Shown here: positions 1 to 64,000 of the stretch, piece after piece
Numbering within the stretch: position 1 is the first letter of the stretch
How the letters are laid out: every line of letters starts with the position of its first letter
Source of the DNA: Paraclostridium tenue
GTDB taxonomy: Bacteria > Bacillota > Clostridia > Peptostreptococcales > Peptostreptococcaceae
Assembly (NCBI RefSeq): GCF_015668515.1
Contig: NZ_JADPFO010000001.1
Span: 1,142,823 to 1,206,822, forward strand
Reading direction: 5' to 3'
Length of the DNA stretch: 64,000 nucleotides
Translations under genes and position numbers: made by a program
Notes under the pieces: model-generated
The model's database searches: none
What the model was told of the DNA's origin: nothing
The model's input: only the letters and a program-made list of their open reading frames with translations

Positions 1-153
1 TTGTCTTTTATTTAAAATATATTCCAAAATTATCAACCCTTATCTAAATTGTTTATAATTTTTATTTTACTATATACACTGTTATTCTTTCAATTATTAA
101 AGCCTTTAAGTTAAATTTATTAAAATATTACAAATTTTTAAGTTTTAAATTTT

Positions 154-182
154 AATATTTAATGGTATACTCATTAAATATT
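154..182 (+). promoter_or_regulatory. Perfect 11-bp inverted repeat over a putative -10 box
   Basis: Arms AATATTTAATG and CATTAAATATT flank a 7-base centre that contains TATACT, a good -10 hexamer. It lies 30 bases before the AI-2E-type gene. Seen in the sequence; an operator role is inference. The -35 region (about 143-149) is weak, which would suit a regulated promoter. Confidence 0.55.
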
Positions 183-211
183 AATCAAACCAAAAATTTA
201 AAGGAGGATAC

Positions 212-1342
212 ATGAAAAAATATTTAGATGAATTTTCAAAATCCATAAGATATATAATTCCTGTTGTAGTGTTTTTTATAGGATTTATTATCTATCAAAA
301 TTTCAATAATATATTGAAATTTATTACAACTAATGTCCAAATAATTTCTGGGGTTTTAACTCCATTTGTTATTGGTTTTTTAATTGCTTACATACTTAAT
401 AAACCTATGGTTTATCTTCAAAAAAAGTTTAAACTTGGTCGTGGTGTTAGTGTAGCAATAATTTATGGAATATTATTGGCTATGTTAGTTTTTGTATGGA
501 TATATATAGTTCCAATTATTCAAAAAAATATAGCAGATTTATATTCATTTATGCCTCATGATATGAAAGAAGTTGAAAGTATAATTAATTCTACACTTTC
601 AAAATTTAAAATAAATGTAAAAAATCCTACTTCTGCTTTACAAGTAAAAGATTTTATGTCAAATTCAGTAATCCCAACAGTTACATCTATTGCAGGACTA
701 CTTAGTCAAACACTTTTAGAGTTAATAGGTTTAATAGTAACTTATACTGTAAATATATTCTTAGGAATAGTAATTTCTATATATTTACTATTATCTAAGG
801 AAAAAAGCATTAAAATAGCTGATGATTTATGCGAGTGTATTTTCGGTAAGTTTTACTTAAAATCAAAAGAATTCGGTAGAATTCTTGATAAGAATATAGG
901 TTCTTATATAATTGCCAAGTTTTTAGATTCTTTAATTTATGGTACTGTTTGTACTATAATACTTGTTTTATTAAATTCTCATTATCCAGTATTTGTGGGG
1001 ATAATAGTTGGTATAACAAATATGATTCCATTCTTTGGGCCAATTATAGGTACTATAGTTGCAACTTTTATAAATCTATTCTTCTCTTTTGAAAAAGCGG
1101 TTATAGTTTTAATTGTTATGATTGTCGTTCAACAATTAGAAAGTGCAATACTTGAACCTCATTTTGTTGGAAAACAAGTTGGAGTACCACCTATACTTAC
1201 AATACTTGCAGTAACACTTGCAGGACAATATACAGGTTTTCTTGGAATGATGTTATCTGTTCCTATTATGGGAGTTGTTATAATCTATGTTAATAGATTT
1301 ATCGAAAAGAAAAAATCAAATATTATACAATCTGAAAAATAA
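212..1342 (+). CDS. AI-2E family membrane transporter
   Basis: A 376-residue integral membrane protein of the AI-2E/PerM exporter family. It has hydrophobic segments near residues 14-33, 40-62, 76-100 and 150-195, then a cluster of helices from about 235 to 360, including the family-typical NMIPFFGPIIG stretch and a conserved LEPHFVGKQVGVPPI region. Family members have been linked to autoinducer-2, lipid-precursor or small-molecule export, so the substrate cannot be read from sequence. An AAGGAGG ribosome site lies 7 bases before the ATG. It is monocistronic, ending in a bidirectional terminator shared with the convergent tetR gene. An inverted repeat sits over its promoter. Confidence 0.85.
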   Translation: MKKYLDEFSKSIRYIIPVVVFFIGFIIYQNFNNILKFITTNVQIISGVLTPFVIGFLIAYILNKPMVYLQKKFKLGRGVSVAIIYGILLAMLVFVWIYIVPIIQKNIADLYSFMPHDMKEVESIINSTLSKFKINVKNPTSALQVKDFMSNSVIPTVTSIAGLLSQTLLELIGLIVTYTVNIFLGIVISIYLLLSKEKSIKIADDLCECIFGKFYLKSKEFGRILDKNIGSYIIAKFLDSLIYGTVCTIILVLLNSHYPVFVGIIVGITNMIPFFGPIIGTIVATFINLFFSFEKAVIVLIVMIVVQQLESAILEPHFVGKQVGVPPILTILAVTLAGQYTGFLGMMLSVPIMGVVIIYVNRFIEKKKSNIIQSEK

Positions 1343-1349
1343 ATAAATT

Positions 1350-1379
1350 AAAAAGAGCCTTTATATAAGGCTCTTTTTT
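1350..1379. terminator. Bidirectional terminator
   Basis: Stem AAAAGAGCCT / AAGGCTCTTTT with a short loop and U-runs on both strands. It serves the convergent AI-2E-type and tetR genes and overlaps the tetR stop codon. Confidence 0.85.
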
Positions 1380-1983
1380 AATTTAATCCATTTATAAGCA
1401 ACTTGTATGCTCTAGATTTTACATCTTCAATTATTTTTTTATCTTCATTTTTAATACATATTGTGTGCCCAAATCCAACAACTACACTTTCAAACACCAT
1501 AATTTGATAATCTTTATCTTCTTGCTCTTTTATGATATTTTCTGATACTCCAATTAATAATAATTCGTTTATAACTTTTTTTAATAAATCATATCTTTTA
1601 TTAATATAATCTTTATTTTTTTCTAATATTTCCTTAAATTCATAATGACTTAAATTGGAAAATAGTATATTGCTAAAAGAACTATAATCTGTTGTGCTTT
1701 TTTCAACTATATCTAATATAATATAAAATTTATCTTTAAAGTTATCTCCAAATTTTATTTTTTCTATGTTTTCATAAAGCTCTATATCCATATTATAAAG
1801 AAAGGCTTTTTCTAAAATTTCTTCTTTAGATTTAAAGTAATCATAAATAGTTCCTTTTCCAATTCCAGCTTCTTTTGCAATATCAGCTACTTTTACTGTG
1901 TGAAGCTTAATCCCTTCATGTAAAAGTTTATTTACTGCATTAAAAATTAATATTTCTTTTTCAGAGTGAGTGTTATTTGCCAC
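1378..1983 (-). CDS. TetR family repressor of the RND pump
   Basis: A 201-residue TetR/AcrR regulator. The N-terminal helix-turn-helix is at about residues 25-50 (VADIAKEAGIGKGTIYDYF); the remainder is the all-helical ligand and dimer domain. The GTG start shares one base with the TAG stop of the upstream pump gene, and a GAGGAGGAGA ribosome site lies inside the end of that gene, so the two are translationally coupled. A canonical TetR-type palindrome in the pump promoter (5647-5662) makes autoregulation of the two-gene operon the natural reading. The inducer is unknown, probably a pump substrate. Confidence 0.88.
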   Translation of the reverse strand: MANNTHSEKEILIFNAVNKLLHEGIKLHTVKVADIAKEAGIGKGTIYDYFKSKEEILEKAFLYNMDIELYENIEKIKFGDNFKDKFYIILDIVEKSTTDYSSFSNILFSNLSHYEFKEILEKNKDYINKRYDLLKKVINELLLIGVSENIIKEQEDKDYQIMVFESVVVGFGHTICIKNEDKKIIEDVKSRAYKLLINGLN

Positions 1984-4900
1984 TACATCTCCTCCTCATC
2001 AATTATGTTTGGTTTTAATTCTTTTTTATTAAGTATATCATACATAGCAGGAACTACAAATAATGTTAAAACTGTTGCATAGCTAAGTCCACCTATTGTA
2101 ACTATTGCCATTGGCTGAATCATATCAGCTCCTGTACCTATTCCCATTGCTAAAGTTAAAAGTCCAAGTATTGTTGTAAGTGCTGTCATAAGTATTGGTC
2201 TTATTCTAGTTTTTCCAGCTAATATTAATGCACTTTTTTTGTCAATCCCATTAAGTCTTAACTGGTTAACATAGTCAATAAAGACTATACCATTATTAAC
2301 AACTACTCCTGCAAGCATTAAAAATCCTAGCATTGATATCATACTTAGTTCAAAATTTGTTATTAAAAGACCTAAAAATCCTACTGTAAATGCAAGTGGA
2401 ATTGTAAATAATACTATAAATGGTGATAACAATGACTGAAATTGTGCAACCATTATTAAGTAAATAAATACTATTGCCAGAGAAATCATTTTTATTAAAT
2501 CACCAAAAGCACTATCCATAGATTCTTTTTCTCCACCCATTTCTATACTATATCCATCAGGTAATTTGTAATCCTTTAATTTAGATTCAATTTCTTTACT
2601 TACAAGTCCTATATTATGCTTATCATCTATTGATGATGTTACTGAAATATTTCTCACTTGATTTTCACGATTTATTGAGTTAAGACTTTCTACTTCTTCA
2701 ATACTTGCTATATCACTTAACTTAACTTCAACTTCTTTATTGTCTTTTGTTCCTTTTATTTTATAATTACTTAAACTCTCTCTACTTAATGTATCTTTTT
2801 TATCATCTACTACAATTACTGGATATTCATTTGAACCAACATTTAATGTAGTTGAAGTATTTTCATTTTTTAATTTGTTTGATACTTCTTGATAAACTTG
2901 TGCAACTGTTAAAGAGTAATTCATAGCTTTTTGTTTATCAACTATAATTTTTGTTTCTTTATTGTTTTCTCCTAGACCATTATTTACTTCAGTTGTACCT
3001 TCTGTTTTTTCTAATATTTTAGCTACATCTTTAGCTATATTTTTTAATTTATCTAAGTTATCTCCTTTTACTATTATATTTATCCCCGAACCACCTAATG
3101 CTGACATATCCATATTTGAGGAATTAACTTTTATTTTTGCATTTAAATCTTTTGTTTTTTCAATTATTATATTTGCAACTTCTTTACTTGATAATTTCTT
3201 ATCTTCTTTTAACAATACATAAAAAGATACATTGTTTTTGCCTTGACTAAACATAAAGCTTTCTCCACTACTTTGAAGTGCTCCTACAGTTTCTACATCT
3301 TTTATTTCTGTAATTTTATCAATTATGGTTTCACTCATATCTCTTGTATCTTTTTTTGTTGATTTTTTTGGCATTTCTAAACTTACAGATAGCTGTGTAC
3401 TATCAATTTCAGGCATTAATATAGTTCCTTTAGATATAATTAAAAATCCACTTCCTAAAAATAATACTAATGACCCAAATAATACTATAAACTTATGTTT
3501 AAGACTTACTTTAAGTAATTTTTCATATAAATTAACGAATTTATCAAATAATTTATGTTCTTTTTTAGTGTTTACATTAAGCATTTTTGATGACATTGCT
3601 GGAACTAATGTAAGTGCTACTATTAAACTTGCCAGTAATGAGTAGGCAATAGTAAGTCCCATATCCTCAAACAATTGACGAGATAGTCCATGTGTAAATA
3701 CTATTGGTAAAAATACACATACTGTTGTAAGTGTAGATGCAAATATTGCTCCTGCAACTTGGTTTGCACCTATTACTGATGCTTTTTTAGCACTCATTCC
3801 TTCATTTCTTAGTCTATATATATTTTCAATAACAACTATACTATTATCAACCAACATTCCAACTCCTAATGCTAGTCCTGATAAAGATATAATATTCATT
3901 GTTACATTACTAAAATACATCATAGTAATTGCAAATAAAACACTTATAGGTATACTAAATGCTATTACTATAGTTGGTTTAATACTTTTTAAGAATACAA
4001 ATAATATAACTATTGAAAGTATTCCACCTAATATAAGATTACTTAAAACCGATTGTATAACTATATCAATATAAACACCTTGATCTTGTAAAGGCGTTAT
4101 ATGCATATCTTTATTTTGATTAGTCAGTTCTTTTATAGTTTCATTTATTTTCTTTGAAACTTCTGATGTTGATGCTGTACTTTGTTTTTGGAAAGATAAT
4201 ATTATTCCATCATTTCCATTTATTTTTGCATAAATTTTATCTTTATTATTTGCAAGTTCAACATTTGCTACATCTTCAACTTTTACTTTTCCTAATCCAT
4301 CAATATTAAGTAGTTCTAAGTCTTTTAAATCTTCTATACTACTTACTTTATCACCTATTTTAACTATGTATTGTTCTTCACCTTCATTTATGTAACCTGC
4401 TGGCATAGCAAAGTTTTGAGCAGATAAAATTTTACTTAAATTTTCTTTTGTTATGTTTTTACCTAAATCTGCATTTTTATAAGCTTCTTCTTTTGCTTTT
4501 TCAAGTTCTTTAGATGATTTTTCAATTTCAGCTTCACTACTTGAAAGTGATTGTGATGCTTTGTTTAGTTCTGAATTTAGTGTAGCTTTTCCAGCTTCTA
4601 ATTGTTTTTCTTTATCATTTAATTCTTTTAATTGGTTATTTAAAGATGACTCCTGATTATTAATTTCACTAAGCTTTTCATCAAAAGTTTTAATACCAGA
4701 TTCAAGTAAAGTTAAACCTTCTTTTTGCTCATCACTTACTGGTATATTGTTTTCCTCTTGATTTTTAATCATTTGTTCTAGTTCATCTTTTTTGTTTAAT
4801 AATTCACTTTTTTGATTTTCTAATTCATTTTTTCCACTTGATAATTGACTAATTGCACTTTGAAGTTGTGATTTTCCTGTTTTTATAGCACTACTTCCTT

Positions 4901-5621
4901 CATTAAGTTCTTTATTTTTTTCTTCACTTTGCTTTTTAAGCTCAGCTTTTCCTTTTGCTATTTCAGCTTTTGCTTTATTTAATTCATCTTGTGAAGATTT
5001 CATTTTTGAATCAATAGAGCTTTTTAACTTATTATTAAGTTTTTCAATTTTACTATCATCTAAAGTCATTTTTATGCTTTCTTCTAATATTCCCATTGTA
5101 TCGACTGAAGCTACTCCATCAATTCTTTCAAAGCTTGGAATTACTTCTTTTTTTACTATTTTAGATGCTTCTTTTATGTCTTTGTTATTAATATCGATAC
5201 TAGCTACCATTATAGGCATCATATCTGGATTCATTTTCATAAGTGTTGGTGTAGATACTTCATCGGCTAATTGACCTTTTACTAAGTCTACTTTTCCACT
5301 TAAATCAATCATTGCACTGTCCATATTCATGTCTTGACTAAATTCAAGCATAATCATACTTGAGTTTTCACTTGATACACTATTAATATTTTCAATCCCA
5401 TTAGATGTTGCTAAAACCTTTTCCAAAGGTTTAGTAACAGATTCTTCTACTTTTTCTGGACTTGCTCCTGGATATGTTGTCATTACTATAACATAAGGCA
5501 AGTCTATTTTTGGAAGTAAATCTGTTGTCATTTCTGTAAAGGATACTCCCCCTAAAATAATTACTAGTATTACAGATACAAAAACTGTAAATGGCCTTTT
5601 TACACTAAATTTTGAAAACAT
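1983..5621 (-). CDS. RND family efflux pump with coiled-coil insertion
   Basis: A 1212-residue RND (HAE1/AcrB-type, SwrC-like) pump. One membrane helix at about residues 10-30 is followed by a porter domain, then a membrane block with LSGLALGVGMLVDNSIVVIENI and AFSIPISVLFA motifs, a second porter domain and a C-terminal block (MLGFLMLAGVVVNNGIVFIDY). It is about 170-190 residues longer than a usual RND pump because of a Lys/Glu/Ser-rich heptad segment at about residues 190-390 inside the first porter domain. No periplasmic adaptor or outer-membrane partner is nearby, as expected in a Gram-positive. It forms an operon with the downstream tetR gene (1-base overlap). Substrates are probably lipophilic drugs, bile salts or surfactants; this is inferred from the family. 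Confidence 0.9.
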   Translation of the reverse strand: MFSKFSVKRPFTVFVSVILVIILGGVSFTEMTTDLLPKIDLPYVIVMTTYPGASPEKVEESVTKPLEKVLATSNGIENINSVSSENSSMIMLEFSQDMNMDSAMIDLSGKVDLVKGQLADEVSTPTLMKMNPDMMPIMVASIDINNKDIKEASKIVKKEVIPSFERIDGVASVDTMGILEESIKMTLDDSKIEKLNNKLKSSIDSKMKSSQDELNKAKAEIAKGKAELKKQSEEKNKELNEGSSAIKTGKSQLQSAISQLSSGKNELENQKSELLNKKDELEQMIKNQEENNIPVSDEQKEGLTLLESGIKTFDEKLSEINNQESSLNNQLKELNDKEKQLEAGKATLNSELNKASQSLSSSEAEIEKSSKELEKAKEEAYKNADLGKNITKENLSKILSAQNFAMPAGYINEGEEQYIVKIGDKVSSIEDLKDLELLNIDGLGKVKVEDVANVELANNKDKIYAKINGNDGIILSFQKQSTASTSEVSKKINETIKELTNQNKDMHITPLQDQGVYIDIVIQSVLSNLILGGILSIVILFVFLKSIKPTIVIAFSIPISVLFAITMMYFSNVTMNIISLSGLALGVGMLVDNSIVVIENIYRLRNEGMSAKKASVIGANQVAGAIFASTLTTVCVFLPIVFTHGLSRQLFEDMGLTIAYSLLASLIVALTLVPAMSSKMLNVNTKKEHKLFDKFVNLYEKLLKVSLKHKFIVLFGSLVLFLGSGFLIISKGTILMPEIDSTQLSVSLEMPKKSTKKDTRDMSETIIDKITEIKDVETVGALQSSGESFMFSQGKNNVSFYVLLKEDKKLSSKEVANIIIEKTKDLNAKIKVNSSNMDMSALGGSGINIIVKGDNLDKLKNIAKDVAKILEKTEGTTEVNNGLGENNKETKIIVDKQKAMNYSLTVAQVYQEVSNKLKNENTSTTLNVGSNEYPVIVVDDKKDTLSRESLSNYKIKGTKDNKEVEVKLSDIASIEEVESLNSINRENQVRNISVTSSIDDKHNIGLVSKEIESKLKDYKLPDGYSIEMGGEKESMDSAFGDLIKMISLAIVFIYLIMVAQFQSLLSPFIVLFTIPLAFTVGFLGLLITNFELSMISMLGFLMLAGVVVNNGIVFIDYVNQLRLNGIDKKSALILAGKTRIRPILMTALTTILGLLTLAMGIGTGADMIQPMAIVTIGGLSYATVLTLFVVPAMYDILNKKELKPNIIDEEEM

Positions 5622-5638
5622 ATATATTTCTCCCCATA

Positions 5639-5667
5639 TTTATAATGACCGACCAGTCGGTCGGCAA
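5639..5667 (-). promoter_or_regulatory. Pump promoter with embedded TetR operator
   Basis: On the minus strand TTGCCG (5662-5667) and TATAAA (5639-5644) are separated by exactly 17 bases. The spacer holds a 16-bp palindrome, GACCGAC-CA-GTCGGTC (5647-5662), the classic TetR/AcrR operator type. Binding there would block RNA polymerase. The start codon is 18 bases downstream of the -10 box. Confidence 0.88.
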
Positions 5668-5766
5668 TTTAAAGTGTAGCATTTACAACTACTTTTCGCA
5701 ATATTTTTAATTTTTTATTTTAAAATAAAAAAGCAAAAATTAATTAATATAATTTTATAACAAATT

Positions 5767-5800
5767 AAAAGTAGGTGTGAACCTAATCACACCTACTTTT
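5767..5800 (-). terminator. Terminator of pflB
   Basis: A perfect 14-bp stem (AAAAGTAGGTGTGA / TCACACCTACTTTT) with a 6-base loop directly after the pflB stop. It ends transcription before any activase gene could be read. Confidence 0.9.
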
Positions 5801-5803
5801 GAT

Positions 5804-8038
5804 TTATCTATTAGTATGGAATGTTCTATTTATAATGTCTAATTGTTGTTCTCTTGTAAGCTTTGTAAAATGTACTGCATAACCAGAAACTCTTATTGTT
5901 AATCGAGGATATTCTTCTGGTCTTTCCATTGCATCTTCAAGCATAGCTCTATCAAATACGTTTACATTTAAGTGATGTGCTCCTTGTCCAAAATATCCAT
6001 CTAACATTGCAGTTAGGTTGAAAACTCTCTCCTCTGCATCCTTTCCTAAAGCTGCTGGAATTATAGAGAAAGTATTAGATATTCCGTCTTGAGAATACTC
6101 ATACGGCAATTTAGCAACAGATGATAATGAAGCCAATGCACCACTAATATCTCTTCCATGCATAGGGTTAGCTCCTGGTGCAAATGGCTCTCCAGCTTTT
6201 CTACCATCAGGAGTATTTCCAGTTTTCTTTCCATAAACAACATTAGAAGTAATTGTTAATATTGATTGAGTAGGATATGAATTTCTATAAGTCTTATTTT
6301 GTTTTAATTTATTCATAAAGTTTTTCACTAAATCTATAGCTATATCATCTACTCTATCATCATTATTACCATACTTAGGGTAATCTCCTTCTACTTCAAA
6401 ATCTACAGCAATACCTTGCTCATTTCTTATTGGCTTAACTTTTGCATATTTAATTGCTGATAGAGAGTCAACACATACAGATAACCCTGCTATTCCACAA
6501 GCCATAGTTCTAAATACATCTCTATCGTGTAATGCCATTTGTAAAGCTTCATATGAATATTTATCATGCATATAGTGAATTACATTAAGAGTGTTTATAT
6601 ATAAATTAGCTAACCAATCAGTAAACAAGTCAAACTTTTCAATTACTTCTTCATAATCTAGATACTCTGAAGTTATCGGTTCAAATTTAGGACCCACTTG
6701 AGTACCTAATTTTTCATCAACTCCACCATTTATTGAATAAAGAAGTGTTTTCGCTAAGTTCACTCTAGCTCCAAAGAATTGCATTTGCTTTCCTATTCTC
6801 ATGGCAGAAACACAACATGCTATTCCATAATCGTCACCCCAATATGGTCTCATAAGATCGTCATTTTCATATTGTATAGAGCTTGTATCTATTGAAACTT
6901 TAGCACAGAAATCTTTAAATCCTTTTGGTAAAGAATTTGACCATAAAACAGTTAAGTTTGGCTCTGGAGATGGTCCTAGAGTATATAATGTGTGTAAAAC
7001 TCTAAAAGAGTTTTTTGTAACTAATGTTCTACCATCTATTCCCATACCTCCTATTGATTCTGTTACCCATGTTGGGTCACCTGAAAATAAATCATTGTAC
7101 TCTGGAGTTCTAAGAAACTTAACCATTCTTAGCTTCATTACAAAATGATCCATTAATTCTTGAACTTCTTCTTCTGTTATTTCACCATTTTTTAAATCTC
7201 TCTCAAAATATATATCTAAGAATGTACTAGTTCTACCTAAACTCATTGCCGCTCCATTTTGATCTTTTATAGCTCCTAGATAAGCAAAATATAACCACTG
7301 AACTGCTTCTCTAGAGTTCTTTGCAGGTTTAGATATATCAAATCCATAACTTTCAGCCATTGTTTTTAAAGCTTCTAATGCTTTTATTTGATCTGAAATT
7401 TCTTCTCTTAATCTTATAGTGTCCTCATCTATTACATTTACATCTAAACTATTTTTTTGACAAATTTTATCTTCAATTAATCTATCAACTCCATATAATG
7501 CAACTCTTCTATAATCTCCTATTATTCTACCTCTTCCGTATGCATCTGGTAATCCAGTTATAATACCTGATCTTCTTGCTGCTCTCATTTCATCAGTATA
7601 GGCATCAAATACACCTTGGTTATGTGTTTTTCTATATTTAGTAAAAATTTCTTTTACATCTTTATCTAACTCAAAGCCATAAGCCTTACAAGATGATTCT
7701 ACCATTCTTATTCCACCATAAGGCATTATAGCTCTTTTTAAAGGTTCATCAGTTTGAAATCCTACAACAACCTCTTTTTCTTTATCCATATAGCCTGGTT
7801 TATAAGCATCTATTGCTGATACAGTTTTCGTATCTACGTCTAAAGTTCCTCCATTATCTCTCTCTTTCTTAAATAAATCCATCATCTCATCTATTAATGA
7901 GTTTGTGTTTTCTGTTGCTTTAGCTAAAAAAGAATCATCGCCTTCATATGGAGTATAGTTTAATTGTATAAAGCTTCTAACATCTATTTCCTTAATCCAT
8001 TTACCTTCTTTAAAGTTTTTCCAAGCTGTATTGTTCAT
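5804..8038 (-). CDS. pflB: Formate C-acetyltransferase (pyruvate formate-lyase)
   Basis: A 744-residue glycyl-radical enzyme converting pyruvate and CoA to acetyl-CoA and formate under anaerobic conditions. The adjacent catalytic cysteines are C408-C409 ([14 protein letters not shown]) and the C-terminal glycyl-radical loop is RVSGYAVHF with the radical glycine near residue 719. The length matches the family (about 740-760). A GGAGGT ribosome site precedes the ATG. The pflA activase is not adjacent on either side: a strong terminator follows immediately and cstA lies upstream. The enzyme therefore depends on an activase encoded outside this window. Regulation is not evident, although the 270-base upstream region is AT-rich. 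Confidence 0.97.
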
Positions 8039-8240
8039 TTAGTTACCTCCTATATAGATTTCATATATCTTATAAACTCATTTACTTTATTACTTACCGT
8101 TATAATAGAATTTATACTGTACATATTTATTTTGGAATAATTTGATTGTTTTATCCTGTCAATTATTAATATAATTGGTCATTTTTAACCAACCTATTAG
8201 ATACAAATTTTCATAATTTATTTTGTTTTTAAAAATAAAT

Positions 8241-8284
8241 AAAGCAAGGTATTTTCCATTAATATTTGAAAAATACCTTGCTTT
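8241..8284 (-). terminator. Terminator of cstA
   Basis: A 15-bp stem AAAGCAAGGTATTTT / AAAATACCTTGCTTT with a loop of about 14 bases, located 25 bases after the cstA stop. Confidence 0.85.
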
Positions 8285-8308
8285 AATTTATATTTTAATC
8301 TAACAATA

Positions 8309-9724
8309 CTAACTTAATTGATGACTTTCTTCTTTTAATTTTTTAACTTTCATTGTAAATAATATAGTAAATAATATTGCTACTAATACTCCTATAATAT
8401 TTGATATTCCTGCATGTAATCTAAATCCTTCTGGTGCTTGCATTATATATGAAACTGTTACTGCTGTCATAAATATTGCAGGTACTGTACTTATAAAGTG
8501 ATTTTTGTTTTCTTTTGCTAAATATGCTGACCCTGTCCATAACATTATCATTGCTAATGTTTGGTTAGCCCAAGAGAAGTATCTCCATATTATGTTAAAA
8601 TCTATAAATGTTAATGCAACACCAACTATAAATAGTGGTATAGATATCATAAATCTATTTTTTATACTACTTTGATCTATCTTCATAGCATCTGCTATTG
8701 TAAGTCTTGCACTTCTAAATGCTGTATCTCCACTTGTTATAGGACAAACTACAACTCCAAGTACTGCAAGGAATCCACCTATTGGTCCCATTAAAGTATT
8801 AGATATTGTATTTACTACTGTTGCAGGTCCTCCTGCTGATAAAATTACATCAAGTTGTGGTACTCCACCAAAGAATGCCATAGCTGCTGCTGCCCATATT
8901 AAAGCTATTATACCTTCTGCAACCATTGAACCATAAAATACTCTTCTAGTTTCACTTTCTTTTTCAACACATCTAGCCATCATAGGTGATTGTGTAGCAT
9001 GGAATCCTGATATTGCTCCACATGCTATTGTTATAAATAAAAATGGGAAAAGTGGTTGACCTTCTGGGTGTAGATTTTGAAGAGTTATATCTGGTATATG
9101 ATAACCTTGGAAAATAAGTCCTCCTGCAACCCCTAATGCCATTATTAAAAGTGCTGCTCCAAATAATGGATATATTTTACCTATAACTGTATCTACTGGT
9201 AAAACTGTTGCTGCTATATAATAAATTACTATTATTGCAACCCAAACTTTTGCATCTAATGATGTTAATGTTGTAAGTAATGCTGCTGGACCTGTCATAA
9301 ATACAGTACCAACTAATACTAAAAGTACAACAGTAAATACTCTCATTACTGTTTTTGTTGAATTTCCTAAATATCTACCAACTAATTCTGATGCTGAATC
9401 CCCTTTGTTTTTCATTGATAAATATCCTGATAAGAAGTCATGAACTCCTCCTGCAAAGATACATCCAAATACTATCCATAAAAATGCTGCTGGTCCAAAT
9501 AGTGCTCCTTGTATAGCACCAAATATCGGTCCAAGTCCTGCTATATTTAGAAATTGTATTAGAAATATCTTTCTCCATTTCATTGGAACATAGTCTACAC
9601 CATCTTCCATAGTAATAGCTGGAGTTTGTATTTCATCGTTTATTCCAAACGTTTTTTCTACAAACTTCCCATAAGTATAATACCCAATTATAAGTAATGC
9701 TATTGACCCTAAGAAACTTACCAT
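8309..9724 (-). CDS. cstA: CstA family pyruvate/peptide transporter
   Basis: A 471-residue polytopic membrane protein of the carbon-starvation CstA family. It has about 12-14 hydrophobic segments and the family blocks YVPMKWRKIFLIQFLNIAGLGP (N-terminal) and FHATQSPMMARCVEKESE (middle). It belongs to the shorter clostridial form rather than the roughly 700-residue E. coli form. Family members take up pyruvate or peptides. Placement just upstream of pflB, in the same orientation but separated by a terminator, fits pyruvate use but does not prove it. The ribosome site is GGGAGTGAG before ATG. Upstream lies an array of ATGNAT inverted repeats that may be an operator. Confidence 0.88.
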   Translation of the reverse strand: MVSFLGSIALLIIGYYTYGKFVEKTFGINDEIQTPAITMEDGVDYVPMKWRKIFLIQFLNIAGLGPIFGAIQGALFGPAAFLWIVFGCIFAGGVHDFLSGYLSMKNKGDSASELVGRYLGNSTKTVMRVFTVVLLVLVGTVFMTGPAALLTTLTSLDAKVWVAIIVIYYIAATVLPVDTVIGKIYPLFGAALLIMALGVAGGLIFQGYHIPDITLQNLHPEGQPLFPFLFITIACGAISGFHATQSPMMARCVEKESETRRVFYGSMVAEGIIALIWAAAAMAFFGGVPQLDVILSAGGPATVVNTISNTLMGPIGGFLAVLGVVVCPITSGDTAFRSARLTIADAMKIDQSSIKNRFMISIPLFIVGVALTFIDFNIIWRYFSWANQTLAMIMLWTGSAYLAKENKNHFISTVPAIFMTAVTVSYIMQAPEGFRLHAGISNIIGVLVAILFTILFTMKVKKLKEESHQLS

Positions 9725-9830
9725 ATCAGTCTCACTCCCTTTAATTAAATATAGATGATTACTTTTTATATTATTCTTTCTACTTTAATAATAGACCTTA
9801 TCGACATTTTTTTGTTTCTTATTGAACTAA

Positions 9831-9877
9831 ATGTATATATTTATGAATAAAATGCATAAATTCATACATCAAATGCA
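9831..9877. promoter_or_regulatory. Inverted ATGNAT array upstream of cstA
   Basis: Within 50 bases the plus strand shows ATGTAT, ATGAAT, ATGCAT, ATTCAT, ATACAT and again ATGCAT, arranged as nested inverted repeats around the central ATGCAT at about 9852. It lies 107-153 bases before the cstA start. An activator or repressor site is inferred; the binding protein is unknown. Confidence 0.4.
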
Positions 9878-9893
9878 TTTTTATTAATTTAAT

Positions 9894-9932
9894 AAAAAAA
9901 GGAACTATCATTTTCTAGATAGTTCCTTTTTA
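9894..9932 (-). terminator. Terminator of FUSC gene
   Basis: Stem GGAACTATC / GATAGTTCC with flanking A and T tracts, 10 bases downstream of the FUSC stop codon. Confidence 0.85.
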
Positions 9933-9938
9933 ATATTA

Positions 9939-11861
9939 CTATACTTCTTTTGCTATGGATTTTGATATAAACTTAGAATTAATTATATTTTCTTTTAGTT
10001 CAATAACATCTACTAATATCAACTTACTAAGTTTATCTTCTAATTTATCAAAATAATTTTTAATATCTTCCTTAGAATTTTCTTTATTCATTAGTAAATC
10101 AATATCATAAAATAGTTTTAGTTTATCTTTAGCTGTTTTATTATATTCTCTAAAATTATTTGTTAAAAATCTTATCTCATTCATAAATATACGTTGATTG
10201 TATAAAAAGTCATTTATATCACTAGATAATAAAGTAGAATTATTTACATTTATTTTTTTGTTAATAAACTCATTTACAACCAACAGCTCTTTTAATTCAT
10301 CATCTGATTTTATATTTCTTACTCCTAAATCATATAACTTATTAACTATTTTTTCATTAAATTTAATTGATTTTTCAATATCACATTTTGTAACACTACT
10401 CATTTTATATGGTAATATAACTTTGTTTGCATATAAAGCTATTACTGTACCTAATACCACAAAAGTTATTCTTTGAATAGATAAATCAGTTATATCAGTT
10501 CCTATTGATGCTGCTCCTAGTGCAGATATAGTTGTACATATCATTTGATATTTATATTTACTTTGGTAATTACTAATATATCCAACTAAAAGAATAATAA
10601 TAGCTCTCCCTGAAGTATTAGTTATTATAGAAAATACAATTTCAAATATAATAAGACCTACTATAGTTCCTAAAATTCTTTCTTTTCCTTTAGTTTTGCT
10701 AGATTCAAGATATGGTTGAACAATAGAAGATAAACTAAAAACTAGCCATTTACCATGTTCTATATTAAATGCACTAACTATAAATACACCTATACTTGTA
10801 ACTATTGCTCCTCTAAGTGCAAATGTAAACTTAAGAGATTCTTTGTTCATATTTAATTTTAAATCATTTAATCTATCCATTATATTTGCAACAAAATAAT
10901 TATTATATATTTGTTTAACACTATTTTCTTTTGTATCTTTTAAATCTTTTGCTAATAAACTTACTGCATCTTGTAGTTCAAGTATTAAATAATAATTCGA
11001 ATCAATATGTTTATCTTTATATGAAAAGTTTTCTAGATTTTTTAATATTTCATCAGTGGTTATTTTTTCATCTACAAAGTCATTTATACTTTTTAATTTA
11101 TCTAAAATTTCATTTAAAACTTTGTTGTATCCACTATTTGAGCTTTTATCATCATTTATTTTTCTAAGAGTTAAATTTATACTTTCTAAAAATTCACTTA
11201 TAAATAAAGCTTGTATAATTTTTATAGGAAGCTCTATATTTTTATCTATTCTTTTATAAATATCAGTTGATAAGTTTTTAACGTTATTATATATTTTTGT
11301 GTTTAAATTAATTATTTCATCTGATTTTTTATTATTTATTACTAATGATATTTCTTCATTTATAGATTCTATAGAACTTTTTATAATACTTTTAGATTGC
11401 TTTTGTAGCTTATTTTTATTTACTAACATTTGTAATGCCATTATTGATAATCCACAAACTGCAAATGCTAGTAATCTAGTTGGTAATTCGTTTATACTTA
11501 TAGGTGTATATAACATAAATAAATACGCTAGTGTAAAAGCTATATATGTAGGTTTTTTAGTATTGTATGTAAATTCATATAGTACAAAGAATATAACAAT
11601 AAAAGTTATTATAAGCCCTAGTAATGAATTTGTTGATGCTATATATGAAAAAGTTCCTATTCCTACTTCAATTCCTACAAAATATATTGTGTTTTTTATT
11701 GGATTTATTGTGTAATCTGTTCCTAGTAAAGATAATGCTGCTGTAACTCCTACTACTCCAACTAATGTGTTTTCATCTCCAAATATAGATTTAAATGCTA
11801 TTATTATAGAAACTATAGCTAAAAACATTATGGTTGTAGGTATTATTTTTTTCTTGTCCAT
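9939..11861 (-). CDS. FUSC family membrane protein (aromatic acid exporter-like)
   Basis: A 640-residue protein with two membrane blocks (about residues 5-145 and 350-480) separated by a charged helical cytoplasmic region and followed by a further helical tail. This is the two-block arrangement of FUSC/ArAE (YccS/AaeB-like) proteins. The second block has the typical GAIVTSIGVFIVSAF and LGTIVGLIIFEIVFS segments. Family members are proposed to export aromatic acids or related compounds; the substrate here is unknown. It is a single gene between two terminators, with a ribosome site AAAGGAG before the ATG. Confidence 0.75.
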   Translation of the reverse strand: MDKKKIIPTTIMFLAIVSIIIAFKSIFGDENTLVGVVGVTAALSLLGTDYTINPIKNTIYFVGIEVGIGTFSYIASTNSLLGLIITFIVIFFVLYEFTYNTKKPTYIAFTLAYLFMLYTPISINELPTRLLAFAVCGLSIMALQMLVNKNKLQKQSKSIIKSSIESINEEISLVINNKKSDEIINLNTKIYNNVKNLSTDIYKRIDKNIELPIKIIQALFISEFLESINLTLRKINDDKSSNSGYNKVLNEILDKLKSINDFVDEKITTDEILKNLENFSYKDKHIDSNYYLILELQDAVSLLAKDLKDTKENSVKQIYNNYFVANIMDRLNDLKLNMNKESLKFTFALRGAIVTSIGVFIVSAFNIEHGKWLVFSLSSIVQPYLESSKTKGKERILGTIVGLIIFEIVFSIITNTSGRAIIILLVGYISNYQSKYKYQMICTTISALGAASIGTDITDLSIQRITFVVLGTVIALYANKVILPYKMSSVTKCDIEKSIKFNEKIVNKLYDLGVRNIKSDDELKELLVVNEFINKKINVNNSTLLSSDINDFLYNQRIFMNEIRFLTNNFREYNKTAKDKLKLFYDIDLLMNKENSKEDIKNYFDKLEDKLSKLILVDVIELKENIINSKFISKSIAKEV

Positions 11862-11971
11862 AATAAAATCTCCTTTAATATTTTGTTAAATTCCAATATT
11901 AAATTTCATACCACTTTCATAGCTTTTTAAACTTAAGTAAAGTAATACCTTAAATTTTGTATATAATAATA

Positions 11972-12003
11972 AAAAAAGGAGTAACTTTTCGTTACTCCTT
12001 TTT
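11972..12003 (-). terminator. Terminator of YHYH protein gene
   Basis: Stem AAAAAGGAGTAAC / GTTACTCCTTTTT with a TTTTC loop, 12 bases after the stop codon. Confidence 0.88.
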
Positions 12004-12014
12004 ATCATAAGTTA

Positions 12015-13073
12015 TTATTTTTTCTTTTTAGATTTTATTTTCTTAAAAACTCCTACACCAGCTACACATCCAGCTCCTAAAACTCCAAAACCTATTACTG
12101 AATCTTTTTTGCTTTGTTTTTTACCTTCATCGTATTTTGCTTGTATTTCAGATTTTATTAGTTCAAACTTTTTATCAATACTTAACTCTTTATTTTCATG
12201 ACCCTGGTCAAAACTTGCTTGTAAGATGTCATTTCTATCTTCATTACCCTTTTTGTAACCTTCTTCATAACTAGATTTATATGATGATTCTATATTATTA
12301 TTAGGTTTATTTAATAAACCATCATTATATCCTTTAGTTTTATATTCTTCGTTTTTAAGTTGTGTATATTTTTCTTCATAAGCTTTTTTATAAGCATCTA
12401 TGTAAATAGAATCTGTGTTTTCTTCGAATTTTCTGTCTTTTTTATTTTCTTCACAATCTTTTATTGCAAGATTAGTATATTGTTTTATTTTGTTTTCTTT
12501 GTATTCTTCATTTCCTTTTTCAAAGTTTTCTTCATATGATTTTACTACTGTTTCTTGTTTGTATATATTATCATGCTTGTTTTCTTTTCCGTCTTTGTAT
12601 CCTTTTTCTTGTGCTTGTTGTATTTCTTGTTCTATTTTAAGTTTCCCTTTTTCAAAGGCGTAATTATAAGCTTGTCTATATTCTGATTCATAGCTACCAG
12701 AGTAGTTATATTCATTGTTGTTTTTCATATTGTAACCGTCACTATAACCTGCATTTGAGCCTTTTTCTATTATACTTTGTTTTGATGGTCCACTAGGTAC
12801 TGACTTTTTTTGTGAAGCGCTTGAACTTTGAGAAGTACTTGAGCTTTGAGTTGATGAAGATGAAGTTGAACTTCCTCCTTGATATGGACAACCGTTAGTG
12901 TGTAGATGTGCTGGGTGTCCTCCACAATGATAGTGATATGGTCCTAATCCTGACTTATTTTTATTGTCTCTATGACCTCCAGATGCGTCCGTTCTTCCTG
13001 GATGTGCATCTACTATTAGTGCTTGAGAACATATCATAAGTGCTGATGCAAATATTATAAATCTTTTTTTCAT
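12015..13073 (-). CDS. YHYH-domain surface protein, membrane-anchored
   Basis: A 352-residue secreted protein with an N-terminal signal peptide (about 1-23) and a His-rich module at about residues 24-65 (GLGPYHYHCGGHPAHLHTNG, the YHYH domain). A Ser/Gln linker and a Lys/Glu/Tyr-rich helical stalk of about 210 residues follow. That stalk contains imperfect repeats of the pattern G-Y-x-D-G or E-x-x-Y-x-x-A-Y-x-x-A. A C-terminal hydrophobic segment (about 325-343, VIGFGVLGAGCVAGVGVF) ends in KKIKSKKKK, consistent with retention in the membrane. The His/Cys cluster suggests metal binding. Function is unknown; similar modules occur in clostridial cell-surface proteins. Confidence 0.7.
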   Translation of the reverse strand: MKKRFIIFASALMICSQALIVDAHPGRTDASGGHRDNKNKSGLGPYHYHCGGHPAHLHTNGCPYQGGSSTSSSSTQSSSTSQSSSASQKKSVPSGPSKQSIIEKGSNAGYSDGYNMKNNNEYNYSGSYESEYRQAYNYAFEKGKLKIEQEIQQAQEKGYKDGKENKHDNIYKQETVVKSYEENFEKGNEEYKENKIKQYTNLAIKDCEENKKDRKFEENTDSIYIDAYKKAYEEKYTQLKNEEYKTKGYNDGLLNKPNNNIESSYKSSYEEGYKKGNEDRNDILQASFDQGHENKELSIDKKFELIKSEIQAKYDEGKKQSKKDSVIGFGVLGAGCVAGVGVFKKIKSKKKK

Positions 13074-13163
13074 GTGTTGCTAAATCCTTTCTTGTTTTTT
13101 GCCTCAATCATTTTACCATTTTTTGGTTATAAATTTAAGTATTTTTATTCTGCATTTTTCGAC

Positions 13164-13199
13164 ATAAAAAAGAGCAGCTTTATATCTGCTCTTTTTTAT
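13164..13199 (-). terminator. Terminator after zinc-finger gene fragment
   Basis: Stem AAAAAAGAGCAG / CTGCTCTTTTTT directly follows the stop codon of the decayed zinc-finger fragment (13200-13283). It now probably ends transcription of the YjiH gene, which has no closer terminator. Confidence 0.85.
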
Positions 13200-13283
13200 C
13201 TAAAGTTTTCTTGTGTATTTATATTTTGGGTAATTGCTACATCCAAGAAAATCTCCATATTGTCCTTTTCTTTCAATTTTTTT
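13200..13283 (-). pseudogene. C-terminal fragment of topoisomerase-type zinc finger
   Basis: Twenty-seven codons read ERKGQYGDFLGCSNYPKYKY and end TRKL-stop. This is the second half of a zf-C4_Topoisom finger (usual form GxYGxFLGCSNYPxCxYTR). The last cysteine of the usual NYPKCKYT is Tyr here and the first half of the finger is missing. There is no start codon; an in-frame TAG lies just before it. It is the 3' end of a lost gene, cut at the YjiH stop. Confidence 0.7.
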
Positions 13284-13293
13284 CTAAGTTTCC

Positions 13294-14631
13294 CTAAAAA
13301 ATTAGCATTCCAAACAAGGTCGCTAGTACAAGGGCTATAACTACTCTTTCGAACCATATTATGACCATATCTTTTATCTTAAAAGGTATATCAGTAGATA
13401 GCATACAAGGAATAGATGCTGAGAAAAATAATATAGATGATATAGAAATAACACCCACTACATATCTAGTTAATAAATTTAAACTTTCACCTATTAAAGT
13501 AGCTGGTAAAAACATTTCTACTAAACTAAGTGTACATGCTTTAGCTACTAATACTGGACTTTCAATACCTAATAAGCTAAGTAAATAAGTTACAGGATAT
13601 AATACATATCCAAGTACATCAAATATAGGTGTGTACTCTGCAAGAACTAAACCTATAAGACCTACACTTAATATAGTAGGTAGTATACCCGTAGTCATCA
13701 TAACTCCGTCTATTAGATTAGACTTTATACAACTTAATAATCTAGGTGCATTTTCTGCTACCTCCATACCTTCTTGTATAGCATGCTTAAGTCTATCAGA
13801 TTTTATTTCTTCTTCTTTTTTACATATTCCATTATAATACTCATCTTTTATTTTTGAAGTAGGACCAATACGTATAATTATTGCAGTAGTTATAAAGGTT
13901 ATTACTAGCGTAGACCAAAAATACATATTCCACATATCCATAAGTCCTAAAGTTTTTGCTACTATAATCATAAAACTAGCCGATACAGTAGAGAATCCTG
14001 TAGCTATTATGAATGCTTCTTTTGCACTATACTTACCTTCTTTATATACCCTATTAGTTATTAAAAGTGCTAATGAATAACTTCCTACAAAAGATGCAAC
14101 AGCATCAATTGCTGATTTACCAGGTGTTTTAAATATTGGTCTCATAACAGGTTGCATTAATACTCCAATAAACTCTAATAGCCCATAGCCTATTAAGAAA
14201 GATAAAAACATAGCCCCTATTGGTACAACCAAGCCTACAGGTACAGTTAGCTTATGATATAAAAATGGAATAATACTAGGCTTCATAATAGATTGTGGAC
14301 CTATGTTAAATACTGCCATTATAGCTACAAATATACCAAGAAACTTTAATATTGAAAATGTAAAAGTTATCTTATCTTTATTATATGTCTTTTTTATAAA
14401 TGGTAAAAGTCCTCCAGCAATTACTATTGCAAATATATAGAATGTAGTAAACGTTGGAAAATAATCCTTTATTATATTTACCATATGATCTAATGGTATA
14501 GTTTTCTTTCCCATTAGCTCTACTGGTATGAAAAACATAGAAATACCGATTAGACTAAATACTATCAATTTAAGTATATTTACAGGTTTATATGATTTTA
14601 TTTCCTGCATTTTTAATCTTATCTCCTTCAC
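13294..14631 (-). CDS. YjiH family permease (nucleoside-recognition/Gate fold)
   Basis: A 445-residue polytopic membrane protein of the YjiH family with two Gate (nucleoside recognition) blocks. The first, at about residues 130-250, has AIDAVASFVGSYSLALLITN; the second, at about 310-430, has LVAKACTLSLVEMFLPATL. An N-terminal pair of helices covers about 20-75. The substrate of YjiH proteins is not established; amino-acid or nucleoside transport has been proposed. The ribosome site is AAGGAGATAAG upstream of the ATG. The gene runs into a fragment of an unrelated gene and probably borrows its terminator. A 13-bp inverted repeat lies about 50-85 bases upstream of the start. Confidence 0.78.
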   Translation of the reverse strand: MKEIRLKMQEIKSYKPVNILKLIVFSLIGISMFFIPVELMGKKTIPLDHMVNIIKDYFPTFTTFYIFAIVIAGGLLPFIKKTYNKDKITFTFSILKFLGIFVAIMAVFNIGPQSIMKPSIIPFLYHKLTVPVGLVVPIGAMFLSFLIGYGLLEFIGVLMQPVMRPIFKTPGKSAIDAVASFVGSYSLALLITNRVYKEGKYSAKEAFIIATGFSTVSASFMIIVAKTLGLMDMWNMYFWSTLVITFITTAIIIRIGPTSKIKDEYYNGICKKEEEIKSDRLKHAIQEGMEVAENAPRLLSCIKSNLIDGVMMTTGILPTILSVGLIGLVLAEYTPIFDVLGYVLYPVTYLLSLLGIESPVLVAKACTLSLVEMFLPATLIGESLNLLTRYVVGVISISSILFFSASIPCMLSTDIPFKIKDMVIIWFERVVIALVLATLFGMLIF

Positions 14632-14677
14632 TTTATATTTCTACATTATATTAGTGATAAATAAAAAATAGACTGTC

Positions 14678-14715
14678 TAAATAAATACATACTATTTTTT
14701 ATATGTATTTATTTA
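14678..14715. promoter_or_regulatory. 13-bp perfect inverted repeat upstream of YjiH gene
   Basis: Arms TAAATAAATACAT and ATGTATTTATTTA are separated by 12 bases. There is no U-run on the appropriate side, so an operator is more likely than a terminator. Its position suits control of the YjiH gene. Role inferred. Confidence 0.4.
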
Positions 14716-14741
14716 TGGTTTATATCCAAACTGACCTAAAA

Positions 14742-14765
14742 AAAGAGTAGCTTATGCTACTCTTT
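14742..14765 (-). terminator. Terminator of 63-residue ORF
   Basis: Stem AAAGAGTAGC / GCTACTCTTT with a TTAT loop overlapping the end of the small gene. Confidence 0.85.
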
Positions 14766-14955
14766 ATCTGTGTTTTAGGTAAACTAGATGTTTTTCTATT
14801 TTTTCATTGTTTTTTATTGTTACTTCGTATTCGTTGTAGTGTGCGTTGTGTGGTTTTGTGTATTTACATTCTAGTACGTTTTCATTGTCTTCTAGTTGTA
14901 GTAGTTCTGTGTCTTTTAGAAATTTTCTATTTATTAATCTCATTAATTCTTCCAA
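14764..14955 (-). CDS. Small protein of unknown function (TTG start)
   Basis: A 63-residue charged protein (begins MEELMRLINRKFL, ends VYLKHR) that I do not recognise. It is preferred over the ORF on the opposite strand because a strong ribosome site (AAAAGGGGGA) lies 5 bases before the TTG and a perfect terminator lies at its end. The start overlaps the last codons of another open frame (14943-15041, -1/+2 frame). The pair may be a translationally coupled two-gene unit or one gene broken by a frameshift. No membrane segment or cysteine motif is evident. Confidence 0.5.
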   Translation of the reverse strand: MEELMRLINRKFLKDTELLQLEDNENVLECKYTKPHNAHYNEYEVTIKNNEKIEKHLVYLKHR

Positions 14956-15041
14956 TGTAATCCCCCTTTTCTAATTAATAAGCACTCTGTTTCTTCATAT
15001 TCAGTTCCATCTGAAATAACAGATAATAACTCTAAGATAGA
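14943..15041 (-). pseudogene. Coding-like fragment overlapping the small ORF
   Basis: A frame without an ATG reads ELLSVISDGTEYEETECLLI and continues RKGGLHWKN-stop, overlapping the TTG of the downstream 63-residue ORF. Residue composition looks protein-like. The upstream end is closed by a stop after about 32 codons. I cannot name the family; it is probably the 3' end of a decayed gene. Confidence 0.3.
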
Positions 15042-15082
15042 TTATCTAAAAAATATTTATAACGAATAGTCAAATAAAATGA

Positions 15083-15316
15083 TTAAATTTTTATAAATCA
15101 GTTGATTTAGATGGTATACTATCTATAGCTCAACTTGTATATAAAAAGCTCATAATATACTTATTTGCACATGATGCTTCTAATACACTTAATTCTTTTC
15201 TTAAGTGTATTACTAGAACAAAGATATTTTATAATTCATGGCTATTACCTATTGCTTTGATAAATATTCTTACATCAATTTTGGCTATGTTAATTGAAGA
15301 TAATAGTGATTTTTAA
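15083..15316 (+). pseudogene. Startless membrane-like ORF fragment
   Basis: A 77-codon open frame has no ATG/GTG/TTG near its 5' end. It contains AQLVYKKLIIYLFAHDASN and a C-terminal hydrophobic stretch WLLPIALINILTSILAML, then ends in the charged tail IEDNSDF. It stops 31 bases before the YkgJ gene. Remnant or chance frame; family unknown. Confidence 0.25.
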
Positions 15317-15347
15317 TAAAATATGAACAGGAGATGAGGATAAATAT

Positions 15348-16013
15348 ATGGAACCTACAAACATACTAGATAAAATTTCTGATGGGAAATTATATGATAT
15401 TGAAGATATAGTAAAAGCAGACACATGTGGTTGTGATGGATGTAATGACTGTTGCTTAGATGTTGGAGATCTAGTGGTTCTTACACCTTTTGATGTATAT
15501 GAAATAGTAAATTATTTAGGTGTTAAATTTGATGATTTATTAGGAGATAAGATTGAACTTATCCAAAATAATAAAATTTCACTACCATATTTAAAGATGC
15601 AAGATAATAATAAATGTAGTTTTTTAAATGAAAATGGCAGATGCATAATCCATTCTAAACGACCAAATATTTGTCGTATGTTTCCTCTTGGAAGAGTGTA
15701 CCAAGATAATGATTTTAAATACTTTTTACAAATAGGCAATTGTCCTAAAGAGGATTTAAAAGATGTTAAGGTCAGCGATTGGATCGGAATTGAAAACTAT
15801 CATGAAAATAAAAGATTTATTTTAGAGTGGTATAAACTTACTAAGGCATTAGCTTTTCGTTTAAAGTTTGTGAGAGATGAAAAAGAAATTGAGGAAATTA
15901 ATCAAATTCTATTAGATAGCTGTTATCGTATTAATATAGAAGAAGAAGAGAATTTTTATTCTGTATTTCTACAGTGTTTACCTGATATAAAAAAGAGATT
16001 AGGAATTATTTAA
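15348..16013 (+). CDS. YkgJ family cysteine-cluster protein
   Basis: A 221-residue soluble protein of the YkgJ (Fe-S or zinc cysteine cluster) family. The N-terminal cluster CGCDGCNDCCLDVG is at about residues 26-40, followed by LVVLTPFDVYEI. The second set is CSFLNENGRCIIHSKRPNIC RMFPLGR at about residues 87-115, with a later GNC-P. This is the usual order of the eight conserved cysteines. Its molecular role is not established; metal binding is inferred. The ribosome site is GGAGATGAGG. A hairpin of a repeated type follows the gene. Confidence 0.85.
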   Translation: MEPTNILDKISDGKLYDIEDIVKADTCGCDGCNDCCLDVGDLVVLTPFDVYEIVNYLGVKFDDLLGDKIELIQNNKISLPYLKMQDNNKCSFLNENGRCIIHSKRPNICRMFPLGRVYQDNDFKYFLQIGNCPKEDLKDVKVSDWIGIENYHENKRFILEWYKLTKALAFRLKFVRDEKEIEEINQILLDSCYRINIEEEENFYSVFLQCLPDIKKRLGII

Positions 16014-16056
16014 ATTTTTAATACCCCCTACCTCGTAAAACACGAGAGGGTTATAT

Positions 16057-16085
16057 AGGGTATAGTGTTTCACTATACCCTCTTA
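16057..16085 (+). terminator. GGGTATAGTG-type hairpin terminator
   Basis: Stem AGGGTATAGTG / CACTATACCCT with a TTT loop. It follows the YkgJ gene. Nearly the same stem recurs at 28871, 52129 and 58013. Confidence 0.7.
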
Positions 16086-16316
16086 TTAATAAATTATCCT
16101 TCATTAAAATATAATACGATTTAATTATAAATCTTAAAGCTTATCATGTCCATTTAACTATATATCTCTAAAATGACTATTTTTTCAATAACATGGTAGT
16201 TATTTATAAATATTTTAGAATACAGTGAGAACAATACTTTAGATAAAGGAAATGAAAGAAAGTTATATAATGATAGATTTGATGATAATTTAATTTTGAA
16301 AAAAAACTTAGTAATA

Positions 16317-16353
16317 AAAAATGAGTTTATATAACATATAAACTCATTTTTTA
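16317..16353 (-). terminator. Terminator of DUF5655 gene
   Basis: Stem AAAATGAGTTTATAT / ATATAAACTCATTTT with an AAC loop, 6 bases past the stop codon. Confidence 0.85.
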
Positions 16354-16358
16354 TTTAA

Positions 16359-17270
16359 CTAATTCATTTCATATGATTTTAATATATATTTTTGGACTTC
16401 ATCTAATTGCTTCATATCTGTAAATCTTATTTCTAAATTTCCAGTTCCATAGTGTCCTATATTTGTTACATCTCTTGTAAATCCATTTACTAATTTTATA
16501 TCATTTAAATTTGCTTTAGTATATATAAGTACTAAATCAGATTTAGGGTGTATTTCTACACATGCAAAGTTTTTAATTCTTTTAAATCCAAAATAGTTTT
16601 TAAGCTTCTTTTCTTGAACATCATCACCAAGGCTCATTATAAAGTCTTTTAATATATAGTATCTATTTTTCAACTCACTATTGGCATCTTCTAAATAGTC
16701 TTCCACTGTTTTATATTTATATTTAGTTGAATTATCTGTATTTACTATAGGTTTATAATCATCACTTACAGTGTTTGTATGTACCATCTCTAGTAAAAGT
16801 AATTCTTCTTTGTAGTTTTTATATTTTATAAGATCTATATTTCTATTTATTTGTTTTACTGCATGAATATCATACTTAGTAAAATCATTTGCTATACATA
16901 TAAGTCTTGGGCTTGACCATTCAATATTTTCACGATATTTTGATCCTAGTTTTTCCATAACTAACAGCTTGAACTCTGCTTTATGATCTAGTAACCAATC
17001 TAGGTAGTATAGACCTTGATTTATTACATTTTCATTTATAGATCTTTTGTATTCTATAATGACAGGACAGTTATTTTCATCTATTCCTAATGAATCGATT
17101 CTTCCGTTATGTACTTTTCCTGTTGAGTATTCTGTTGCTAAGAATTTTACTCCTAAAAATACTTCCATGTTTTCTTCTATAATATTTTGTAGATGTTTTT
17201 CAAGTTGCATAGAAGTTCCTTCTATTTCTTCTACTTCATCTTTTATTTTAAATAATTTTATATCACCCAT
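16359..17270 (-). CDS. PDDEXK nuclease-like protein with C-terminal DUF5655
   Basis: A 303-residue protein. The N-terminal half (about 15-130) resembles NucS/PDDEXK-type nucleases: E29/E33 in helices, then HNGRIDSLGIDENNCPVIIE followed by YK, giving the D-(x)n-E-x-K catalytic pattern. The C-terminal half (about 185-300) is the DUF5655 domain, with YYILKDFIMSLGDD and LVLIYTKANLNDI. The ribosome site AGGAGCAAGT precedes the ATG. It is the last gene of a minus-strand series running from hsdR. Proteins of this type often lie in defence islands. Nuclease activity is inference; the D-E-K residues are visible. Confidence 0.75.
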   Translation of the reverse strand: MGDIKLFKIKDEVEEIEGTSMQLEKHLQNIIEENMEVFLGVKFLATEYSTGKVHNGRIDSLGIDENNCPVIIEYKRSINENVINQGLYYLDWLLDHKAEFKLLVMEKLGSKYRENIEWSSPRLICIANDFTKYDIHAVKQINRNIDLIKYKNYKEELLLLEMVHTNTVSDDYKPIVNTDNSTKYKYKTVEDYLEDANSELKNRYYILKDFIMSLGDDVQEKKLKNYFGFKRIKNFACVEIHPKSDLVLIYTKANLNDIKLVNGFTRDVTNIGHYGTGNLEIRFTDMKQLDEVQKYILKSYEMN

Positions 17271-17312
17271 ACTTGCTCCTTTAGTAACTAGCTAAAAATA
17301 TTCATAAAGCTT

Positions 17313-18845
17313 TTATCCTAGCTGTTCTATCCATTTTTCTATACTATTATCTATTTCTTCTATTGATCTATCTATTCTAATAAATAATCTATCCAATGCA
17401 AATTTTGCTCTTTTTTCTTCATACTTATACAAATATATAATATTATGAAATTCGCAAGCTAAGCTTTGAAACATACTTAAAAATTTATCAAAATCTTTTG
17501 TTCTAGATTTGCCGAAGTTTGTGAAATTATTATATATTTGATTAATATCATTATTATGATTATCTACAATATTTTTAAATTTTTTAAAGTCCATACATAT
17601 AAAACTATCCTTTATTTCTCTATATATGGATTTTAAATTTTTAAATTCTATATTATTATCATTTAAAAGCTTACTATCTTCTTCAAACACATTTTTATCA
17701 TACCACTCTCTATTGAAGTTCACTCCTTTAGTATAATGCCAGTAAATATTATCTTTTTCTAAAGTTCCGATAGGCATTGGTCTATTTTTTTCATCAAGAT
17801 TTGCATTGATCCATTGTGCTCTAACTGTCCAATTGCTCATAATAGTATCTTCTTCACTTGAAGAAACAAATACCCAGATAACATCATATTCATCCTGTTG
17901 ATCATATATAACATCATAGACAATTTCTTTTATTTTCTGTATAGCAATCCTATCTTTTAATTCAATCTTAATACTAATTCTCTTAGCTAGTGCGTGTGAA
18001 ACATCATCTTTTTCAATTACTGAATAAAGTTCTTTCTTATTGTAATTTTTTTCTTTATATGTTTCTCTTATATAACTTGCAAAGCTTGGAAGTTCAGGAT
18101 ATATAGTAGATTTATTTATATTATAAGCAATATCTAATTCTTCTTTAATCTTTTCTTTATATTCAAATGGAATTCTTATTATACAACTCGCTTCATCTTT
18201 ATCAATATTTTGTATACTTTTTTCTATCTTTCCATCATGTATATTGTTACTACATATTATAAAAGTTCCTTTTTGTTCGTATAGCCTTTCATTTGTATTA
18301 CTTAATTCTTGATTAAATTTTATAAATCTATTTTCTTTTATTATTTTGTTTATTTCAGTATCCGTAATTTGATTTTTATAAATTTCTTCATATTTTTTAG
18401 ATATATTTTTGATATCATAATTATCTATAATAGATAATAGCGATAAAACATTAGCCTCTTTACTATATAAATCATATGATTCTTTTTCAAATACAAAAAC
18501 CTCTGCATCTTGCTTGTTGTTTGTATCTTCAATAGCAAAATATAAAGCTATAAATGGATCTATTGTAATATCTATTAACCTAGTTGGTATTCCGTAATGT
18601 TGCATTTTAGATAACTGTTCTACTGGATATTTATACCCTTCAAATTCTTTTTGCTTGATTTTCAAAGTTTTTTTTATTATTAGATTTTCATTATTAACAT
18701 ATCCATGATCTCTTGAAAGACTACAACTTATATTATATGTTTTATCTGCTTGCCCTCTATAAAAAACCCTCTCTTTATTTTTAAAATTTTCTATCATCGT
18801 TTTATATTCATCAAAACTAACTATTTCATGCTCTCTCTTAACCAT
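17313..18845 (-). CDS. FRG domain-containing protein
   Basis: A 510-residue protein whose N-terminal FRG domain is plain: FYRGQADKTYNISCSLSRD at about residues 27-46 and QLSKMQHYGIPTRLIDITID (continuing PFIALYFA) at about 83-110. The rest is helical and charged with no membrane segment: about 170-330 contains a mixed region, and 380-510 is probably coiled or helical. FRG-domain proteins are frequent beside restriction and other anti-phage genes, and an effector role has been suggested. The biochemical activity is not established. It sits between the DUF5655 and DUF5986 genes, in the same orientation. Confidence 0.85.
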   Translation of the reverse strand: MVKREHEIVSFDEYKTMIENFKNKERVFYRGQADKTYNISCSLSRDHGYVNNENLIIKKTLKIKQKEFEGYKYPVEQLSKMQHYGIPTRLIDITIDPFIALYFAIEDTNNKQDAEVFVFEKESYDLYSKEANVLSLLSIIDNYDIKNISKKYEEIYKNQITDTEINKIIKENRFIKFNQELSNTNERLYEQKGTFIICSNNIHDGKIEKSIQNIDKDEASCIIRIPFEYKEKIKEELDIAYNINKSTIYPELPSFASYIRETYKEKNYNKKELYSVIEKDDVSHALAKRISIKIELKDRIAIQKIKEIVYDVIYDQQDEYDVIWVFVSSSEEDTIMSNWTVRAQWINANLDEKNRPMPIGTLEKDNIYWHYTKGVNFNREWYDKNVFEEDSKLLNDNNIEFKNLKSIYREIKDSFICMDFKKFKNIVDNHNNDINQIYNNFTNFGKSRTKDFDKFLSMFQSLACEFHNIIYLYKYEEKRAKFALDRLFIRIDRSIEEIDNSIEKWIEQLG

Positions 18846-19042
18846 AACATATCACCCCTATATAACAAACCAGTTCCTAATTTTTCCAATTATTCTATTT
18901 AATTTTATCATTTATTGTAGTTTATTTAAATATGTAGTTATATTATAGACATCATCAAAGTCAAAATAAAAATTCTTATGTTTATAGAAATAGACTTTAT
19001 ATCAAATGCAATTTCTTTATCAATACTAAAATCTAAAATAAA

Positions 19043-19070
19043 AAAGAGTAAGAATTCATTCTTACTCTTT
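19043..19070 (-). terminator. Terminator of DUF5986-type gene
   Basis: Stem AAAGAGTAAGAAT / ATTCTTACTCTTT, 18 bases past the stop codon. Confidence 0.85.
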
Positions 19071-19088
19071 CAATAAATAAAGTATCTT

Positions 19089-19634
19089 TTAATTAACTTC
19101 TTCTATTATTAAATTACTATCCCATTTTTCTTCATAACTACATTTAAATTTAGGCGTTATTTTTCTACATACAAAGTCAAACTTATTATTATTTTCATTA
19201 TACTCATAAGTTATTAATATATATTCTTTAGCTTTAGATATATACTCTGGTAACTTCTGTTTAAGAATAACTTTAGCTTCACTTTTATCTTTTTCATTAA
19301 CTGATCCTAGTATTTGTATTAAATGTAAATTTTTTCTCTTTTTATCTTTTTTAACTTCTTGGTATCTACTTTCTCTCATAACAAAATATAATCTTTGATC
19401 ATATGTATTATATACCACTATTTGATTCCAATATCCTCTCTTTACCAATAGTGTTTTATATATATCTTCTTTAAAATTATCATCTATATTTGTATTTATA
19501 AAATCCCACCTTATACCTGGATCTCCATTTCTAGTTGTTAATCTATAATGATTATGAAAATCTATCATATCTTTATGATATGCTTTTTTTACACTTTTTG
19601 TTATAAGACTTATATCAACTTTTCTTCTATCCAT
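19089..19634 (-). CDS. DUF5986-like protein of unknown function
   Basis: A 181-residue soluble basic protein that I match only tentatively to DUF5986. Visible features are an N-terminal DISLITKSVKKAYHKDMIDF segment, HYRLTTRNGDPGIRWDFINT, a KRGYWNQIVVYN motif and a C-terminal strand YILITYEYNENNNKFDFVCR. Proteins with this order of motifs occur near restriction systems and prophage genes. It has its own terminator and a GGGGGAAG ribosome site, so it may be expressed alone within the island. Function unknown. Confidence 0.55.
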   Translation of the reverse strand: MDRRKVDISLITKSVKKAYHKDMIDFHNHYRLTTRNGDPGIRWDFINTNIDDNFKEDIYKTLLVKRGYWNQIVVYNTYDQRLYFVMRESRYQEVKKDKKRKNLHLIQILGSVNEKDKSEAKVILKQKLPEYISKAKEYILITYEYNENNNKFDFVCRKITPKFKCSYEEKWDSNLIIEEVN

Positions 19635-19718
19635 AAACTTCCCCCTATTTATATTAATATATTTATTATATTTTTATATAAATAGATAGGTTACTTGTAC
19701 TTTTAAGTTTTTATATAA

Positions 19719-19748
19719 AAAGGAGAGTGATATTTCACTCTCCTTTTA
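19719..19748 (-). terminator. Terminator of hsdS
   Basis: Stem AAAAGGAGAGTGA / TCACTCTCCTTTT just after the hsdS stop; it closes the hsdR-hsdM-hsdS unit. Confidence 0.85.
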
Positions 19749-19754
19749 CAAGTT

Positions 19755-20945
19755 TTATAATTCTCCATTAAATGCTTTTTGCATAAGTGAATTAAAGTTA
19801 TTTTCTAATTCTTTTAAACTACTTTCCATTTTAAATTTCAATTTGTCCACTTGGTGAATAAATGCTGTAAACTCCTTTTGAATTTCAATTGGTGGAATTA
19901 TTAATTCTAATTTTTCTATTTGTTGTTTCGTGATAGCTTCTCTCGTTGCCCCTCCACTTGTTGCAATATCCCACAATAATCTTTGATAACTTATATTTGT
20001 AAGTTGATATGATAAAAAATTTGGAAGTATTTTTTCATTTTTGCAACGTATTATAGCAACATGTTGATTCACTCTTGCGGGTATATATTCATTAGGTACA
20101 ATACAGCATCTTGCTACAGATGCCCCAGTAATATTTAAAAGCACATCATTTTCTTCTATAGTTACATTTTTTAGTTTTTCTGCCTGTTCATCATCTATAA
20201 ATGCTAAATCCTTATCTATAAATTTATTATTATGAACATTCATACTTCTAATTAAAGAAATACCTTCTTCTTTATAGCTAGAATTACCACCTTTTGGTGT
20301 TGCTCCTGAACCTATCTTTAAAGTAATATCTCTGCAAAGTAATTTTTGCCATCCTTTAGAGTTTAAAACTGGATCACCAAATATCTCGATAAATCTTGAT
20401 TTAACTAATTCATCTAATGATTCTACTTGATATTTTCTTTTATCTATTAACTCCTGTGCTTTATCTAAAATATTAGCTATTTCTTCTTGTTTTTCTAAAC
20501 TAGGTACTGGTACTTTTAGCTCCCTTAAGTTTTTTAATGAAACAAAAGACTGTGTCCCTCCTCTTTTATATCGTTCTAATTGTCTTATTACATAACTAGA
20601 TTTTAATAAATAATAAAAATACTTGCCATCTACTAAATCATTATTTGACAACTTAAATAAAGCTACATTTTTTATAGCAAATTTAATATTAGTATCTACT
20701 AATACTGGGTTTCCTACTGTTCCTATCATAGGCATAAGTATATCTCCATTATCAACAGATGACCTTTTATTTATATTTTCAAAATCTTCTTTTGATATAT
20801 AGCTTATATTTTCAAAATCTATTTTATTATTCTTTATATTTTTAGATGTAATTAATGGATAGCCTCTATCTATGTACTTTGGGGAATCATGAGTTCCATC
20901 TCTTACATCTATAATTTCCGAACACTTTATATTATTAAATATCAT
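19755..20945 (-). CDS. hsdS: Type I restriction-modification specificity subunit
   Basis: A 396-residue HsdS with the expected two target-recognition domains, each followed by a helical spacer. TRD1 is at about 1-150, with spacer SLEKQEEIANILDKAQELID at about 152-185. TRD2 begins at about GWQKLLCRDITLKIGSGATP (205) and has spacer PPIEIQKEFTAFIHQVDKLK at about 345-375. It directs the methylase/restriction complex to a bipartite DNA site that cannot be predicted here. The ribosome site AAGGAGAAA precedes the ATG. It is separated from hsdM by 149 bases containing an unusual hairpin element, instead of the usual overlap. No second hsdS or recombinase is nearby, so phase variation by inversion is not indicated. 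Confidence 0.93.
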   Translation of the reverse strand: MIFNNIKCSEIIDVRDGTHDSPKYIDRGYPLITSKNIKNNKIDFENISYISKEDFENINKRSSVDNGDILMPMIGTVGNPVLVDTNIKFAIKNVALFKLSNNDLVDGKYFYYLLKSSYVIRQLERYKRGGTQSFVSLKNLRELKVPVPSLEKQEEIANILDKAQELIDKRKYQVESLDELVKSRFIEIFGDPVLNSKGWQKLLCRDITLKIGSGATPKGGNSSYKEEGISLIRSMNVHNNKFIDKDLAFIDDEQAEKLKNVTIEENDVLLNITGASVARCCIVPNEYIPARVNQHVAIIRCKNEKILPNFLSYQLTNISYQRLLWDIATSGGATREAITKQQIEKLELIIPPIEIQKEFTAFIHQVDKLKFKMESSLKELENNFNSLMQKAFNGEL

Positions 20946-21002
20946 TGTATTTCTCCTTATAAATTGTTATTTAAAATTCCCATATCAAGTAATATCAACT
21001 TA

Positions 21003-21090
21003 GCGAAGTGATATAATAGTTGACTGACGAAACACTTAAGATATGCAATATTTCGTGTGAAGGAAACAACTATTATATCGCGAGCGACCA
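21003..21090 (+). repeat. Long hairpin element, copy A (between hsdM and hsdS)
   Basis: Outer arms GATATAATAGTTG (21010-21022) and CAACTATTATATC (21067-21079) are a perfect 13-bp inverted repeat. The inside carries GACGAAACACTTAAGA and TTTCGTGTGAAGGAAACAACT-like sequence that can pair further. The same core with other outer arms is found at 39849-39947. Flanking GCGAAG and TATCGCGAGCGAC also have counterparts there. It starts a few bases after the hsdM stop. It may be a structured RNA or DNA element or a mobile remnant; unknown. Confidence 0.6.
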
Positions 21091-21094
21091 TCGT

Positions 21095-22642
21095 CTAACG
21101 AAGTATCCCCCTAAGCTCAGAAAGACCTCTGCTAATCTCTTCCTCAAGCTTTTCAAGCTTCTCCATTATTACCTCTGGATCTTCATAAACAACTTCTTCA
21201 TACTCTATCTCTTTATACTTATTAATACTTAAATCATATCCATTATCAACTATCTCTTTCTTATCAACAAAGAACCACTTATCTTCCTTACTTGGCTCTA
21301 AGTTTTTATCATCCATACACTTTTTAAAGCTCTCTATAATATCAGGTATATCATTAGCTTCTATCTCATTTCTCTTATCATCTAAGCTATACCCATCAGC
21401 TTGCATATCATATAACCATACCTTATCAGTTTCTCCACCTTTAGTAAATATAAGTATTCCCGTAGAAACCCCAGCATAAGGTTTAAACACACCACTCGGC
21501 ATAGATATAACAGCTTTTAATTCACATTCTTCTATAATCTTTTTTCTAACATCCTTATGAGCTTTAGAAGAACCAAATAACACTCCATCAGGAACTATTA
21601 CAGCACCTCTACCACCCATATCAAGGATTCTATCTATAAGTGCTAAGAATAATAATTCTGTCTTTTTAGTTTTTACAACACTTCTTAAACTTTTGTTTAT
21701 ATCTTGCTCATCTATACTTCCTTTAAAAGGAGGGTTAGCAAGCACTAAAGAATATTTATCTTCTTCATCATATTGACTAGATAAAGCATCAACTTGAGTT
21801 ATTTGAGGATTTTCTATACCATGAAGCATTAAGTTCATAGCCGCTATTCTAAACATAGATGGGTCAAATTCTGTTGCATTAAACATTTTATTTCTATAAT
21901 GATCCCATCCTCTTTCATCTATTAAATCACCTATTTTATCGTGTAAAATTCCTTCTTCATCAGTAAATACACTTTCTTTATCTGTATATTTTCTAAGTAT
22001 GTACTCACTAGAACTAACTAAAAATCCTGCTGTACCACAAGATGGGTCTGTTATAACATCTTCTATAGTAGGATCCATTAGTTCAACCATCATATTTATT
22101 ATGTGTCTTGGAGTTCTAAACTGACCATTAACTCCTGCTGTTGCTAGTTTTGATAATAGATATTCGTATAGATCTCCGTTTGTATCATTATCATCTAAGT
22201 TTATACTATTTATTAACTGAACTGCTTCGTATAATAAAGTTGGTTTTTGAATTAAAAACACAGCATCTTTCATTTGATTTGCAAATATACTATCTTCATC
22301 TGAATATGTTTTTAAAAATGTAAATACTTTATCTTGCATATTTTTAAACATTTCTTCTGAATTGTAGTTTGCAAATTCTGACCATCTTAAATTATCTGGT
22401 TTTACATCTAATCTATTTCTATCATTTTCATCCATATTTTCTACATATCTTTCAAATACTGTTTTATATGGTCTTCTTATTCTTGCTGCTTTCTTTTCTT
22501 TTGCAATTTCCGCATCATCTAGTTTTTTTATAAATAATAGATATGATATTTGCTCTACGACAGTTAGGGGGTTAGATATCCCCCCTGACCAAAAGCTATC
22601 CCATAATCTGTCTATTTTACTTCTTATTTCTGAATTAAGCAT
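21095..22642 (-). CDS. hsdM: Type I restriction-modification methyltransferase subunit
   Basis: A 515-residue N6-adenine methylase of the HsdM family. The N-terminal helical domain (HsdM_N) spans about 1-145, with SGGISNPLTVVEQISYLLFI. The catalytic domain has GQFRTPRHIINMMVELMDP and the SAM motif DPSCGTAGFLV, then the catalytic motif IV NPPF starting at N303. A C-terminal helix docks with HsdS. It modifies host DNA together with HsdS and supplies the complex needed by HsdR. The ribosome site GAGAGGAAG lies before the ATG; the gene is 19 bases downstream of hsdR. Confidence 0.96.
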   Translation of the reverse strand: MLNSEIRSKIDRLWDSFWSGGISNPLTVVEQISYLLFIKKLDDAEIAKEKKAARIRRPYKTVFERYVENMDENDRNRLDVKPDNLRWSEFANYNSEEMFKNMQDKVFTFLKTYSDEDSIFANQMKDAVFLIQKPTLLYEAVQLINSINLDDNDTNGDLYEYLLSKLATAGVNGQFRTPRHIINMMVELMDPTIEDVITDPSCGTAGFLVSSSEYILRKYTDKESVFTDEEGILHDKIGDLIDERGWDHYRNKMFNATEFDPSMFRIAAMNLMLHGIENPQITQVDALSSQYDEEDKYSLVLANPPFKGSIDEQDINKSLRSVVKTKKTELLFLALIDRILDMGGRGAVIVPDGVLFGSSKAHKDVRKKIIEECELKAVISMPSGVFKPYAGVSTGILIFTKGGETDKVWLYDMQADGYSLDDKRNEIEANDIPDIIESFKKCMDDKNLEPSKEDKWFFVDKKEIVDNGYDLSINKYKEIEYEEVVYEDPEVIMEKLEKLEEEISRGLSELRGILR

Positions 22643-22661
22643 GTACTTCCTCTCTTTCTAA

Positions 22662-25600
22662 TTATGCATATATATTGTCTTCTGCTTCTGTTTTATATGG
22701 CTCTATCAGGTCAAATACTTCATCTTCAAGCTTTCCTGTAAATATACCACTTATGCCATCTTTACTTAAAGTAGTATACTTGCCTTCAAATAAAGATGCA
22801 AATGAAATTCCTTTATTTTTAAGTATATCATCTTTTATCATTTTAATCATATTCATTTGTTTAACACTAATTTTTGAGTGATGTTCATTTATAAACTCGT
22901 CAAATTTAGCTGTTAATTCTTCTTCATCAACACCTACAAACTTTCTAATTATACCTACTAAATCTTCTTTACTTACCTTAGATTTTTCGGCTAATTCATC
23001 TATACTAAATTCTAACTTTCCAGAGTTAAATATATCATAAATCATATCTAATTCCTTACTTGTTATACTTTTTCCTTTTCTTATTTTTTGAATAACAAGG
23101 TTCATATTCATTTCTTTTTCTAAGGCAGCTTTTACTCTTTCTACATATGCATCAACATTTACCTTAGCATAATCATCACTTGTATCAATATCTTTTATAA
23201 TTAATTCACTATCTTTTATATCTAGCTCTACAAATGTTTTTTGATTTTTAGATTTATATTTCATTAAATCTCTTAAAAGAACTCTTATTTCTTCTATCTC
23301 TTTATAATTTAAATCATTCCATTTTTCAATTTTTAACAACTGTTTTATATAATCTCTAGTTGAATTAAATTGATTCATATTTGTATTAAGTCTAGATAAA
23401 TTGTCAATTACCTTAGCTACATGAGAAATTATATTTACATCATCATTAAGTTTTAATATTTGCATTTTATACATAGCATTATCAAATAGTATAGCTTCTC
23501 TTTGACCATCTGTATCTATCCATCCCATAAGAGGAGCTATGTTTTTCATTAACTTATCAATTAAGTTTTTATTTATATTTTCCCATACATTATAAGGTTT
23601 TAATGAATCTATAAGTTTTTTATTTTTTCTTATTTCTACTGATCTTTCTGGTAATGCATTTATATCATCTCTTATTAATTTTACTAGATCTTTAACCTCT
23701 TCTTCTAGACTTTTATTTTTTAATATTTCAAGAAGTTTTACTCTATACTCAAATCTAATTTGCTGTGATGATTTACTTTCAACAGGAATTATACCATCTG
23801 GTTTCTCATCAAAGAATTCAAAGTTTTGCCAATGGTCAAATATGTAAAACTCTTTTTTGTCCATTCCTTCTCCGAATAAGTTAGGACATAATCTTGTTCC
23901 TCTTCCTATCATCTGTAAGAACTTAACTTTTGAGTATATTGGTTTTGCAAATACTAAGTTCACTACTTCTGGAACATCTATTCCTGTATCTAGCATATCT
24001 ACTGATATAGCAATTCTTGGTCTATCTTCTTCTTTAAATCTTTTAAGTACTTCATCTTTATTTGTTACAGCAGAATGTATTATACAAGCTAAATTTCCGT
24101 TATATTGAGGATACATTTCATCAAATAGTTTTTGAAGTAATGTTGCATGATTTTTATTTTTTGCAAATATTATACTCTTTCCTATATCATCTTTTACTTT
24201 AATACCATTATCCATTAAGTTTTTTAGTATTTTTCTATTTGTATCCTTATTAGTAACAAACTCTTCTAGTGCATTTTTATCAAAGTCTACTTTTTCCTCA
24301 TCTAATCCATCTTCTTCTAATTCTCTTTTTTGCTTTTCACTTAAATTATTCCACTTTATACCTTTTCTTAAAAATTCTGTAGTAGCATCTTTAGCTTTGT
24401 ATTTTAAAAGATATGGTGGTTTATGAGTTACAGCTTCCTCATATCCATAAGAGAATGTAGGATCTGTATCATCACAATCAAATAGTTTAAATGTATTTCT
24501 ATTTATAAATCCTACTGGTGTTGCAGTAAGTCCAACTAAATAAGCATCAAAGTAGTTTAAGATATCTCTATATACCTTATATATACTTCTATGAGATTCG
24601 TCACATATTATAAGGTCAAAAAATCCTACGCTAAAAGCATGATAATAATTTATCATGGTTTGATAAGTTGAAAAATATAAAACTGATTCTCTATCTTCAC
24701 TTGTTTTTGCAGTTAGCCTTATCTGTGGAGTATTTGGCATAAATGTTTTAAAACTACTTTTATCTTTCATAGCTTGATTTACAAGTTCATCTCTATCTGC
24801 TAAGAATAATACTCTTTTTGCATAGTTTGCTTCTATCATCCCTTTTGTAAGTCCTATTACAGTCCTTGTTTTTCCGCATCCTGTAGCCATTACAATTAGT
24901 GCTTTTCTATGACCATTTTCAAATTTTTCAAATACACTTTTTATACCTTCTATTTGATAGCTTCTTCCACTTATATTTGTATCAATCTCTACGCTACTAA
25001 GTGATTTTCTATTTTTATGCTTAAACATTTCATATTCTAAATCTTCTAATGTATAAAATCCCCAAACCTGTCTTGGAGCACTGTATTTATCATCCCACAT
25101 ATATGTTTCATATCCATTTGTATAATATATTATAGGTCTTATGCCTTTCATTTTCTCTATTCCATCAGCATAAGCTTTAGCCTGTTCTTTTCCTACATGT
25201 GGATCTACTATAGTCTTTTTAGCTTCTATTACTGCTATAGGATTATCTTTTTTATCAAGTAGTACATAATCAGCAAATCCTACTTTGCCATCTATCCCTT
25301 TATAATTTTCTATTTTATACTCTTTTACTACACTGCTTCCATTTACTTTCCATCCAGCTTGTTCTAATAGTACATCTATTAATTTCTTTCTAGTTTCAGC
25401 TTCATCTAAGTCTAACATATCTTCTACTTGTTTAAGCTCTGTATAATTACTTATAATAGAAGTTTGTTTTGTCTCTTCTTTTACTTTTATTACTTCTTCT
25501 TCATTTACTAGTTGTACTTTTTCTATTTCTTGTTGATAATCTTCTAGTTTATATACCTTTTTAGCTTTAGTTGTTGGCATTTTAAATTTTAAAGGTAATA

Positions 25601-25973
25601 TAGACTTATCTTTAGTAACATTTATATAAAACCAAGCACTCACTTTGTGCATTGCTATTAAAGCTTCTTTAGCTTTTTGTTTATCATCCATAGCCTCATG
25701 CATTGCTTTATTACCATGAAGTCTTACTATATTAAACCAATCTGGTATAGATGTGTTTATATTTAAAGTTCTAAGTTTTTTTATTTTATCATCTTGATTT
25801 GCAAATCTATCCATTTCTACTTTTAAAACAACTAACAATAAATCCATTAGTTGTTCCCCTAACATTCTAGTTTTTAACATTGTAGCGTTAGGATCAGTAA
25901 GTATGTATCTTTCCGCTTGCTCACCTAACTTTTTTAAATTAGGCCATTTTTCTAAAAAATTAAAGTTTGACAC
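22662..25973 (-). CDS. hsdR: Type I restriction endonuclease subunit R (EcoEI-type)
   Basis: A protein of about 1103 residues. The order is a DUF4145-like N-terminal domain (about 1-110), a PDDEXK nuclease region (FADYVLLDKKDNPIAVIEAK, then K), and a superfamily-2 helicase with Walker A VMATGCGKTRT, FLADRDELVNQ, DESH, and motif VI QMIGRGTRLCP. The C-terminal EcoEI_R_C region follows. It translocates DNA and cuts unmodified sites as part of the HsdRMS complex. The GTG at 25973 is preferred to the ATG at 25988 because GGAGGGG lies 6 bases before GTG and begins inside the ATG. It is the first gene of the hsdR-hsdM-hsdS unit. Confidence 0.95.
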   Translation of the reverse strand: MSNFNFLEKWPNLKKLGEQAERYILTDPNATMLKTRMLGEQLMDLLLVVLKVEMDRFANQDDKIKKLRTLNINTSIPDWFNIVRLHGNKAMHEAMDDKQKAKEALIAMHKVSAWFYINVTKDKSILPLKFKMPTTKAKKVYKLEDYQQEIEKVQLVNEEEVIKVKEETKQTSIISNYTELKQVEDMLDLDEAETRKKLIDVLLEQAGWKVNGSSVVKEYKIENYKGIDGKVGFADYVLLDKKDNPIAVIEAKKTIVDPHVGKEQAKAYADGIEKMKGIRPIIYYTNGYETYMWDDKYSAPRQVWGFYTLEDLEYEMFKHKNRKSLSSVEIDTNISGRSYQIEGIKSVFEKFENGHRKALIVMATGCGKTRTVIGLTKGMIEANYAKRVLFLADRDELVNQAMKDKSSFKTFMPNTPQIRLTAKTSEDRESVLYFSTYQTMINYYHAFSVGFFDLIICDESHRSIYKVYRDILNYFDAYLVGLTATPVGFINRNTFKLFDCDDTDPTFSYGYEEAVTHKPPYLLKYKAKDATTEFLRKGIKWNNLSEKQKRELEEDGLDEEKVDFDKNALEEFVTNKDTNRKILKNLMDNGIKVKDDIGKSIIFAKNKNHATLLQKLFDEMYPQYNGNLACIIHSAVTNKDEVLKRFKEEDRPRIAISVDMLDTGIDVPEVVNLVFAKPIYSKVKFLQMIGRGTRLCPNLFGEGMDKKEFYIFDHWQNFEFFDEKPDGIIPVESKSSQQIRFEYRVKLLEILKNKSLEEEVKDLVKLIRDDINALPERSVEIRKNKKLIDSLKPYNVWENINKNLIDKLMKNIAPLMGWIDTDGQREAILFDNAMYKMQILKLNDDVNIISHVAKVIDNLSRLNTNMNQFNSTRDYIKQLLKIEKWNDLNYKEIEEIRVLLRDLMKYKSKNQKTFVELDIKDSELIIKDIDTSDDYAKVNVDAYVERVKAALEKEMNMNLVIQKIRKGKSITSKELDMIYDIFNSGKLEFSIDELAEKSKVSKEDLVGIIRKFVGVDEEELTAKFDEFINEHHSKISVKQMNMIKMIKDDILKNKGISFASLFEGKYTTLSKDGISGIFTGKLEDEVFDLIEPYKTEAEDNIYA

Positions 25974-26429
25974 TCGTAACCCCTCCATAATTAAAATTAT
26001 TAAATAATAAATATAATATACGTCCTTTTATTATTTTATTTTACATTATTTTCCACAAAATTATAATATTTACTATGTAAAATATGTATCTAATAGAGTT
26101 GATTATATATTTTTAAAATATGAACATCGAGTCATAATACTTCAAATAAATTTTTCAAATACTAAAGCCCCTAAAAAATCCTGCAATTACTTTATAAGTA
26201 CTCATATGTACTGATCAGAACAATAAACTGCAAAAAGGGTAATTTAAAAATAAATTAAATGCCGTAAAAGTAAAAAATGAAGCCTATCAAAAGGCTTCAA
26301 AGATACATTTATAATATAAACCTATACATCGTATTTTACAAGGTATTGGGTTTCAATTTTTTAATATATATTATTCTAGATATCAACATAAATAGGCATA
26401 TGTAAATATATAATCCACACTGATATATT
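25974..26429. other. Intergenic region between hsdR and lipoprotein gene
   Basis: AT-rich with no supported gene. It contains a minus-strand terminator at 26278-26299 and a TTTTTCAAATACT motif near 26148 that also occurs at about 28950, 29725 and 39825. The hsdR promoter must lie in the first 150 bases on the minus strand. Confidence 0.5.
26278..26299 (-). terminator. Probable terminator of FxLYD lipoprotein gene
   Basis: Stem TGAAGCC / GGCTTCA followed on the minus strand by TTTTTT. It is 130 bases past the stop codon. Confidence 0.6.
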
Positions 26430-27248
26430 TTATTTTGTTTCAAACCAATCCGTAGTCACAACTACACTATTAGCGCCATCCTTATAAGGCATCATCTCTA
26501 ATTTTTGCTTAGCACCAGGACTAAAGTTGTCTAGTATTACATAATCGTCGCCTATAACAATTCCATCATCATCTTTATACTGTACTTTATATGACACTGA
26601 TTTATAATCTATTTTAGAAGTATTTTCTACTATTCCTGAAAATACAGTTTCTCCAAATCCATCAGTAGATTTTTCAAAAACTGTCTCTCTAGCTAATTTA
26701 TCTGCAAATACTTGTGCCTCATTCTCCTTATTTATAACTGTAGCTTGTTCTTTAAAATCTTTATACGTTTGTTGATGTGCATCTTTCACTTTTATTTTAT
26801 AATCATCAACCATAGATATTAATGCTGGCTTTCTTAATTTATCAGATTCTTTCAAGTACTTATCCATTAACTCTATATCGTTTGTTTTGTTTGCTTCTAT
26901 TTGTTTTTTAACTCCATTTATATAATCATTGCCTAATTTCTTTAAATCTTTATCTTCAACATTTTCAAGATTAGTTTTCATAATATTTATCTCTTCTTCC
27001 AAGATTTTTGTAGTCTCTTTAACATACTGTTCTTCTGTATAGTTCATACTATTTGTAGCTTTCTTTTCTAGTTTATCTTGTTCATCCCATCTTTTATTTA
27101 TAGCTTTTTCAAAATCTGCTATAAAAGAATCATCTGTTTTTACAACAGTATTTTGTTTACCACTAGTTTCTTGGTTATTGCATCCCACAATTCCTAATGT
27201 TATTGTACTTATTAATATTAGACCTAAAACCTTATTTTTTAACCCCAT
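26430..27248 (-). CDS. Lipoprotein with C-terminal FxLYD-like domain
   Basis: About 272 residues from the preferred ATG at 27248. This start gives a clean lipoprotein signal MGLKNKVLGLILISTITLGI with lipobox VGC (Cys at about 23) and follows GGGGGGAAG. The middle (about 50-170) is helical and charged. The C-terminal 90 residues read FSGIVENTSKIDYKSVSYKV, then a D-rich turn and FSPGAKQKLEM, which is the pattern of FxLYD/DUF3426-like beta domains. It is anchored on the outer face of the membrane. Role unknown. The next gene upstream on this strand is also a lipoprotein but is separated by 650 bases. Confidence 0.7.
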   Translation of the reverse strand: MGLKNKVLGLILISTITLGIVGCNNQETSGKQNTVVKTDDSFIADFEKAINKRWDEQDKLEKKATNSMNYTEEQYVKETTKILEEEINIMKTNLENVEDKDLKKLGNDYINGVKKQIEANKTNDIELMDKYLKESDKLRKPALISMVDDYKIKVKDAHQQTYKDFKEQATVINKENEAQVFADKLARETVFEKSTDGFGETVFSGIVENTSKIDYKSVSYKVQYKDDDGIVIGDDYVILDNFSPGAKQKLEMMPYKDGANSVVVTTDWFETK

Positions 27249-27357
27249 TGAACTTCCCCCCATAAATTTCACTATATATTTAATTTTAATAACTATTACT
27301 GATTTTATCCACTATAATTTATATACTTATTGGTAATTTTTTATAACCTCCATATTA

Positions 27358-27648
27358 GTGTATAAATTTTTTAAAAATATTAGAATTAAAGATCTTGGTA
27401 AATGTTTCAACTGTAAAAAAGAAACACATTACTAAGATATTTTAAATAATCGATGTGTATGTAGTGAAGAATGCTATAACCTGTTAAGTAATGCCTATGC
27501 TAACAAAGTAAACAAAATTATGAATAATGTTTCAGATACAATAGATAAAAGAATTGAACTTAGACAAACTTTTACTAAAGAATTTAGATTTACTATAAAA
27601 GAAAAACTAAAATTTGGGATAGAATATATGTTACTTATTCCACAATAA
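27358..27648 (+). pseudogene. Decayed Cys-cluster (zinc-binding) protein gene
   Basis: One frame reads GKCFNCKKETHY, a TAA stop, then NNRCVCSEECYNLLSNAYAN and a Lys-rich helical tail ending YMLLIPQ-stop. The C-x2-C and C-x-C-x3-C spacing on both sides of the stop shows that it was one zinc-binding protein, now interrupted by a nonsense codon. The frame is conserved across 96 codons. A GTG at 27358 opens the frame but lacks a ribosome site. Family unknown. Confidence 0.55.
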
Positions 27649-27901
27649 GTTCTAGATTGTATTAAAAAGAAAAGCAAAAAATGATTTATACATAATAAAT
27701 AACTCCTTATATATATCCTTCCTACTTTTATTATTTATTATTTATAAATTTTTAAATTTATAATGAGCCCTTATATTTATATTAAGAGCTCATATATTAG
27801 TGTATTAATAATTTTAATTTTTATGTATTTTATATTTGTGAGTATATAATTATATATTTTACTTAATTCGTACTCTTATATTAGAGAATATTATAATTAA
27901 T

Positions 27902-28738
27902 TTATTGGATATTTTCTCTAATATAATTAGTATCAAAGTATCTTCCATTGTCAGTTAGCATATTGTTCATATCTAATACAGCATGAACACTTGAACTTGG
28001 TCTTTCTACTGTTATATCAATTGTAGATATATCTGATTTAATATTATCTAAACACCAATCTGTATATGCGCCTATTGCATTTTCTTCTGCATCCACATAT
28101 GGATGATCTTTGTCCTCTTTTATATTTATAACTAATGTAGATCCATTTTTACTTACATTAACAATAGAGCTGTCCTCAACCTTTGATACATCATTTTTAA
28201 CAGTCTCTACATCTGTAGCTCCTTTAGTTTCTTCTAACGATTCTCCCTTAGGTAAATCTATTGGCTCTTCTAAGTTGTTAACAAACTTAAAGCTACTATA
28301 ATCTCCTGGATTAATATTTATTGCATCTGCTAATTCTCCATTAGGAGCATATAAAACAGATCCCATATCGTATCCTTTGCCTATATGCTCTTTATCTGTA
28401 TAAAAACCAATAGTTAATGCATTAACTTTATGGTCTTTTGTATATTTTAAAGCTTCTTTTTGAGCTATTTTGTATAATTTGTCTAGTGAACAATTTTCAT
28501 CAACGACAATGTGCATAGTTTCTCTTACTGTGTTGCCTATATTCGTATCATCTATAAGCTCTATGCTATAATTCCCTAAATCTTCATCGCTTGTTTTTTG
28601 TTTTTCTTCAACACTAGATACATTTGTTTCTTCTACTTTCGTAATATCTGTTTTTTGTGCTTCTTTTTTAGAACATCCTATCATTCCTATGCTAAGTGAT
28701 GCTATTAATAATGTTAATATTTTTTTGTTTAACTTCAT
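27902..28738 (-). CDS. Lipoprotein of unknown function
   Basis: About 278 residues from the ATG at 28738. This start is chosen because MKLNKKILTLLIASLSIGMI is a good lipoprotein signal with lipobox IGC (Cys22), while the longer reading adds 20 residues without a signal. After a Thr/Ser/Glu/Lys-rich linker (about 25-60) come two similar-sized alpha/beta regions (about 62-165 and 185-275), each with a beta strand followed by a helix and D-rich turns. I do not recognise the family. The ribosome site is AAAGG. It lies in an AT-rich area with wide gaps on both sides. Confidence 0.6.
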   Translation of the reverse strand: MKLNKKILTLLIASLSIGMIGCSKKEAQKTDITKVEETNVSSVEEKQKTSDEDLGNYSIELIDDTNIGNTVRETMHIVVDENCSLDKLYKIAQKEALKYTKDHKVNALTIGFYTDKEHIGKGYDMGSVLYAPNGELADAININPGDYSSFKFVNNLEEPIDLPKGESLEETKGATDVETVKNDVSKVEDSSIVNVSKNGSTLVINIKEDKDHPYVDAEENAIGAYTDWCLDNIKSDISTIDITVERPSSSVHAVLDMNNMLTDNGRYFDTNYIRENIQ

Positions 28739-28870
28739 ACATTTACCTTTCTTACTATAATTTAATTCTATTTTTCTTGTTTTCAGTATATACAGCAAAA
28801 TATATTATACATCTTTACTTTGTCGAATTTTGTAATTTATTGCATTTTAAGTTTATATATTCCAAACAAA

Positions 28871-28900
28871 GAGAAGGTATAGTGAAACACTATCCCCTCT
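28871..28900. terminator. GGTATAGTG-type hairpin (copy 2)
   Basis: Stem GAGAAGGTATAGTG / CACTATCCCCTCT with an AAA loop and two mismatches. It is related to hairpins at 16057, 52129 and 58013. No intact gene ends here on either strand, so it may be left over from a lost gene. Confidence 0.5.
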
Positions 28901-28918
28901 AAAATACCTTCAAATTTA

Positions 28919-28975
28919 CTTTTTTATAAATACTGCTACATCTATAATATTTTTTTCAAATACTGTATTATCCAA
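28919..28975 (-). CDS. Possible 18-residue peptide ORF
   Basis: On the minus strand AGGAGGTGTGAAG is followed by TTG and a short frame reading MDNTVFEKNIIDVAVFIK with one more Lys and a stop. The ribosome site is strong and correctly spaced, and it is divergent from the amidase gene. Expression and function are unknown; it may be the end of a decayed gene. Confidence 0.3.
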
Positions 28976-29030
28976 CTTCACACCTCCTATGCTAATATTT
29001 CCTAAAAAATAAATTCTAGGAGGTAACCTT

Positions 29031-29705
29031 ATGAAATGGTATTTAGATTTTGGCCATGGAGGCAAAGATCCTGGTGCTTTAGGATCTAAAAACACAAAAG
29101 AAAGCGACACAGTATTAAAAATAGGTATGCTAGTTAAATCTAAACTTGAAAAACACTTTGAAAAAGTAATAACAACTCGTGAATCAGACACCTTCTATTC
29201 CTTAGAATACAGAACCAATAAAGCTAACAAAAATTCATGTGACTACTTTATTAGCATCCACATGAACTCATCTACAAATAAAACTGCCAAAGGAACAGAA
29301 ACTTGGGTATATGACTCAAACAGTAAAATATATAATTTAGCTCAAAACCTATCATCAAATTTATCAACTAATCTAAAAACACCTAATCGTAATGTAAAAG
29401 AATCTAAAAAATTCTTCGTACTTAAAAATACTAAAATGCCAGCACTAATTATAGAAATAGACTTTATATCTAACCCAGAAATAGAAAGCCTATGTGTTAA
29501 TGAATCTTATATAAAAAATGTAGCTGATACAATAGCTTCTACACTACTTTCATTTATAGGAAAAGATGACTATTTAGTAACAGACGATACAGAAAGTTCG
29601 AATTTTTATAAAGTATGTATAGGTGCCTTTAAGGATAAAAACAATGCCATTCGCCTTAAAAATGAAGCTATTTCAAAAGGCTTTAAAGATACCTATATAA
29701 TTTAA
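29031..29705 (+). CDS. N-acetylmuramoyl-L-alanine amidase (Amidase_3)
   Basis: A 224-residue zinc amidase that cleaves the MurNAc-L-Ala bond in peptidoglycan. The zinc site is visible as DFGHGG (His at about 8), E22 region and SIHMNSS (His at about 79); the catalytic glutamate is in LIIEIDFISN (about 141-150). A short C-terminal tail (about 190-224, YKVCIGAFKDKNNAIRLKNE) looks like a truncated SPOR domain. There is no signal peptide, as in phage endolysins. It has an AGGAGGT ribosome site and leads a cluster with DUF1659, DUF2922 and YvrJ genes, so a phage- or phage-like origin is likely. Confidence 0.9.
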   Translation: MKWYLDFGHGGKDPGALGSKNTKESDTVLKIGMLVKSKLEKHFEKVITTRESDTFYSLEYRTNKANKNSCDYFISIHMNSSTNKTAKGTETWVYDSNSKIYNLAQNLSSNLSTNLKTPNRNVKESKKFFVLKNTKMPALIIEIDFISNPEIESLCVNESYIKNVADTIASTLLSFIGKDDYLVTDDTESSNFYKVCIGAFKDKNNAIRLKNEAISKGFKDTYII

Positions 29706-29804
29706 TCAAATAACTCCTTAAAATATTTTTTCAAATACTTTCTTTGAAGGCTCAAACACCTATCCCCTATAATTATCTTAACAATACAAAAGGAGGTGAA
29801 ACAC

Positions 29805-30023
29805 ATGGCTGTTAGTGAAACTAAAAATCCATCTGCTTTAAAAATAAAGCTAGATTGTGGGCTTAATGATGATGGTAAAACTATTGTAAAATCTAAAACT
29901 TACTCTAACTTAAAATCAGATACATCAGCTCAAGATACATTAGATGTTGCAAGAGCTATTTTATCTTTACAAGTTCATGATGAACTTGAGATAAATAAGC
30001 AAGATAATACTATCTTGAATTAG
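29805..30023 (+). CDS. DUF1659 protein
   Basis: A 72-residue protein (starts MAVSETKNPSALKIKL) with the DUF1659 pattern LDCGLNDDGKTIVKSKTYSN and a C-terminal DVARAILSLQ. The ATG at 29805 is chosen because AAAGGAGGTGAAA immediately precedes it; the GTG upstream lies inside the ribosome site. DUF1659, DUF2922 and YvrJ genes occur together in many clostridia and bacilli, sometimes near an amidase, but their role is unknown. Confidence 0.85.
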   Translation: MAVSETKNPSALKIKLDCGLNDDGKTIVKSKTYSNLKSDTSAQDTLDVARAILSLQVHDELEINKQDNTILN

Positions 30024-30058
30024 TTATCTAATAAATTTATGTGAAAGGAGGTGTTTTC

Positions 30059-30286
30059 ATGGAAACTACAAAGAAATTAGTAATGTCTTTTAAAAGTACT
30101 TTAGGGAGAGTTGTTTCTATATCAGTTGATGATCCTAGGGAAGATGTAACTGAAGCTGAGATAAAAACAGTTATGGATATGATAGTTGAAAAGAATATAT
30201 TTGCTCCTAATGGAGCTGATATAGTAGAAACTGTTGAAGCTAAGATAGTTGTAACAGATACTACTGAATATGACTTAGTTGTCTAA
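30059..30286 (+). CDS. DUF2922 protein
   Basis: A 75-residue protein beginning METTKKLVMSFKSTLGRVVS and containing DDPREDVTEAEIKTVMDMIV, the DUF2922 signature. The ATG at 30059 follows AAAGGAGGTGTTTTC. It lies 35 bases after the DUF1659 gene and shares the same probable transcript. A small hairpin with U-run follows (30291-30319). Function unknown. Confidence 0.87.
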   Translation: METTKKLVMSFKSTLGRVVSISVDDPREDVTEAEIKTVMDMIVEKNIFAPNGADIVETVEAKIVVTDTTEYDLVV

Positions 30287-30290
30287 TCTT

Positions 30291-30319
30291 AAAGGAGGGT
30301 GTTTATTCATCCTCCTTTT
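30291..30319 (+). terminator. Intercistronic hairpin before YvrJ gene
   Basis: Stem AAAGGAGG / CCTCCTTT followed by TTTT. It can act as a partial terminator and also sequesters an SD-like sequence, so it may set the YvrJ level relative to DUF2922. Confidence 0.6.
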
Positions 30320-30346
30320 ATCATATCTTGAAAGGAGGTATTTTTT

Positions 30347-30499
30347 ATGAATTCAGAAATCCAAACACTAATTGCTAATGTTGGCTTTCCTATTGCTATT
30401 AGTATGTATTTACTTATTCGTATAGAGGCTAAGCTTTCTGCTCTTAGTGATAGTATTAATGAATTGAGTAAAAATATTAATATCATGAGTATTAAATGA
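30347..30499 (+). CDS. YvrJ family small membrane protein
   Basis: A 50-residue protein. It begins MNSEIQTLIANVGFPIAISM and has one membrane segment at about residues 6-25, followed by RIEAKLSALSDSINELSKNI, the amphipathic helix typical of YvrJ proteins. AAAGGAGGT lies 7 bases before the ATG. Its size and topology resemble small phage holins or BhlA-like proteins, and it follows the amidase and DUF genes, but a holin role is inference. A degraded second copy is at 39995-40084. Confidence 0.85.
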   Translation: MNSEIQTLIANVGFPIAISMYLLIRIEAKLSALSDSINELSKNINIMSIK

Positions 30500-30560
30500 G
30501 ATAGTATATACTAACTATAATATCTTTTGTAGTCTAGTTATTTATGAATACATAAATAAC

Positions 30561-30589
30561 AAAAGGTGGGACTTTATATCCTACCTTTT
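30561..30589 (+). terminator. Terminator of the amidase-YvrJ cluster
   Basis: Stem AAAAGGTGGGA / TCCTACCTTTT. It also lies just beyond the convergent GTPase gene. Confidence 0.75.
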
Positions 30590-30608
30590 AACTAACAAAT
30601 ACTTATAG

Positions 30609-32354
30609 TTATATAACATTACCTGACCTTATATCTCTTATTTTGTGATTTGTAAGGTTTATAATATCTATAGCTTTCTTATTTTCTTCAATGTCACTTT
30701 TAAGTTCCTCTGAAATATCGTTTAATACATCTAATGAAGAATTATAATAATTTGTTAACTGTAAACTAAGACTATTAAATACTTCTTTTTTCATATCTTC
30801 TAAAGTCTCAAGTATCTCTTGTTTTTTACCTTGTAATTCCTTAAATTTTTTCTCTTCATTAAATCTTGAAATAATATTTTCTAATATTTCTATAGCTGAA
30901 AATATTACAGGTATTACTTTAACAAGCTTCGATACGTTTCCGGCCATCTTTGCAGCTTGCCATGGTTTAAATTTGTATCCAACTTTTTTACCTAATCCAT
31001 ATATTGCTTTATGGTATACTTCTTTTCCTATATTAGTTGGAATAGGTATCTTATTAATTACTCCTATATTTAAAATATTAGATTCTTTTATTTTTACATC
31101 ATTTAAATCTACATCCATACTACTACCATTATATGAATCTATATAATCATATGAATTCATTCTTATTTTTTTCTCTATATTTCTATATTCCTTTTCAATT
31201 GATTTGTAAAAATATGACTCTTCTTGTTCATTTTTTACTTTCTCTATATTAGCTTTGTATAACTCTTTAAAATCAAGTATATTTTTTTCTATAGATGAGT
31301 CATAAAACTCACCTATAACTGTATCTATATTTTCTTCTGATAAAATAGATAATTTATCTGTTTCAGCTGGTGAATTAACATTATTTACAATTCTTATGAA
31401 GTTATCTTCAAACATATCATTTACTTTTTTTCTTTCACTAGATATTAAAGTATTACATCTTAATGTCATATTTTCAACTATATCACTATACTGTAATGAT
31501 ATATTATTGTTTAATTCATTTAAATTCTCATAATATGCTTTAATATCTATTAAATCATTTTTAACTATATCAATATATTCGTTTATTCTATCATATAGTC
31601 CTAGGTAATTAGTCCCTTGCTCACATTTACTTATAAAATAATCAAATATATTCTCAAAATTTTCAAAATAGCTTAATTCTTTACAATATTCTTCCTCCCA
31701 AAATTGCTTAGCTACTTCAATATCTACTCCATCTCCAACTGAATATGGGTCTGCACTTATTGCTACCATTGGTATATCTCTTTCTACACCAAGTTCATTT
31801 AATATACGCTTAACCTCTGCAAACTTAATATTACATATGTCATTATATTCTTCTTCTAACTCTATACTTCTTCCCGTTTGATCTAATCTATTGATTACTA
31901 CTATAAATCTTTCTTCCTTATTTAAATCTTTTAATAGTTTCTTTATTATAGGTCTATGGTTTTCAAGTATTAATCTATCTGCTTCACATACCCATACTAC
32001 AAGGTCTGATTTACTCATATAATTTTCAGTTATGCTATCATGTTGATTTTGAGTAGATTTCAATCCTGGTGTATCAATTATATCAATTCTATTCCACTCT
32101 ACTTTATGTATATCTGCAGTCATTGGATTTGCATCAGTCTCTAAATTAATCCCAGTAAGCCTCTTAATTATTGTAGATTTTCCTGAACTAAAAGTTCCCA
32201 AGAATGACACAGTAAGCTTTTTATCTGCTTTTAATAAAACTTCTGCACTTTCAATTTCAACCTTTAAATTGTATACAGATTCTAAGTTTAGTCCTTTAGT
32301 GATATTCACTATTTCTTTGCTTCTTTCCACATATTGGATTATTTTTTCTTTCAT
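30609..32354 (-). CDS. Dynamin-like GTPase, downstream member of a pair
   Basis: About 581 residues from ATG 32354. The GTPase domain occupies about 45-290, with P-loop FLGTFSSGKST, G3 DTPGLKST and G4 NRLD. A long helical region follows with a hydrophobic patch near 430-480 (VGVINKIPIPTN... and VSKLVKVIPVIFSAIEIL) that could be a membrane paddle. The TTG at 32372 is in frame but has no ribosome site; GGGGTG is about 9 bases before the ATG. The start is 7 bases from the stop of the upstream GTPase gene, so the two are made together. Paired bacterial dynamin-like proteins act on membranes; some protect against phage. Confidence 0.8.
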   Translation of the reverse strand: MKEKIIQYVERSKEIVNITKGLNLESVYNLKVEIESAEVLLKADKKLTVSFLGTFSSGKSTIIKRLTGINLETDANPMTADIHKVEWNRIDIIDTPGLKSTQNQHDSITENYMSKSDLVVWVCEADRLILENHRPIIKKLLKDLNKEERFIVVINRLDQTGRSIELEEEYNDICNIKFAEVKRILNELGVERDIPMVAISADPYSVGDGVDIEVAKQFWEEEYCKELSYFENFENIFDYFISKCEQGTNYLGLYDRINEYIDIVKNDLIDIKAYYENLNELNNNISLQYSDIVENMTLRCNTLISSERKKVNDMFEDNFIRIVNNVNSPAETDKLSILSEENIDTVIGEFYDSSIEKNILDFKELYKANIEKVKNEQEESYFYKSIEKEYRNIEKKIRMNSYDYIDSYNGSSMDVDLNDVKIKESNILNIGVINKIPIPTNIGKEVYHKAIYGLGKKVGYKFKPWQAAKMAGNVSKLVKVIPVIFSAIEILENIISRFNEEKKFKELQGKKQEILETLEDMKKEVFNSLSLQLTNYYNSSLDVLNDISEELKSDIEENKKAIDIINLTNHKIRDIRSGNVI

Positions 32355-32361
32355 TATAATA

Positions 32362-34596
32362 TTACACCCCAAGTTCTATATTGTAATTATATTTTATTTG
32401 TAAAGCTATTTTTATTTCGTCTAAGTTAACTTGACTATAATTATAACTTTTATTTATATAAATCTTTAAAACGTCTCTTTCATCATCAATCGATATCGTG
32501 TTGACAGTAACTAATTTTTGGGTAGCATTTTCAATAATATTTTTTATATATACTTCTTTATCGTCATTATCTAGTATAAAATATGTGTATTCATCTTGAA
32601 GTATATGGTCTATTCTACATCTCATATTTTCTAAATTTTTGATATCTTCTTCACTCTTACATCCTACTATAGCGTAACGTCCTGGTTTTCTAATTACAGA
32701 ATTAACTTTTATAGACTTATCTGATATTAAATCAATAACTTCTTGATATAATTTCCTATCTACTTCAAACTTTATATCACTCATTTCTGTACAGAACTTC
32801 TTTAAAATTACACTTCCATTTTCTGATGATTTATACATTTCTTCTAATGGATTAGCGATCTGGTTTCTTATATTATCTAATATATCTTTAAATCCTGTTA
32901 AAACTTCATTTTTATTTTTATCTTTATATCCATTCCAAAGTTTTCTTTGTATTTCTTTCTCTATACTATTGCATTTTTTTGTAAGCAATTCTATAGCTTC
33001 TTTTCTCTTCTGATTTCTTTTCATATTATTTTCAGTTGTCGTATCTCTAGATTTTCCTAATAGTTTCGATAAAAACGTTTTCGCAACAGCTATAGCAAAT
33101 CCTAAAAACACATTAACTCTAACTGCAATTCCTTCTATAATCGTAGCTATAGTTTCAAATGCAAATATAAGATTGCTCTTAAACTTATTATTTTTAAATT
33201 CTTCTAGAGCATTTTTTATTAACTCTGTTATATCCTCAACATTTATAAATCCCTTAAGTTCAAGTTCCATACTCTTCTCAAATTCATCTAATTGATTTCT
33301 AAGCCTCTCTTCCACTTCTTTTGAAATTTTAGGAATTATATCTTTTGAAATTTTAAAATTGAATTCATTGAATAATTCTTTAAGTTCAGTATCTATTTCT
33401 TTACTATTATTAGCAAACGCTCTGTCTATTATTTTTATACCCTCATTTTTTAATGATTGTACACATCCTAAGTTCGATTGTATTATATATCTTACTTCTT
33501 CTCCTTTTTTACCATATTCTCTAGTTTCTCCAAATTCATACTTTATACTTTTAAGTCTCTTTTTTAAGAATTCTTTACTTTCATAAAAAGAATTCTTATT
33601 TTTATTTGATTCTATTATAACGTTATATAGATAAATAGATAGAGATTCATATATATTCTTAGTTTTTAGTATATTACATTCATTCTTTATAATAGCATTT
33701 ATATTGTATTCTAACTCTTTAAAATTACTATATTCTAATATATTTTCTAAATTTTTAAATTTTTTCAAACTCGAACTTTTACTCTTATGTAAATCTTCTC
33801 TAGATTCATCTATATCATTGTTTTTTCCAAAAAACGCAAGTTGGGCATTTATAGCTACTATTTTAAAGTTTTTTAACTTTAAATCATTTTTTAATATGTT
33901 CTCTGCATAATCAATTATTTTTTGTGTTGGTTTAAAATCTTTTATATTAGTAATGTTAGGAGGAGCACTTTTTTGATTTATAACTAATATAAATGGTAAG
34001 TTATTCTCCTTTACCCATTCTGCAATTTTTTCAACTTCTGATATCTCAGGTGGCTTATTTGCACAGACAAATATAGCTAAATCAGTTTTTTTGATTTCTT
34101 CTTTAGCCAATATCTCAAACTCCTCTCCACCTTCAAATCCTGGTGTATCTAGTATTCTTAATCTTCCAAAATTTGATGATGTAACAACCTTAGTTGTATT
34201 CTGCTTTCCAGTTCCTATACTATTACCCCTATTAGAGTTAGTAAAAGTTTCTATTATAGTGCTTTTCCCTGCATTTGTTATCCCAAAAAATGATATTGTA
34301 AAATATTGGATATTTTCTTCTTTTGCTCCTTTTATCGAAGTTATATCTGTTTGAAAATTATTTTTTAATTTATATATCATATTTGTAAATTCATCAATTT
34401 GATCTTTTATCTTGCTACGTTCTTTTAATTCCTTATTATTATTATCCTCATAATTTTTTTTTAATTTTTTTACGTCAGATTCTGTATATTTAAATAAACT
34501 TTCAATTTTATTTATAATTGAACTAAAATCTTCTATGAATTTTATATTTTGTTTATATGATATATCCAATGCTTTTTTTATTTCACTATCCACCAT
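32362..34596 (-). CDS. Dynamin-like GTPase, upstream member of a pair
   Basis: A 744-residue GTPase. An N-terminal coiled region (about 1-85) precedes the GTPase domain with P-loop FFGITNAGKSTI, G3 LDTPGFEGGEEF and G4-like NQKS. Helical stalk segments run to about 460. A hydrophobic segment near 490-520 (LIFAFETIATIIEGIAVRVN, then VFLGFAIAVAKTFLSKLL) is a probable membrane-binding element. The last 130 residues carry a separate alpha/beta domain (YAIVGCKSEEDIKNLENMRC). It is the first gene of a two-gene unit with the next GTPase. Its biological role is unknown; heteromeric membrane remodelling is inferred. Confidence 0.8.
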   Translation of the reverse strand: MVDSEIKKALDISYKQNIKFIEDFSSIINKIESLFKYTESDVKKLKKNYEDNNNKELKERSKIKDQIDEFTNMIYKLKNNFQTDITSIKGAKEENIQYFTISFFGITNAGKSTIIETFTNSNRGNSIGTGKQNTTKVVTSSNFGRLRILDTPGFEGGEEFEILAKEEIKKTDLAIFVCANKPPEISEVEKIAEWVKENNLPFILVINQKSAPPNITNIKDFKPTQKIIDYAENILKNDLKLKNFKIVAINAQLAFFGKNNDIDESREDLHKSKSSSLKKFKNLENILEYSNFKELEYNINAIIKNECNILKTKNIYESLSIYLYNVIIESNKNKNSFYESKEFLKKRLKSIKYEFGETREYGKKGEEVRYIIQSNLGCVQSLKNEGIKIIDRAFANNSKEIDTELKELFNEFNFKISKDIIPKISKEVEERLRNQLDEFEKSMELELKGFINVEDITELIKNALEEFKNNKFKSNLIFAFETIATIIEGIAVRVNVFLGFAIAVAKTFLSKLLGKSRDTTTENNMKRNQKRKEAIELLTKKCNSIEKEIQRKLWNGYKDKNKNEVLTGFKDILDNIRNQIANPLEEMYKSSENGSVILKKFCTEMSDIKFEVDRKLYQEVIDLISDKSIKVNSVIRKPGRYAIVGCKSEEDIKNLENMRCRIDHILQDEYTYFILDNDDKEVYIKNIIENATQKLVTVNTISIDDERDVLKIYINKSYNYSQVNLDEIKIALQIKYNYNIELGV

Positions 34597-34680
34597 TAAC
34601 CTCCATTTTTTAATATTTAATGACTATATGTTATATAACTATATTATATAACAAAATAATCCAATTTCATCACTCAAAAA

Positions 34681-34797
34681 CTAAAATATACTAACTTGTT
34701 TAATAATTATTACATTTTTCTCATATAATATAAATTTAATATTATTTTTATTAGTTAGATATCTTTTACTCATTTCAATCATACTTCTGCCATTCAC
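34681..34797 (-). pseudogene. Possible second remnant of phage DnaC-like C-terminus
   Basis: A minus-strand frame reads VNGRSMIEMSKRYLTNKNNI and runs to a stop at 34681. It resembles GSRLIEMSKDYLVKMKGRKM in the adjacent replication-gene remnant (34925 onward), where it forms the C-terminus of a DnaC/IstB-type ATPase. Only about 10 residues match well, so the assignment is tentative. Confidence 0.35.
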
Positions 34798-34898
34798 TAG
34801 TATCTAACATATTTTCAACGCGCTTTTATAATTTTGTAGTAACAGAAAAATTATGGACATAATTCTAATGCAATTTATAATTATGCTATTTTTTAAGA

Positions 34899-34925
34899 GA
34901 ACAGGTCTTCCCCTGTTCATTTTTT
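34899..34925 (+). terminator. Short terminator-like hairpin
   Basis: Stem GAACAGG / CCTGTTC with loop TCTTC and a plus-strand run of T. It sits at the 3' side of the replication pseudogene. Confidence 0.45.
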
Positions 34926-35603
34926 TATCCATAAATCCTATAATTCATCTTCCTACCCTTCATTTTTACCAAATAATCCTTACTCATCTCAATTAACCTA
35001 CTCCCAATAGCCTCATCACCAACAACTACAAAAGTCATATCACGACATCTATCACACCTATAGCTTTGTGTTTTCCTCAAGGAACTTTCTAAACTCTTCA
35101 AGTTCTTCTTCTGTTGGCTTTCTATACAAACCTTGCTCCTCTTTATCAACACTTCTCTTATAGTATCCATTGCTTTAAAATCCCATTAACATAACCCATA
35201 TTACATGATCCATTATTTGTATCAATTTCTATAGCTCTTTTAAATAATCTAACATCTATCGTTTCATTAACTCCCACTAACCAATCACAAGCAATACCAT
35301 TAATAAGATCTATATTTTCTTCAAAAATTTTAGCATAATCACCTATATTATTTTTTACATACATACCTACAGTATTTTTTTCATCTTATTCTTTTTCTTT
35401 TTGTTTTTCTTTTTCTTTTTATTTTTATTTTTCTTTTTCTTTTTCCCCATAGTGGTCCTTCAAATTAGAATCAACTACAGGTATGGGTATAGATACACTA
35501 TCTATAGTTGTATCAAAATTTAAACTTCAGTATCTATACTGTATCCATACATATCACAAATAGTATCTTCACAATAAACAATCTTTACATACTCCTCAAA
35601 TCT
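34925..35603 (-). pseudogene. Decayed phage replication genes (DnaD-like fused to DnaC-like ends)
   Basis: Minus-strand fragments in changing frames follow phage replisome-organiser order. EEYVKIVYCEDTICDMYGYS comes first, then a GAAAAA-rich Lys/Glu linker with stops. Next is the DnaD core FEENIDLINGIACDWLVGVN ... MGYVNGILKQW, then in another frame RKPTEEELEEFRKFLEEN. The final frame has CDRCRDMTFVVVGD, the zinc N-terminus of DnaC-type loaders. It joins directly to AIGSRLIEMSKDYLVKMKGR, the C-terminus of the same family, so the ATPase middle is deleted. At least two frameshifts and one internal deletion. Confidence 0.75.
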
Positions 35604-35611
35604 TAAAATAA

Positions 35612-35890
35612 AAAGGTTATACCTTAGAAGAAATGGCAAAGGATTTAAATACCACTAAGGTTACACTTTCTAGATATGAAAATGGTACAAGAGAGCCTAA
35701 AAGCGAGACTCTTAACCAATTATCAGATTATTTTAATGTTTCAATAGATTATTTATCCGGAAAAACTGATGCAAAAACACCTAAGACTAAGGATGAAATT
35801 ATAGATGTAAAAAAGGCAATTGAAGAAATAAAAGATGAACTTGAAAATAGTAATTCTTTAATGTTTGAAGGGGAATGTTTAAGTGAATAA
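35612..35890 (+). pseudogene. 5'-truncated XRE family repressor
   Basis: The frame starts mid-domain: GYTLEEMAKDLNTTKVTLSR then YENGTREPKSETLNQLSDYF and SIDYLSGKTD, ending in an acidic tail. The first helix of the HTH_3 domain, normally reached through an M...IKxLR..KG sequence, is missing, and a TAA lies just upstream. An ATG at 35633 is in frame, but a protein from it would lack helix 1, and there is no proper ribosome site. It meets the replication pseudogene of opposite strand within 10 bases, marking a deletion or rearrangement junction. Confidence 0.7.
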
Positions 35891-35908
35891 TTTTATTTTG
35901 GGTATTTA

Positions 35909-35933
35909 AAAGGTGTCTAGTATTTAGACACCT
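35909..35933 (+). terminator. Terminator of XRE remnant
   Basis: Stem AAGGTGTCTA / TAGACACCTT followed by GCTTTTT. Confidence 0.8.
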
Positions 35934-36033
35934 TGCTTTTTAGAGAAAAACGACCTTATATGGTTATTTATGATTTTCTTAGTTTTATTGCCTTTTATTA
36001 TAATTTAATATACATTTACCAATCACAATTAAC

Positions 36034-37803
36034 TTATATTAAATTATATCTTTGTAATAATTCTTCAATTACAGTTCCTGAAATTTCTTTCTTAACTATA
36101 TCTAATTTAATTTTATCTAATAATGGTAACTTAATATCTTTTAGTTTTTTACCATCTAGCATCTTAGAAGTTGAATCAAGCAACACCCTAATATCATAAC
36201 AAGAATTAAATACCTCAGGAACTCCACGATCAACATCAAGTAGTGTATATACAGCCTCCATAGCAGTTCTTACAGAATACTCTGTTGTAAATACAGTATC
36301 ACGAACAGTATCTGCAAATTGACCAATAAATGCAAAGTTAACAGCTTTATCTGGTACTACTTTTGGTCTATCTCCAGCTGTTCTTGGCATAAAGAATGAA
36401 GTAATGTATGGCATCATACATGGAATACAATGAGCAGAATTTTTTGCCATCTCAGGAATTTCATCTACTGGAACTCCTAAATGATATAGCCATTCTTGAG
36501 TAATTTCATAACCTGTACATTCTTTCATTGGTTTTTTTATGAAATCTCCATCTACATCAGTAAATAATCCATAAACCCATACAACAAGCTCATTATCTGG
36601 TTGTGATTTAAAATGTGGTTGTCTATTTAAAGTATAACTCATTAGCCAAGATGAATCTTTAACTGTAACAATTCCTCCTGTAACAACTTTTCCACTAAAT
36701 GGATTACGTTTACATATTTTTTCTATATATGGTGGAATCTTATTATCTAAAGTAGTTATAGTAGCAGATTCCCAATTAGTTTTATTTATATCAGTACAGA
36801 ATTTATCAGGTCTACCAAAAGAAGAATCTTGTGCTGCTATATTTCTCCAAAGTCTCCAGCACCCTCCTTCAGTAGTATTTAAAACTGGTACATGATTATC
36901 ATCACCTAAAGATGAATTTTCTGTACAGCTACCATTTGTAATAAATACTAAGTCATCTTCTACTAAATCAATAGTTTCTTCTTTTCCATCCTTAATGCAA
37001 ACAATTTGTTTTGCTATCTTTTTATCTTTTGTTATTTCAAATTTCACATTTGTAACAGTTGTATTATATTGAAAATGAACTCCATTAGATTCTAGGTATT
37101 TAACCATTGGTAAAATTAATGATTCATATTGATTATATTTTGTAAATTTTAAAGCTGTAAAATCAGGAAGTCCACCAATATGATGAATAAATCTTTGAAT
37201 ATATCTTCTCATTTCAAGGGCACTATGCCACTCTTCAAAGGCAAACATAGTTCTCCAATATAGCCAAAAGTTTGATTCATAGAATTCTTTTGTAAATACA
37301 TCTTCAATTTTTTTATCATATAAGTCTTCTTCTTTTGCCATAAATAATTTTATTATTTCCATAGATGCTTTTTCTGTTAATCCAAATTTTCCATCTGTGT
37401 GAGCATCTTCTCCACGGTTAACTGTAGCCCTCATTAAAGAATAATTTGGGTCTTTTTTATTTAACCAATAAAATTCATCTAATACAGAAACTCCTTCAGT
37501 TTCTATTGAAGGTATTGATCTAAATAAATCCCATAAGCATTCAAAGTGATTTTCCATTTCACGTCCACCACGAATAATAAATCCTTTCTCAGGATCATTA
37601 ATTCCGTCACAAGCACCACCTGCTATGTCCATTTCTTCTAATATATGAATATGTTCGCCTTTCATTTGTCCATCACGAACTAAAAAACATGCAGCAGCTA
37701 AAGATGCTAACCCAGCTCCAACTAAATATGCTGATTTTCTATCCACACCTTCAGGTTTTTGTGGACGTGCAAATGCTTCGTAATTCCCATTACTATAATA
37801 CAT
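36034..37803 (-). CDS. ohyA: Oleate hydratase (MCRA family)
   Basis: About 589 residues. A flavoenzyme that hydrates the cis-9 double bond of unsaturated fatty acids to 10-hydroxy acids, a detoxification of host-derived oleate and linoleate. The FAD motif [20 protein letters not shown] is at about residues 27-48 and is followed by IAGGACDG and [15 protein letters not shown]. The conserved [16 protein letters not shown] is near 530. The ATG at 37803 is preferred over 37812 because AGGGG lies 9 bases before it and abuts the other ATG. The next gene upstream, in the same orientation, is a TetR regulator, which probably controls it. Confidence 0.95.
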
Positions 37804-37956
37804 ATAAATCATCCCCTATACTTTTTAAAGCTTATTTATTGTAAAAGCTTTAGTAATTTATTTATTAATATCATATTCCCATTTAAGATTTTATTATATA
37901 GACAATATTTAAGCTTTGTAAAAATTTTAAACATAACTATAAATCTGTAAAAAAAT

Positions 37957-37980
37957 TAGACAAATAATAATATTTGTCTA
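37957..37980 (-). terminator. Terminator-like hairpin between tetR and ohyA
   Basis: A perfect 10-bp stem TAGACAAATA / TATTTGTCTA with an ATAA loop. On the minus strand it is followed by ATTTTTTTA, so tetR and ohyA are probably separate transcripts. Confidence 0.7.
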
Positions 37981-38006
37981 GTTTATATTTTCTATTTATT
38001 TTTGTA

Positions 38007-38573
38007 CTAATCCCATTTATCTGTTCTGTATCGCTCTAAAGCCTCTTCTATATTTCCACAAATCAATGTATTCAATCGCCTAATAATATCTTTAGGGTTT
38101 TCTTTCATTCCTTTTTTAATCCATTCAAGGACAAGGCCTACAAATGCATACTTATAAAAATCTGCAATAAATTCTTTATCTTTTTCCCTAACTACCATAT
38201 CTTTTGCCTTTTCTTCTACTACTCCCATAAGAAGTAACTGTACTTCATTATATAAGTAACGTTCTAGATGTTCTCTACTTACAGAGTTGAATGTATTTAA
38301 TACAAAAGATTTATTCTCTAGTATGTAGTCAAATATATGTTCAAATCCCTGTTGCCAAGTATCATATGTCTTTTTCCCATCTAAGGCTCTTGTTGCTTCA
38401 TATGTGTAAACCCAATCTAGTAAATCGTAAATATCCTTGAAATGATAATAAAAGGTCTGCCTATTTACTCCACAATCTTCTGTTATATCTATTACTTTTA
38501 TTTTTTCCAATGATTTTTGGGCTAACATTTTTTTCAAAGATGCAGCAAATGATTTTTTAGTCATTTGAGACAT
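38007..38573 (-). CDS. TetR family regulator (DhaS-like)
   Basis: About 188 residues from the ATG at 38573, which follows GGAGGGG by 6 bases; the longer reading starts inside that ribosome site. The helix-turn-helix is IKVIDITEDCGVNRQTFYYH at about residues 25-46, followed by FKDIYDLLDWVY. This N-terminal pattern and the C-terminal TetR_C_8-like region are typical of DhaS-type regulators. It lies just upstream of oleate hydratase and downstream of a TDT transporter, so fatty-acid responsive control of ohyA is plausible but inferred. Confidence 0.85.
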   Translation of the reverse strand: MSQMTKKSFAASLKKMLAQKSLEKIKVIDITEDCGVNRQTFYYHFKDIYDLLDWVYTYEATRALDGKKTYDTWQQGFEHIFDYILENKSFVLNTFNSVSREHLERYLYNEVQLLLMGVVEEKAKDMVVREKDKEFIADFYKYAFVGLVLEWIKKGMKENPKDIIRRLNTLICGNIEEALERYRTDKWD

Positions 38574-38651
38574 ATGTATCCCCTCCATTATTTTAAACTT
38601 ATAAAATTTCTATTTATACATCCTTCTTATCAAATATTTCTTACACTTTAA

Positions 38652-39665
38652 TTATTTTTCATTAGAATATATAGTTCCACCAATTAATTTTTCTTCTTTT
38701 TCTAAATAAGCTCCAAATCTTGGATTTATTGCTTTGAAAAATAGATTTATAAAATTTAATAATACAAAGAATACTACATATGTTGCTATAAATATTTCTA
38801 TATTTCCTAATAATTCAAATACATTTCCTATTATTTTATAACCTATTTTTCCAAAATATGTTGATAATTTAAAAGCTGCTAATGTTGCAATTGCTAATGG
38901 GAATGTAAATGCTGCATATGTTGGTTTAAATCCTTCTTTGAAAAGTTTTAGTATATATCCGTATACAACTACTAAAAGTATTAATCCAGTTATTATTAAC
39001 CAAGTTAGCATATATATATTTGGATTTGGATCTATAGTTAATATCCCAACTATTCCAAGTGGAGCTGGTGAGCAAATTATACCAACAGTAGGTAATTTTT
39101 TATCATCTAGTATCTCACTTTTAAATACTATATAAAGAACTACTGGTAATAATAATGTGTAAAATATAAATCCAAACATAAGCATAAAGTTTGCTATTGG
39201 TGGAATTATTCCTCCCATTCCTTTACTTGCCACACTTCCTGTTATCATACCTGTATATATGATAAAACAAGTTGGCATTATATTATTAAAGTTCTTTTCT
39301 TTAATTCTTATTATTGTATAATATACTACAATAGCATAATGATATACTACTGCTCCTAACCATAAAGCACTACATACAGTTGGAAATTGTGGATAGAAAA
39401 ATCCAGAAACTAACCAAGTTACCATGCCCATAGTTGGATAAAATGTTCCTGTAACCGGATCTCTTAATTCTTTTAACATTACTTTTGGAAATCTTATAAC
39501 TCTCATTAACATTAACGAAAGCATTATTATTGCTATAGTTATTGCAATTGGTTTTAGATAACCGATATCTTTAATTAACCAGCAATTACTAAGTGTTATA
39601 AATGCCAAACATGTGCCACTTATTCCTATGTGTAAATTTTCAAGCTTATCTAAATATCTAGTCAT
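38652..39665 (-). CDS. TDT family transporter (TehA/SLAC1-like)
   Basis: About 337 residues with ten hydrophobic segments and the tellurite-resistance/dicarboxylate transporter (TDT) pattern. It opens with LDKLENLHIGISGTCLAFIT and continues through FYPTMGMVTWLVSGFF, GSVASKGMGGIIPP and CSPAPLGIVGILTI. The ATG at 39665 is chosen over an upstream GTG since AGAGGGTGG precedes it by 5 bases. Members are anion channels or transporters for dicarboxylates, sulfite or tellurite; the substrate here is unknown. It may be unrelated to the neighbouring oleate hydratase genes. Confidence 0.82.
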   Translation of the reverse strand: MTRYLDKLENLHIGISGTCLAFITLSNCWLIKDIGYLKPIAITIAIIMLSLMLMRVIRFPKVMLKELRDPVTGTFYPTMGMVTWLVSGFFYPQFPTVCSALWLGAVVYHYAIVVYYTIIRIKEKNFNNIMPTCFIIYTGMITGSVASKGMGGIIPPIANFMLMFGFIFYTLLLPVVLYIVFKSEILDDKKLPTVGIICSPAPLGIVGILTIDPNPNIYMLTWLIITGLILLVVVYGYILKLFKEGFKPTYAAFTFPLAIATLAAFKLSTYFGKIGYKIIGNVFELLGNIEIFIATYVVFFVLLNFINLFFKAINPRFGAYLEKEEKLIGGTIYSNEK

Positions 39666-39848
39666 ACTAACCACCCTCTAATTTGTTATTGATCTATTTT
39701 TAATATTTATTTAAATATTTTTTATATTTATCTATGCTGCTATAAAGTAAAATTCTTCCATAGCTCCTAATTTAATTAATTCCCTCTATAAATCACTTTG
39801 AAACAGTTCATATTTAAAATATTTTTCAAATACTTTCTTTAAAGGGTT

Positions 39849-39947
39849 GGCTTCGGGATAAGTAGTTAGAGTTGTTTCATTCACACAAAGACCAAAGAGC
39901 GGTCTTTAAGTGTTTCTTCAACAATCTCTAACTACTTCCCCTTCGCC
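39849..39947 (-). repeat. Long hairpin element, copy B
   Basis: Outer arms AAGTAGTTAGAG (39860-39871) and CTCTAACTACTT (39926-39937) pair perfectly. The inner stem AAAGACC / GGTCTTT closes a 7-base loop. Read on the minus strand, the core has GAAGAAACACTTAAAGA and TTTGTGTGAATGAAACAACT, matching copy A at 21003-21090, while the outer arms differ in sequence but keep their pairing. Flanks GGCGAAG and TTATCCCGAAGCCAAC also match copy A. It lies between a transporter gene and a YvrJ pseudogene. Confidence 0.6.
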
Positions 39948-39994
39948 TTTTGTGTGCTACTTTTTTTGGAGATTGTAAGAGATGAGGTATTTTT

Positions 39995-40084
39995 ATGAAT
40001 TCTTAAATCTAAATACTAATATCAATAGGAAAGCTTCAGACTTTATCTTATAGTATTAATGAACTTAGTAAAAATGAGAGTTAA
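39995..40084 (+). pseudogene. Degraded copy of the YvrJ gene
   Basis: It begins GAGGTATTTTTATGAATTC, nearly identical to the start of the intact gene at 30347, but the fourth codon is TAA. The middle (about 63 bases) is deleted. The 3' end resumes as AAGCTT...AGTATTAATGAACTTAGTAAAA, matching KLxxLSxSINELSKN of the intact copy, then stops. A sequence near 39819-39848 also resembles the stretch before the DUF1659 gene. This is the scar of a second DUF/YvrJ module. Confidence 0.75.
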
Positions 40085-40112
40085 ATAAAAAGTTATTTAT
40101 ATAATCACTAAT

Positions 40113-40148
40113 AAAAAAAGACAGGCTTTCGTAACCTGTCTTTTTTAT
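40113..40148 (-). terminator. Terminator of DUF3189 gene
   Basis: Stem AAAAAAAGACAGG / CCTGTCTTTTTT, 32 bases beyond the stop codon. Confidence 0.85.
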
Positions 40149-40179
40149 ATGTTAATTAAACAATATATTATTTAATTAA

Positions 40180-40692
40180 CTATTTTTTCTTAAATTCCTT
40201 GTTATCTAAGATAATAACTCCTGATTTATCTTCCTTTGCTACCTTTTTTGTGTGATTTACAAGTTCTACAATGTCCTTGTATGATTGTTTTGCTCCTTTT
40301 ACAAGCAATGGTACTCCTATAAAATCAATTTTTAACCACCTAGAAAACAATCCACCAAAGGTCATTGGTAATGGAACCGTTGGGGATGTATTTGAAAATA
40401 TAATTTTTTCATTTAATACCTTTTGTTTATGAAGCATAGATGCTAAGTTATATAATCCTGGAATCAAAACCTTTGAACGTCCCCTTCCTACAGTATATAC
40501 TTCGTTTCCATCTTTATCTCTTCCATGATAAAAAAGTTCTCCACGATTTCCATATACTAACTTATTAAAGTTAGATAAATTCAATATTTCATCCTTAGTT
40601 GGTTCTCGAGTTGCATCCAGTATTTCTAAGTGATAAGCACTTGCTAAAATAGATGAGTGGGTTCCTCCATAACAATTATATATGTATATCAT
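40180..40692 (-). CDS. DUF3189 family protein
   Basis: About 170 residues, beginning MIYIYNCYGGTHSSILASAY, which is the DUF3189 hallmark (a C-Y-G-G-x-H-S-S motif after the first strand). ILNLSNFNKLVYGNRGELFY follows. The ATG at 40692 follows AGGTG. DUF3189 proteins are small, found mostly in Firmicutes, and have no established function; the Rossmann-like start suggests nucleotide or substrate binding. It ends 40 kb after the hairpin and YvrJ remnants and lies downstream of telA, in the same orientation with an 85-base gap. Confidence 0.8.
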   Translation of the reverse strand: MIYIYNCYGGTHSSILASAYHLEILDATREPTKDEILNLSNFNKLVYGNRGELFYHGRDKDGNEVYTVGRGRSKVLIPGLYNLASMLHKQKVLNEKIIFSNTSPTVPLPMTFGGLFSRWLKIDFIGVPLLVKGAKQSYKDIVELVNHTKKVAKEDKSGVIILDNKEFKKK

Positions 40693-40776
40693 TAAAATCA
40701 CCTAATTTCTTATTTTTGCTTTATTTTAATAATTGTAGTATATACATTAATCATTGGAGTTAAACAACATCTTATA

Positions 40777-41925
40777 CTAATATTTAAAATCTAAAAGCTT
40801 ATTTTTTAATTGATTTTCAATATTTCTTAATTCTGCTTCAGCTTCCATACGTTTTTGACGTCCTTGTGTTTGTATATTAAGTATTTCATCAAGAGTTGAA
40901 ATTAATGACTCATTAGTAGCTTTAAGTGTTTCAATATCAACAATTCCTCTTTCAGATTCTTTTGCAGTTTCTATAGTTGAAGTTTTTAATATTTCTGCAT
41001 TTTTACGTAAAAGTTCATTTGTCATATCTGTTACTTCTCTTTGAACTTTTGCAGCATTAGCAGCGTGAGCAACTCCAAGTGCTAAAACCATTTGATTTTT
41101 CCAAAGCGGAATAGTATTTATAATTGTAGATTGTATTTTTTCAGACATTAATGAATCATTATTTTGAATTAAACGAATTTGAGGAGCCATTTGTAAAGAA
41201 ATCATTTTAGTTAATTCTAAATCGTGAATTTTCTTTTCAAATCTATTGCAAAGAGCCACAAAATCATTTAATTCTTGAGCATCCTGAGGATTTCCACTAT
41301 TTCTTGCTTTTTCTTGTAATCTAGGAAGTTCTTCCTTTTCTAGTTTTTGAAGTTTCTTTTTCCCAGCTAATATATACATAGAAAGCTCTTTAAAATATAC
41401 TTTATTTATTTCATACATTTTATCTAGCATGGCAATATCTTTTAAAAGCTGTATTTGATGCGATTCAAGAATGTTACACATTTTACCAATATTATTTTCT
41501 ACATTCTCATATTTTATTTTCATTTGGGAAATCTTATCCTTCCCTTTTTTAAAGAAACCTAAAATTCCTTTTTTCTCTTCGGATTCTTCAAAGTTCTTTA
41601 ATTCATAAACTACACTAGATAGTACTTCCCCAATTTCACCTAAATCTTTAGTTTTTACATTATTAAGTGCTGACTGTGAAAAATCAGAAATTTTCTTTTG
41701 AGCACCTACCCCATATTGTAAAATAGAATTTGAATTATTTATATCTATTTTATCTACAAATTGATCAACCATCTTTTTTTCTTCTTCTGTAAGTTGGATT
41801 TCATCAATTATTTTTTCTTCTTTCTTTTCTTCTTTTACTCCTAAATCAAGAACTTCCTCTTGAAATGGTTGAAAAGTTAATTCTGGTTTTATATCAATAG
41901 ACCCTTCTTTAAATTCATCACTCAT
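40777..41925 (-). CDS. telA: TelA family toxic anion resistance protein
   Basis: A 382-residue soluble, mainly helical protein of the TelA/KlaA family. Signature regions are LKNFEESEEKKGILGFFKKG at about residues 108-127, LLKDIAMLDKMYEINKVYFK at about 160-180 and SLQMAPQIRLIQNNDSLMSE at about 240-262. The N-terminus (1-45) is acidic and disordered. Members are linked to tellurite and cell-envelope stress tolerance, with the mechanism unsettled. It is 27 bases downstream of the XpaC gene and probably co-transcribed; telA-xpaC pairs are common in Firmicutes. Confidence 0.9.
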   Translation of the reverse strand: MSDEFKEGSIDIKPELTFQPFQEEVLDLGVKEEKKEEKIIDEIQLTEEEKKMVDQFVDKIDINNSNSILQYGVGAQKKISDFSQSALNNVKTKDLGEIGEVLSSVVYELKNFEESEEKKGILGFFKKGKDKISQMKIKYENVENNIGKMCNILESHQIQLLKDIAMLDKMYEINKVYFKELSMYILAGKKKLQKLEKEELPRLQEKARNSGNPQDAQELNDFVALCNRFEKKIHDLELTKMISLQMAPQIRLIQNNDSLMSEKIQSTIINTIPLWKNQMVLALGVAHAANAAKVQREVTDMTNELLRKNAEILKTSTIETAKESERGIVDIETLKATNESLISTLDEILNIQTQGRQKRMEAEAELRNIENQLKNKLLDFKY

Positions 41926-41952
41926 TTTTTATGCCTCCCTTTTGTTTAAAAC

Positions 41953-43089
41953 TTACTTTTTAAAATCATTTTCTGCTAGCCCCTCTTGTTTAAATAATGT
42001 TTTAAGAACAGAAATATCTGTAGAAATATCTAAAACAACATCTTCAAATAAATCATCTAATAAATTTTCAAAAGCGCTATTAATAAGGTCAATACTCTTT
42101 TCAATTTCAATCTTAGCATTTTCTATATTCTCGCCTTGAACTAATTGATTATTCATATCTTTGTATGAATTAATTAATTTTATAGTAATAGGAAGATAAT
42201 GATTTATAAATTTATTAACTTCTTGTATCTTATTAGGGTTTTTTTCAACCTGAATTAAGATTTGGTTTGAAATATTTCCTAATTTATCTAACTTTATAGC
42301 TATTTCTTCTTTATAAAGATCATTTCTTATACTTTTTATTTGTTCAATATAATTTCTTCCTATTTTAATAGTAGATTCTACTTCATCTTTTTCTAAATTT
42401 TCTATTTCTTCATTTAATTTTTCATTATCAATTTCTTTAGCTATTTGTTGCTTTTTTAAATTTAAATAGTCATTATAAACTTCATCATTTAACATAAAAT
42501 AAGTTTTTTCTTCATCTATATGACCTTCTAAGAACATACCTAAATTAATCATTTTACTTAGGTCTTTAACAACAAAACTATCTTTCTCTTTAGCAAATTT
42601 TGCTAGGTCATTAATTAAGAAATAATTATTGTCCTCAATAAATCTTACATACTTCTTAAAACGTTTTACTCTTTTTCTTAAAGTTATTCCCCTTAATAAT
42701 AAACCTAAACTTACTACAAAGAATAAAAATGCAACTCCCAAAATAATATTGCTACCTATGATACCAAATAATAGTTTAAATATTAAAAATATAAGCGCTG
42801 AAGAAGCAAAAGTTAAACATCCAATCGCGCCAAATATTATATAAAGTATTCCCGATATACTTCCAGCTGGTTTTTTACTAATATATTTTGATATATCATT
42901 TTTAGCTTTTTTATTTAAACGCATATACTTTTCACTATATCCATTAAACTTTGATTTAAATTGGTTTAAGGTATCCTCAGTTTTATCGTTAATATCTTTT
43001 TTCAAATTAGCAAAATCTATTGCTTTAATTGCATTGCTAACTGTAGACATAATTTGATCTTCTAAATTAGAAAAATCTTTTTTATCCAT
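41953..43089 (-). CDS. xpaC: XpaC family protein (5-bromo-4-chloroindolyl phosphate hydrolysis)
   Basis: A 378-residue protein. The N-terminal 75 residues are amphipathic. Two membrane helices at about 78-103 and 106-128 (SGISGILYIIFGAIG region and IIGSNIILGVAFLFFVVSLG) are followed by RKRVKRFKKYVRFIEDNNYF and a long helical domain of XpaC type. Although named for phosphatase-like activity on an indicator dye, XpaC has no clear catalytic motif, and partnership with TelA at the membrane is the better-supported guess. The ribosome site GGAGGCAAG lies before the ATG. First gene of the xpaC-telA unit. Confidence 0.83.
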   Translation of the reverse strand: MDKKDFSNLEDQIMSTVSNAIKAIDFANLKKDINDKTEDTLNQFKSKFNGYSEKYMRLNKKAKNDISKYISKKPAGSISGILYIIFGAIGCLTFASSALIFLIFKLLFGIIGSNIILGVAFLFFVVSLGLLLRGITLRKRVKRFKKYVRFIEDNNYFLINDLAKFAKEKDSFVVKDLSKMINLGMFLEGHIDEEKTYFMLNDEVYNDYLNLKKQQIAKEIDNEKLNEEIENLEKDEVESTIKIGRNYIEQIKSIRNDLYKEEIAIKLDKLGNISNQILIQVEKNPNKIQEVNKFINHYLPITIKLINSYKDMNNQLVQGENIENAKIEIEKSIDLINSAFENLLDDLFEDVVLDISTDISVLKTLFKQEGLAENDFKK

Positions 43090-43266
43090 TATCTTGCCTC
43101 CAGATTATTTTTCTTATAATTAACATAACTCTAGATATATACTACCCCGTTATTTTAATATTTTAAATCTATTATATCTTATAATTTAGCTAATTGTAAC
43201 TACTAACTTAAAAATACACTTTTAGTATTAAAGTCAAATATTATATAAAAAATAGCCCTAGGCAAT

Positions 43267-43407
43267 CTATATAAGATTTATTAGTTCTGTTAGGTTTTTC
43301 CATTGTGATTCCTTTGAATCAAGATAATAAAAGTTTTTTGTTCCTTCTTTGCGTACATTTACAATTTCTGCTTCTTTAAGTATCTGCCTTTCGTTTATTT
43401 GTTTAAA
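43267..43407 (-). pseudogene. C-terminal fragment of an ArsR family regulator
   Basis: Forty-six codons without a start read RQILKEAEIVNVRKEGTKNF followed by YYLD, the recognition-helix end and beta wing of an ArsR/SmtB winged-helix regulator (usual HLKxLxEAGLVxxRxEGxxxYYxL). The N-terminal half and any metal-binding cysteines are gone. It lies in the 490-base gap between the xpaC promoter and codA; the rest of the gap shows no gene. Confidence 0.65.
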
Positions 43408-43532
43408 CTATTATAGGATTTAAATATTTTAAAATTTCATTGGGAAAGAATTTGTTTACCATTAAATTTTTATTAATAAAAATGGTTTTATTATATACTC
43501 AATTTATCTTAACACAATATGTATTTAAAATA

Positions 43533-43570
43533 AAAAAGGATTAAGTTGATACCCACTTAATCCTTTTTTA
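43533..43570 (-). terminator. Terminator of codA
   Basis: Stem AAAAAAGGATTAAGT / ACTTAATCCTTTTTT with an 8-base loop, 9 bases after the stop. Confidence 0.9.
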
Positions 43571-43578
43571 TATGATAA

Positions 43579-44841
43579 TTATTTTAATAGTGAAATTTTT
43601 GTATCAATTACTTCTGGCTCTCTTTTAAATAAGAATTCACCTTTTCTAACAGAACAATTAACTCCAACTCTTTCTAATATTGCATCAAATTCATCTTTTG
43701 CATTTAATACTATGAAGTTAGCATCTTTACCTTCTGCTATACCGTATTTATCTTGTATATGAAGAGTTTTAGCACCATTTACTGTAATTAGGTCTAGGGC
43801 ATTTTTAATTTCTTCAAATGACATCATTTGGCAAATATGAATTCCTGCATCAAGAATGTTCATTAAGTTTCCATTTCCAAGTGGATACCAAGGGTCTGAA
43901 ATTGAATCTTGTGCAAAACAAACATTGATACCAGCATCATTTAATTCTTTAACTCTTGTAAGTCCTCTTCTCTTTGGATATGTGTCATATCTTCCTTGTA
44001 AATGAATATTTTCAGTTGGGCATGATATAAAATTAAGTTTTGATAATGCTAGAAGTTTAAATAGTTTAAAAGTATATGCATTATTATAAGAGCCCATAGC
44101 ACAAGCATGACTTGCTGTTGTAAGTTCTCCTATTCCATTCATATAGGCTTCAGCAGCTAATAGTTCAAGGAATCTTGATTGTTCATCATCTGTTTCGTCA
44201 CAGTGAATATCAATTAACTTGTTATATTTCATAGCAAGTTCTACAGTTTTTTTGACAGATTTTTCTCCCATTTCTCTTGTAAATTCAAAGTGAGGTATAG
44301 CCCCTACTACATCAGCACCCATTTTTAATGCTTCTTCTACTAATTTATCCCCATCTTTGTATGAATACATTCCCTCTTGAGGAAATGCTATGATTTGTAT
44401 ATCAACTAAATCTTTTACTTCTTCTTTTAATTCCATAATTGCTTTTAAACAAGTAAGCTTTGGATCTGTTACATCTACATGTGTTCTAAGATATTGAGTT
44501 CCATATAAAATCTCTTTTTTTAGTGCAATTTTTGCTCTGTCTTTTATTTCATCTTTTGTCATCTTTGATTTTGTCTCAGACCATCTTTGAATTCCTTCAA
44601 ATAAAGTTCCTGTTCCATTAGTTGCACCATCCATACGAGCTGTATATACATAATCTAGGTGAATATGTGGGTCAACATAAGGTGGAACAACTAGATTTCC
44701 TTCTAAATCATAAGTCTCTACATCTTTATATTTTTGTAAAAGATTTGGACCTATCTCTTTGTATTTTCCATTTTCAACAAGTAAATCAACTAATGTTTCA
44801 TTCCCTTTTAATCTAGCATTTTTAAATAATTTTGCTTTCAT
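43579..44841 (-). CDS. codA: Cytosine/creatinine deaminase-type amidohydrolase
   Basis: A 420-residue amidohydrolase of the CodA family. The metal site is PPYVDPHIHLDYVY (residues about 53-66) with LIDIHCDETDDEQSRFLELL (about 210-230) and the later NVCFAQDSISDPWYPLGNGN, where the Asp is the last metal ligand. CodA enzymes release ammonia from cytosine, and some act on creatinine to give N-methylhydantoin. Because the divergent neighbour is a true creatininase, creatinine deamination is a realistic role, but cytosine cannot be excluded. The AGGAGGGAG ribosome site precedes the ATG. No codB permease is adjacent. Confidence 0.85.
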   Translation of the reverse strand: MKAKLFKNARLKGNETLVDLLVENGKYKEIGPNLLQKYKDVETYDLEGNLVVPPYVDPHIHLDYVYTARMDGATNGTGTLFEGIQRWSETKSKMTKDEIKDRAKIALKKEILYGTQYLRTHVDVTDPKLTCLKAIMELKEEVKDLVDIQIIAFPQEGMYSYKDGDKLVEEALKMGADVVGAIPHFEFTREMGEKSVKKTVELAMKYNKLIDIHCDETDDEQSRFLELLAAEAYMNGIGELTTASHACAMGSYNNAYTFKLFKLLALSKLNFISCPTENIHLQGRYDTYPKRRGLTRVKELNDAGINVCFAQDSISDPWYPLGNGNLMNILDAGIHICQMMSFEEIKNALDLITVNGAKTLHIQDKYGIAEGKDANFIVLNAKDEFDAILERVGVNCSVRKGEFLFKREPEVIDTKISLLK

Positions 44842-44987
44842 TTTAATAATCTCCCTCCTATTATTTTTAATATTTTCTTAGTTACATCCAAAGTCTAACA
44901 TGAAAATATACACTAGTCATTGTACTAATCATCCAATAATCTTTTAATATGACTGTGCACATAAAGACCATATTTTTATATATTTAT

Positions 44988-45015
44988 TTGTATTTTTTGC
45001 ACATTGTATTATAAT
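44988..45015 (+). promoter_or_regulatory. Putative promoter of the creatininase operon
   Basis: TTGTAT (44988-44993) and TATAAT (45010-45015) are 16 bases apart, about 110 bases before the creatininase start. The long 5' leader carries no clear structure. Confidence 0.45.
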
Positions 45016-45123
45016 ATTTCCTGAGTATATACTAATAGTGCAATGAAGCTTCTCGAAAATAAAAAAAGTTCATTGTATAAAAGCCTTAATAAAAACTTTT
45101 CAACTAAAAAGGGGGACGTTATT

Positions 45124-45879
45124 ATGTACGAAAAATTTAAAATGAGAAACATGACATGGCAAGAATTTGCTAAGAAAAAAGATGATGTAATTATATTACC
45201 AATAGGTGCTACAGAGCAACATGGTCCTCATCTACCTACTTGTGTAGATGCTGTATTAGCAGAGGAGTTTGCTTATCGTATAGCTGAAAAAATTAATGGT
45301 GTAGTTGCTCCAACTCTTTCATATGGATATAAATCAAAACCATTAAGTGGTGGAGGCCCATTATTCCCAGGAACTATTGATTTAAACGGAGCTACATTAC
45401 AAGCTTTAGTAATGGATATAATTGATGAGTTTGTTCGTGATGGATTTACAAAAATATTTATATTAAGTGCTCACTTTGAAAATGAAGCATTTATTGTGGA
45501 AGCTATGGACTTATGTTCTGCAAAATATGGAGATAAAGTAAAACTTCTTCTTACTAACTGGTGGGATCCAATGTCACCTGATGTAATCGATAAAGTATTT
45601 GATGAAGTCCCATTCCCAGGATGGGCTCTAGAACATGCTGCTGTTACAGAAACATCATTAATGATGTATTTTGCACCAGAACTTGTTAGAGAGGACAAAA
45701 TATTAGATACAGAAAATGCTACTCCAGCAACTTACTTTAGATATCCTATACAAAAAGATATCGTTCCTGAAACTGGAATACTTGCATCAGCTAAATCATC
45801 TTCAGCTCAAAGAGGTAAAATAATTGTAGATGACGTTGTTCCAAATATCGTAAAAATAGTTGAAGAGGCATTTAAGTAA
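45124..45879 (+). CDS. Creatininase (creatinine amidohydrolase)
   Basis: About 251 residues from the ATG at 45124, chosen because AAAGGGGGA precedes it; the longer reading adds 27 residues foreign to the family. Catalytic and metal-binding positions are present: LPIGATEQHGPHLPTCVDAV (Glu, His, Asp ligands), SAHFENEAFIVEA (His, Glu), TNWWDPMSPDVID and FPGWALEHAAVTETSLMM (Trp, His, Glu). The WxxEH and SYGYKSKPLSGGG segments follow bacterial creatininases rather than the MftE or FAPy-hydrolase relatives. It opens creatinine reversibly to creatine. It is followed at 27 bases by an EamA permease and is divergent from codA. Confidence 0.85.
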   Translation: MYEKFKMRNMTWQEFAKKKDDVIILPIGATEQHGPHLPTCVDAVLAEEFAYRIAEKINGVVAPTLSYGYKSKPLSGGGPLFPGTIDLNGATLQALVMDIIDEFVRDGFTKIFILSAHFENEAFIVEAMDLCSAKYGDKVKLLLTNWWDPMSPDVIDKVFDEVPFPGWALEHAAVTETSLMMYFAPELVREDKILDTENATPATYFRYPIQKDIVPETGILASAKSSSAQRGKIIVDDVVPNIVKIVEEAFK

Positions 45880-45906
45880 ATCATTTAGAAAGAGATAGGT
45901 ACATTT

Positions 45907-46836
45907 ATGAAATTAAAAGGAATAGTACTAACAATGCTATCCTCTATTACCTTTGGTTTTGCCTTTACATTAGGCCCTATGACCTATGGTGCTGGAGGAA
46001 GTAATCCTGTAACATTAACTTTTTTAAGAAACTTTTTAAGTTTACCCTTTTTATTACTAATAGTTTTATTTTTAAAAATTGATTTAAAAGTAACAAAAAG
46101 TCAACTTAAAAACTTAATCATATTAGGATTTGTAGGAAATGCAATAACAACATTAATGCTAAATATAGCTTTTGCTCATGTGGATGTAGGAATAGTTACT
46201 CCAATTCACTTTACTTACCCTGTATTTGTAACACTTGGATGTGTACTATTCTTTAATGAAAAACTAAGCAAACAAAAGATTATAGCATTAGTTATAGCTA
46301 TGTGTGGTATAGGATGTTTCTTTATTCAATCATTAAATTCTGCTTCTTTTAGTTCATCTACATTGCTTGGATTAATTTTAGCAGTAGCTTCAGGAGCATT
46401 TTATGCATTCTATATTATATTTATGGATAAAAGTGGTCTAAAAGGTGAATCTCCATTTAAAATAACATTCTATGTAGCAATCGCTTCAAGTATAGGTATG
46501 TTTTTCTATGGTATTTCTACCAATGAACTTGTTTTATCTTCTCTTACAACTAAATCATGGATTATATCTTCAGTATTTGCATTTTTATGTACAGTTGTTG
46601 CCCTATCACTGTTACAAGTTGGTATAAAATATATTGGAGCAAGTGAGGCAGCTGTTATAAGTACTTTTGAACCTATAACAAGTGTAATATTTGGAGTGTT
46701 ATTATTAGGTGAAAAAGTAACACCTCTAAAAATTATTGCCTGCATATTAATTTTTGCAGGAGTATTAATATTATCTTTTGCAAAAGAAAATACAAAAGAT
46801 GACCCACCAGAACCTAATATAGAATTAGAAGTTTAA
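45907..46836 (+). CDS. DMT superfamily (EamA) permease
   Basis: A 309-residue membrane protein with ten hydrophobic segments in two EamA repeats (about 5-140 and 150-290). It contains VDVGIVTPIHFTYPVFVTLG at the end of the first repeat and SEAAVISTFEPITSVIFGVL in the second, both usual for the family. An acidic tail DDPPEPNIELEV ends it. It lies 27 bases after creatininase and before a bidirectional terminator, so it probably moves creatinine, creatine or a breakdown product. This is inference from position. Confidence 0.85.
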   Translation: MKLKGIVLTMLSSITFGFAFTLGPMTYGAGGSNPVTLTFLRNFLSLPFLLLIVLFLKIDLKVTKSQLKNLIILGFVGNAITTLMLNIAFAHVDVGIVTPIHFTYPVFVTLGCVLFFNEKLSKQKIIALVIAMCGIGCFFIQSLNSASFSSSTLLGLILAVASGAFYAFYIIFMDKSGLKGESPFKITFYVAIASSIGMFFYGISTNELVLSSLTTKSWIISSVFAFLCTVVALSLLQVGIKYIGASEAAVISTFEPITSVIFGVLLLGEKVTPLKIIACILIFAGVLILSFAKENTKDDPPEPNIELEV

Positions 46837-46837
46837 A

Positions 46838-46877
46838 AATAAAAAATCCCTATGTATTTATAGGGATTTTTTATTTT
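46838..46877. terminator. Bidirectional terminator
   Basis: Stem AAAAAATCCCTA / TAGGGATTTTTT between the convergent permease and pucR-type genes. Confidence 0.9.
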
Positions 46878-48069
46878 TAAGATTAATAAATTCATAAATT
46901 AATATACTATTAAAAAGTTCTAAATCTATCATTGCATCATCTAAATCTATGTTCAAAAGTTCCTTGATTGTTGATAATCTATAAATCAATGTATTTCTAT
47001 GTATAAAAAGTTCTTGAGAAGTCTTTAATAAATGTCTATTATTTTGGAAATAACATTTTAAAGTTCCCATTAAATCCATTCCATGATTTTTATCATATTC
47101 TAAAATAGGACCCAAGTTTTCATAACAATACCTTTGAATTTCTTTAATATCAGAAAGTTCTACTAACCACCTAATAATTCCTAATTCCTTATACTTAATA
47201 ATTTTTAAGTCCTTATGGTATATATCAATCATAGATAAAGCTTTAAAAGCTTCTTTATAACTTATTTTTATATCAGAATTTGACTGTCTTATACGACTAA
47301 AGCTTAAGCTATTTTCAACTTCTGGATATTTAGAACTTACAAGGTTAAAAACAGCTTCTACTGCTTCTATTGATTTTTCACCTTCATTATAATCATTGGT
47401 AAATATTAAAAACATTAAGTTATTTGCGTATTCCATAGGAATTAAAGTTTGATTTTCTGTATTTATTGCTTCTTCTAATGAATGAATTATATGTTTGTTA
47501 ATTTGTTCTAAATCATAGGAAACATTGGATGGCTTTTGCATTTTAAATATACATACATAGTGAAAAGGCCTTAATTTTATATTATAAAATTCTGCTAAAG
47601 CATGTATATCTTCTTGTAGATGATCTTGAGAAAATATAATTGATTCTAAAAAACGCTTTGCATTCTTTTTTTCTTCTTGCTTTTGTTCTAATTTAAATAA
47701 GATTTCTTGTGTAATATCTATTAATTTAATATTCCAAGGCATTACAATTACAGGAAAATCCTCTTCATTTGCCTTATCTATTACATTCTTAGGTATACTG
47801 TCTATATCTTTGTCATCAATTAAAATTACAATTCCAGAAAGCTTTTTATGAATACATTCTTCTATTAATGATAAAAAACTATCATCATCTTGTCTTATAT
47901 CTGTGTAAATAACAAATATCAACTCTTCACCATAAAGCCACTGTGAAATAGACTCTGTAGTTCTTACGTAAGGCCAAGAAATTTCACGGTTTAATCCCTT
48001 TTCCCCAGCCAGTAATTTTGCTTTTGAAAAATTTTTAAGTTGAAATAAATCCCTGCAACAAATAGCCAT
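46858..48069 (-). CDS. PucR family transcriptional regulator
   Basis: About 403 residues. The N-terminal PucR domain (about 1-130) includes LAGEKGLNREISWPYVRTTE. A middle GGDEF-like region spans about 165-290. The C-terminal HTH_30 is CYFQNNRHLLKTSQELFIHR then NTLIYRLSTIKELL, about 345-395. PucR regulators act mostly as activators of purine, amino-acid and related nitrogen catabolism. Here it is convergent with the creatininase operon and is the obvious candidate to control creatinine use. The start at 48069 follows GAGGGAATGGGGTTT; the alternative ATG lies three codons upstream. Confidence 0.85.
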   Translation of the reverse strand: MAICCRDLFQLKNFSKAKLLAGEKGLNREISWPYVRTTESISQWLYGEELIFVIYTDIRQDDDSFLSLIEECIHKKLSGIVILIDDKDIDSIPKNVIDKANEEDFPVIVMPWNIKLIDITQEILFKLEQKQEEKKNAKRFLESIIFSQDHLQEDIHALAEFYNIKLRPFHYVCIFKMQKPSNVSYDLEQINKHIIHSLEEAINTENQTLIPMEYANNLMFLIFTNDYNEGEKSIEAVEAVFNLVSSKYPEVENSLSFSRIRQSNSDIKISYKEAFKALSMIDIYHKDLKIIKYKELGIIRWLVELSDIKEIQRYCYENLGPILEYDKNHGMDLMGTLKCYFQNNRHLLKTSQELFIHRNTLIYRLSTIKELLNIDLDDAMIDLELFNSILIYEFINLKNKKSL

Positions 48070-48196
48070 AAACCCCATTCCCTCTTTCTTGATTTAAAAA
48101 TAACTGTCTTTTAAATTATATTATAAATTTTAAACTGATACAATTTATAATGTTTTATTATTGAGATTTTATAAGAAAAAATCCAATTTTAAATAA

Positions 48197-48225
48197 TTGA
48201 AATTAGCCTTAAAAAATGTTATGCT
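48197..48225 (+). promoter_or_regulatory. Promoter of the ABC-F leader transcript
   Basis: TTGAAA (48197-48202) and TATGCT (48220-48225) are separated by exactly 17 bases. Predicted transcription start near 48232, 13 bases before the leader ORF. Confidence 0.65.
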
Positions 48226-48244
48226 ATCAAAAGAAATTAAAAAA

Positions 48245-48298
48245 ATGTCGTTACTGTATATACTATCAATTATAAAATTGAGATTGATTATATATTAA
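48245..48298 (+). CDS. Leader peptide ORF of ABC-F attenuator (17 codons)
   Basis: ATG TCG TTA ... encodes MSLLYILSIIKLRLIIY and ends in TAA. It begins just after the predicted transcription start, with only a weak AAGAAA ribosome site. Its stop codon lies in the 5' arm of the following terminator, so a ribosome stalled near the end would prevent the hairpin from forming. Short uORFs of this kind precede many antibiotic-resistance ABC-F genes. Translation has not been shown. Confidence 0.55.
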   Translation: MSLLYILSIIKLRLIIY

Positions 48299-48324
48299 AG
48301 AGCTTATTTTTATAGGCTCTTTTT
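48297..48324 (+). terminator. Attenuator terminator in ABC-F leader
   Basis: Stem AAAGAGC / GCTCTTT plus U-run, directly overlapping the leader-peptide stop and about 110 bases before the ABC-F start. No gene other than the leader ORF ends here, so it is positioned as an attenuator. Confidence 0.65.
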
Positions 48325-48341
48325 ATATCTTATTAAGAATC

Positions 48342-48412
48342 AGACCTTTAGGTCGTTGGCGACGTGAAGTAATTTACAGACACGTAGCTTAAGCAAAACG
48401 AATTTTTTTAAA
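48342..48412 (+). promoter_or_regulatory. Structured downstream leader of the ABC-F gene
   Basis: GACCT-TT-AGGTC, then ACGTG...CACGT around an AAGTAATTTACAGA loop, then the palindrome GCTTAAGC and a T7 run. These could form alternative structures (anti-terminator or a second weak terminator). The ribosome site AGAGAGG follows. Confidence 0.4.
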
Positions 48413-48432
48413 TGATAAAGAGAGGTAATTAT

Positions 48433-50172
48433 ATGATAAAAATTGACAACTTGTCCTACTCGCTTCCACAAAAAGACCTATATAATAAGGTTTCATTTAC
48501 ATTAGAAGAGGGGCAACATTGTGCTTTTATAGGAGCAAGTGGTAGCGGAAAAAGCACACTTATAGATATAATAATGGATCCCGAAAAATATGTATTTGAT
48601 GGTAAATTAGAAATGAATCCAAATTTAAGAATTGGATATGTAAGTCAGTTCTCACAACTAGACAAACTAAAAGAAACTACAGTTTTTGAATATATAGCAC
48701 AAGAGTTTATCAAGCTACAAGATGAAATAGCATCTATTTGCAGTGAAATGGAAAACTCTTCTGATATTGATACTTTACTAGAAAAGTACCAAGAAGCTTT
48801 AGATGCATTTGATGCAATTGATGGTGATGATTATGAAAGCAACATTAATAAGAAACTAAATCTTGCAAATTTAACTAAGCATAAAGATAAAATGATATCT
48901 GAACTTAGTGGTGGAGAATTTAAACTTATTCAAGTTATTAAAGAAATGCTTAATAACCCAGATTTAATGATTATGGATGAGCCAGATGTGTTCTTAGATT
49001 TTGAGAATCTTAACGCTCTTAAAGATTTAATTAATTCTCATAAGAAAACACTTTTAGTTATTACACACAACAGATATTTATTAAATCATTGTTTTAATAA
49101 AATTATCCATCTTGAAAATACAGAGCTACAAGAATTTGATGGCAGATATATTGATTACAACTTCTCTCTTCTTCAAACTAAAATCGAGTTACAAGAAATG
49201 GCTATTGCTGATGAAGAAGAAATTGCAAGAAATGAAGCTTTAATCGAAATATTAAGAGAAAAAGCAACCTATAATGCTGAAGCTTCTAGAGGTAGAGCTC
49301 TAAAAGCTAGAGTTAAAATCCAAGAAAGATTAGAAGCCAAAAGAATTAAAGCACCATTTGTAGATATTAAACAACCATATATCAATTTAGAGACAAATAA
49401 TGAAATTGAAGAAACTATTGCCCTAGAAGCTTGTGATTTTTCTATATCATTTGATGAAGTTCTTTTAGAAAATGTTAACTTCGAGATAAAATCTACTGAT
49501 AAAGTAGCTATTGTTGGTACAAACGGTGTAGGAAAAACTACTTTATTAAAAGAAATATTTAAAAATAATAATGAATCTATTAAAATAAATGAAAACATTA
49601 AGCTAGCTTACTTATCACAAATGCAAAGTGAGGTAGTAAATGAGTCTAATACAATACTTCAAGAGTTCTATGATGTTGGATTTGAGACTTATGGTGAAAT
49701 TAGAAAATATGTTTCAAGATATGGTTTTGATTCAGATATACTTACACAAAAGATTGAATCTTTATCTGGTGGAGAAAAAAATATACTTCAATTGGCGAAG
49801 GTTTCTGCTAGTAAAGCAAATATGTTACTAATGGATGAACCTACAAGCCACTTAGATATTTATTCTCAAATGGCTCTAGAAAAAGCCATAGCTAATTACA
49901 AAGGTGCTATTTTAATGATTTCTCATGATTATCATTTTATAGTTAACTGTGCGGATTATGTTTTACTTATTGAAGATAAGACAGTTAGAAAAATGAGCAT
50001 GCGTAAATTTAGAAAGATGATTTATGCTAATCATTTTGACAAAGATTATCTGCAAATTGAAGAAAAGAAAAAGTCAGTTGAGATGGAAATAGCTTCTGCT
50101 TTAAAGGATACTGATTTTGAACGTGCAAAAACTTTATCTACAAAGTTAGAAGAGTTAATTAAATTACTTTAA
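48433..50172 (+). CDS. ABC-F family ATPase (probable ribosome protection type)
   Basis: About 579 residues from ATG 48433 (AGAGAGG is 7 bases upstream; the ATG 21 bases earlier overlaps that site). There are two ABC domains: Walker A GASGSGKST, signature LSGGEFKLIQ and MDEPDVFLD in the first; Walker A GTNGVGKTT, signature LSGGEKNILQ and MDEPTSHLD in the second. They are joined by a helical linker at about 250-320. There are no membrane segments. The first Walker B context is unusual (DEPDVFLD in place of DEPTNHLD). A C-terminal helical extension (about 525-579) is present. ABC-F proteins act on ribosomes; the leader peptide and attenuator upstream favour an antibiotic-inducible resistance factor, which is inference. 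Confidence 0.85.
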   Translation: MIKIDNLSYSLPQKDLYNKVSFTLEEGQHCAFIGASGSGKSTLIDIIMDPEKYVFDGKLEMNPNLRIGYVSQFSQLDKLKETTVFEYIAQEFIKLQDEIASICSEMENSSDIDTLLEKYQEALDAFDAIDGDDYESNINKKLNLANLTKHKDKMISELSGGEFKLIQVIKEMLNNPDLMIMDEPDVFLDFENLNALKDLINSHKKTLLVITHNRYLLNHCFNKIIHLENTELQEFDGRYIDYNFSLLQTKIELQEMAIADEEEIARNEALIEILREKATYNAEASRGRALKARVKIQERLEAKRIKAPFVDIKQPYINLETNNEIEETIALEACDFSISFDEVLLENVNFEIKSTDKVAIVGTNGVGKTTLLKEIFKNNNESIKINENIKLAYLSQMQSEVVNESNTILQEFYDVGFETYGEIRKYVSRYGFDSDILTQKIESLSGGEKNILQLAKVSASKANMLLMDEPTSHLDIYSQMALEKAIANYKGAILMISHDYHFIVNCADYVLLIEDKTVRKMSMRKFRKMIYANHFDKDYLQIEEKKKSVEMEIASALKDTDFERAKTLSTKLEELIKLL

Positions 50173-50180
50173 ATAAATAA

Positions 50181-50228
50181 CCCCCTTAGAATTGATAGGC
50201 TTGTCAATTTTAAGGGGGTTATTTTTTT
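50181..50228 (+). terminator. Terminator of ABC-F gene
   Basis: Stem AACCCCCTTAAAATTGA-type / TCAATTTTAAGGGGGTT followed by ATTTTTTT. Confidence 0.9.
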
Positions 50229-50360
50229 AATTAAAAGCTATATCTCACTAAACTCCGTTATTTATGATACGATTCTCCATAACTTCCTCTATAGAGAATA
50301 ATTTTTATTTATACTTTATACTGTAACAATTTAAATATATTACTTTACGAAGCATTATTT

Positions 50361-51113
50361 TTACTTCATATATGTATTAACCAATTCATAACATCTTTCT
50401 TTCGTAAGTCTAGCTAATGAACCATTATAAACTACATAATACAATGAACCTCCTCTATTTTCACTTGCTTCATTTTCTGCTGTTTTATCTCTATATTCTA
50501 TCCAACTACGTTGTTTACTTTTTAGCTCATTCATTTCACTTTCTGTAAGTTGAGTCTTCAATAAACTATAAATCTCATTTAACATATTATCCCATCTCTT
50601 TAATCTTGTATATTCTGCTTCTACCAACTCTCCATTTGTACCATTTTTATATAGATAATCTAAGTCACTCATTCCTTTTTCTGTTGAGTTAAGCTTATTT
50701 ATATATTCATCCTTATAGCTATGTTTTACTGTTTCTACATCCTTTGTTGTATCTTTATTTTTATCTTTTTTAGCTATATCCTTGGTTGTATCTTTATTTT
50801 CATCTTTTTTCTCTATATCCTTGATTGTATCTTTATTTTTATCTTTTTTAGCTATATCCTTGATTGTATCTTTATTTTCATCTTTTTTCTCTATATCTTT
50901 CTTCTTATCCTTTGATATTTCAGGTTTTTCAGTTAACCACGTTGCTTCTTTTCCACAGTTTGAGCAAAGCTTTGTTTCTTCTTTTGACTCTTTACCACAA
51001 TTGTTACAATATGCTGCAGTTGCAACTTTTTTACTCTGTTTTTTTTCATCTTTAGCACATCCAGTTAGCACTAGTGCCATTATTAAACCTATTGATATAA
51101 TTACCTTTTTCAT
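50361..51113 (-). CDS. Lipoprotein with zinc ribbon, 13-residue repeats and LprI-like domain
   Basis: A 250-residue lipoprotein: signal MKKVIISIGLIMALVLTGC (Cys19), then a zinc ribbon CNNCGKESKEETKLCSNCGK (about 36-55), then four copies of a 13-residue KDIxKKDxNKDTx repeat (about 75-128). The C-terminal domain (about 135-250) is of the lysozyme-inhibitor LprI/DUF1311 type, with LKSKQRSWIEYRDKTAENEA. The repeats are 39 bases each, alternating IEKKDEN and IAKKDKN so that the true unit is 78 bases. The arrangement suggests an envelope protein with a charged spacer; function unknown. Repeat number may vary between strains. Confidence 0.75.
   Translation of the reverse strand: MKKVIISIGLIMALVLTGCAKDEKKQSKKVATAAYCNNCGKESKEETKLCSNCGKEATWLTEKPEISKDKKKDIEKKDENKDTIKDIAKKDKNKDTIKDIEKKDENKDTTKDIAKKDKNKDTTKDVETVKHSYKDEYINKLNSTEKGMSDLDYLYKNGTNGELVEAEYTRLKRWDNMLNEIYSLLKTQLTESEMNELKSKQRSWIEYRDKTAENEASENRGGSLYYVVYNGSLARLTKERCYELVNTYMK
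50745..50900 (-). repeat. 39-bp tandem repeats in lipoprotein gene
   Basis: Four in-frame copies of a 39-base unit encode KDIAKKDKNKDTI and variants, in an ABAB pattern (period 78). Neighbouring copies are almost identical at the DNA level, so slippage is likely. Confidence 0.8.
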
Positions 51114-51352
51114 TTTTTATCTCACCTCTTAGTTATTATGCTTTACTTTTTATTTAATGTGTTATATACACCTAATTCAGTTATTATTATAATATTTTCT
51201 ATTTGTTACTTTTCGCAATTTAAATAAACGTTTTCTATATAAACCCCAACAAATATAGCACCCTAATAATTAATACAACAAAATCTAGTAGGATTACTAT
51301 CTATTAGAACTTAATAATTTTTTATATTCAGAAGTCTGAAAATCTAACGGAT

Positions 51353-51514
51353 TTATTTATAAATATTATTGTAATTTTCATAACTTACAATAATAAGTAA
51401 ATTATTAAAATACCTAAAATTCACTATCTCAAAGACAATATTAACATCACTTTTACTAACACTTACCTTAAACAAGTCATCAATCAAAATAACCTTAGCA
51501 TTTTTATACCTATC
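51353..51514 (-). pseudogene. Walker B fragment of a phage DnaC-like ATPase
   Basis: Fifty-three codons without a start read KNAKVILIDDLFKVSVSKSD then VNIVFEIVNFRYFNNLLIIV. This is the Walker B/sensor region of DnaC/IstB-type helicase loaders of phages (usual form KNAKVLLIDDLFKG...SDxNIMFEIINYRYxNNLPxIxSSE). It ends in a TAA and its upstream edge overlaps the stop codon of the adjacent lipoprotein gene. It is the part deleted from the DnaC-like remnant at 34925. The rest of the 51114-51509 gap shows no gene. Confidence 0.7.
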
Positions 51515-52016
51515 CTAACTCAATAGTATCATTTAACTCATTTATTTCATTTTTATCTTTTTTATTTAATTTATCTATATCTATCTCTTTTATTGATTTT
51601 TTTGCTTCATCATATTTTTTCTCTTTTATTAACTCTTTTATATGTACTATTTCTTTATCTATTTTATCATGTTGATTTATTTTAGCTTTTAAATTATCTA
51701 TATCATTTTTCATAGAATCTTCTATAGTTTCCTCGTCTATTTGATTCATAATTTTATTAGCATCATCTATATTGCCTTTTTCAAATTCATCATTTGCTTT
51801 TTTATAATTGTCTATTAAAGCTGTTAATCTTTTTGCTTCTTCATTACTACTTTCTTTGTCTAATGCACTTTTAAATGAAGCTAAGGCTTTATCATATTCT
51901 TTATTAGCCATTTCCATTTTACCTTGTTCTATTGCCTTTTTAGATTTACTATTTTCACAACCTACTAAGCTTATCACTAATAATATTAAAGTTAAAATTA
52001 TCCCTATTTTCTTCAT
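51510..52016 (-). CDS. Lipoprotein with TPR-like helices
   Basis: A 168-residue lipoprotein with signal MKKIGIILTLILLVISLVGC (Cys20). The mature part is helical with a TPR-like unit, KMEMANKEYDKALASFKSAL then DKESSNEEAKRLTALID, and a later EKKYDEAKKSIKEIDID. TPR-like lipoproteins mediate protein contacts on the cell surface. No partner is evident. The stop codon lies at the edge of a phage ATPase fragment, suggesting a past insertion or deletion next to the gene. Confidence 0.7.
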   Translation of the reverse strand: MKKIGIILTLILLVISLVGCENSKSKKAIEQGKMEMANKEYDKALASFKSALDKESSNEEAKRLTALIDNYKKANDEFEKGNIDDANKIMNQIDEETIEDSMKNDIDNLKAKINQHDKIDKEIVHIKELIKEKKYDEAKKSIKEIDIDKLNKKDKNEINELNDTIELG

Positions 52017-52128
52017 TTAAGTTCACCCCTTTTTACTTTTATTAAATTCTAGCCTATTTATATATTTACCACATTTTTCAAATTATCAATCTTAAAAATT
52101 TTATATATGATAAATATTAAAATATATA

Positions 52129-52158
52129 AGAGGGCATAGTAAAATACTATACCCTCTT
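52129..52158 (-). terminator. GGGTATAGTA-type hairpin (copy 3), terminator of CGGC gene
   Basis: Stem AAGAGGG-ATAGTA / TACTAT-CCCTCTT with an AAA loop. It lies directly after the CGGC-protein gene. Confidence 0.7.
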
Positions 52159-52163
52159 AATAA

Positions 52164-52538
52164 CTAGTTCTCTATATTTTTTATGTAATTTATATTATTA
52201 TTTTTCTTTCCTTCTTTTGATCCATGTGTATATCCAATAACCTCAAAGTGTTTAGCAAATTCTTTAGCAAACTCTTCATAATGACTACATCTACCTCTTA
52301 TACAAGTTGATATATGCATCACTTCAACATCTGCTTTTTTAAGCTTTTCAATCTTTACATCTAAGCTTCCTACTGGATCTTTATCGCATCCATTACAAGT
52401 ATTAAAAGCTACTAACTTACTTCCATCTTCCTTATATCTTTCAAAAGAATCTTCACTTGAATTAAAAGTTCTTAAGCATCCATTAGCAGTACACTTTCTA
52501 GAAACTTCCCCACATACGTATATTGCAATATTTTTCAT
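52164..52538 (-). CDS. CGGC domain protein
   Basis: A 124-residue protein with the CGGC-domain layout: IAIYVCGEVSRKCTANGCLR at the start (three cysteines), VAFNTCNGCDKDP in the middle and HISTCIRGRCSHYEEFAKEF later. The conserved cysteines and His suggest metal or Fe-S binding. Function is unknown; an electron-transfer or sensing role has been proposed for such proteins. The C-terminal tail is Lys/Asn-rich. It is monocistronic. Confidence 0.85.
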   Translation of the reverse strand: MKNIAIYVCGEVSRKCTANGCLRTFNSSEDSFERYKEDGSKLVAFNTCNGCDKDPVGSLDVKIEKLKKADVEVMHISTCIRGRCSHYEEFAKEFAKHFEVIGYTHGSKEGKKNNNINYIKNIEN

Positions 52539-52803
52539 TTATTTCCTCCTGTGCACCAATTTCAAACATTGTATCTCTCACTATATATTTTTCATAATGA
52601 TATAATTTCCTATCTATTATAGTATAATTTAACTAAATATTGCGTATCATAGGGTACGCTTTTTTAATATTTTTTAAATTTATAATTATCTTAAATAATA
52701 GTTTATTCTACTTGCATTTATAGATATTTTGACTAAAATATCACAAGAGTGATACAATATTCAGTGTAAACGTTTTTAAGGGTAAAAAGGATGGTGATGG
52801 GAA

Positions 52804-53667
52804 TTGATTTTAAAAAACAAGAAATACAAATACTTTTTCGAACTTATCATTTTAGCACTAGGATGCTTTATAATGTCCGTTGGGCTTAACATGTTCTTAG
52901 AACCATACATGATAGCATCAGGTGGACTTACTGGTCTAGCAATAGTCCTTAAAAATCTTTTTAATACTCCTTTGTGGTTTATAAACTTAGTTTTTAACAT
53001 ACCTTTATTTATATTTGGTATTAAAATACTTGGTAAAAAAGATGCTATAAAAACATTAATAGGGATTTTATTACTTACATTTTTCTTAAAAGTCACAGAA
53101 CCACTAACTTCAGCTTTTCAAACTACTGATATACTACTATCTTCAATTGCAGGTGGTATAGTTGTTGGTATAAGTCTTGGAATGTTATTTAGGGTAGATG
53201 CATCTACTGGTGGAACAGAGCTTGCTTGTCTTATCTTAAATAAGATATTTCCTTTTATATCTATTTCTGTGTTTATGTTTATAATAGATGGTGTTGTAAT
53301 AGCTTTAGCAGGTATTGTTTCTAAAAATATTCAAATAGCTTTATATGCTATAATTTCTTTATACGTTTCAGTAAAAATTTGTGATACCATTGTTGAAGGC
53401 TTTGATTTTTCTAAATCTTTTATAATTGTAACAAATCATCCTGATGAAATTTCTGATTCAATTATGAAAAACTTAGAAAGAGGAGTTACTTTCTTGGAAG
53501 GTCGTGGAGGATATTCAAAACAAAGAAAAGATGTTTTATTAGTAGTAGTTTCTAGACGTGAGGAAGTTCTTTTAAGAAAACTTGTCAATGAAATAGACCC
53601 TCTAGCCTTTGTTATAATAAACAATGCTTATGAGGTACTTGGAGAAGGATTTACTAGAAAAGTTTAA
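52804..53667 (+). CDS. YitT family membrane protein (TTG start)
   Basis: A 287-residue protein. Five or six hydrophobic segments cover about residues 10-190, with SVGLNMFLEPYMIASGGLTG near the start and FRVDASTGGTELACLILNK. The C-terminal soluble DUF2179 domain (about 205-285) contains GVTFLEGRGGYSKQRKDVLL. The protein must start at TTG 52804 because there is no ATG before the first helix; AAGGATGGTGATGGG gives a loose ribosome site. Role unknown; some family members have been implicated in transport or stress. Confidence 0.82.
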   Translation: MILKNKKYKYFFELIILALGCFIMSVGLNMFLEPYMIASGGLTGLAIVLKNLFNTPLWFINLVFNIPLFIFGIKILGKKDAIKTLIGILLLTFFLKVTEPLTSAFQTTDILLSSIAGGIVVGISLGMLFRVDASTGGTELACLILNKIFPFISISVFMFIIDGVVIALAGIVSKNIQIALYAIISLYVSVKICDTIVEGFDFSKSFIIVTNHPDEISDSIMKNLERGVTFLEGRGGYSKQRKDVLLVVVSRREEVLLRKLVNEIDPLAFVIINNAYEVLGEGFTRKV

Positions 53668-53677
53668 AATTTATATA

Positions 53678-53718
53678 AAAAATCAAGGCTATCATCTTTA
53701 TAATAGCCTTGATTTTTT
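53678..53718. terminator. Terminator of yitT-type and YhbD-type genes
   Basis: Stem AAAAATCAAGGCTAT / ATAGCCTTGATTTTT between convergent genes. Confidence 0.9.
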
Positions 53719-53729
53719 TATAAATTAAA

Positions 53730-54350
53730 TTATATTATTTGTCTGCTTATTTCACTTATTTCTTTCACTAAATCAATCTCAAGAATTTTTACCATATCTT
53801 CTTCAAAGAAAACATCCTTATAAGACTTGCAACCTACTACAAAAGGTATTCCTAATTTTCTAAATAAAAATATTTTAGACTCTTCATTATATAATTCATT
53901 AAAACCATTATTTATTACCGATACAACTTGTTTTAATTCTTCCATAGTTATAACAGATTTAATTAAGTACTTTTCTATTATACTTAGTATTAATAGTTCC
54001 TTTTTCCCTATTAACTTAGCTTTAGTGATTTGTTCAAAAACATTTTTAGTACTTTCACATATTGCATTCTTTGCCATAATTATATCTATATCAAATTTTT
54101 TATCACTATCAGATTTAGCAAACATATTTGCCATGTCATCTAAAGATATTTCATCCTTCATTGATAGTATATATTCTATTCTCTCTAATATCTTATCCTT
54201 AGGTAGGTAAGTTTCTTGACCTGTAAAACTTGATTTTTTTATAAACCACTCTTCAGGTATAATTTTTTTTCTTTTCCATCTATATAATTGTCCATAAGAA
54301 ATATTAGTAACTTCTAGTAATTCCTTTTTAGATATTAAATTTTCTTCCAT
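53730..54350 (-). CDS. YhbD family (DUF4004) regulator-like protein
   Basis: A 206-residue protein with an N-terminal MerR-like helix-turn-helix, LISKKELLEVTNISYGQLYR followed by WKRKKIIPEEWF (about 5-38) and TYLPKDKILERIEYIL. The rest is helical. In Bacillus subtilis yhbD lies with the bactofilin genes yhbE and yhbF, and the same order is seen here, with only 9 bases between this gene and the preceding bactofilin gene. It probably binds DNA or the filament; function not established. Confidence 0.85.
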   Translation of the reverse strand: MEENLISKKELLEVTNISYGQLYRWKRKKIIPEEWFIKKSSFTGQETYLPKDKILERIEYILSMKDEISLDDMANMFAKSDSDKKFDIDIIMAKNAICESTKNVFEQITKAKLIGKKELLILSIIEKYLIKSVITMEELKQVVSVINNGFNELYNEESKIFLFRKLGIPFVVGCKSYKDVFFEEDMVKILEIDLVKEISEISRQII

Positions 54351-54359
54351 AATTCCTCC

Positions 54360-55175
54360 TTAAACTCTACTACTACTTACTACTGTAGAATCAGATGAAA
54401 CTTCTAATACGTCATTATATTCTACATTATCAACATTACATTTATTAATCAACTTAATTTCCTTACCTCTTATATTTTTCACATTAGATTTTTCTAAATA
54501 TATAATATCTCCTTCTATTAAGTTACAGCTTAAAGTCCCCATTTTATCAAATAAAGTAACAGGCTTAAAAATTCCTTTAGGCTTTTTCATAACTTCTATA
54601 ATACTTGCTCCAATTTCATTACACTTACATCTTCCCCTTGGAGTTATAATTACTACTTCTGCATTTAATAATCCATTGCAAACAATCTTTCCATATACAT
54701 TTAGATTTTCTGATTCTATATTTTTATCTACTTTTAAATCTCCATAAGATTTTATATACTTAGCATTTATACTTTCTTTGCAACTTAGAGAGCCTTTAAT
54801 TGTAACATTGTTACACTCCATATTATAAAAAGACTCCATTTCTCCAGTTACAACTAAATCTTTTATTTTACAAGTTCCTTTTACAACTAAGTCACCCATT
54901 ACCTTAACACTATCACAAATTAAATCTCCATCTATCCTAACACTACCCATTACTTTAAAATCCTTACATTTTAGAACACCTTTTGTCTCAAAATTTCCAG
55001 TTACTTTTAAACTTTCAAAATCTAAATTACCATCAAAATTGCAATCCCCAAGTATTTTCACTTTATTTGCAACTATGTTACCTTCAGATTTTCCATCTCC
55101 TATAATCTTTATATCGTTATATTCACCTTCACAGATAAATCCATCACCTAACAGCTTTATATTTGCTTTTTCCAT
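54360..55175 (-). CDS. Bactofilin-like polymer-forming protein (YhbE/F type)
   Basis: A 271-residue right-handed beta-helix protein of the polymer-forming cytoskeletal (bactofilin, DUF342-like) family. It has a string of about 18-20-residue rungs, e.g. FETKGVLKCKDFKVMGSVRI, each with K/N-V-x-G-D-x. Cysteine recurs at equivalent rung positions (KCKD, ICDS, KIKD, ECNN, SCKE). The last 70 residues are a capping domain with ITPRGRCKCNEIGASIIEVM. It is separated from the next bactofilin gene by 9 bases and from YhbD by 9 bases. Confidence 0.85.
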   Translation of the reverse strand: MEKANIKLLGDGFICEGEYNDIKIIGDGKSEGNIVANKVKILGDCNFDGNLDFESLKVTGNFETKGVLKCKDFKVMGSVRIDGDLICDSVKVMGDLVVKGTCKIKDLVVTGEMESFYNMECNNVTIKGSLSCKESINAKYIKSYGDLKVDKNIESENLNVYGKIVCNGLLNAEVVIITPRGRCKCNEIGASIIEVMKKPKGIFKPVTLFDKMGTLSCNLIEGDIIYLEKSNVKNIRGKEIKLINKCNVDNVEYNDVLEVSSDSTVVSSSRV

Positions 55176-55184
55176 TTTTTCCTC

Positions 55185-55862
55185 CTATATTTTATCTACA
55201 TTATCAATTTTAGATAATTCATTTATATCAATGCTTTCGCTATATTCTACTTTATTTATTTTACAGTTTTCACCTATTATAATATTTTTACCTCTTACTA
55301 TATCAACATCACAGTTTGATAACTTTATATTGTCACCTTCAATTACTTTAATATATGCGTGGTTGTTTTTAATTCTTTTAGGTATAAATATTTTAAATAT
55401 ATTTTTTGATTTTTTTTCACCACATATTTCTATATTAGTTGCTCCTATTTCACCGATTCTTGATTCTCCTTCTGTAAATAAGTAAAAATCTTCACAATTT
55501 ATAAGACCATCACATATAATATTTCCTTGTAAATCTATCTTTTCACTTTCAATATCTTCTTTTACCTTTATGCAACCTTCTCCAGAAATCTTATGAGATT
55601 TTATATTTTTTTCAATAGTTGCAACTCCTGCTACATTTATATCTTGTGCTTTTAATGATTCACTACTTTTTAATACACCTGATACTTTAAATTCTTCACA
55701 CTGTATATTTTTACTATTTTTTAATACACCTGATACATCAAGCTTATTGCATATTATATCTCCTTTTAATGAATATACTCCTGATATATTCATATCTTCA
55801 AACTTTCCACCACCGCTACTTCCTACTCCATCTAAATTTATAGAATGTAATTTATTATCCAT
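55185..55862 (-). CDS. Bactofilin-like polymer-forming protein (YhbE/F type), first gene
   Basis: About 225 residues from the ATG at 55862, chosen because AAAGGAG precedes it by 5 bases. The beta-helix rungs read GGGKFEDMNISGVYSLKGDI and DVSGVLKNSKNIQCEEFKVS, with a shared C-terminal cap SRIGEIGATNIEICGEKKSK homologous to the second protein. The two genes are diverged paralogues that may co-polymerise. In B. subtilis the homologous operon is required for swarming. First gene of a three-gene unit with the second bactofilin and YhbD. Confidence 0.85.
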   Translation of the reverse strand: MDNKLHSINLDGVGSSGGGKFEDMNISGVYSLKGDIICNKLDVSGVLKNSKNIQCEEFKVSGVLKSSESLKAQDINVAGVATIEKNIKSHKISGEGCIKVKEDIESEKIDLQGNIICDGLINCEDFYLFTEGESRIGEIGATNIEICGEKKSKNIFKIFIPKRIKNNHAYIKVIEGDNIKLSNCDVDIVRGKNIIIGENCKINKVEYSESIDINELSKIDNVDKI

Positions 55863-56003
55863 ATTAACTCCTTTCAAAATACTATCTATTTATATTTTAA
55901 CTTTGTAACAATGTTTTATTTAATATATTCATACTATCAAAACAATGTTACACTGTCAATCATAATAAATCTTATATATATCTTATGACGTTTTACATTT
56001 ATA

Positions 56004-56036
56004 AAAAACACATTGATAAAATTATCAATGTGTTTT
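56004..56036 (-). terminator. Terminator of S41 protease gene
   Basis: Stem AAAACACATTGAT / ATCAATGTGTTTT, 9 bases after the stop codon. Confidence 0.88.
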
Positions 56037-56044
56037 CATAAATT

Positions 56045-57772
56045 TTAATTTATAATCTCTATAGCTTTTTCTAAAAGTTCATCTCTACCTTCTTTTACTC
56101 CCTGTATAGTAGGCTCTATATAAATATCTGGTTTTATTCCTACTCTTTGAGTTTGTGATTTATCTGGATTATAAATTCCAACTCCTTTGATAAGAGTATT
56201 TATACCACCTGGTAAACTAAAACTAGTTACATTTCCATCTGTACCAATAGAATCACTACCTATCACCTTAGCATTAGGTGCATTTCTTAGGGACATAACT
56301 GTAAACTCTGATTGACTTTGGCTACGTTCATTCATAAGTATCATCACTTTACCTTTGTAATAATTTTTATTATTTGAACCAACTTTTAAATCTTCATATA
56401 GTATAAATTCTCCTGGAACTGATTGATTAGGCACTGATGTTTTTGCAAAAGTAACTTCTTTAGGCATAAGATATTTACCTAGACTATATACAATAAAATC
56501 AGATGGATAATATCTTAAATCTACAATAAGACCTTTTGTATCCATAAACTTATCCATTATTTTATCAATTTCACCTTCTTCTAATTCCCCTGGGTTAATA
56601 TATCCTATATTTTTATCTATTAGTTTGTGTGAATCTTCATCTATATCAAACATATTTATATCAGGGTAGCACTTAACATTTTGTGTTATCTTATTATCAT
56701 CTCTTTTAATAGTAAGGTTCATACTATCTTTTGAGGTTGCAAATAATTCATACTGTAATCTATTTACTATTGCTGATTTCTTTGAAAGTGATGCATATTT
56801 AGATTTTTCTTTTATTACTTCAAATATATCTTTATCATTAATTTTTAATACAATATCCCCTTTTTTAAGCTTACATTCCTTTTCATACTTAGGTAATACA
56901 TTTTTTATAACAATCTGATTTTCTATTAATCCAAATTCTATTGGTGCATATTTATCTCCCCTATATTTATCTAAAGTACCATTAGTATCAGAAACCATTG
57001 CATGTGGGTCGTGTATTTTTGTTGCAAGTCCTTCTACTGCTAGCTTATATTCTAATTCATCTTTAGTTTCTATAAATTTAGGTATAAATTCAGTTAAAAC
57101 ACTATCCCAATTTTCTTCTATTATATCTTTGTACGGATAATAATACTCAATTATATTCCAATATCTAAATAAGCTAAGTAATTTATAACCACTATCATCA
57201 TATTTCATATTATTATATGCTTTTTCATTTTTAAAATCTGAGAAAGGAGAGTCTTTAGAATAAGAAACATAAGCTTTAGCTCGTTTGGATATATTAGTAT
57301 TTGATATTTTAATTAATAAATCACCTAAATTTTTATCTATATACTTTTCATCTTTTATCCAAGCTAAATCTCTTTTTAGCATAACTTCCTTATCTTTATC
57401 ATTTTCTGCGTTTTCTTTTACTTTTCCTAATTTCATAATCCAATAATATAATATTTTATCTGTATCATTTGAGTTTTTTGAAGCTAATATATCTGGAGTT
57501 ATTCTAAACAGTTCATAATCCCAATTTACTGACCCAGAAACTACTTTTGGATGATAGTATTTTACAAGTCCCCAAACTTTACATAATTTCTTTAGATTTT
57601 CAACTTGATTTTTATTTAAGTTTTCAATTTTTATATTGCTTCCATTATCAAATTCTCTATCAAAATCTCTTTTGTCCATAGCTGAAAATATAAGTGCTAT
57701 TATAATAAAAATACCTATTACAATTGGCATTAATGTTTTGATTTTTGAATTTTTTATTTTTTCTTTATCCAT
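56045..57772 (-). CDS. S41 family membrane-anchored peptidase
   Basis: A 575-residue protein with an N-terminal membrane anchor (about 13-32, TLMPIVIGIFIIIALIFSAM). An S41 N-terminal region follows, LKKLCKVWGLVKYYHPKVVS (about 60-80) and RYWNIIEYYYPYKDIIEENW (about 205-224). A PDZ-like segment is near 275-320 (KKGDIVLKIND), and the tail-specific protease core is at about 390-550. The catalytic area is VMILMNERSQSQSEFTVMSL, followed by NAKVIGSDSIGTDGNVTSF. It would be a C-terminal-processing type protease acting outside the membrane; substrate unknown. It is alone on its transcript. Confidence 0.85.
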   Translation of the reverse strand: MDKEKIKNSKIKTLMPIVIGIFIIIALIFSAMDKRDFDREFDNGSNIKIENLNKNQVENLKKLCKVWGLVKYYHPKVVSGSVNWDYELFRITPDILASKNSNDTDKILYYWIMKLGKVKENAENDKDKEVMLKRDLAWIKDEKYIDKNLGDLLIKISNTNISKRAKAYVSYSKDSPFSDFKNEKAYNNMKYDDSGYKLLSLFRYWNIIEYYYPYKDIIEENWDSVLTEFIPKFIETKDELEYKLAVEGLATKIHDPHAMVSDTNGTLDKYRGDKYAPIEFGLIENQIVIKNVLPKYEKECKLKKGDIVLKINDKDIFEVIKEKSKYASLSKKSAIVNRLQYELFATSKDSMNLTIKRDDNKITQNVKCYPDINMFDIDEDSHKLIDKNIGYINPGELEEGEIDKIMDKFMDTKGLIVDLRYYPSDFIVYSLGKYLMPKEVTFAKTSVPNQSVPGEFILYEDLKVGSNNKNYYKGKVMILMNERSQSQSEFTVMSLRNAPNAKVIGSDSIGTDGNVTSFSLPGGINTLIKGVGIYNPDKSQTQRVGIKPDIYIEPTIQGVKEGRDELLEKAIEIIN

Positions 57773-58135
57773 GCTTTATCCCCTTTATTTTCTAGGTTAT
57801 TTGAAATACTTGCAAAAAAATTATATACTTTAACAACTTACATATACTTTTCATTTTAAATTACTAGATTGTATATCTTATTTGATATATTAACATTTCG
57901 ATATTTTTCAATATAATCCTCTAAAATTTTGTTATTTTCCAATTATATCTTTACTAAAGATGTCGTATTTAAGTTAGAGGATATGCTTAATAAAATTTAA
58001 CTAGGCTTTAGTGATGGTATAGCGAAATACTATACCATCTTTTATTTTTAAAATTTCAGTCATAAGATAAAAATCAATGTGATATATATGTAATATAGAG
58101 ATATAAATATATCACATTAACGGAGGGATTTATTT
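57773..58135. other. Divergent intergenic region
   Basis: Holds the repeated hairpin at 58013-58039 and a weak plus-strand open tail at about 57935-58004 (FSNYIFTKDVVFKLEDMLNK) just before it, which may be the last trace of a lost gene. Promoters for the S41 gene and the DUF3796 gene must lie here; none stands out. Confidence 0.4.
58013..58039 (+). terminator. GATGGTATAG-type hairpin (copy 4)
   Basis: Perfect stem GATGGTATAG / CTATACCATC followed by TTTTATTTTT. There is no intact gene upstream, so it is probably an orphan terminator. Confidence 0.65.
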
Positions 58136-58498
58136 ATGAAATGGGTAAACAAGTATTCATTTTTATTTGCTTTATTTGGCTTTTTTGGCTTTAAAGAATT
58201 AAATGGTGAACCACTAGGTCTCATAAATTTTGCTTTCTTTGGATATTTTTCTCACATTTGGTGGTATAAGCTAGGTGATGTTGAAGATGAACGCTTAATT
58301 TATAATAAACATAAAGCAGGTTCTATAGCATTTTATACAGGCTTTGTCCTAGCAGTTGTATCAAGTGTATTAATTAATCTATATACAGTAGATTTATTAA
58401 CACTTTATAGATTGCAAATATTAATACTAGCACTTACTTTTGCAATATCAATGAATTTATGGGCATTTTTAACTTACAAATTTGATACAGGGAACTAA
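58136..58498 (+). CDS. DUF3796 family membrane protein
   Basis: A 120-residue protein with four hydrophobic segments: about 8-22 FLFALFGFFGF, 28-45, 62-83 and 92-115. The DUF3796 hallmark GFFGFKELNGEPLGLINFAF is near the N-terminus. GGAGGGA precedes the ATG. It is followed after 5 bases by a small XRE repressor gene; this membrane-protein plus regulator pair is common in Firmicutes and is probably self-controlled. Function unknown. Confidence 0.85.
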   Translation: MKWVNKYSFLFALFGFFGFKELNGEPLGLINFAFFGYFSHIWWYKLGDVEDERLIYNKHKAGSIAFYTGFVLAVVSSVLINLYTVDLLTLYRLQILILALTFAISMNLWAFLTYKFDTGN

Positions 58499-58503
58499 AA
58501 ATT

Positions 58504-58707
58504 ATGACAAAGTTTATTAGTAATTTAAAGAAATATCGTCAATTTAATGAATTAACTCAAGAAGAATTAGCTACTAGAGTTAATGTACGAAGAGAAACTA
58601 TAGCTCGTTTAGAAAATGCTAAATACAATCCTTCACTTGAATTAGCTGTAAGAATTTCAAAGGAGTTAAATACTCCCATTGAAAAATTATTTATTTTTGA
58701 ATTTTAA
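58504..58707 (+). CDS. Small XRE (HTH_3) regulator
   Basis: A 67-residue single-domain regulator: MTKFISNLKKYRQFNELTQE then ELATRVNVRRETIARLENAK, ending KELNTPIEKLFIFEF. It is the size and form of YozG/YgzD-type repressors that accompany DUF3796-like membrane proteins. Its start lies 5 bases past the DUF3796 stop without a clear separate ribosome site, so translational coupling is likely. Confidence 0.9.
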   Translation: MTKFISNLKKYRQFNELTQEELATRVNVRRETIARLENAKYNPSLELAVRISKELNTPIEKLFIFEF

Positions 58708-58741
58708 ATATCGCAATATATTAATCAGTTATAAATTAAAG

Positions 58742-58833
58742 CAAACTGTTATTCCAGCAAATGAAAATCCAGGATTTTCAGCTCCAGGTACAGCATCTCC
58801 ATATTGTTATCAAATTGTCTTTGAGAAAAAATG
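58742..58833 (+). pseudogene. Coding-like fragment, unknown family
   Basis: An open stretch without a start reads KQTVIPANENPGFSAPGTAS followed by PYCYQIVFEKKCP and a stop. The composition is protein-like (Pro/Gly-rich), unlike the surrounding AT-rich spacer. It is probably the 3' end of a lost gene whose terminator remains next to it. Confidence 0.4.
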
Positions 58834-58868
58834 CCCTTAAAGTCCAAATACATGGATTTTAAGGGCAT
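58829..58868. terminator. Terminator between XRE gene/fragment and GNAT gene
   Basis: Stem ATGCCCTTAAA / TTTAAGGGCAT with a long loop, serving both convergent directions. Confidence 0.75.
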
Positions 58869-58910
58869 TGATTTTATTTTTCTAAATGTATTTTTAGAAA
58901 AGAGTTTATT

Positions 58911-59417
58911 TTATATATTTAACCAGTATCTATTAAATTCTACTCCATTAGAATCAATTTCTTTAGACTCTAAAACTCCACCATTATTTAATATTATTTT
59001 ATTAGACCCTATGTTGCTTTCATCACATGTAATCAAAATTCTATCTAGGTTAATATCTTTGCAAAATCCTATAACTTGCTCTAACATTTTTGTTCCAATA
59101 CCTTTTTTTCTTTGGCTGGGACATACATAACATCCTATATGTCCAACTCTAAATTTTAAATAATCATTAAGCTCATGTTTTACACTCATCTGCCCAACTA
59201 TATTATTTGTATTAGTATCTACAGCATAAAATATAGTATATGGAACAAAACCTTTTGGTAAATTTATTCCATTTGAATAATTCTCATATTCTTGTACTGT
59301 TTTATTAAAATCATTGTCTATTAATTTAAATACTTCAGGTAAATCTTGAGATTCAAGCAAGAAATCCCTTAATTTAATCTCCATACTATTGCTTAGTTTT
59401 ACTAACTTTATTCCCAT
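58911..59417 (-). CDS. GNAT family N-acetyltransferase
   Basis: A 168-residue acetyltransferase. The acetyl-CoA loop is VCPSQRKKGIGTKMLEQVIG (about 97-116), preceded by the strand DTNTNNIVGQMSVKHELNDY and followed by RILITCDESNIGSNKIILNN and GGVLESKE. These match GNAT motifs A and B of predicted small-molecule or antibiotic acetyltransferases. Substrate unknown. AGGAGGGG is 4 bases before the ATG. Monocistronic. Confidence 0.88.
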   Translation of the reverse strand: MGIKLVKLSNSMEIKLRDFLLESQDLPEVFKLIDNDFNKTVQEYENYSNGINLPKGFVPYTIFYAVDTNTNNIVGQMSVKHELNDYLKFRVGHIGCYVCPSQRKKGIGTKMLEQVIGFCKDINLDRILITCDESNIGSNKIILNNGGVLESKEIDSNGVEFNRYWLNI

Positions 59418-59529
59418 ATAACCCCTCCTTTCTAATAAGACTAATTTAATTTTTCATTAAATTCAATCTAAAATTAAGCTAGTAGTTAAATTTTTATTTT
59501 GAAGATAGTTATATAAAACTTGTACTTTT

Positions 59530-60060
59530 TTAAAGTTTAAGTAGTATTTTATAAAGTAAATTTGAAATTTCTTTCTGCTGTATAGATAATCCATTTTCTA
59601 GCCATTCTACTAACACTCCTACAATTCCAGAAACTATAAATGTGGATTCAATTTTATTTAATTCAGAAACCTCTTCGCATAAACAACTTTCTAAAACTTT
59701 TTTATTAAAAAAGGACTTAACTTTTTTACCATTAGAATCTTGCTGTATTAAAAATAAAAAAATATCTTTATTTGCCTCAACATACTCTGTAATATTTTCT
59801 AATATTATCTTAAGGTTTGTTGGATCACAACTCGGGTATGACCTATCAAACATTTCCTCAAGTTCATTGTACAATTCTTCTTCTATATGCTCATATAAAT
59901 CATATACATCCTTATAGTGTAAGTAAAATGTCCCTCTTCCTAATTCTGCTTTTCTAGATATTTCAGCTACGGTTATTTGATTTAAATTTTTTTCTTTTAT
60001 AAGGGATATAAAGGCATTTCGAATAGACCTTTGAGTTTTAATTACTCTTTTATCTTTCAT
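59530..60060 (-). CDS. TetR family regulator
   Basis: A 176-residue regulator with helix-turn-helix LNQITVAEISRKAELGRGTF followed by YLHYKDVYDLYEHI (about 24-57), DhaS-like in style, and a TetR_C_8-type C-terminus. It is divergent from the EFR1-type gene. Two large palindromes between them (60098-60125 and 60167-60198) are the likely binding sites. The ribosome site is AAGGAGGAA before the ATG. Confidence 0.88.
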   Translation of the reverse strand: MKDKRVIKTQRSIRNAFISLIKEKNLNQITVAEISRKAELGRGTFYLHYKDVYDLYEHIEEELYNELEEMFDRSYPSCDPTNLKIILENITEYVEANKDIFLFLIQQDSNGKKVKSFFNKKVLESCLCEEVSELNKIESTFIVSGIVGVLVEWLENGLSIQQKEISNLLYKILLKL

Positions 60061-60097
60061 ATTTTATAAATTCCTCCTTGATACTGAACACATTTTA

Positions 60098-60125
60098 CTT
60101 AAGTGTCTAATATTAAACACTTAAG
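60098..60125. promoter_or_regulatory. 28-bp near-perfect palindrome (TetR operator candidate)
   Basis: CTTAAGTGT and ACACTTAAG arms around a TAATATTA-like centre; only one base pair in the 28 is mismatched. It lies 38 bases before the tetR start, well placed to repress tetR and perhaps the divergent gene. Confidence 0.7.
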
Positions 60126-60166
60126 ATAATATCGCACATAGAATTAATGACTATTTTAAATTATAA

Positions 60167-60198
60167 TGAACATGTGAATTTAAATCAACACGTGTTCA
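60167..60198. promoter_or_regulatory. TGAACATGTG / CACGTGTTCA inverted repeat
   Basis: Ten-bp arms with one mismatch, 12-base spacer, 44 bases before the EFR1-type start. A second operator for the TetR protein or another regulator. Confidence 0.55.
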
Positions 60199-60241
60199 TT
60201 AAGAGTTAAAGTTTTAAAAATATATTTAAGGAGATATGATT

Positions 60242-60991
60242 ATGATTTTATATTTTACTGGAACAGGTAATAGTCGATATGTAGCCCGTAAAATTGCCGA
60301 AGAAATAAATGATGAAGTTGTATCAATAAATCAACTTATAAAACAAGAAAGTACAGATGAATTAATATCTAAAAATAAACCATTTATATTTGTATGTCCT
60401 ACTTACGCATGGAGATTACCAAAAGTGGTTACAGAGTTCATTAGAAAAACGAAATTCTCTGGAAATAATAAAGTTTACTTTATAATGACTTGTGGTGAAG
60501 ATACAGCAAAAGCAATAAACTATATTCAAAAGCTATGTGATGATAAAGGATGGGAACTAAAAGGTATGGCAGAAATTAAAATGCCAGAAAATTATATAGC
60601 TTTATTTCCTGTACCAGATAAGGAAACAGCAAAACAAATAATTGAAGAAGCAGATAAACTAATATATAAAATTGCATCCGATATACGTAATGAAAATAAT
60701 TTTAATATTGTTGCCCCTAGTGGTTTAAATGGAACAATAAAAAGCGGTATAACAAATATAGCCTTTTATAAATTTATTGTTCATGCAAAAGGATTTTACT
60801 CTACTAATCAATGTATTGGATGTGGGAAATGTGTAAATTTATGCCCACTAAATAATATTATCTTAAAAAATGAAAAACCAACTTGGAAAAATAAGTGTAC
60901 TAATTGTATGGCATGTATTTCTGGTTGTCCTACTAAAGCTATTGAATATAAAAATAAAACACAAAATAAAGAAAGATATTACTTAAAATAA
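60242..60991 (+). CDS. EFR1 family flavodoxin/ferredoxin
   Basis: About 249 residues. The N-terminal flavodoxin-like domain begins ILYFTGTGNSRYVARKIAEE (FMN loop TGTGNS) and has FVCPTYAWRLPKVVTEFI. The C-terminus carries two [4Fe-4S] motifs, CIGCGKCVNLCP and CTNCMACISGCP. EFR1 proteins are electron carriers of anaerobes. The ATG at 60242 is chosen as AAGGAG is 8 bases upstream, compared with 2 for the ATG at 60236. Divergent from a TetR regulator with two palindromes between, so it is probably inducible. Confidence 0.9.
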   Translation: MILYFTGTGNSRYVARKIAEEINDEVVSINQLIKQESTDELISKNKPFIFVCPTYAWRLPKVVTEFIRKTKFSGNNKVYFIMTCGEDTAKAINYIQKLCDDKGWELKGMAEIKMPENYIALFPVPDKETAKQIIEEADKLIYKIASDIRNENNFNIVAPSGLNGTIKSGITNIAFYKFIVHAKGFYSTNQCIGCGKCVNLCPLNNIILKNEKPTWKNKCTNCMACISGCPTKAIEYKNKTQNKERYYLK

Positions 60992-61124
60992 TACCTTTAA
61001 TTTTTTAAGATTTACATTCAATTGACTATAATAGAAAGAATCTAAAAAAGTGATTGAAGTGTTACTAAATGAAATTAATTATAACTATTCATTAAATTTT
61101 CATTTACGTTATATTAACAAATAA

Positions 61125-61174
61125 AAATAGTGTATCTATTGAAATTACTTACTTTTACTAGATACACTATTTTT
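61125..61174. terminator. Bidirectional terminator
   Basis: Stem AAAATAGTGTATCTA / TAGATACACTATTTTT with a loop of about 20 bases, between the convergent EFR1-type and DUF4179 genes. Confidence 0.8.
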
Positions 61175-61204
61175 TAAATTTAACTGAAACAAATAATACT
61201 TATA

Positions 61205-62233
61205 TTAATTTAATTGTCCTAAATCTATTGTAAATTCATCTCCAATTTTTTTAAAATCATCATTCATTTTGCCACTTTTATCATCTTGTTTTGCCGCATA
61301 CAAACCTAACTTTAATTTTGTTGCTTTCTTATCTAAATTTTTCTCTAAATTATTAAATATAAATACACCTTCATTTTCATCTGTTCTTTTTAGATAAAAC
61401 CCAACATCATTACCTAAATCATCATGTCCAACTAATTTTAAATCATAATCTACATACTTTTTATTATGAATATCTCTATCATAAATTATTTTAGTACCTA
61501 AATCGTTAGTTCTATATTCTTTTAATTTTATGGTCTCATCCTTACCTAACTTAAAAGATTGATTTAATTTTATAGTTTTAGTATTAGCAGCAAGTTCATC
61601 TCCGTTTGTTTTAAATTCAAATACCCATTTTCCATTTATTGTTTTCTCTTTATTATTTTCAATATAAAATGGATTAGAATAAACTATTTTTACATCTAAG
61701 TCACCTTTTAACTCAGAGCCTATATTATATGTCATTACTTCTTCCACAGTATTTTTATCAATCCCAATAGCACTACCACTTCCACCTTCTATTTTAAGTT
61801 CACCATTTATATAAATCTTTGGAATACTTAAAATACTAGCATTTTCAAGTTCTTTTTTATATTCATATCTAGTAGATAGTGTAAGTTCATCTCCATCGAT
61901 TATAACTTCATTTAAAGTTATTGTAAGTCCATTCTTAGTAATAGACTTCCCTACTACAGTTTTGTAATTGTCTAAATTTGATTCTATTCCTAATGTATTT
62001 TTTATATCATATATTGCTTTATGCATACTTGCATAAACAGGTCGGTTAAATACCAATAATCCACCAACTACAACTAACCCAGATAATCCTGCAACTAATA
62101 TTTTTTTCTTAGATTTTTTTCTATTATTTAATTTAGATTTAACTTTTGACTTTATTAATTCTTTATCTACTTTAACTTCTTCATAATTATCTATATCAAA
62201 TTTTACATCATTAAATATTTTATATTCATTCAT
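61205..62233 (-). CDS. DUF4179 anti-sigma factor-like protein
   Basis: A 342-residue membrane protein: a 45-residue basic cytoplasmic N-terminus, one membrane helix (about 46-63, ILVAGLSGLVVVGGLLVF), then NRPVYASMHKAIYDIKNTLG and an extracytoplasmic DUF4179/DUF5643 beta domain with NYKTVVGKSITKNGLTITLN. It lies 15 bases after an ECF sigma factor gene. The cytoplasmic tail would bind the sigma factor, with release by an envelope signal. The C-terminus is Asp/Lys-rich. Target regulon unknown. Confidence 0.85.
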   Translation of the reverse strand: MNEYKIFNDVKFDIDNYEEVKVDKELIKSKVKSKLNNRKKSKKKILVAGLSGLVVVGGLLVFNRPVYASMHKAIYDIKNTLGIESNLDNYKTVVGKSITKNGLTITLNEVIIDGDELTLSTRYEYKKELENASILSIPKIYINGELKIEGGSGSAIGIDKNTVEEVMTYNIGSELKGDLDVKIVYSNPFYIENNKEKTINGKWVFEFKTNGDELAANTKTIKLNQSFKLGKDETIKLKEYRTNDLGTKIIYDRDIHNKKYVDYDLKLVGHDDLGNDVGFYLKRTDENEGVFIFNNLEKNLDKKATKLKLGLYAAKQDDKSGKMNDDFKKIGDEFTIDLGQLN

Positions 62234-62248
62234 ATAATTTAATCCCCC

Positions 62249-62770
62249 TTATTTACCCATACTTTCTCTAATTTTTTTCCTACCTCTAGATAATCTACTA
62301 TATAAGCTAGATATAGTTATATTGTTTTCTTTGGCTATTTCTTGAGGATCTTCTTCTCTTAAATAATATTTTTTAAAGATATCTTTATCTTTTTCATTTA
62401 AATGTTTAAAAATATCTTCCAAATCTTGTTTTATTTCAAGACTAAGTAAATTCTTATCTATGTAATAAGTATCTTCGTTTATTTCAGATGTATTAGCTGT
62501 TGATAAGTATTTCTTTTTATAATTAATAGCTTTATATTTAGCTATAACGCAAATCCAATTTTTAAAAGTATTTTTATCTTTTTCAAAATACTCAATATTA
62601 TCCCAAATAGCTAAAAACACATCACTTACACATTCTTCTTCATAGTTTTTTAATTTACCTAAATTAGTTCTTACAATAGATGCTATAAGTCCACTATATT
62701 TATCTATTAGCATCTCTATTCCCTCTTGCTTTCTCTTTTTTATATATTTAATAATCAATTTATCTTGCAA
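62249..62770 (-). CDS. ECF-type RNA polymerase sigma factor (TTG start)
   Basis: About 173 residues. Region 2 is at about 18-80, LIDKYSGLIASIVRTNLGKL and CVSDVFLAIWDNI; region 4 at about 115-170, LEDIFKHLNEKDKDIFKKYY and PQEIAKENNITISSLYSRLS. The TTG at 62770 has a fine ribosome site (GGGGGAG, 4 bases), while the ATG at 62797 does not. Between the two lies a run of eight G. Transcribed ahead of the DUF4179 gene, 15 bases apart. Confidence 0.88.
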   Translation of the reverse strand: MQDKLIIKYIKKRKQEGIEMLIDKYSGLIASIVRTNLGKLKNYEEECVSDVFLAIWDNIEYFEKDKNTFKNWICVIAKYKAINYKKKYLSTANTSEINEDTYYIDKNLLSLEIKQDLEDIFKHLNEKDKDIFKKYYLREEDPQEIAKENNITISSLYSRLSRGRKKIRESMGK

Positions 62771-62897
62771 GTTACTCCCCCCCCTATTTAAATCCATTTA
62801 CTACTTGTAAAAGCTTTTACATTTACAAATACAATTTTAAAAGTAAAAACCTTGCACTTTTATGAAAATTTATTTAAATTTTTAAAACTTATATAAA

Positions 62898-62937
62898 AAA
62901 CCCCTAGAATTTACTTCTTTAAATTCTAAGGGCTTTA
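62898..62937 (-). terminator. Terminator between sigma and VanZ genes
   Basis: Stem CCCCTAGAATTTA / TAAATTCTAAGGG; U-rich on the minus strand. It lies 60 bases after the VanZ stop. Confidence 0.75.
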
Positions 62938-62995
62938 ATTTTACTATAAATATTTATAAAGTAAAATAACTAATTAATTTAATATATTTACTTTA

Positions 62996-63646
62996 TTAAG
63001 AAACAAGCATCCAGTTATACAAGAAAAACTCTCCTAAAACAGCTAATGTAAGATATATAATAGCTTCATTTTTAGATATAGAAATAGTCATTTTATTTGT
63101 ATTAATAGTAGTTTCACTTTTAGATATAAAAGCATATTTTTCACTTATACTATTAAATAAACTACTTACACATACCCATATGAAATACCCCAAAACAGCA
63201 CCTAAAGAGTTCATCATTAAATCATCAATATCCGTAGCTCTATGATTGAATAATTGACAAATCTCAATTGCTAATGAAAAACCTAATCCAGTATAAAATA
63301 CTTTAACAGTATTTCTAAACTTTTCCCAAATCAAAGGAAGTAAAAATCCTAAAGGCATAAACATAATAATATTTAAAATATACGTCCTAATACCCTCTGA
63401 GTTAAATGGTATTAATTTTATTTCTTCTATTCTAATAATTCCACCATATTGCCCTATATCCCATACACTACCAATTCCAGCTACACTAAATGCTAAGTAA
63501 ATATAAATTAAGAAAATATAGACCCATATTAAATGTGGTATTAAATATGTTTTTTCTTTTAAATCTTCTGATTTTACAGCTATTATTTGATATATTAAAC
63601 AAGGTATGATTACACAAAGAAGTGGATAAATTATCGACATAATCAT
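62996..63646 (-). CDS. VanZ family membrane protein
   Basis: A 216-residue protein with five or six hydrophobic segments. The VanZ pattern is present: IRTYILNIIMFMPLGFLLPL in the middle and LGFSLAIEICQLFNHRATDI followed by DDLMMNSLGAVLGYFI. The last segment is separate (about 193-210). VanZ confers low-level teicoplanin resistance in enterococci, but most homologues have no known role. GGAGAGAAATT precedes the ATG. Probably its own transcript. Confidence 0.85.
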   Translation of the reverse strand: MIMSIIYPLLCVIIPCLIYQIIAVKSEDLKEKTYLIPHLIWVYIFLIYIYLAFSVAGIGSVWDIGQYGGIIRIEEIKLIPFNSEGIRTYILNIIMFMPLGFLLPLIWEKFRNTVKVFYTGLGFSLAIEICQLFNHRATDIDDLMMNSLGAVLGYFIWVCVSSLFNSISEKYAFISKSETTINTNKMTISISKNEAIIYLTLAVLGEFFLYNWMLVS

Positions 63647-63754
63647 AATTTCTCTCCTTTTAAATTTAATTTGTTTTCTACTATGATAATAGCATTATTT
63701 TAGCTTTATAAATCTTAAGATTTTCTTACTTTTTCTAAAGTTAAAATAACAAAA

Positions 63755-63788
63755 TAAAAAACCATTAAAATCAAATTTAACGGTTTTC
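63755..63788 (-). terminator. Terminator of the gene running off the window end
   Basis: Stem AAACCGTTAAATTTGA-type / TTTTAATGGTTT with T-run on the minus strand, 26 bases after the stop at 63814. Confidence 0.75.
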
Positions 63789-63813
63789 ATTAAATAATAT
63801 ATAAATTATTAGT

Positions 63814-64000
63814 TTAAGTATAAAATAAGTTAGAGTTTTGATGTATTATCCAAACTATAAGGGGAGCATACATAAAAAGGCACAGTAATCGTTGCCATAG
63901 ACCTTCTAATGCAAATACTGTATTTTTAAACTTAGGCTTTTCTCCTATAACAAAAAAAATTAAAGAAATTAAACTCAAAATAAAAAATACAGATAAAATA
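63814..64000 (-). CDS. Partial membrane protein (DUF998-like C-terminus)
   Basis: The last 61 codons of a gene that begins beyond the window. The reading is ILSVFFILSLISLIFFVIGE then KNTVFALEGLWQRLLCLFMY and APLIVWIIHQNSNLFYT. There are two membrane segments with the intervening EGLWQRL loop, as at the end of DUF998-type proteins. The 5' part is needed for a firm call. Confidence 0.65.
   Translation of the reverse strand, partial: ILSVFFILSLISLIFFVIGEKPKFKNTVFALEGLWQRLLCLFMYAPLIVWIIHQNSNLFYT

Follow-up and report, generated by a model that had tools for sequence, protein, structure and literature searches.

Premature transcription termination that is relieved by stalled ribosomes has been described for the leaders of two ABC-F resistance genes, vmlR (PMC9226507) and cplR (PMC10201436). 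The leader ORFs of the known ABC-F genes encode tripeptides, and PLSA-type drugs stall the ribosome just after initiation (PMC10201436, PMC12421871); for vmlR, induction requires both the Shine-Dalgarno sequence and the start codon of the leader ORF (PMC9226507). The vmlR leader of Bacillus subtilis joins a proven ORF, MIN, with its own Shine-Dalgarno sequence, to mutually exclusive anti-antiterminator, antiterminator, and terminator structures (PMC9226507). In the cplR leader of Clostridioides and its relatives, an ORF of exactly three codons follows a purine-rich stretch, and the Shine-Dalgarno sequence of the gene is contained in the terminator (PMC10201436).

Here, we analyze the leader of an ABC-F gene on the forward strand of the window, by which we mean the whole 64,000-nucleotide stretch of Paraclostridium tenue DNA under study. 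Like the cplR leader, it precedes an ABC-F gene and has its own promoter, a terminator shortly upstream of the gene, and an ORF near the 5′ end; with the vmlR leader it shares the ABC-F gene, the terminator, and a hairpin between the ORF start and this terminator. Among the Rfam 15 families, none scored above its gathering score in the window, and a lax threshold gave a chance-level match only.

Promoter, terminator, and gene

The earlier note had read the region as a promoter, a leader ORF, and an attenuator controlling the ABC-F gene. The promoter is where it was placed, a sigma-A type TTGAAA-17-TATGCT with an extended -10 (a TG precedes the -10; 48197..48225). We credit it through conservation and not through a motif scan because promoter-like matches, which DNA this rich in AT often contains, are rarer in the region than in shuffles (23 vs 34.5). 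In 31 nonredundant clostridial-type leaders, the -35, the -10, and the spacer are all conserved, with the spacer at 1.16 bits per column vs 0.17 in an upstream control, figures that cover the clostridial-type leaders only. The same stretch aligns with the leaders of Paenibacillus orthologs (TTGAAGTTGGTTGTAAACAGTGTTACTCTAACAACGGTAAACTC vs TTGAAATTAGTCGTAAAAAGTGTTATGCTAnCAACGGTAAACTC), and this likeness at 73–75% protein identity suggests that the stretch is under selection, of which a regulator or the transcript start may be the reason. From Clostridia to Paenibacillus, orthologs retain both the spacer and the bases that follow the -10 (CAACGGTAAACTC; 48197–48240).

An A-rich transcript start follows (48229..48244, with the start site inferred at ∼48232), in which neither the sequence nor the ortholog comparison reveals a Shine-Dalgarno sequence for the short ORF. 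The ATG of this 17-codon ORF (MSLLYILSIIKLRLIIY and a stop; 48245..48298) lies 20 bases downstream of the -10. Its TAA (48296–48298) overlaps the A-tract of the 11-bp stem of an intrinsic terminator hairpin, the predicted attenuator (48297..48322), in agreement with the earlier placement of the stop inside the 5′ arm; the T's after the stem form a U-tract that runs to ∼48325. Terminator-like sites in the region number 5 vs 1.1 in shuffles, although three of the five are nested versions of one downstream terminator. Essentially every clostridial-type leader has this hairpin (GAGCTTA...TARGCTC plus the U-tract), and across 41 leaders 93.9% of the cells of its helix are paired; a slid-partner control over the whole structure gave 33–50%.

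Hairpin P1, between the ORF start and the terminator (48256..48295), is variable: 70–79% of its cells are paired, a weak support that shuffle controls did not settle, and it is short or missing in several leaders (L003, L008, L014, L015, and L103). Truncated leaders were folded while the bases under a ribosome at codon 1, 3, or 5 were masked, and no consistent antiterminator emerged. For pairing between the ORF start and the sequence before the Shine-Dalgarno, true pairs have a weak advantage over swapped ones (permutation fraction 0.033, uncorrected for relatedness). In short leaders such as L008, the start codon is 20 bases upstream of the terminator arm, so that a ribosome near the start would cover this arm. 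In L103, hardly any sequence separates the inferred transcript start from the terminator, which leaves no room for any ORF.

The earlier note had also pointed to further pairing sequences ahead of the ABC-F gene. These prove to be a degenerate copy, ∼85 bases long (∼48327..48410), of a dispersed repeat (AAAAATTCGCTnnGCT...GTCGCCAACGA...) and not part of a switch. A second copy lies elsewhere in this genome, copies were found in 11 of 40 genomes, and within the Peptostreptococcaceae two genomes (G002 and G006) have at least 22 matches each. Between terminator and Shine-Dalgarno, the repeat occurs in this species and a few relatives (L001–L004, L032) and is absent from the other orthologs. It was inserted later, in this lineage, separating the two elements, and a structure that joins them thus cannot be essential here. 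The repeat is also seen in the flanks of L004, L010, and L014.

Beyond the repeat are the conserved Shine-Dalgarno sequence of the ABC-F gene (AAAGAGAGG; 48417..48425), identified by sequence and ortholog comparison, and the gene itself (48433..50172; 579 aa). A strong intrinsic terminator follows at 50177..50222, and no conserved neighbor or regulator gene was found near the gene among the orthologs compared; because of both, the gene is taken to be a single-gene unit that stands alone in many contexts.

The short ORF in relatives

The earlier note had proposed a leader peptide and had named conservation of the ORF as the check that could overturn this. The ORF is indeed present, but its start, length, and stop are not conserved, and the check goes against a maintained peptide. 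A start codon occupies the ORF position in 31 of 53 aligned clostridial-type leaders, and ∼10 losses are estimated on a protein tree of 42 gap-free leaders; ATA replaces ATG in six distinct leaders (one Clostridium clade throughout). The ORFs range from 1 to 36 codons, with stops anywhere in that range and with very short versions (M, MS, or ML followed by a stop) among them. When all 42 leaders are considered, few positions of the block vary as much as the third base of the ATG, and where a start is present, codons 2–4 show 11 synonymous and 11 nonsynonymous changes (∼0.39 synonymous expected, not significant). Ahead of the ORF, the longest match to the Shine-Dalgarno consensus AAGGAGGTGA amounts to 0 or 3 bases for 29 of the 31 leaders with a start; for the main ABC-F gene, the match is mostly 4–6 bases. 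The block TCNTTACTACATA is conserved even in leaders that lack the start codon, so its conservation is not explained by a peptide, and Ser/Thr-Leu-Leu is likewise kept there.

The CplR genes served as a positive control. This genome and five relatives, six of six leaders, all retain the start, the length of three codons, and the stop, with ORFs of the form ATG-NNN-NNN-TAA (MRI, MKR, MNI, MNN, MKL, MRI) that all follow a purine-rich GAAAGGG stretch; the cplR of this genome scores above its own curated cut-off. This CplR-type gene (G000:C10:289365-290996, L154) has the leader ORF ATG AAC ATA TAA (MNI) after GAAAGGG.

Other short leader ORFs were screened as well, and only an in-frame ATG/GTG seven codons upstream of the annotated ABC-F start (48412–48432; MIKRGNN-MIK) recurs more often, in many clostridial orthologs. 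It was rejected as an alternative conserved leader ORF, as the Shine-Dalgarno sequence sits between both starts and is not suitably placed for it.

Taken together, the comparison indicates that the 17-codon ORF is no more than chance would leave; it probably encodes no conserved leader peptide, and a sequence-specific sensor made of its 17 residues is unlikely. The leader thereby shares a promoter and an intrinsic terminator upstream of the ABC-F start with the vmlR/cplR type, whereas an upstream ORF of conserved start and length, and a Shine-Dalgarno sequence for it, were sought in the clostridial-type leaders and not found. Because these are two defining features, we do not file the leader as a member of that type. 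Unlike in cplR, the ORF is not kept and a repeat separates the terminator from the Shine-Dalgarno sequence of the gene; unlike in vmlR, no set of mutually exclusive structures was found. By analogy, the leader may work in a way related to the known ABC-F attenuators.

The ABC-F family and the spread of its leader

The gene itself passes no curated resistance model. Its scores stay below the respective cut-offs of Vga (251 against 725 bits), CplR (250 against 780), Sal (218 against 725), and Msr (218 against 680); the general ribosomal-protection model comes nearest (319 against 380 bits), so that no cut-off of a curated antibiotic-resistance (ARE) ABC-F model is reached. By profile hmmsearch, VmlR2 (8buu) is the best match at 262 bits. 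An Arm subdomain and a short inter-domain linker are seen in the predicted model (mean pLDDT 87). A turn of about two residues connects the linker helices, in contrast to the resistance determinant of VmlR2, which is unusually long (PMC10201436). A Foldseek search with this model gave PoxtA (7p7q) as the best match (E 3.9e-41, TM 0.72/0.77), sharing the ABC-F fold and the short linker, with VmlR2 and EttA next. Since the identity to PoxtA is 23% and EttA and YbiT score almost as well, no resistance function follows from this match. As judged from sequence and model, a resistance role is possible for this protein of an uncharacterized subfamily.

Our comparison rests on about 100 orthologs. A protein search of 60 genomes returned 27 relatives at 50–100% identity, and 80 named loci at 71–88% identity come from Peptostreptococcaceae, Clostridium, Sedimentibacter, Fusibacter, Paenibacillus, and Cohnella. 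Of 60 relatives searched with a covariance model of the leader, 21 gave a match, in almost every case immediately 5′ of this ABC-F gene; where a relative has the clostridial-type gene, the model nearly always finds the leader, once per genome. A wider sample of the class, 391 genomes, has the leader in 13, and a genus of that class has it in 16 of the 69 genomes searched. Two further candidates were set aside: the three weakest covariance matches, which might have placed the leader ahead of other genes, are ordinary terminators at or near the ends of those genes, and the sole match that might have indicated plasmid carriage of the ABC-F gene is 50% identical and lies in a 2.6-Mb record.

Several relatives have lost or exchanged the terminator. 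In Intestinibacter bartlettii DSM 16795 (L033/L007), promoter and Shine-Dalgarno remain, the leader is gone, and there is no terminator; in Intestinibacter N19 (L031/L006), a repeat-like hairpin with a T-tract is found where the attenuator stood. The Paenibacillus clade (for example, L063, L067, L094, and L078) lacks the terminator. Most of its leaders have an ORF of ∼17 codons (MFCNTSNNSHYFSYKER and a stop), which ends four bases short of the ABC-F gene. Within this ORF, lengths differ mostly by multiples of three, and L067 and L094 have in-frame duplications; in seven leaders, the frame runs into ABC-F itself. Paenibacillus has replaced the terminator with a different upstream ORF. The distribution points to an ancient promoter and terminator, the former reaching from Clostridia to Paenibacillus and the latter across the clostridial-type orthologs.

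When the gene in the window (48433–50172) was compared with L002, L003, L004, and L017–L019, copies from two other genera (G017, G025) shared 95–96% identity with it, but those of three members of its own genus only 79–80%. These identities hint at horizontal transfer of the gene together with its leader.

A probable conserved attenuator and its alternatives

We consider it slightly better than an even bet (about 0.55) that the leader is a conserved promoter-proximal transcription attenuator of an uncharacterized ABC-F family. An attenuator is credible, given that its parts, their order, and their deep conservation are found ahead of this gene only. The conserved promoter would start a transcript that meets the intrinsic terminator before the ABC-F Shine-Dalgarno sequence; if the predicted terminator functions, most transcripts would stop early, and ABC-F would stay low unless the terminator is passed. 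Disturbed translation could provide relief, either through a ribosome arrested around the first codons in leaders with a start, or more generally through a change in how ribosome and polymerase are coupled. The known ABC-F attenuators are the source of the idea that such terminators yield to stalled ribosomes, and a drug-stalled ribosome may relieve the terminator here, though not via a conserved peptide. Of the attenuator in the earlier note, the deeply conserved unit of promoter and terminator is therefore retained, and the peptide-driven switch is given up because the ORF is not maintained. What speaks against a need for the attenuator is that the gene persists without a terminator in the Paenibacillus orthologs and in Intestinibacter L007, so the terminator is not needed for persistence of the gene.

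Classical ribosome-mediated attenuation, in which a drug would stall the ribosome on MSLLY..., an antiterminator would form, and ABC-F would be transcribed, could draw on the recurrence of MSLL[HY] in Peptostreptococcaceae and Clostridium leaders and on Ser or Thr at codon 2 in 36 of 42 leaders, which fits phenicol and oxazolidinone stalling; PoxtA, the best structural match, is a phenicol/oxazolidinone protection protein. We nevertheless find it improbable in view of the repeated start losses, the variable third ATG base, and the even split of codon changes, the persistence of Ser/Thr-Leu-Leu in leaders without a start codon, the missing Shine-Dalgarno sequence and antiterminator, and a CplR control that keeps all three ORF features. 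A drug-stalled ribosome at the first codons might instead relieve the terminator without peptide specificity, in the three-codon manner of cplR and vmlR, with lineages lacking the start being uninducible or using a near-cognate start. The tripeptide ORFs and early PLSA-type stalling of other ABC-F genes (PMC10201436, PMC12421871) agree with this, as do the one- and two-codon ORFs among the leaders, but vmlR induction needs the very Shine-Dalgarno sequence and start codon (PMC9226507) that are absent here or from many leaders, and no antiterminator was found; we hold this only as a tentative possibility. Comparable doubt attaches to a partial terminator that is fixed and unregulated and does no more than hold ABC-F at a low basal level, with a DNA-binding protein perhaps controlling the promoter instead. 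Conservation of the spacer and of the initially transcribed region, which a plain promoter would not usually show, would fit, as would the absence of a switch structure and the L006 repeat-derived hairpin, a terminator-like stem without leader sequence; however, no conserved regulator gene was found nearby, and a constant-gain terminator would not usually be conserved for so long. Rather unlikely, in our estimate, is an attenuator that works without any upstream ORF, its read-through being set by the promoter and the initially transcribed sequence or by ribosome coupling, with the ORF a passing sequence and Paenibacillus later swapping the terminator for an ORF that ends at the gene start.

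If the preferred reading of a conserved attenuator is right, this uncharacterized and widely spread ABC-F family has a conserved regulatory unit. A short ORF beside a terminator is weak evidence for peptide-sensing attenuation, since the true case in the same genome, cplR, differs on comparison. The orthologs form a natural series, from the terminator leader through the repeat insertion, the repeat-derived hairpin, and complete deletion to the rewiring in Paenibacillus, on which the evolution of attenuators may be tested.
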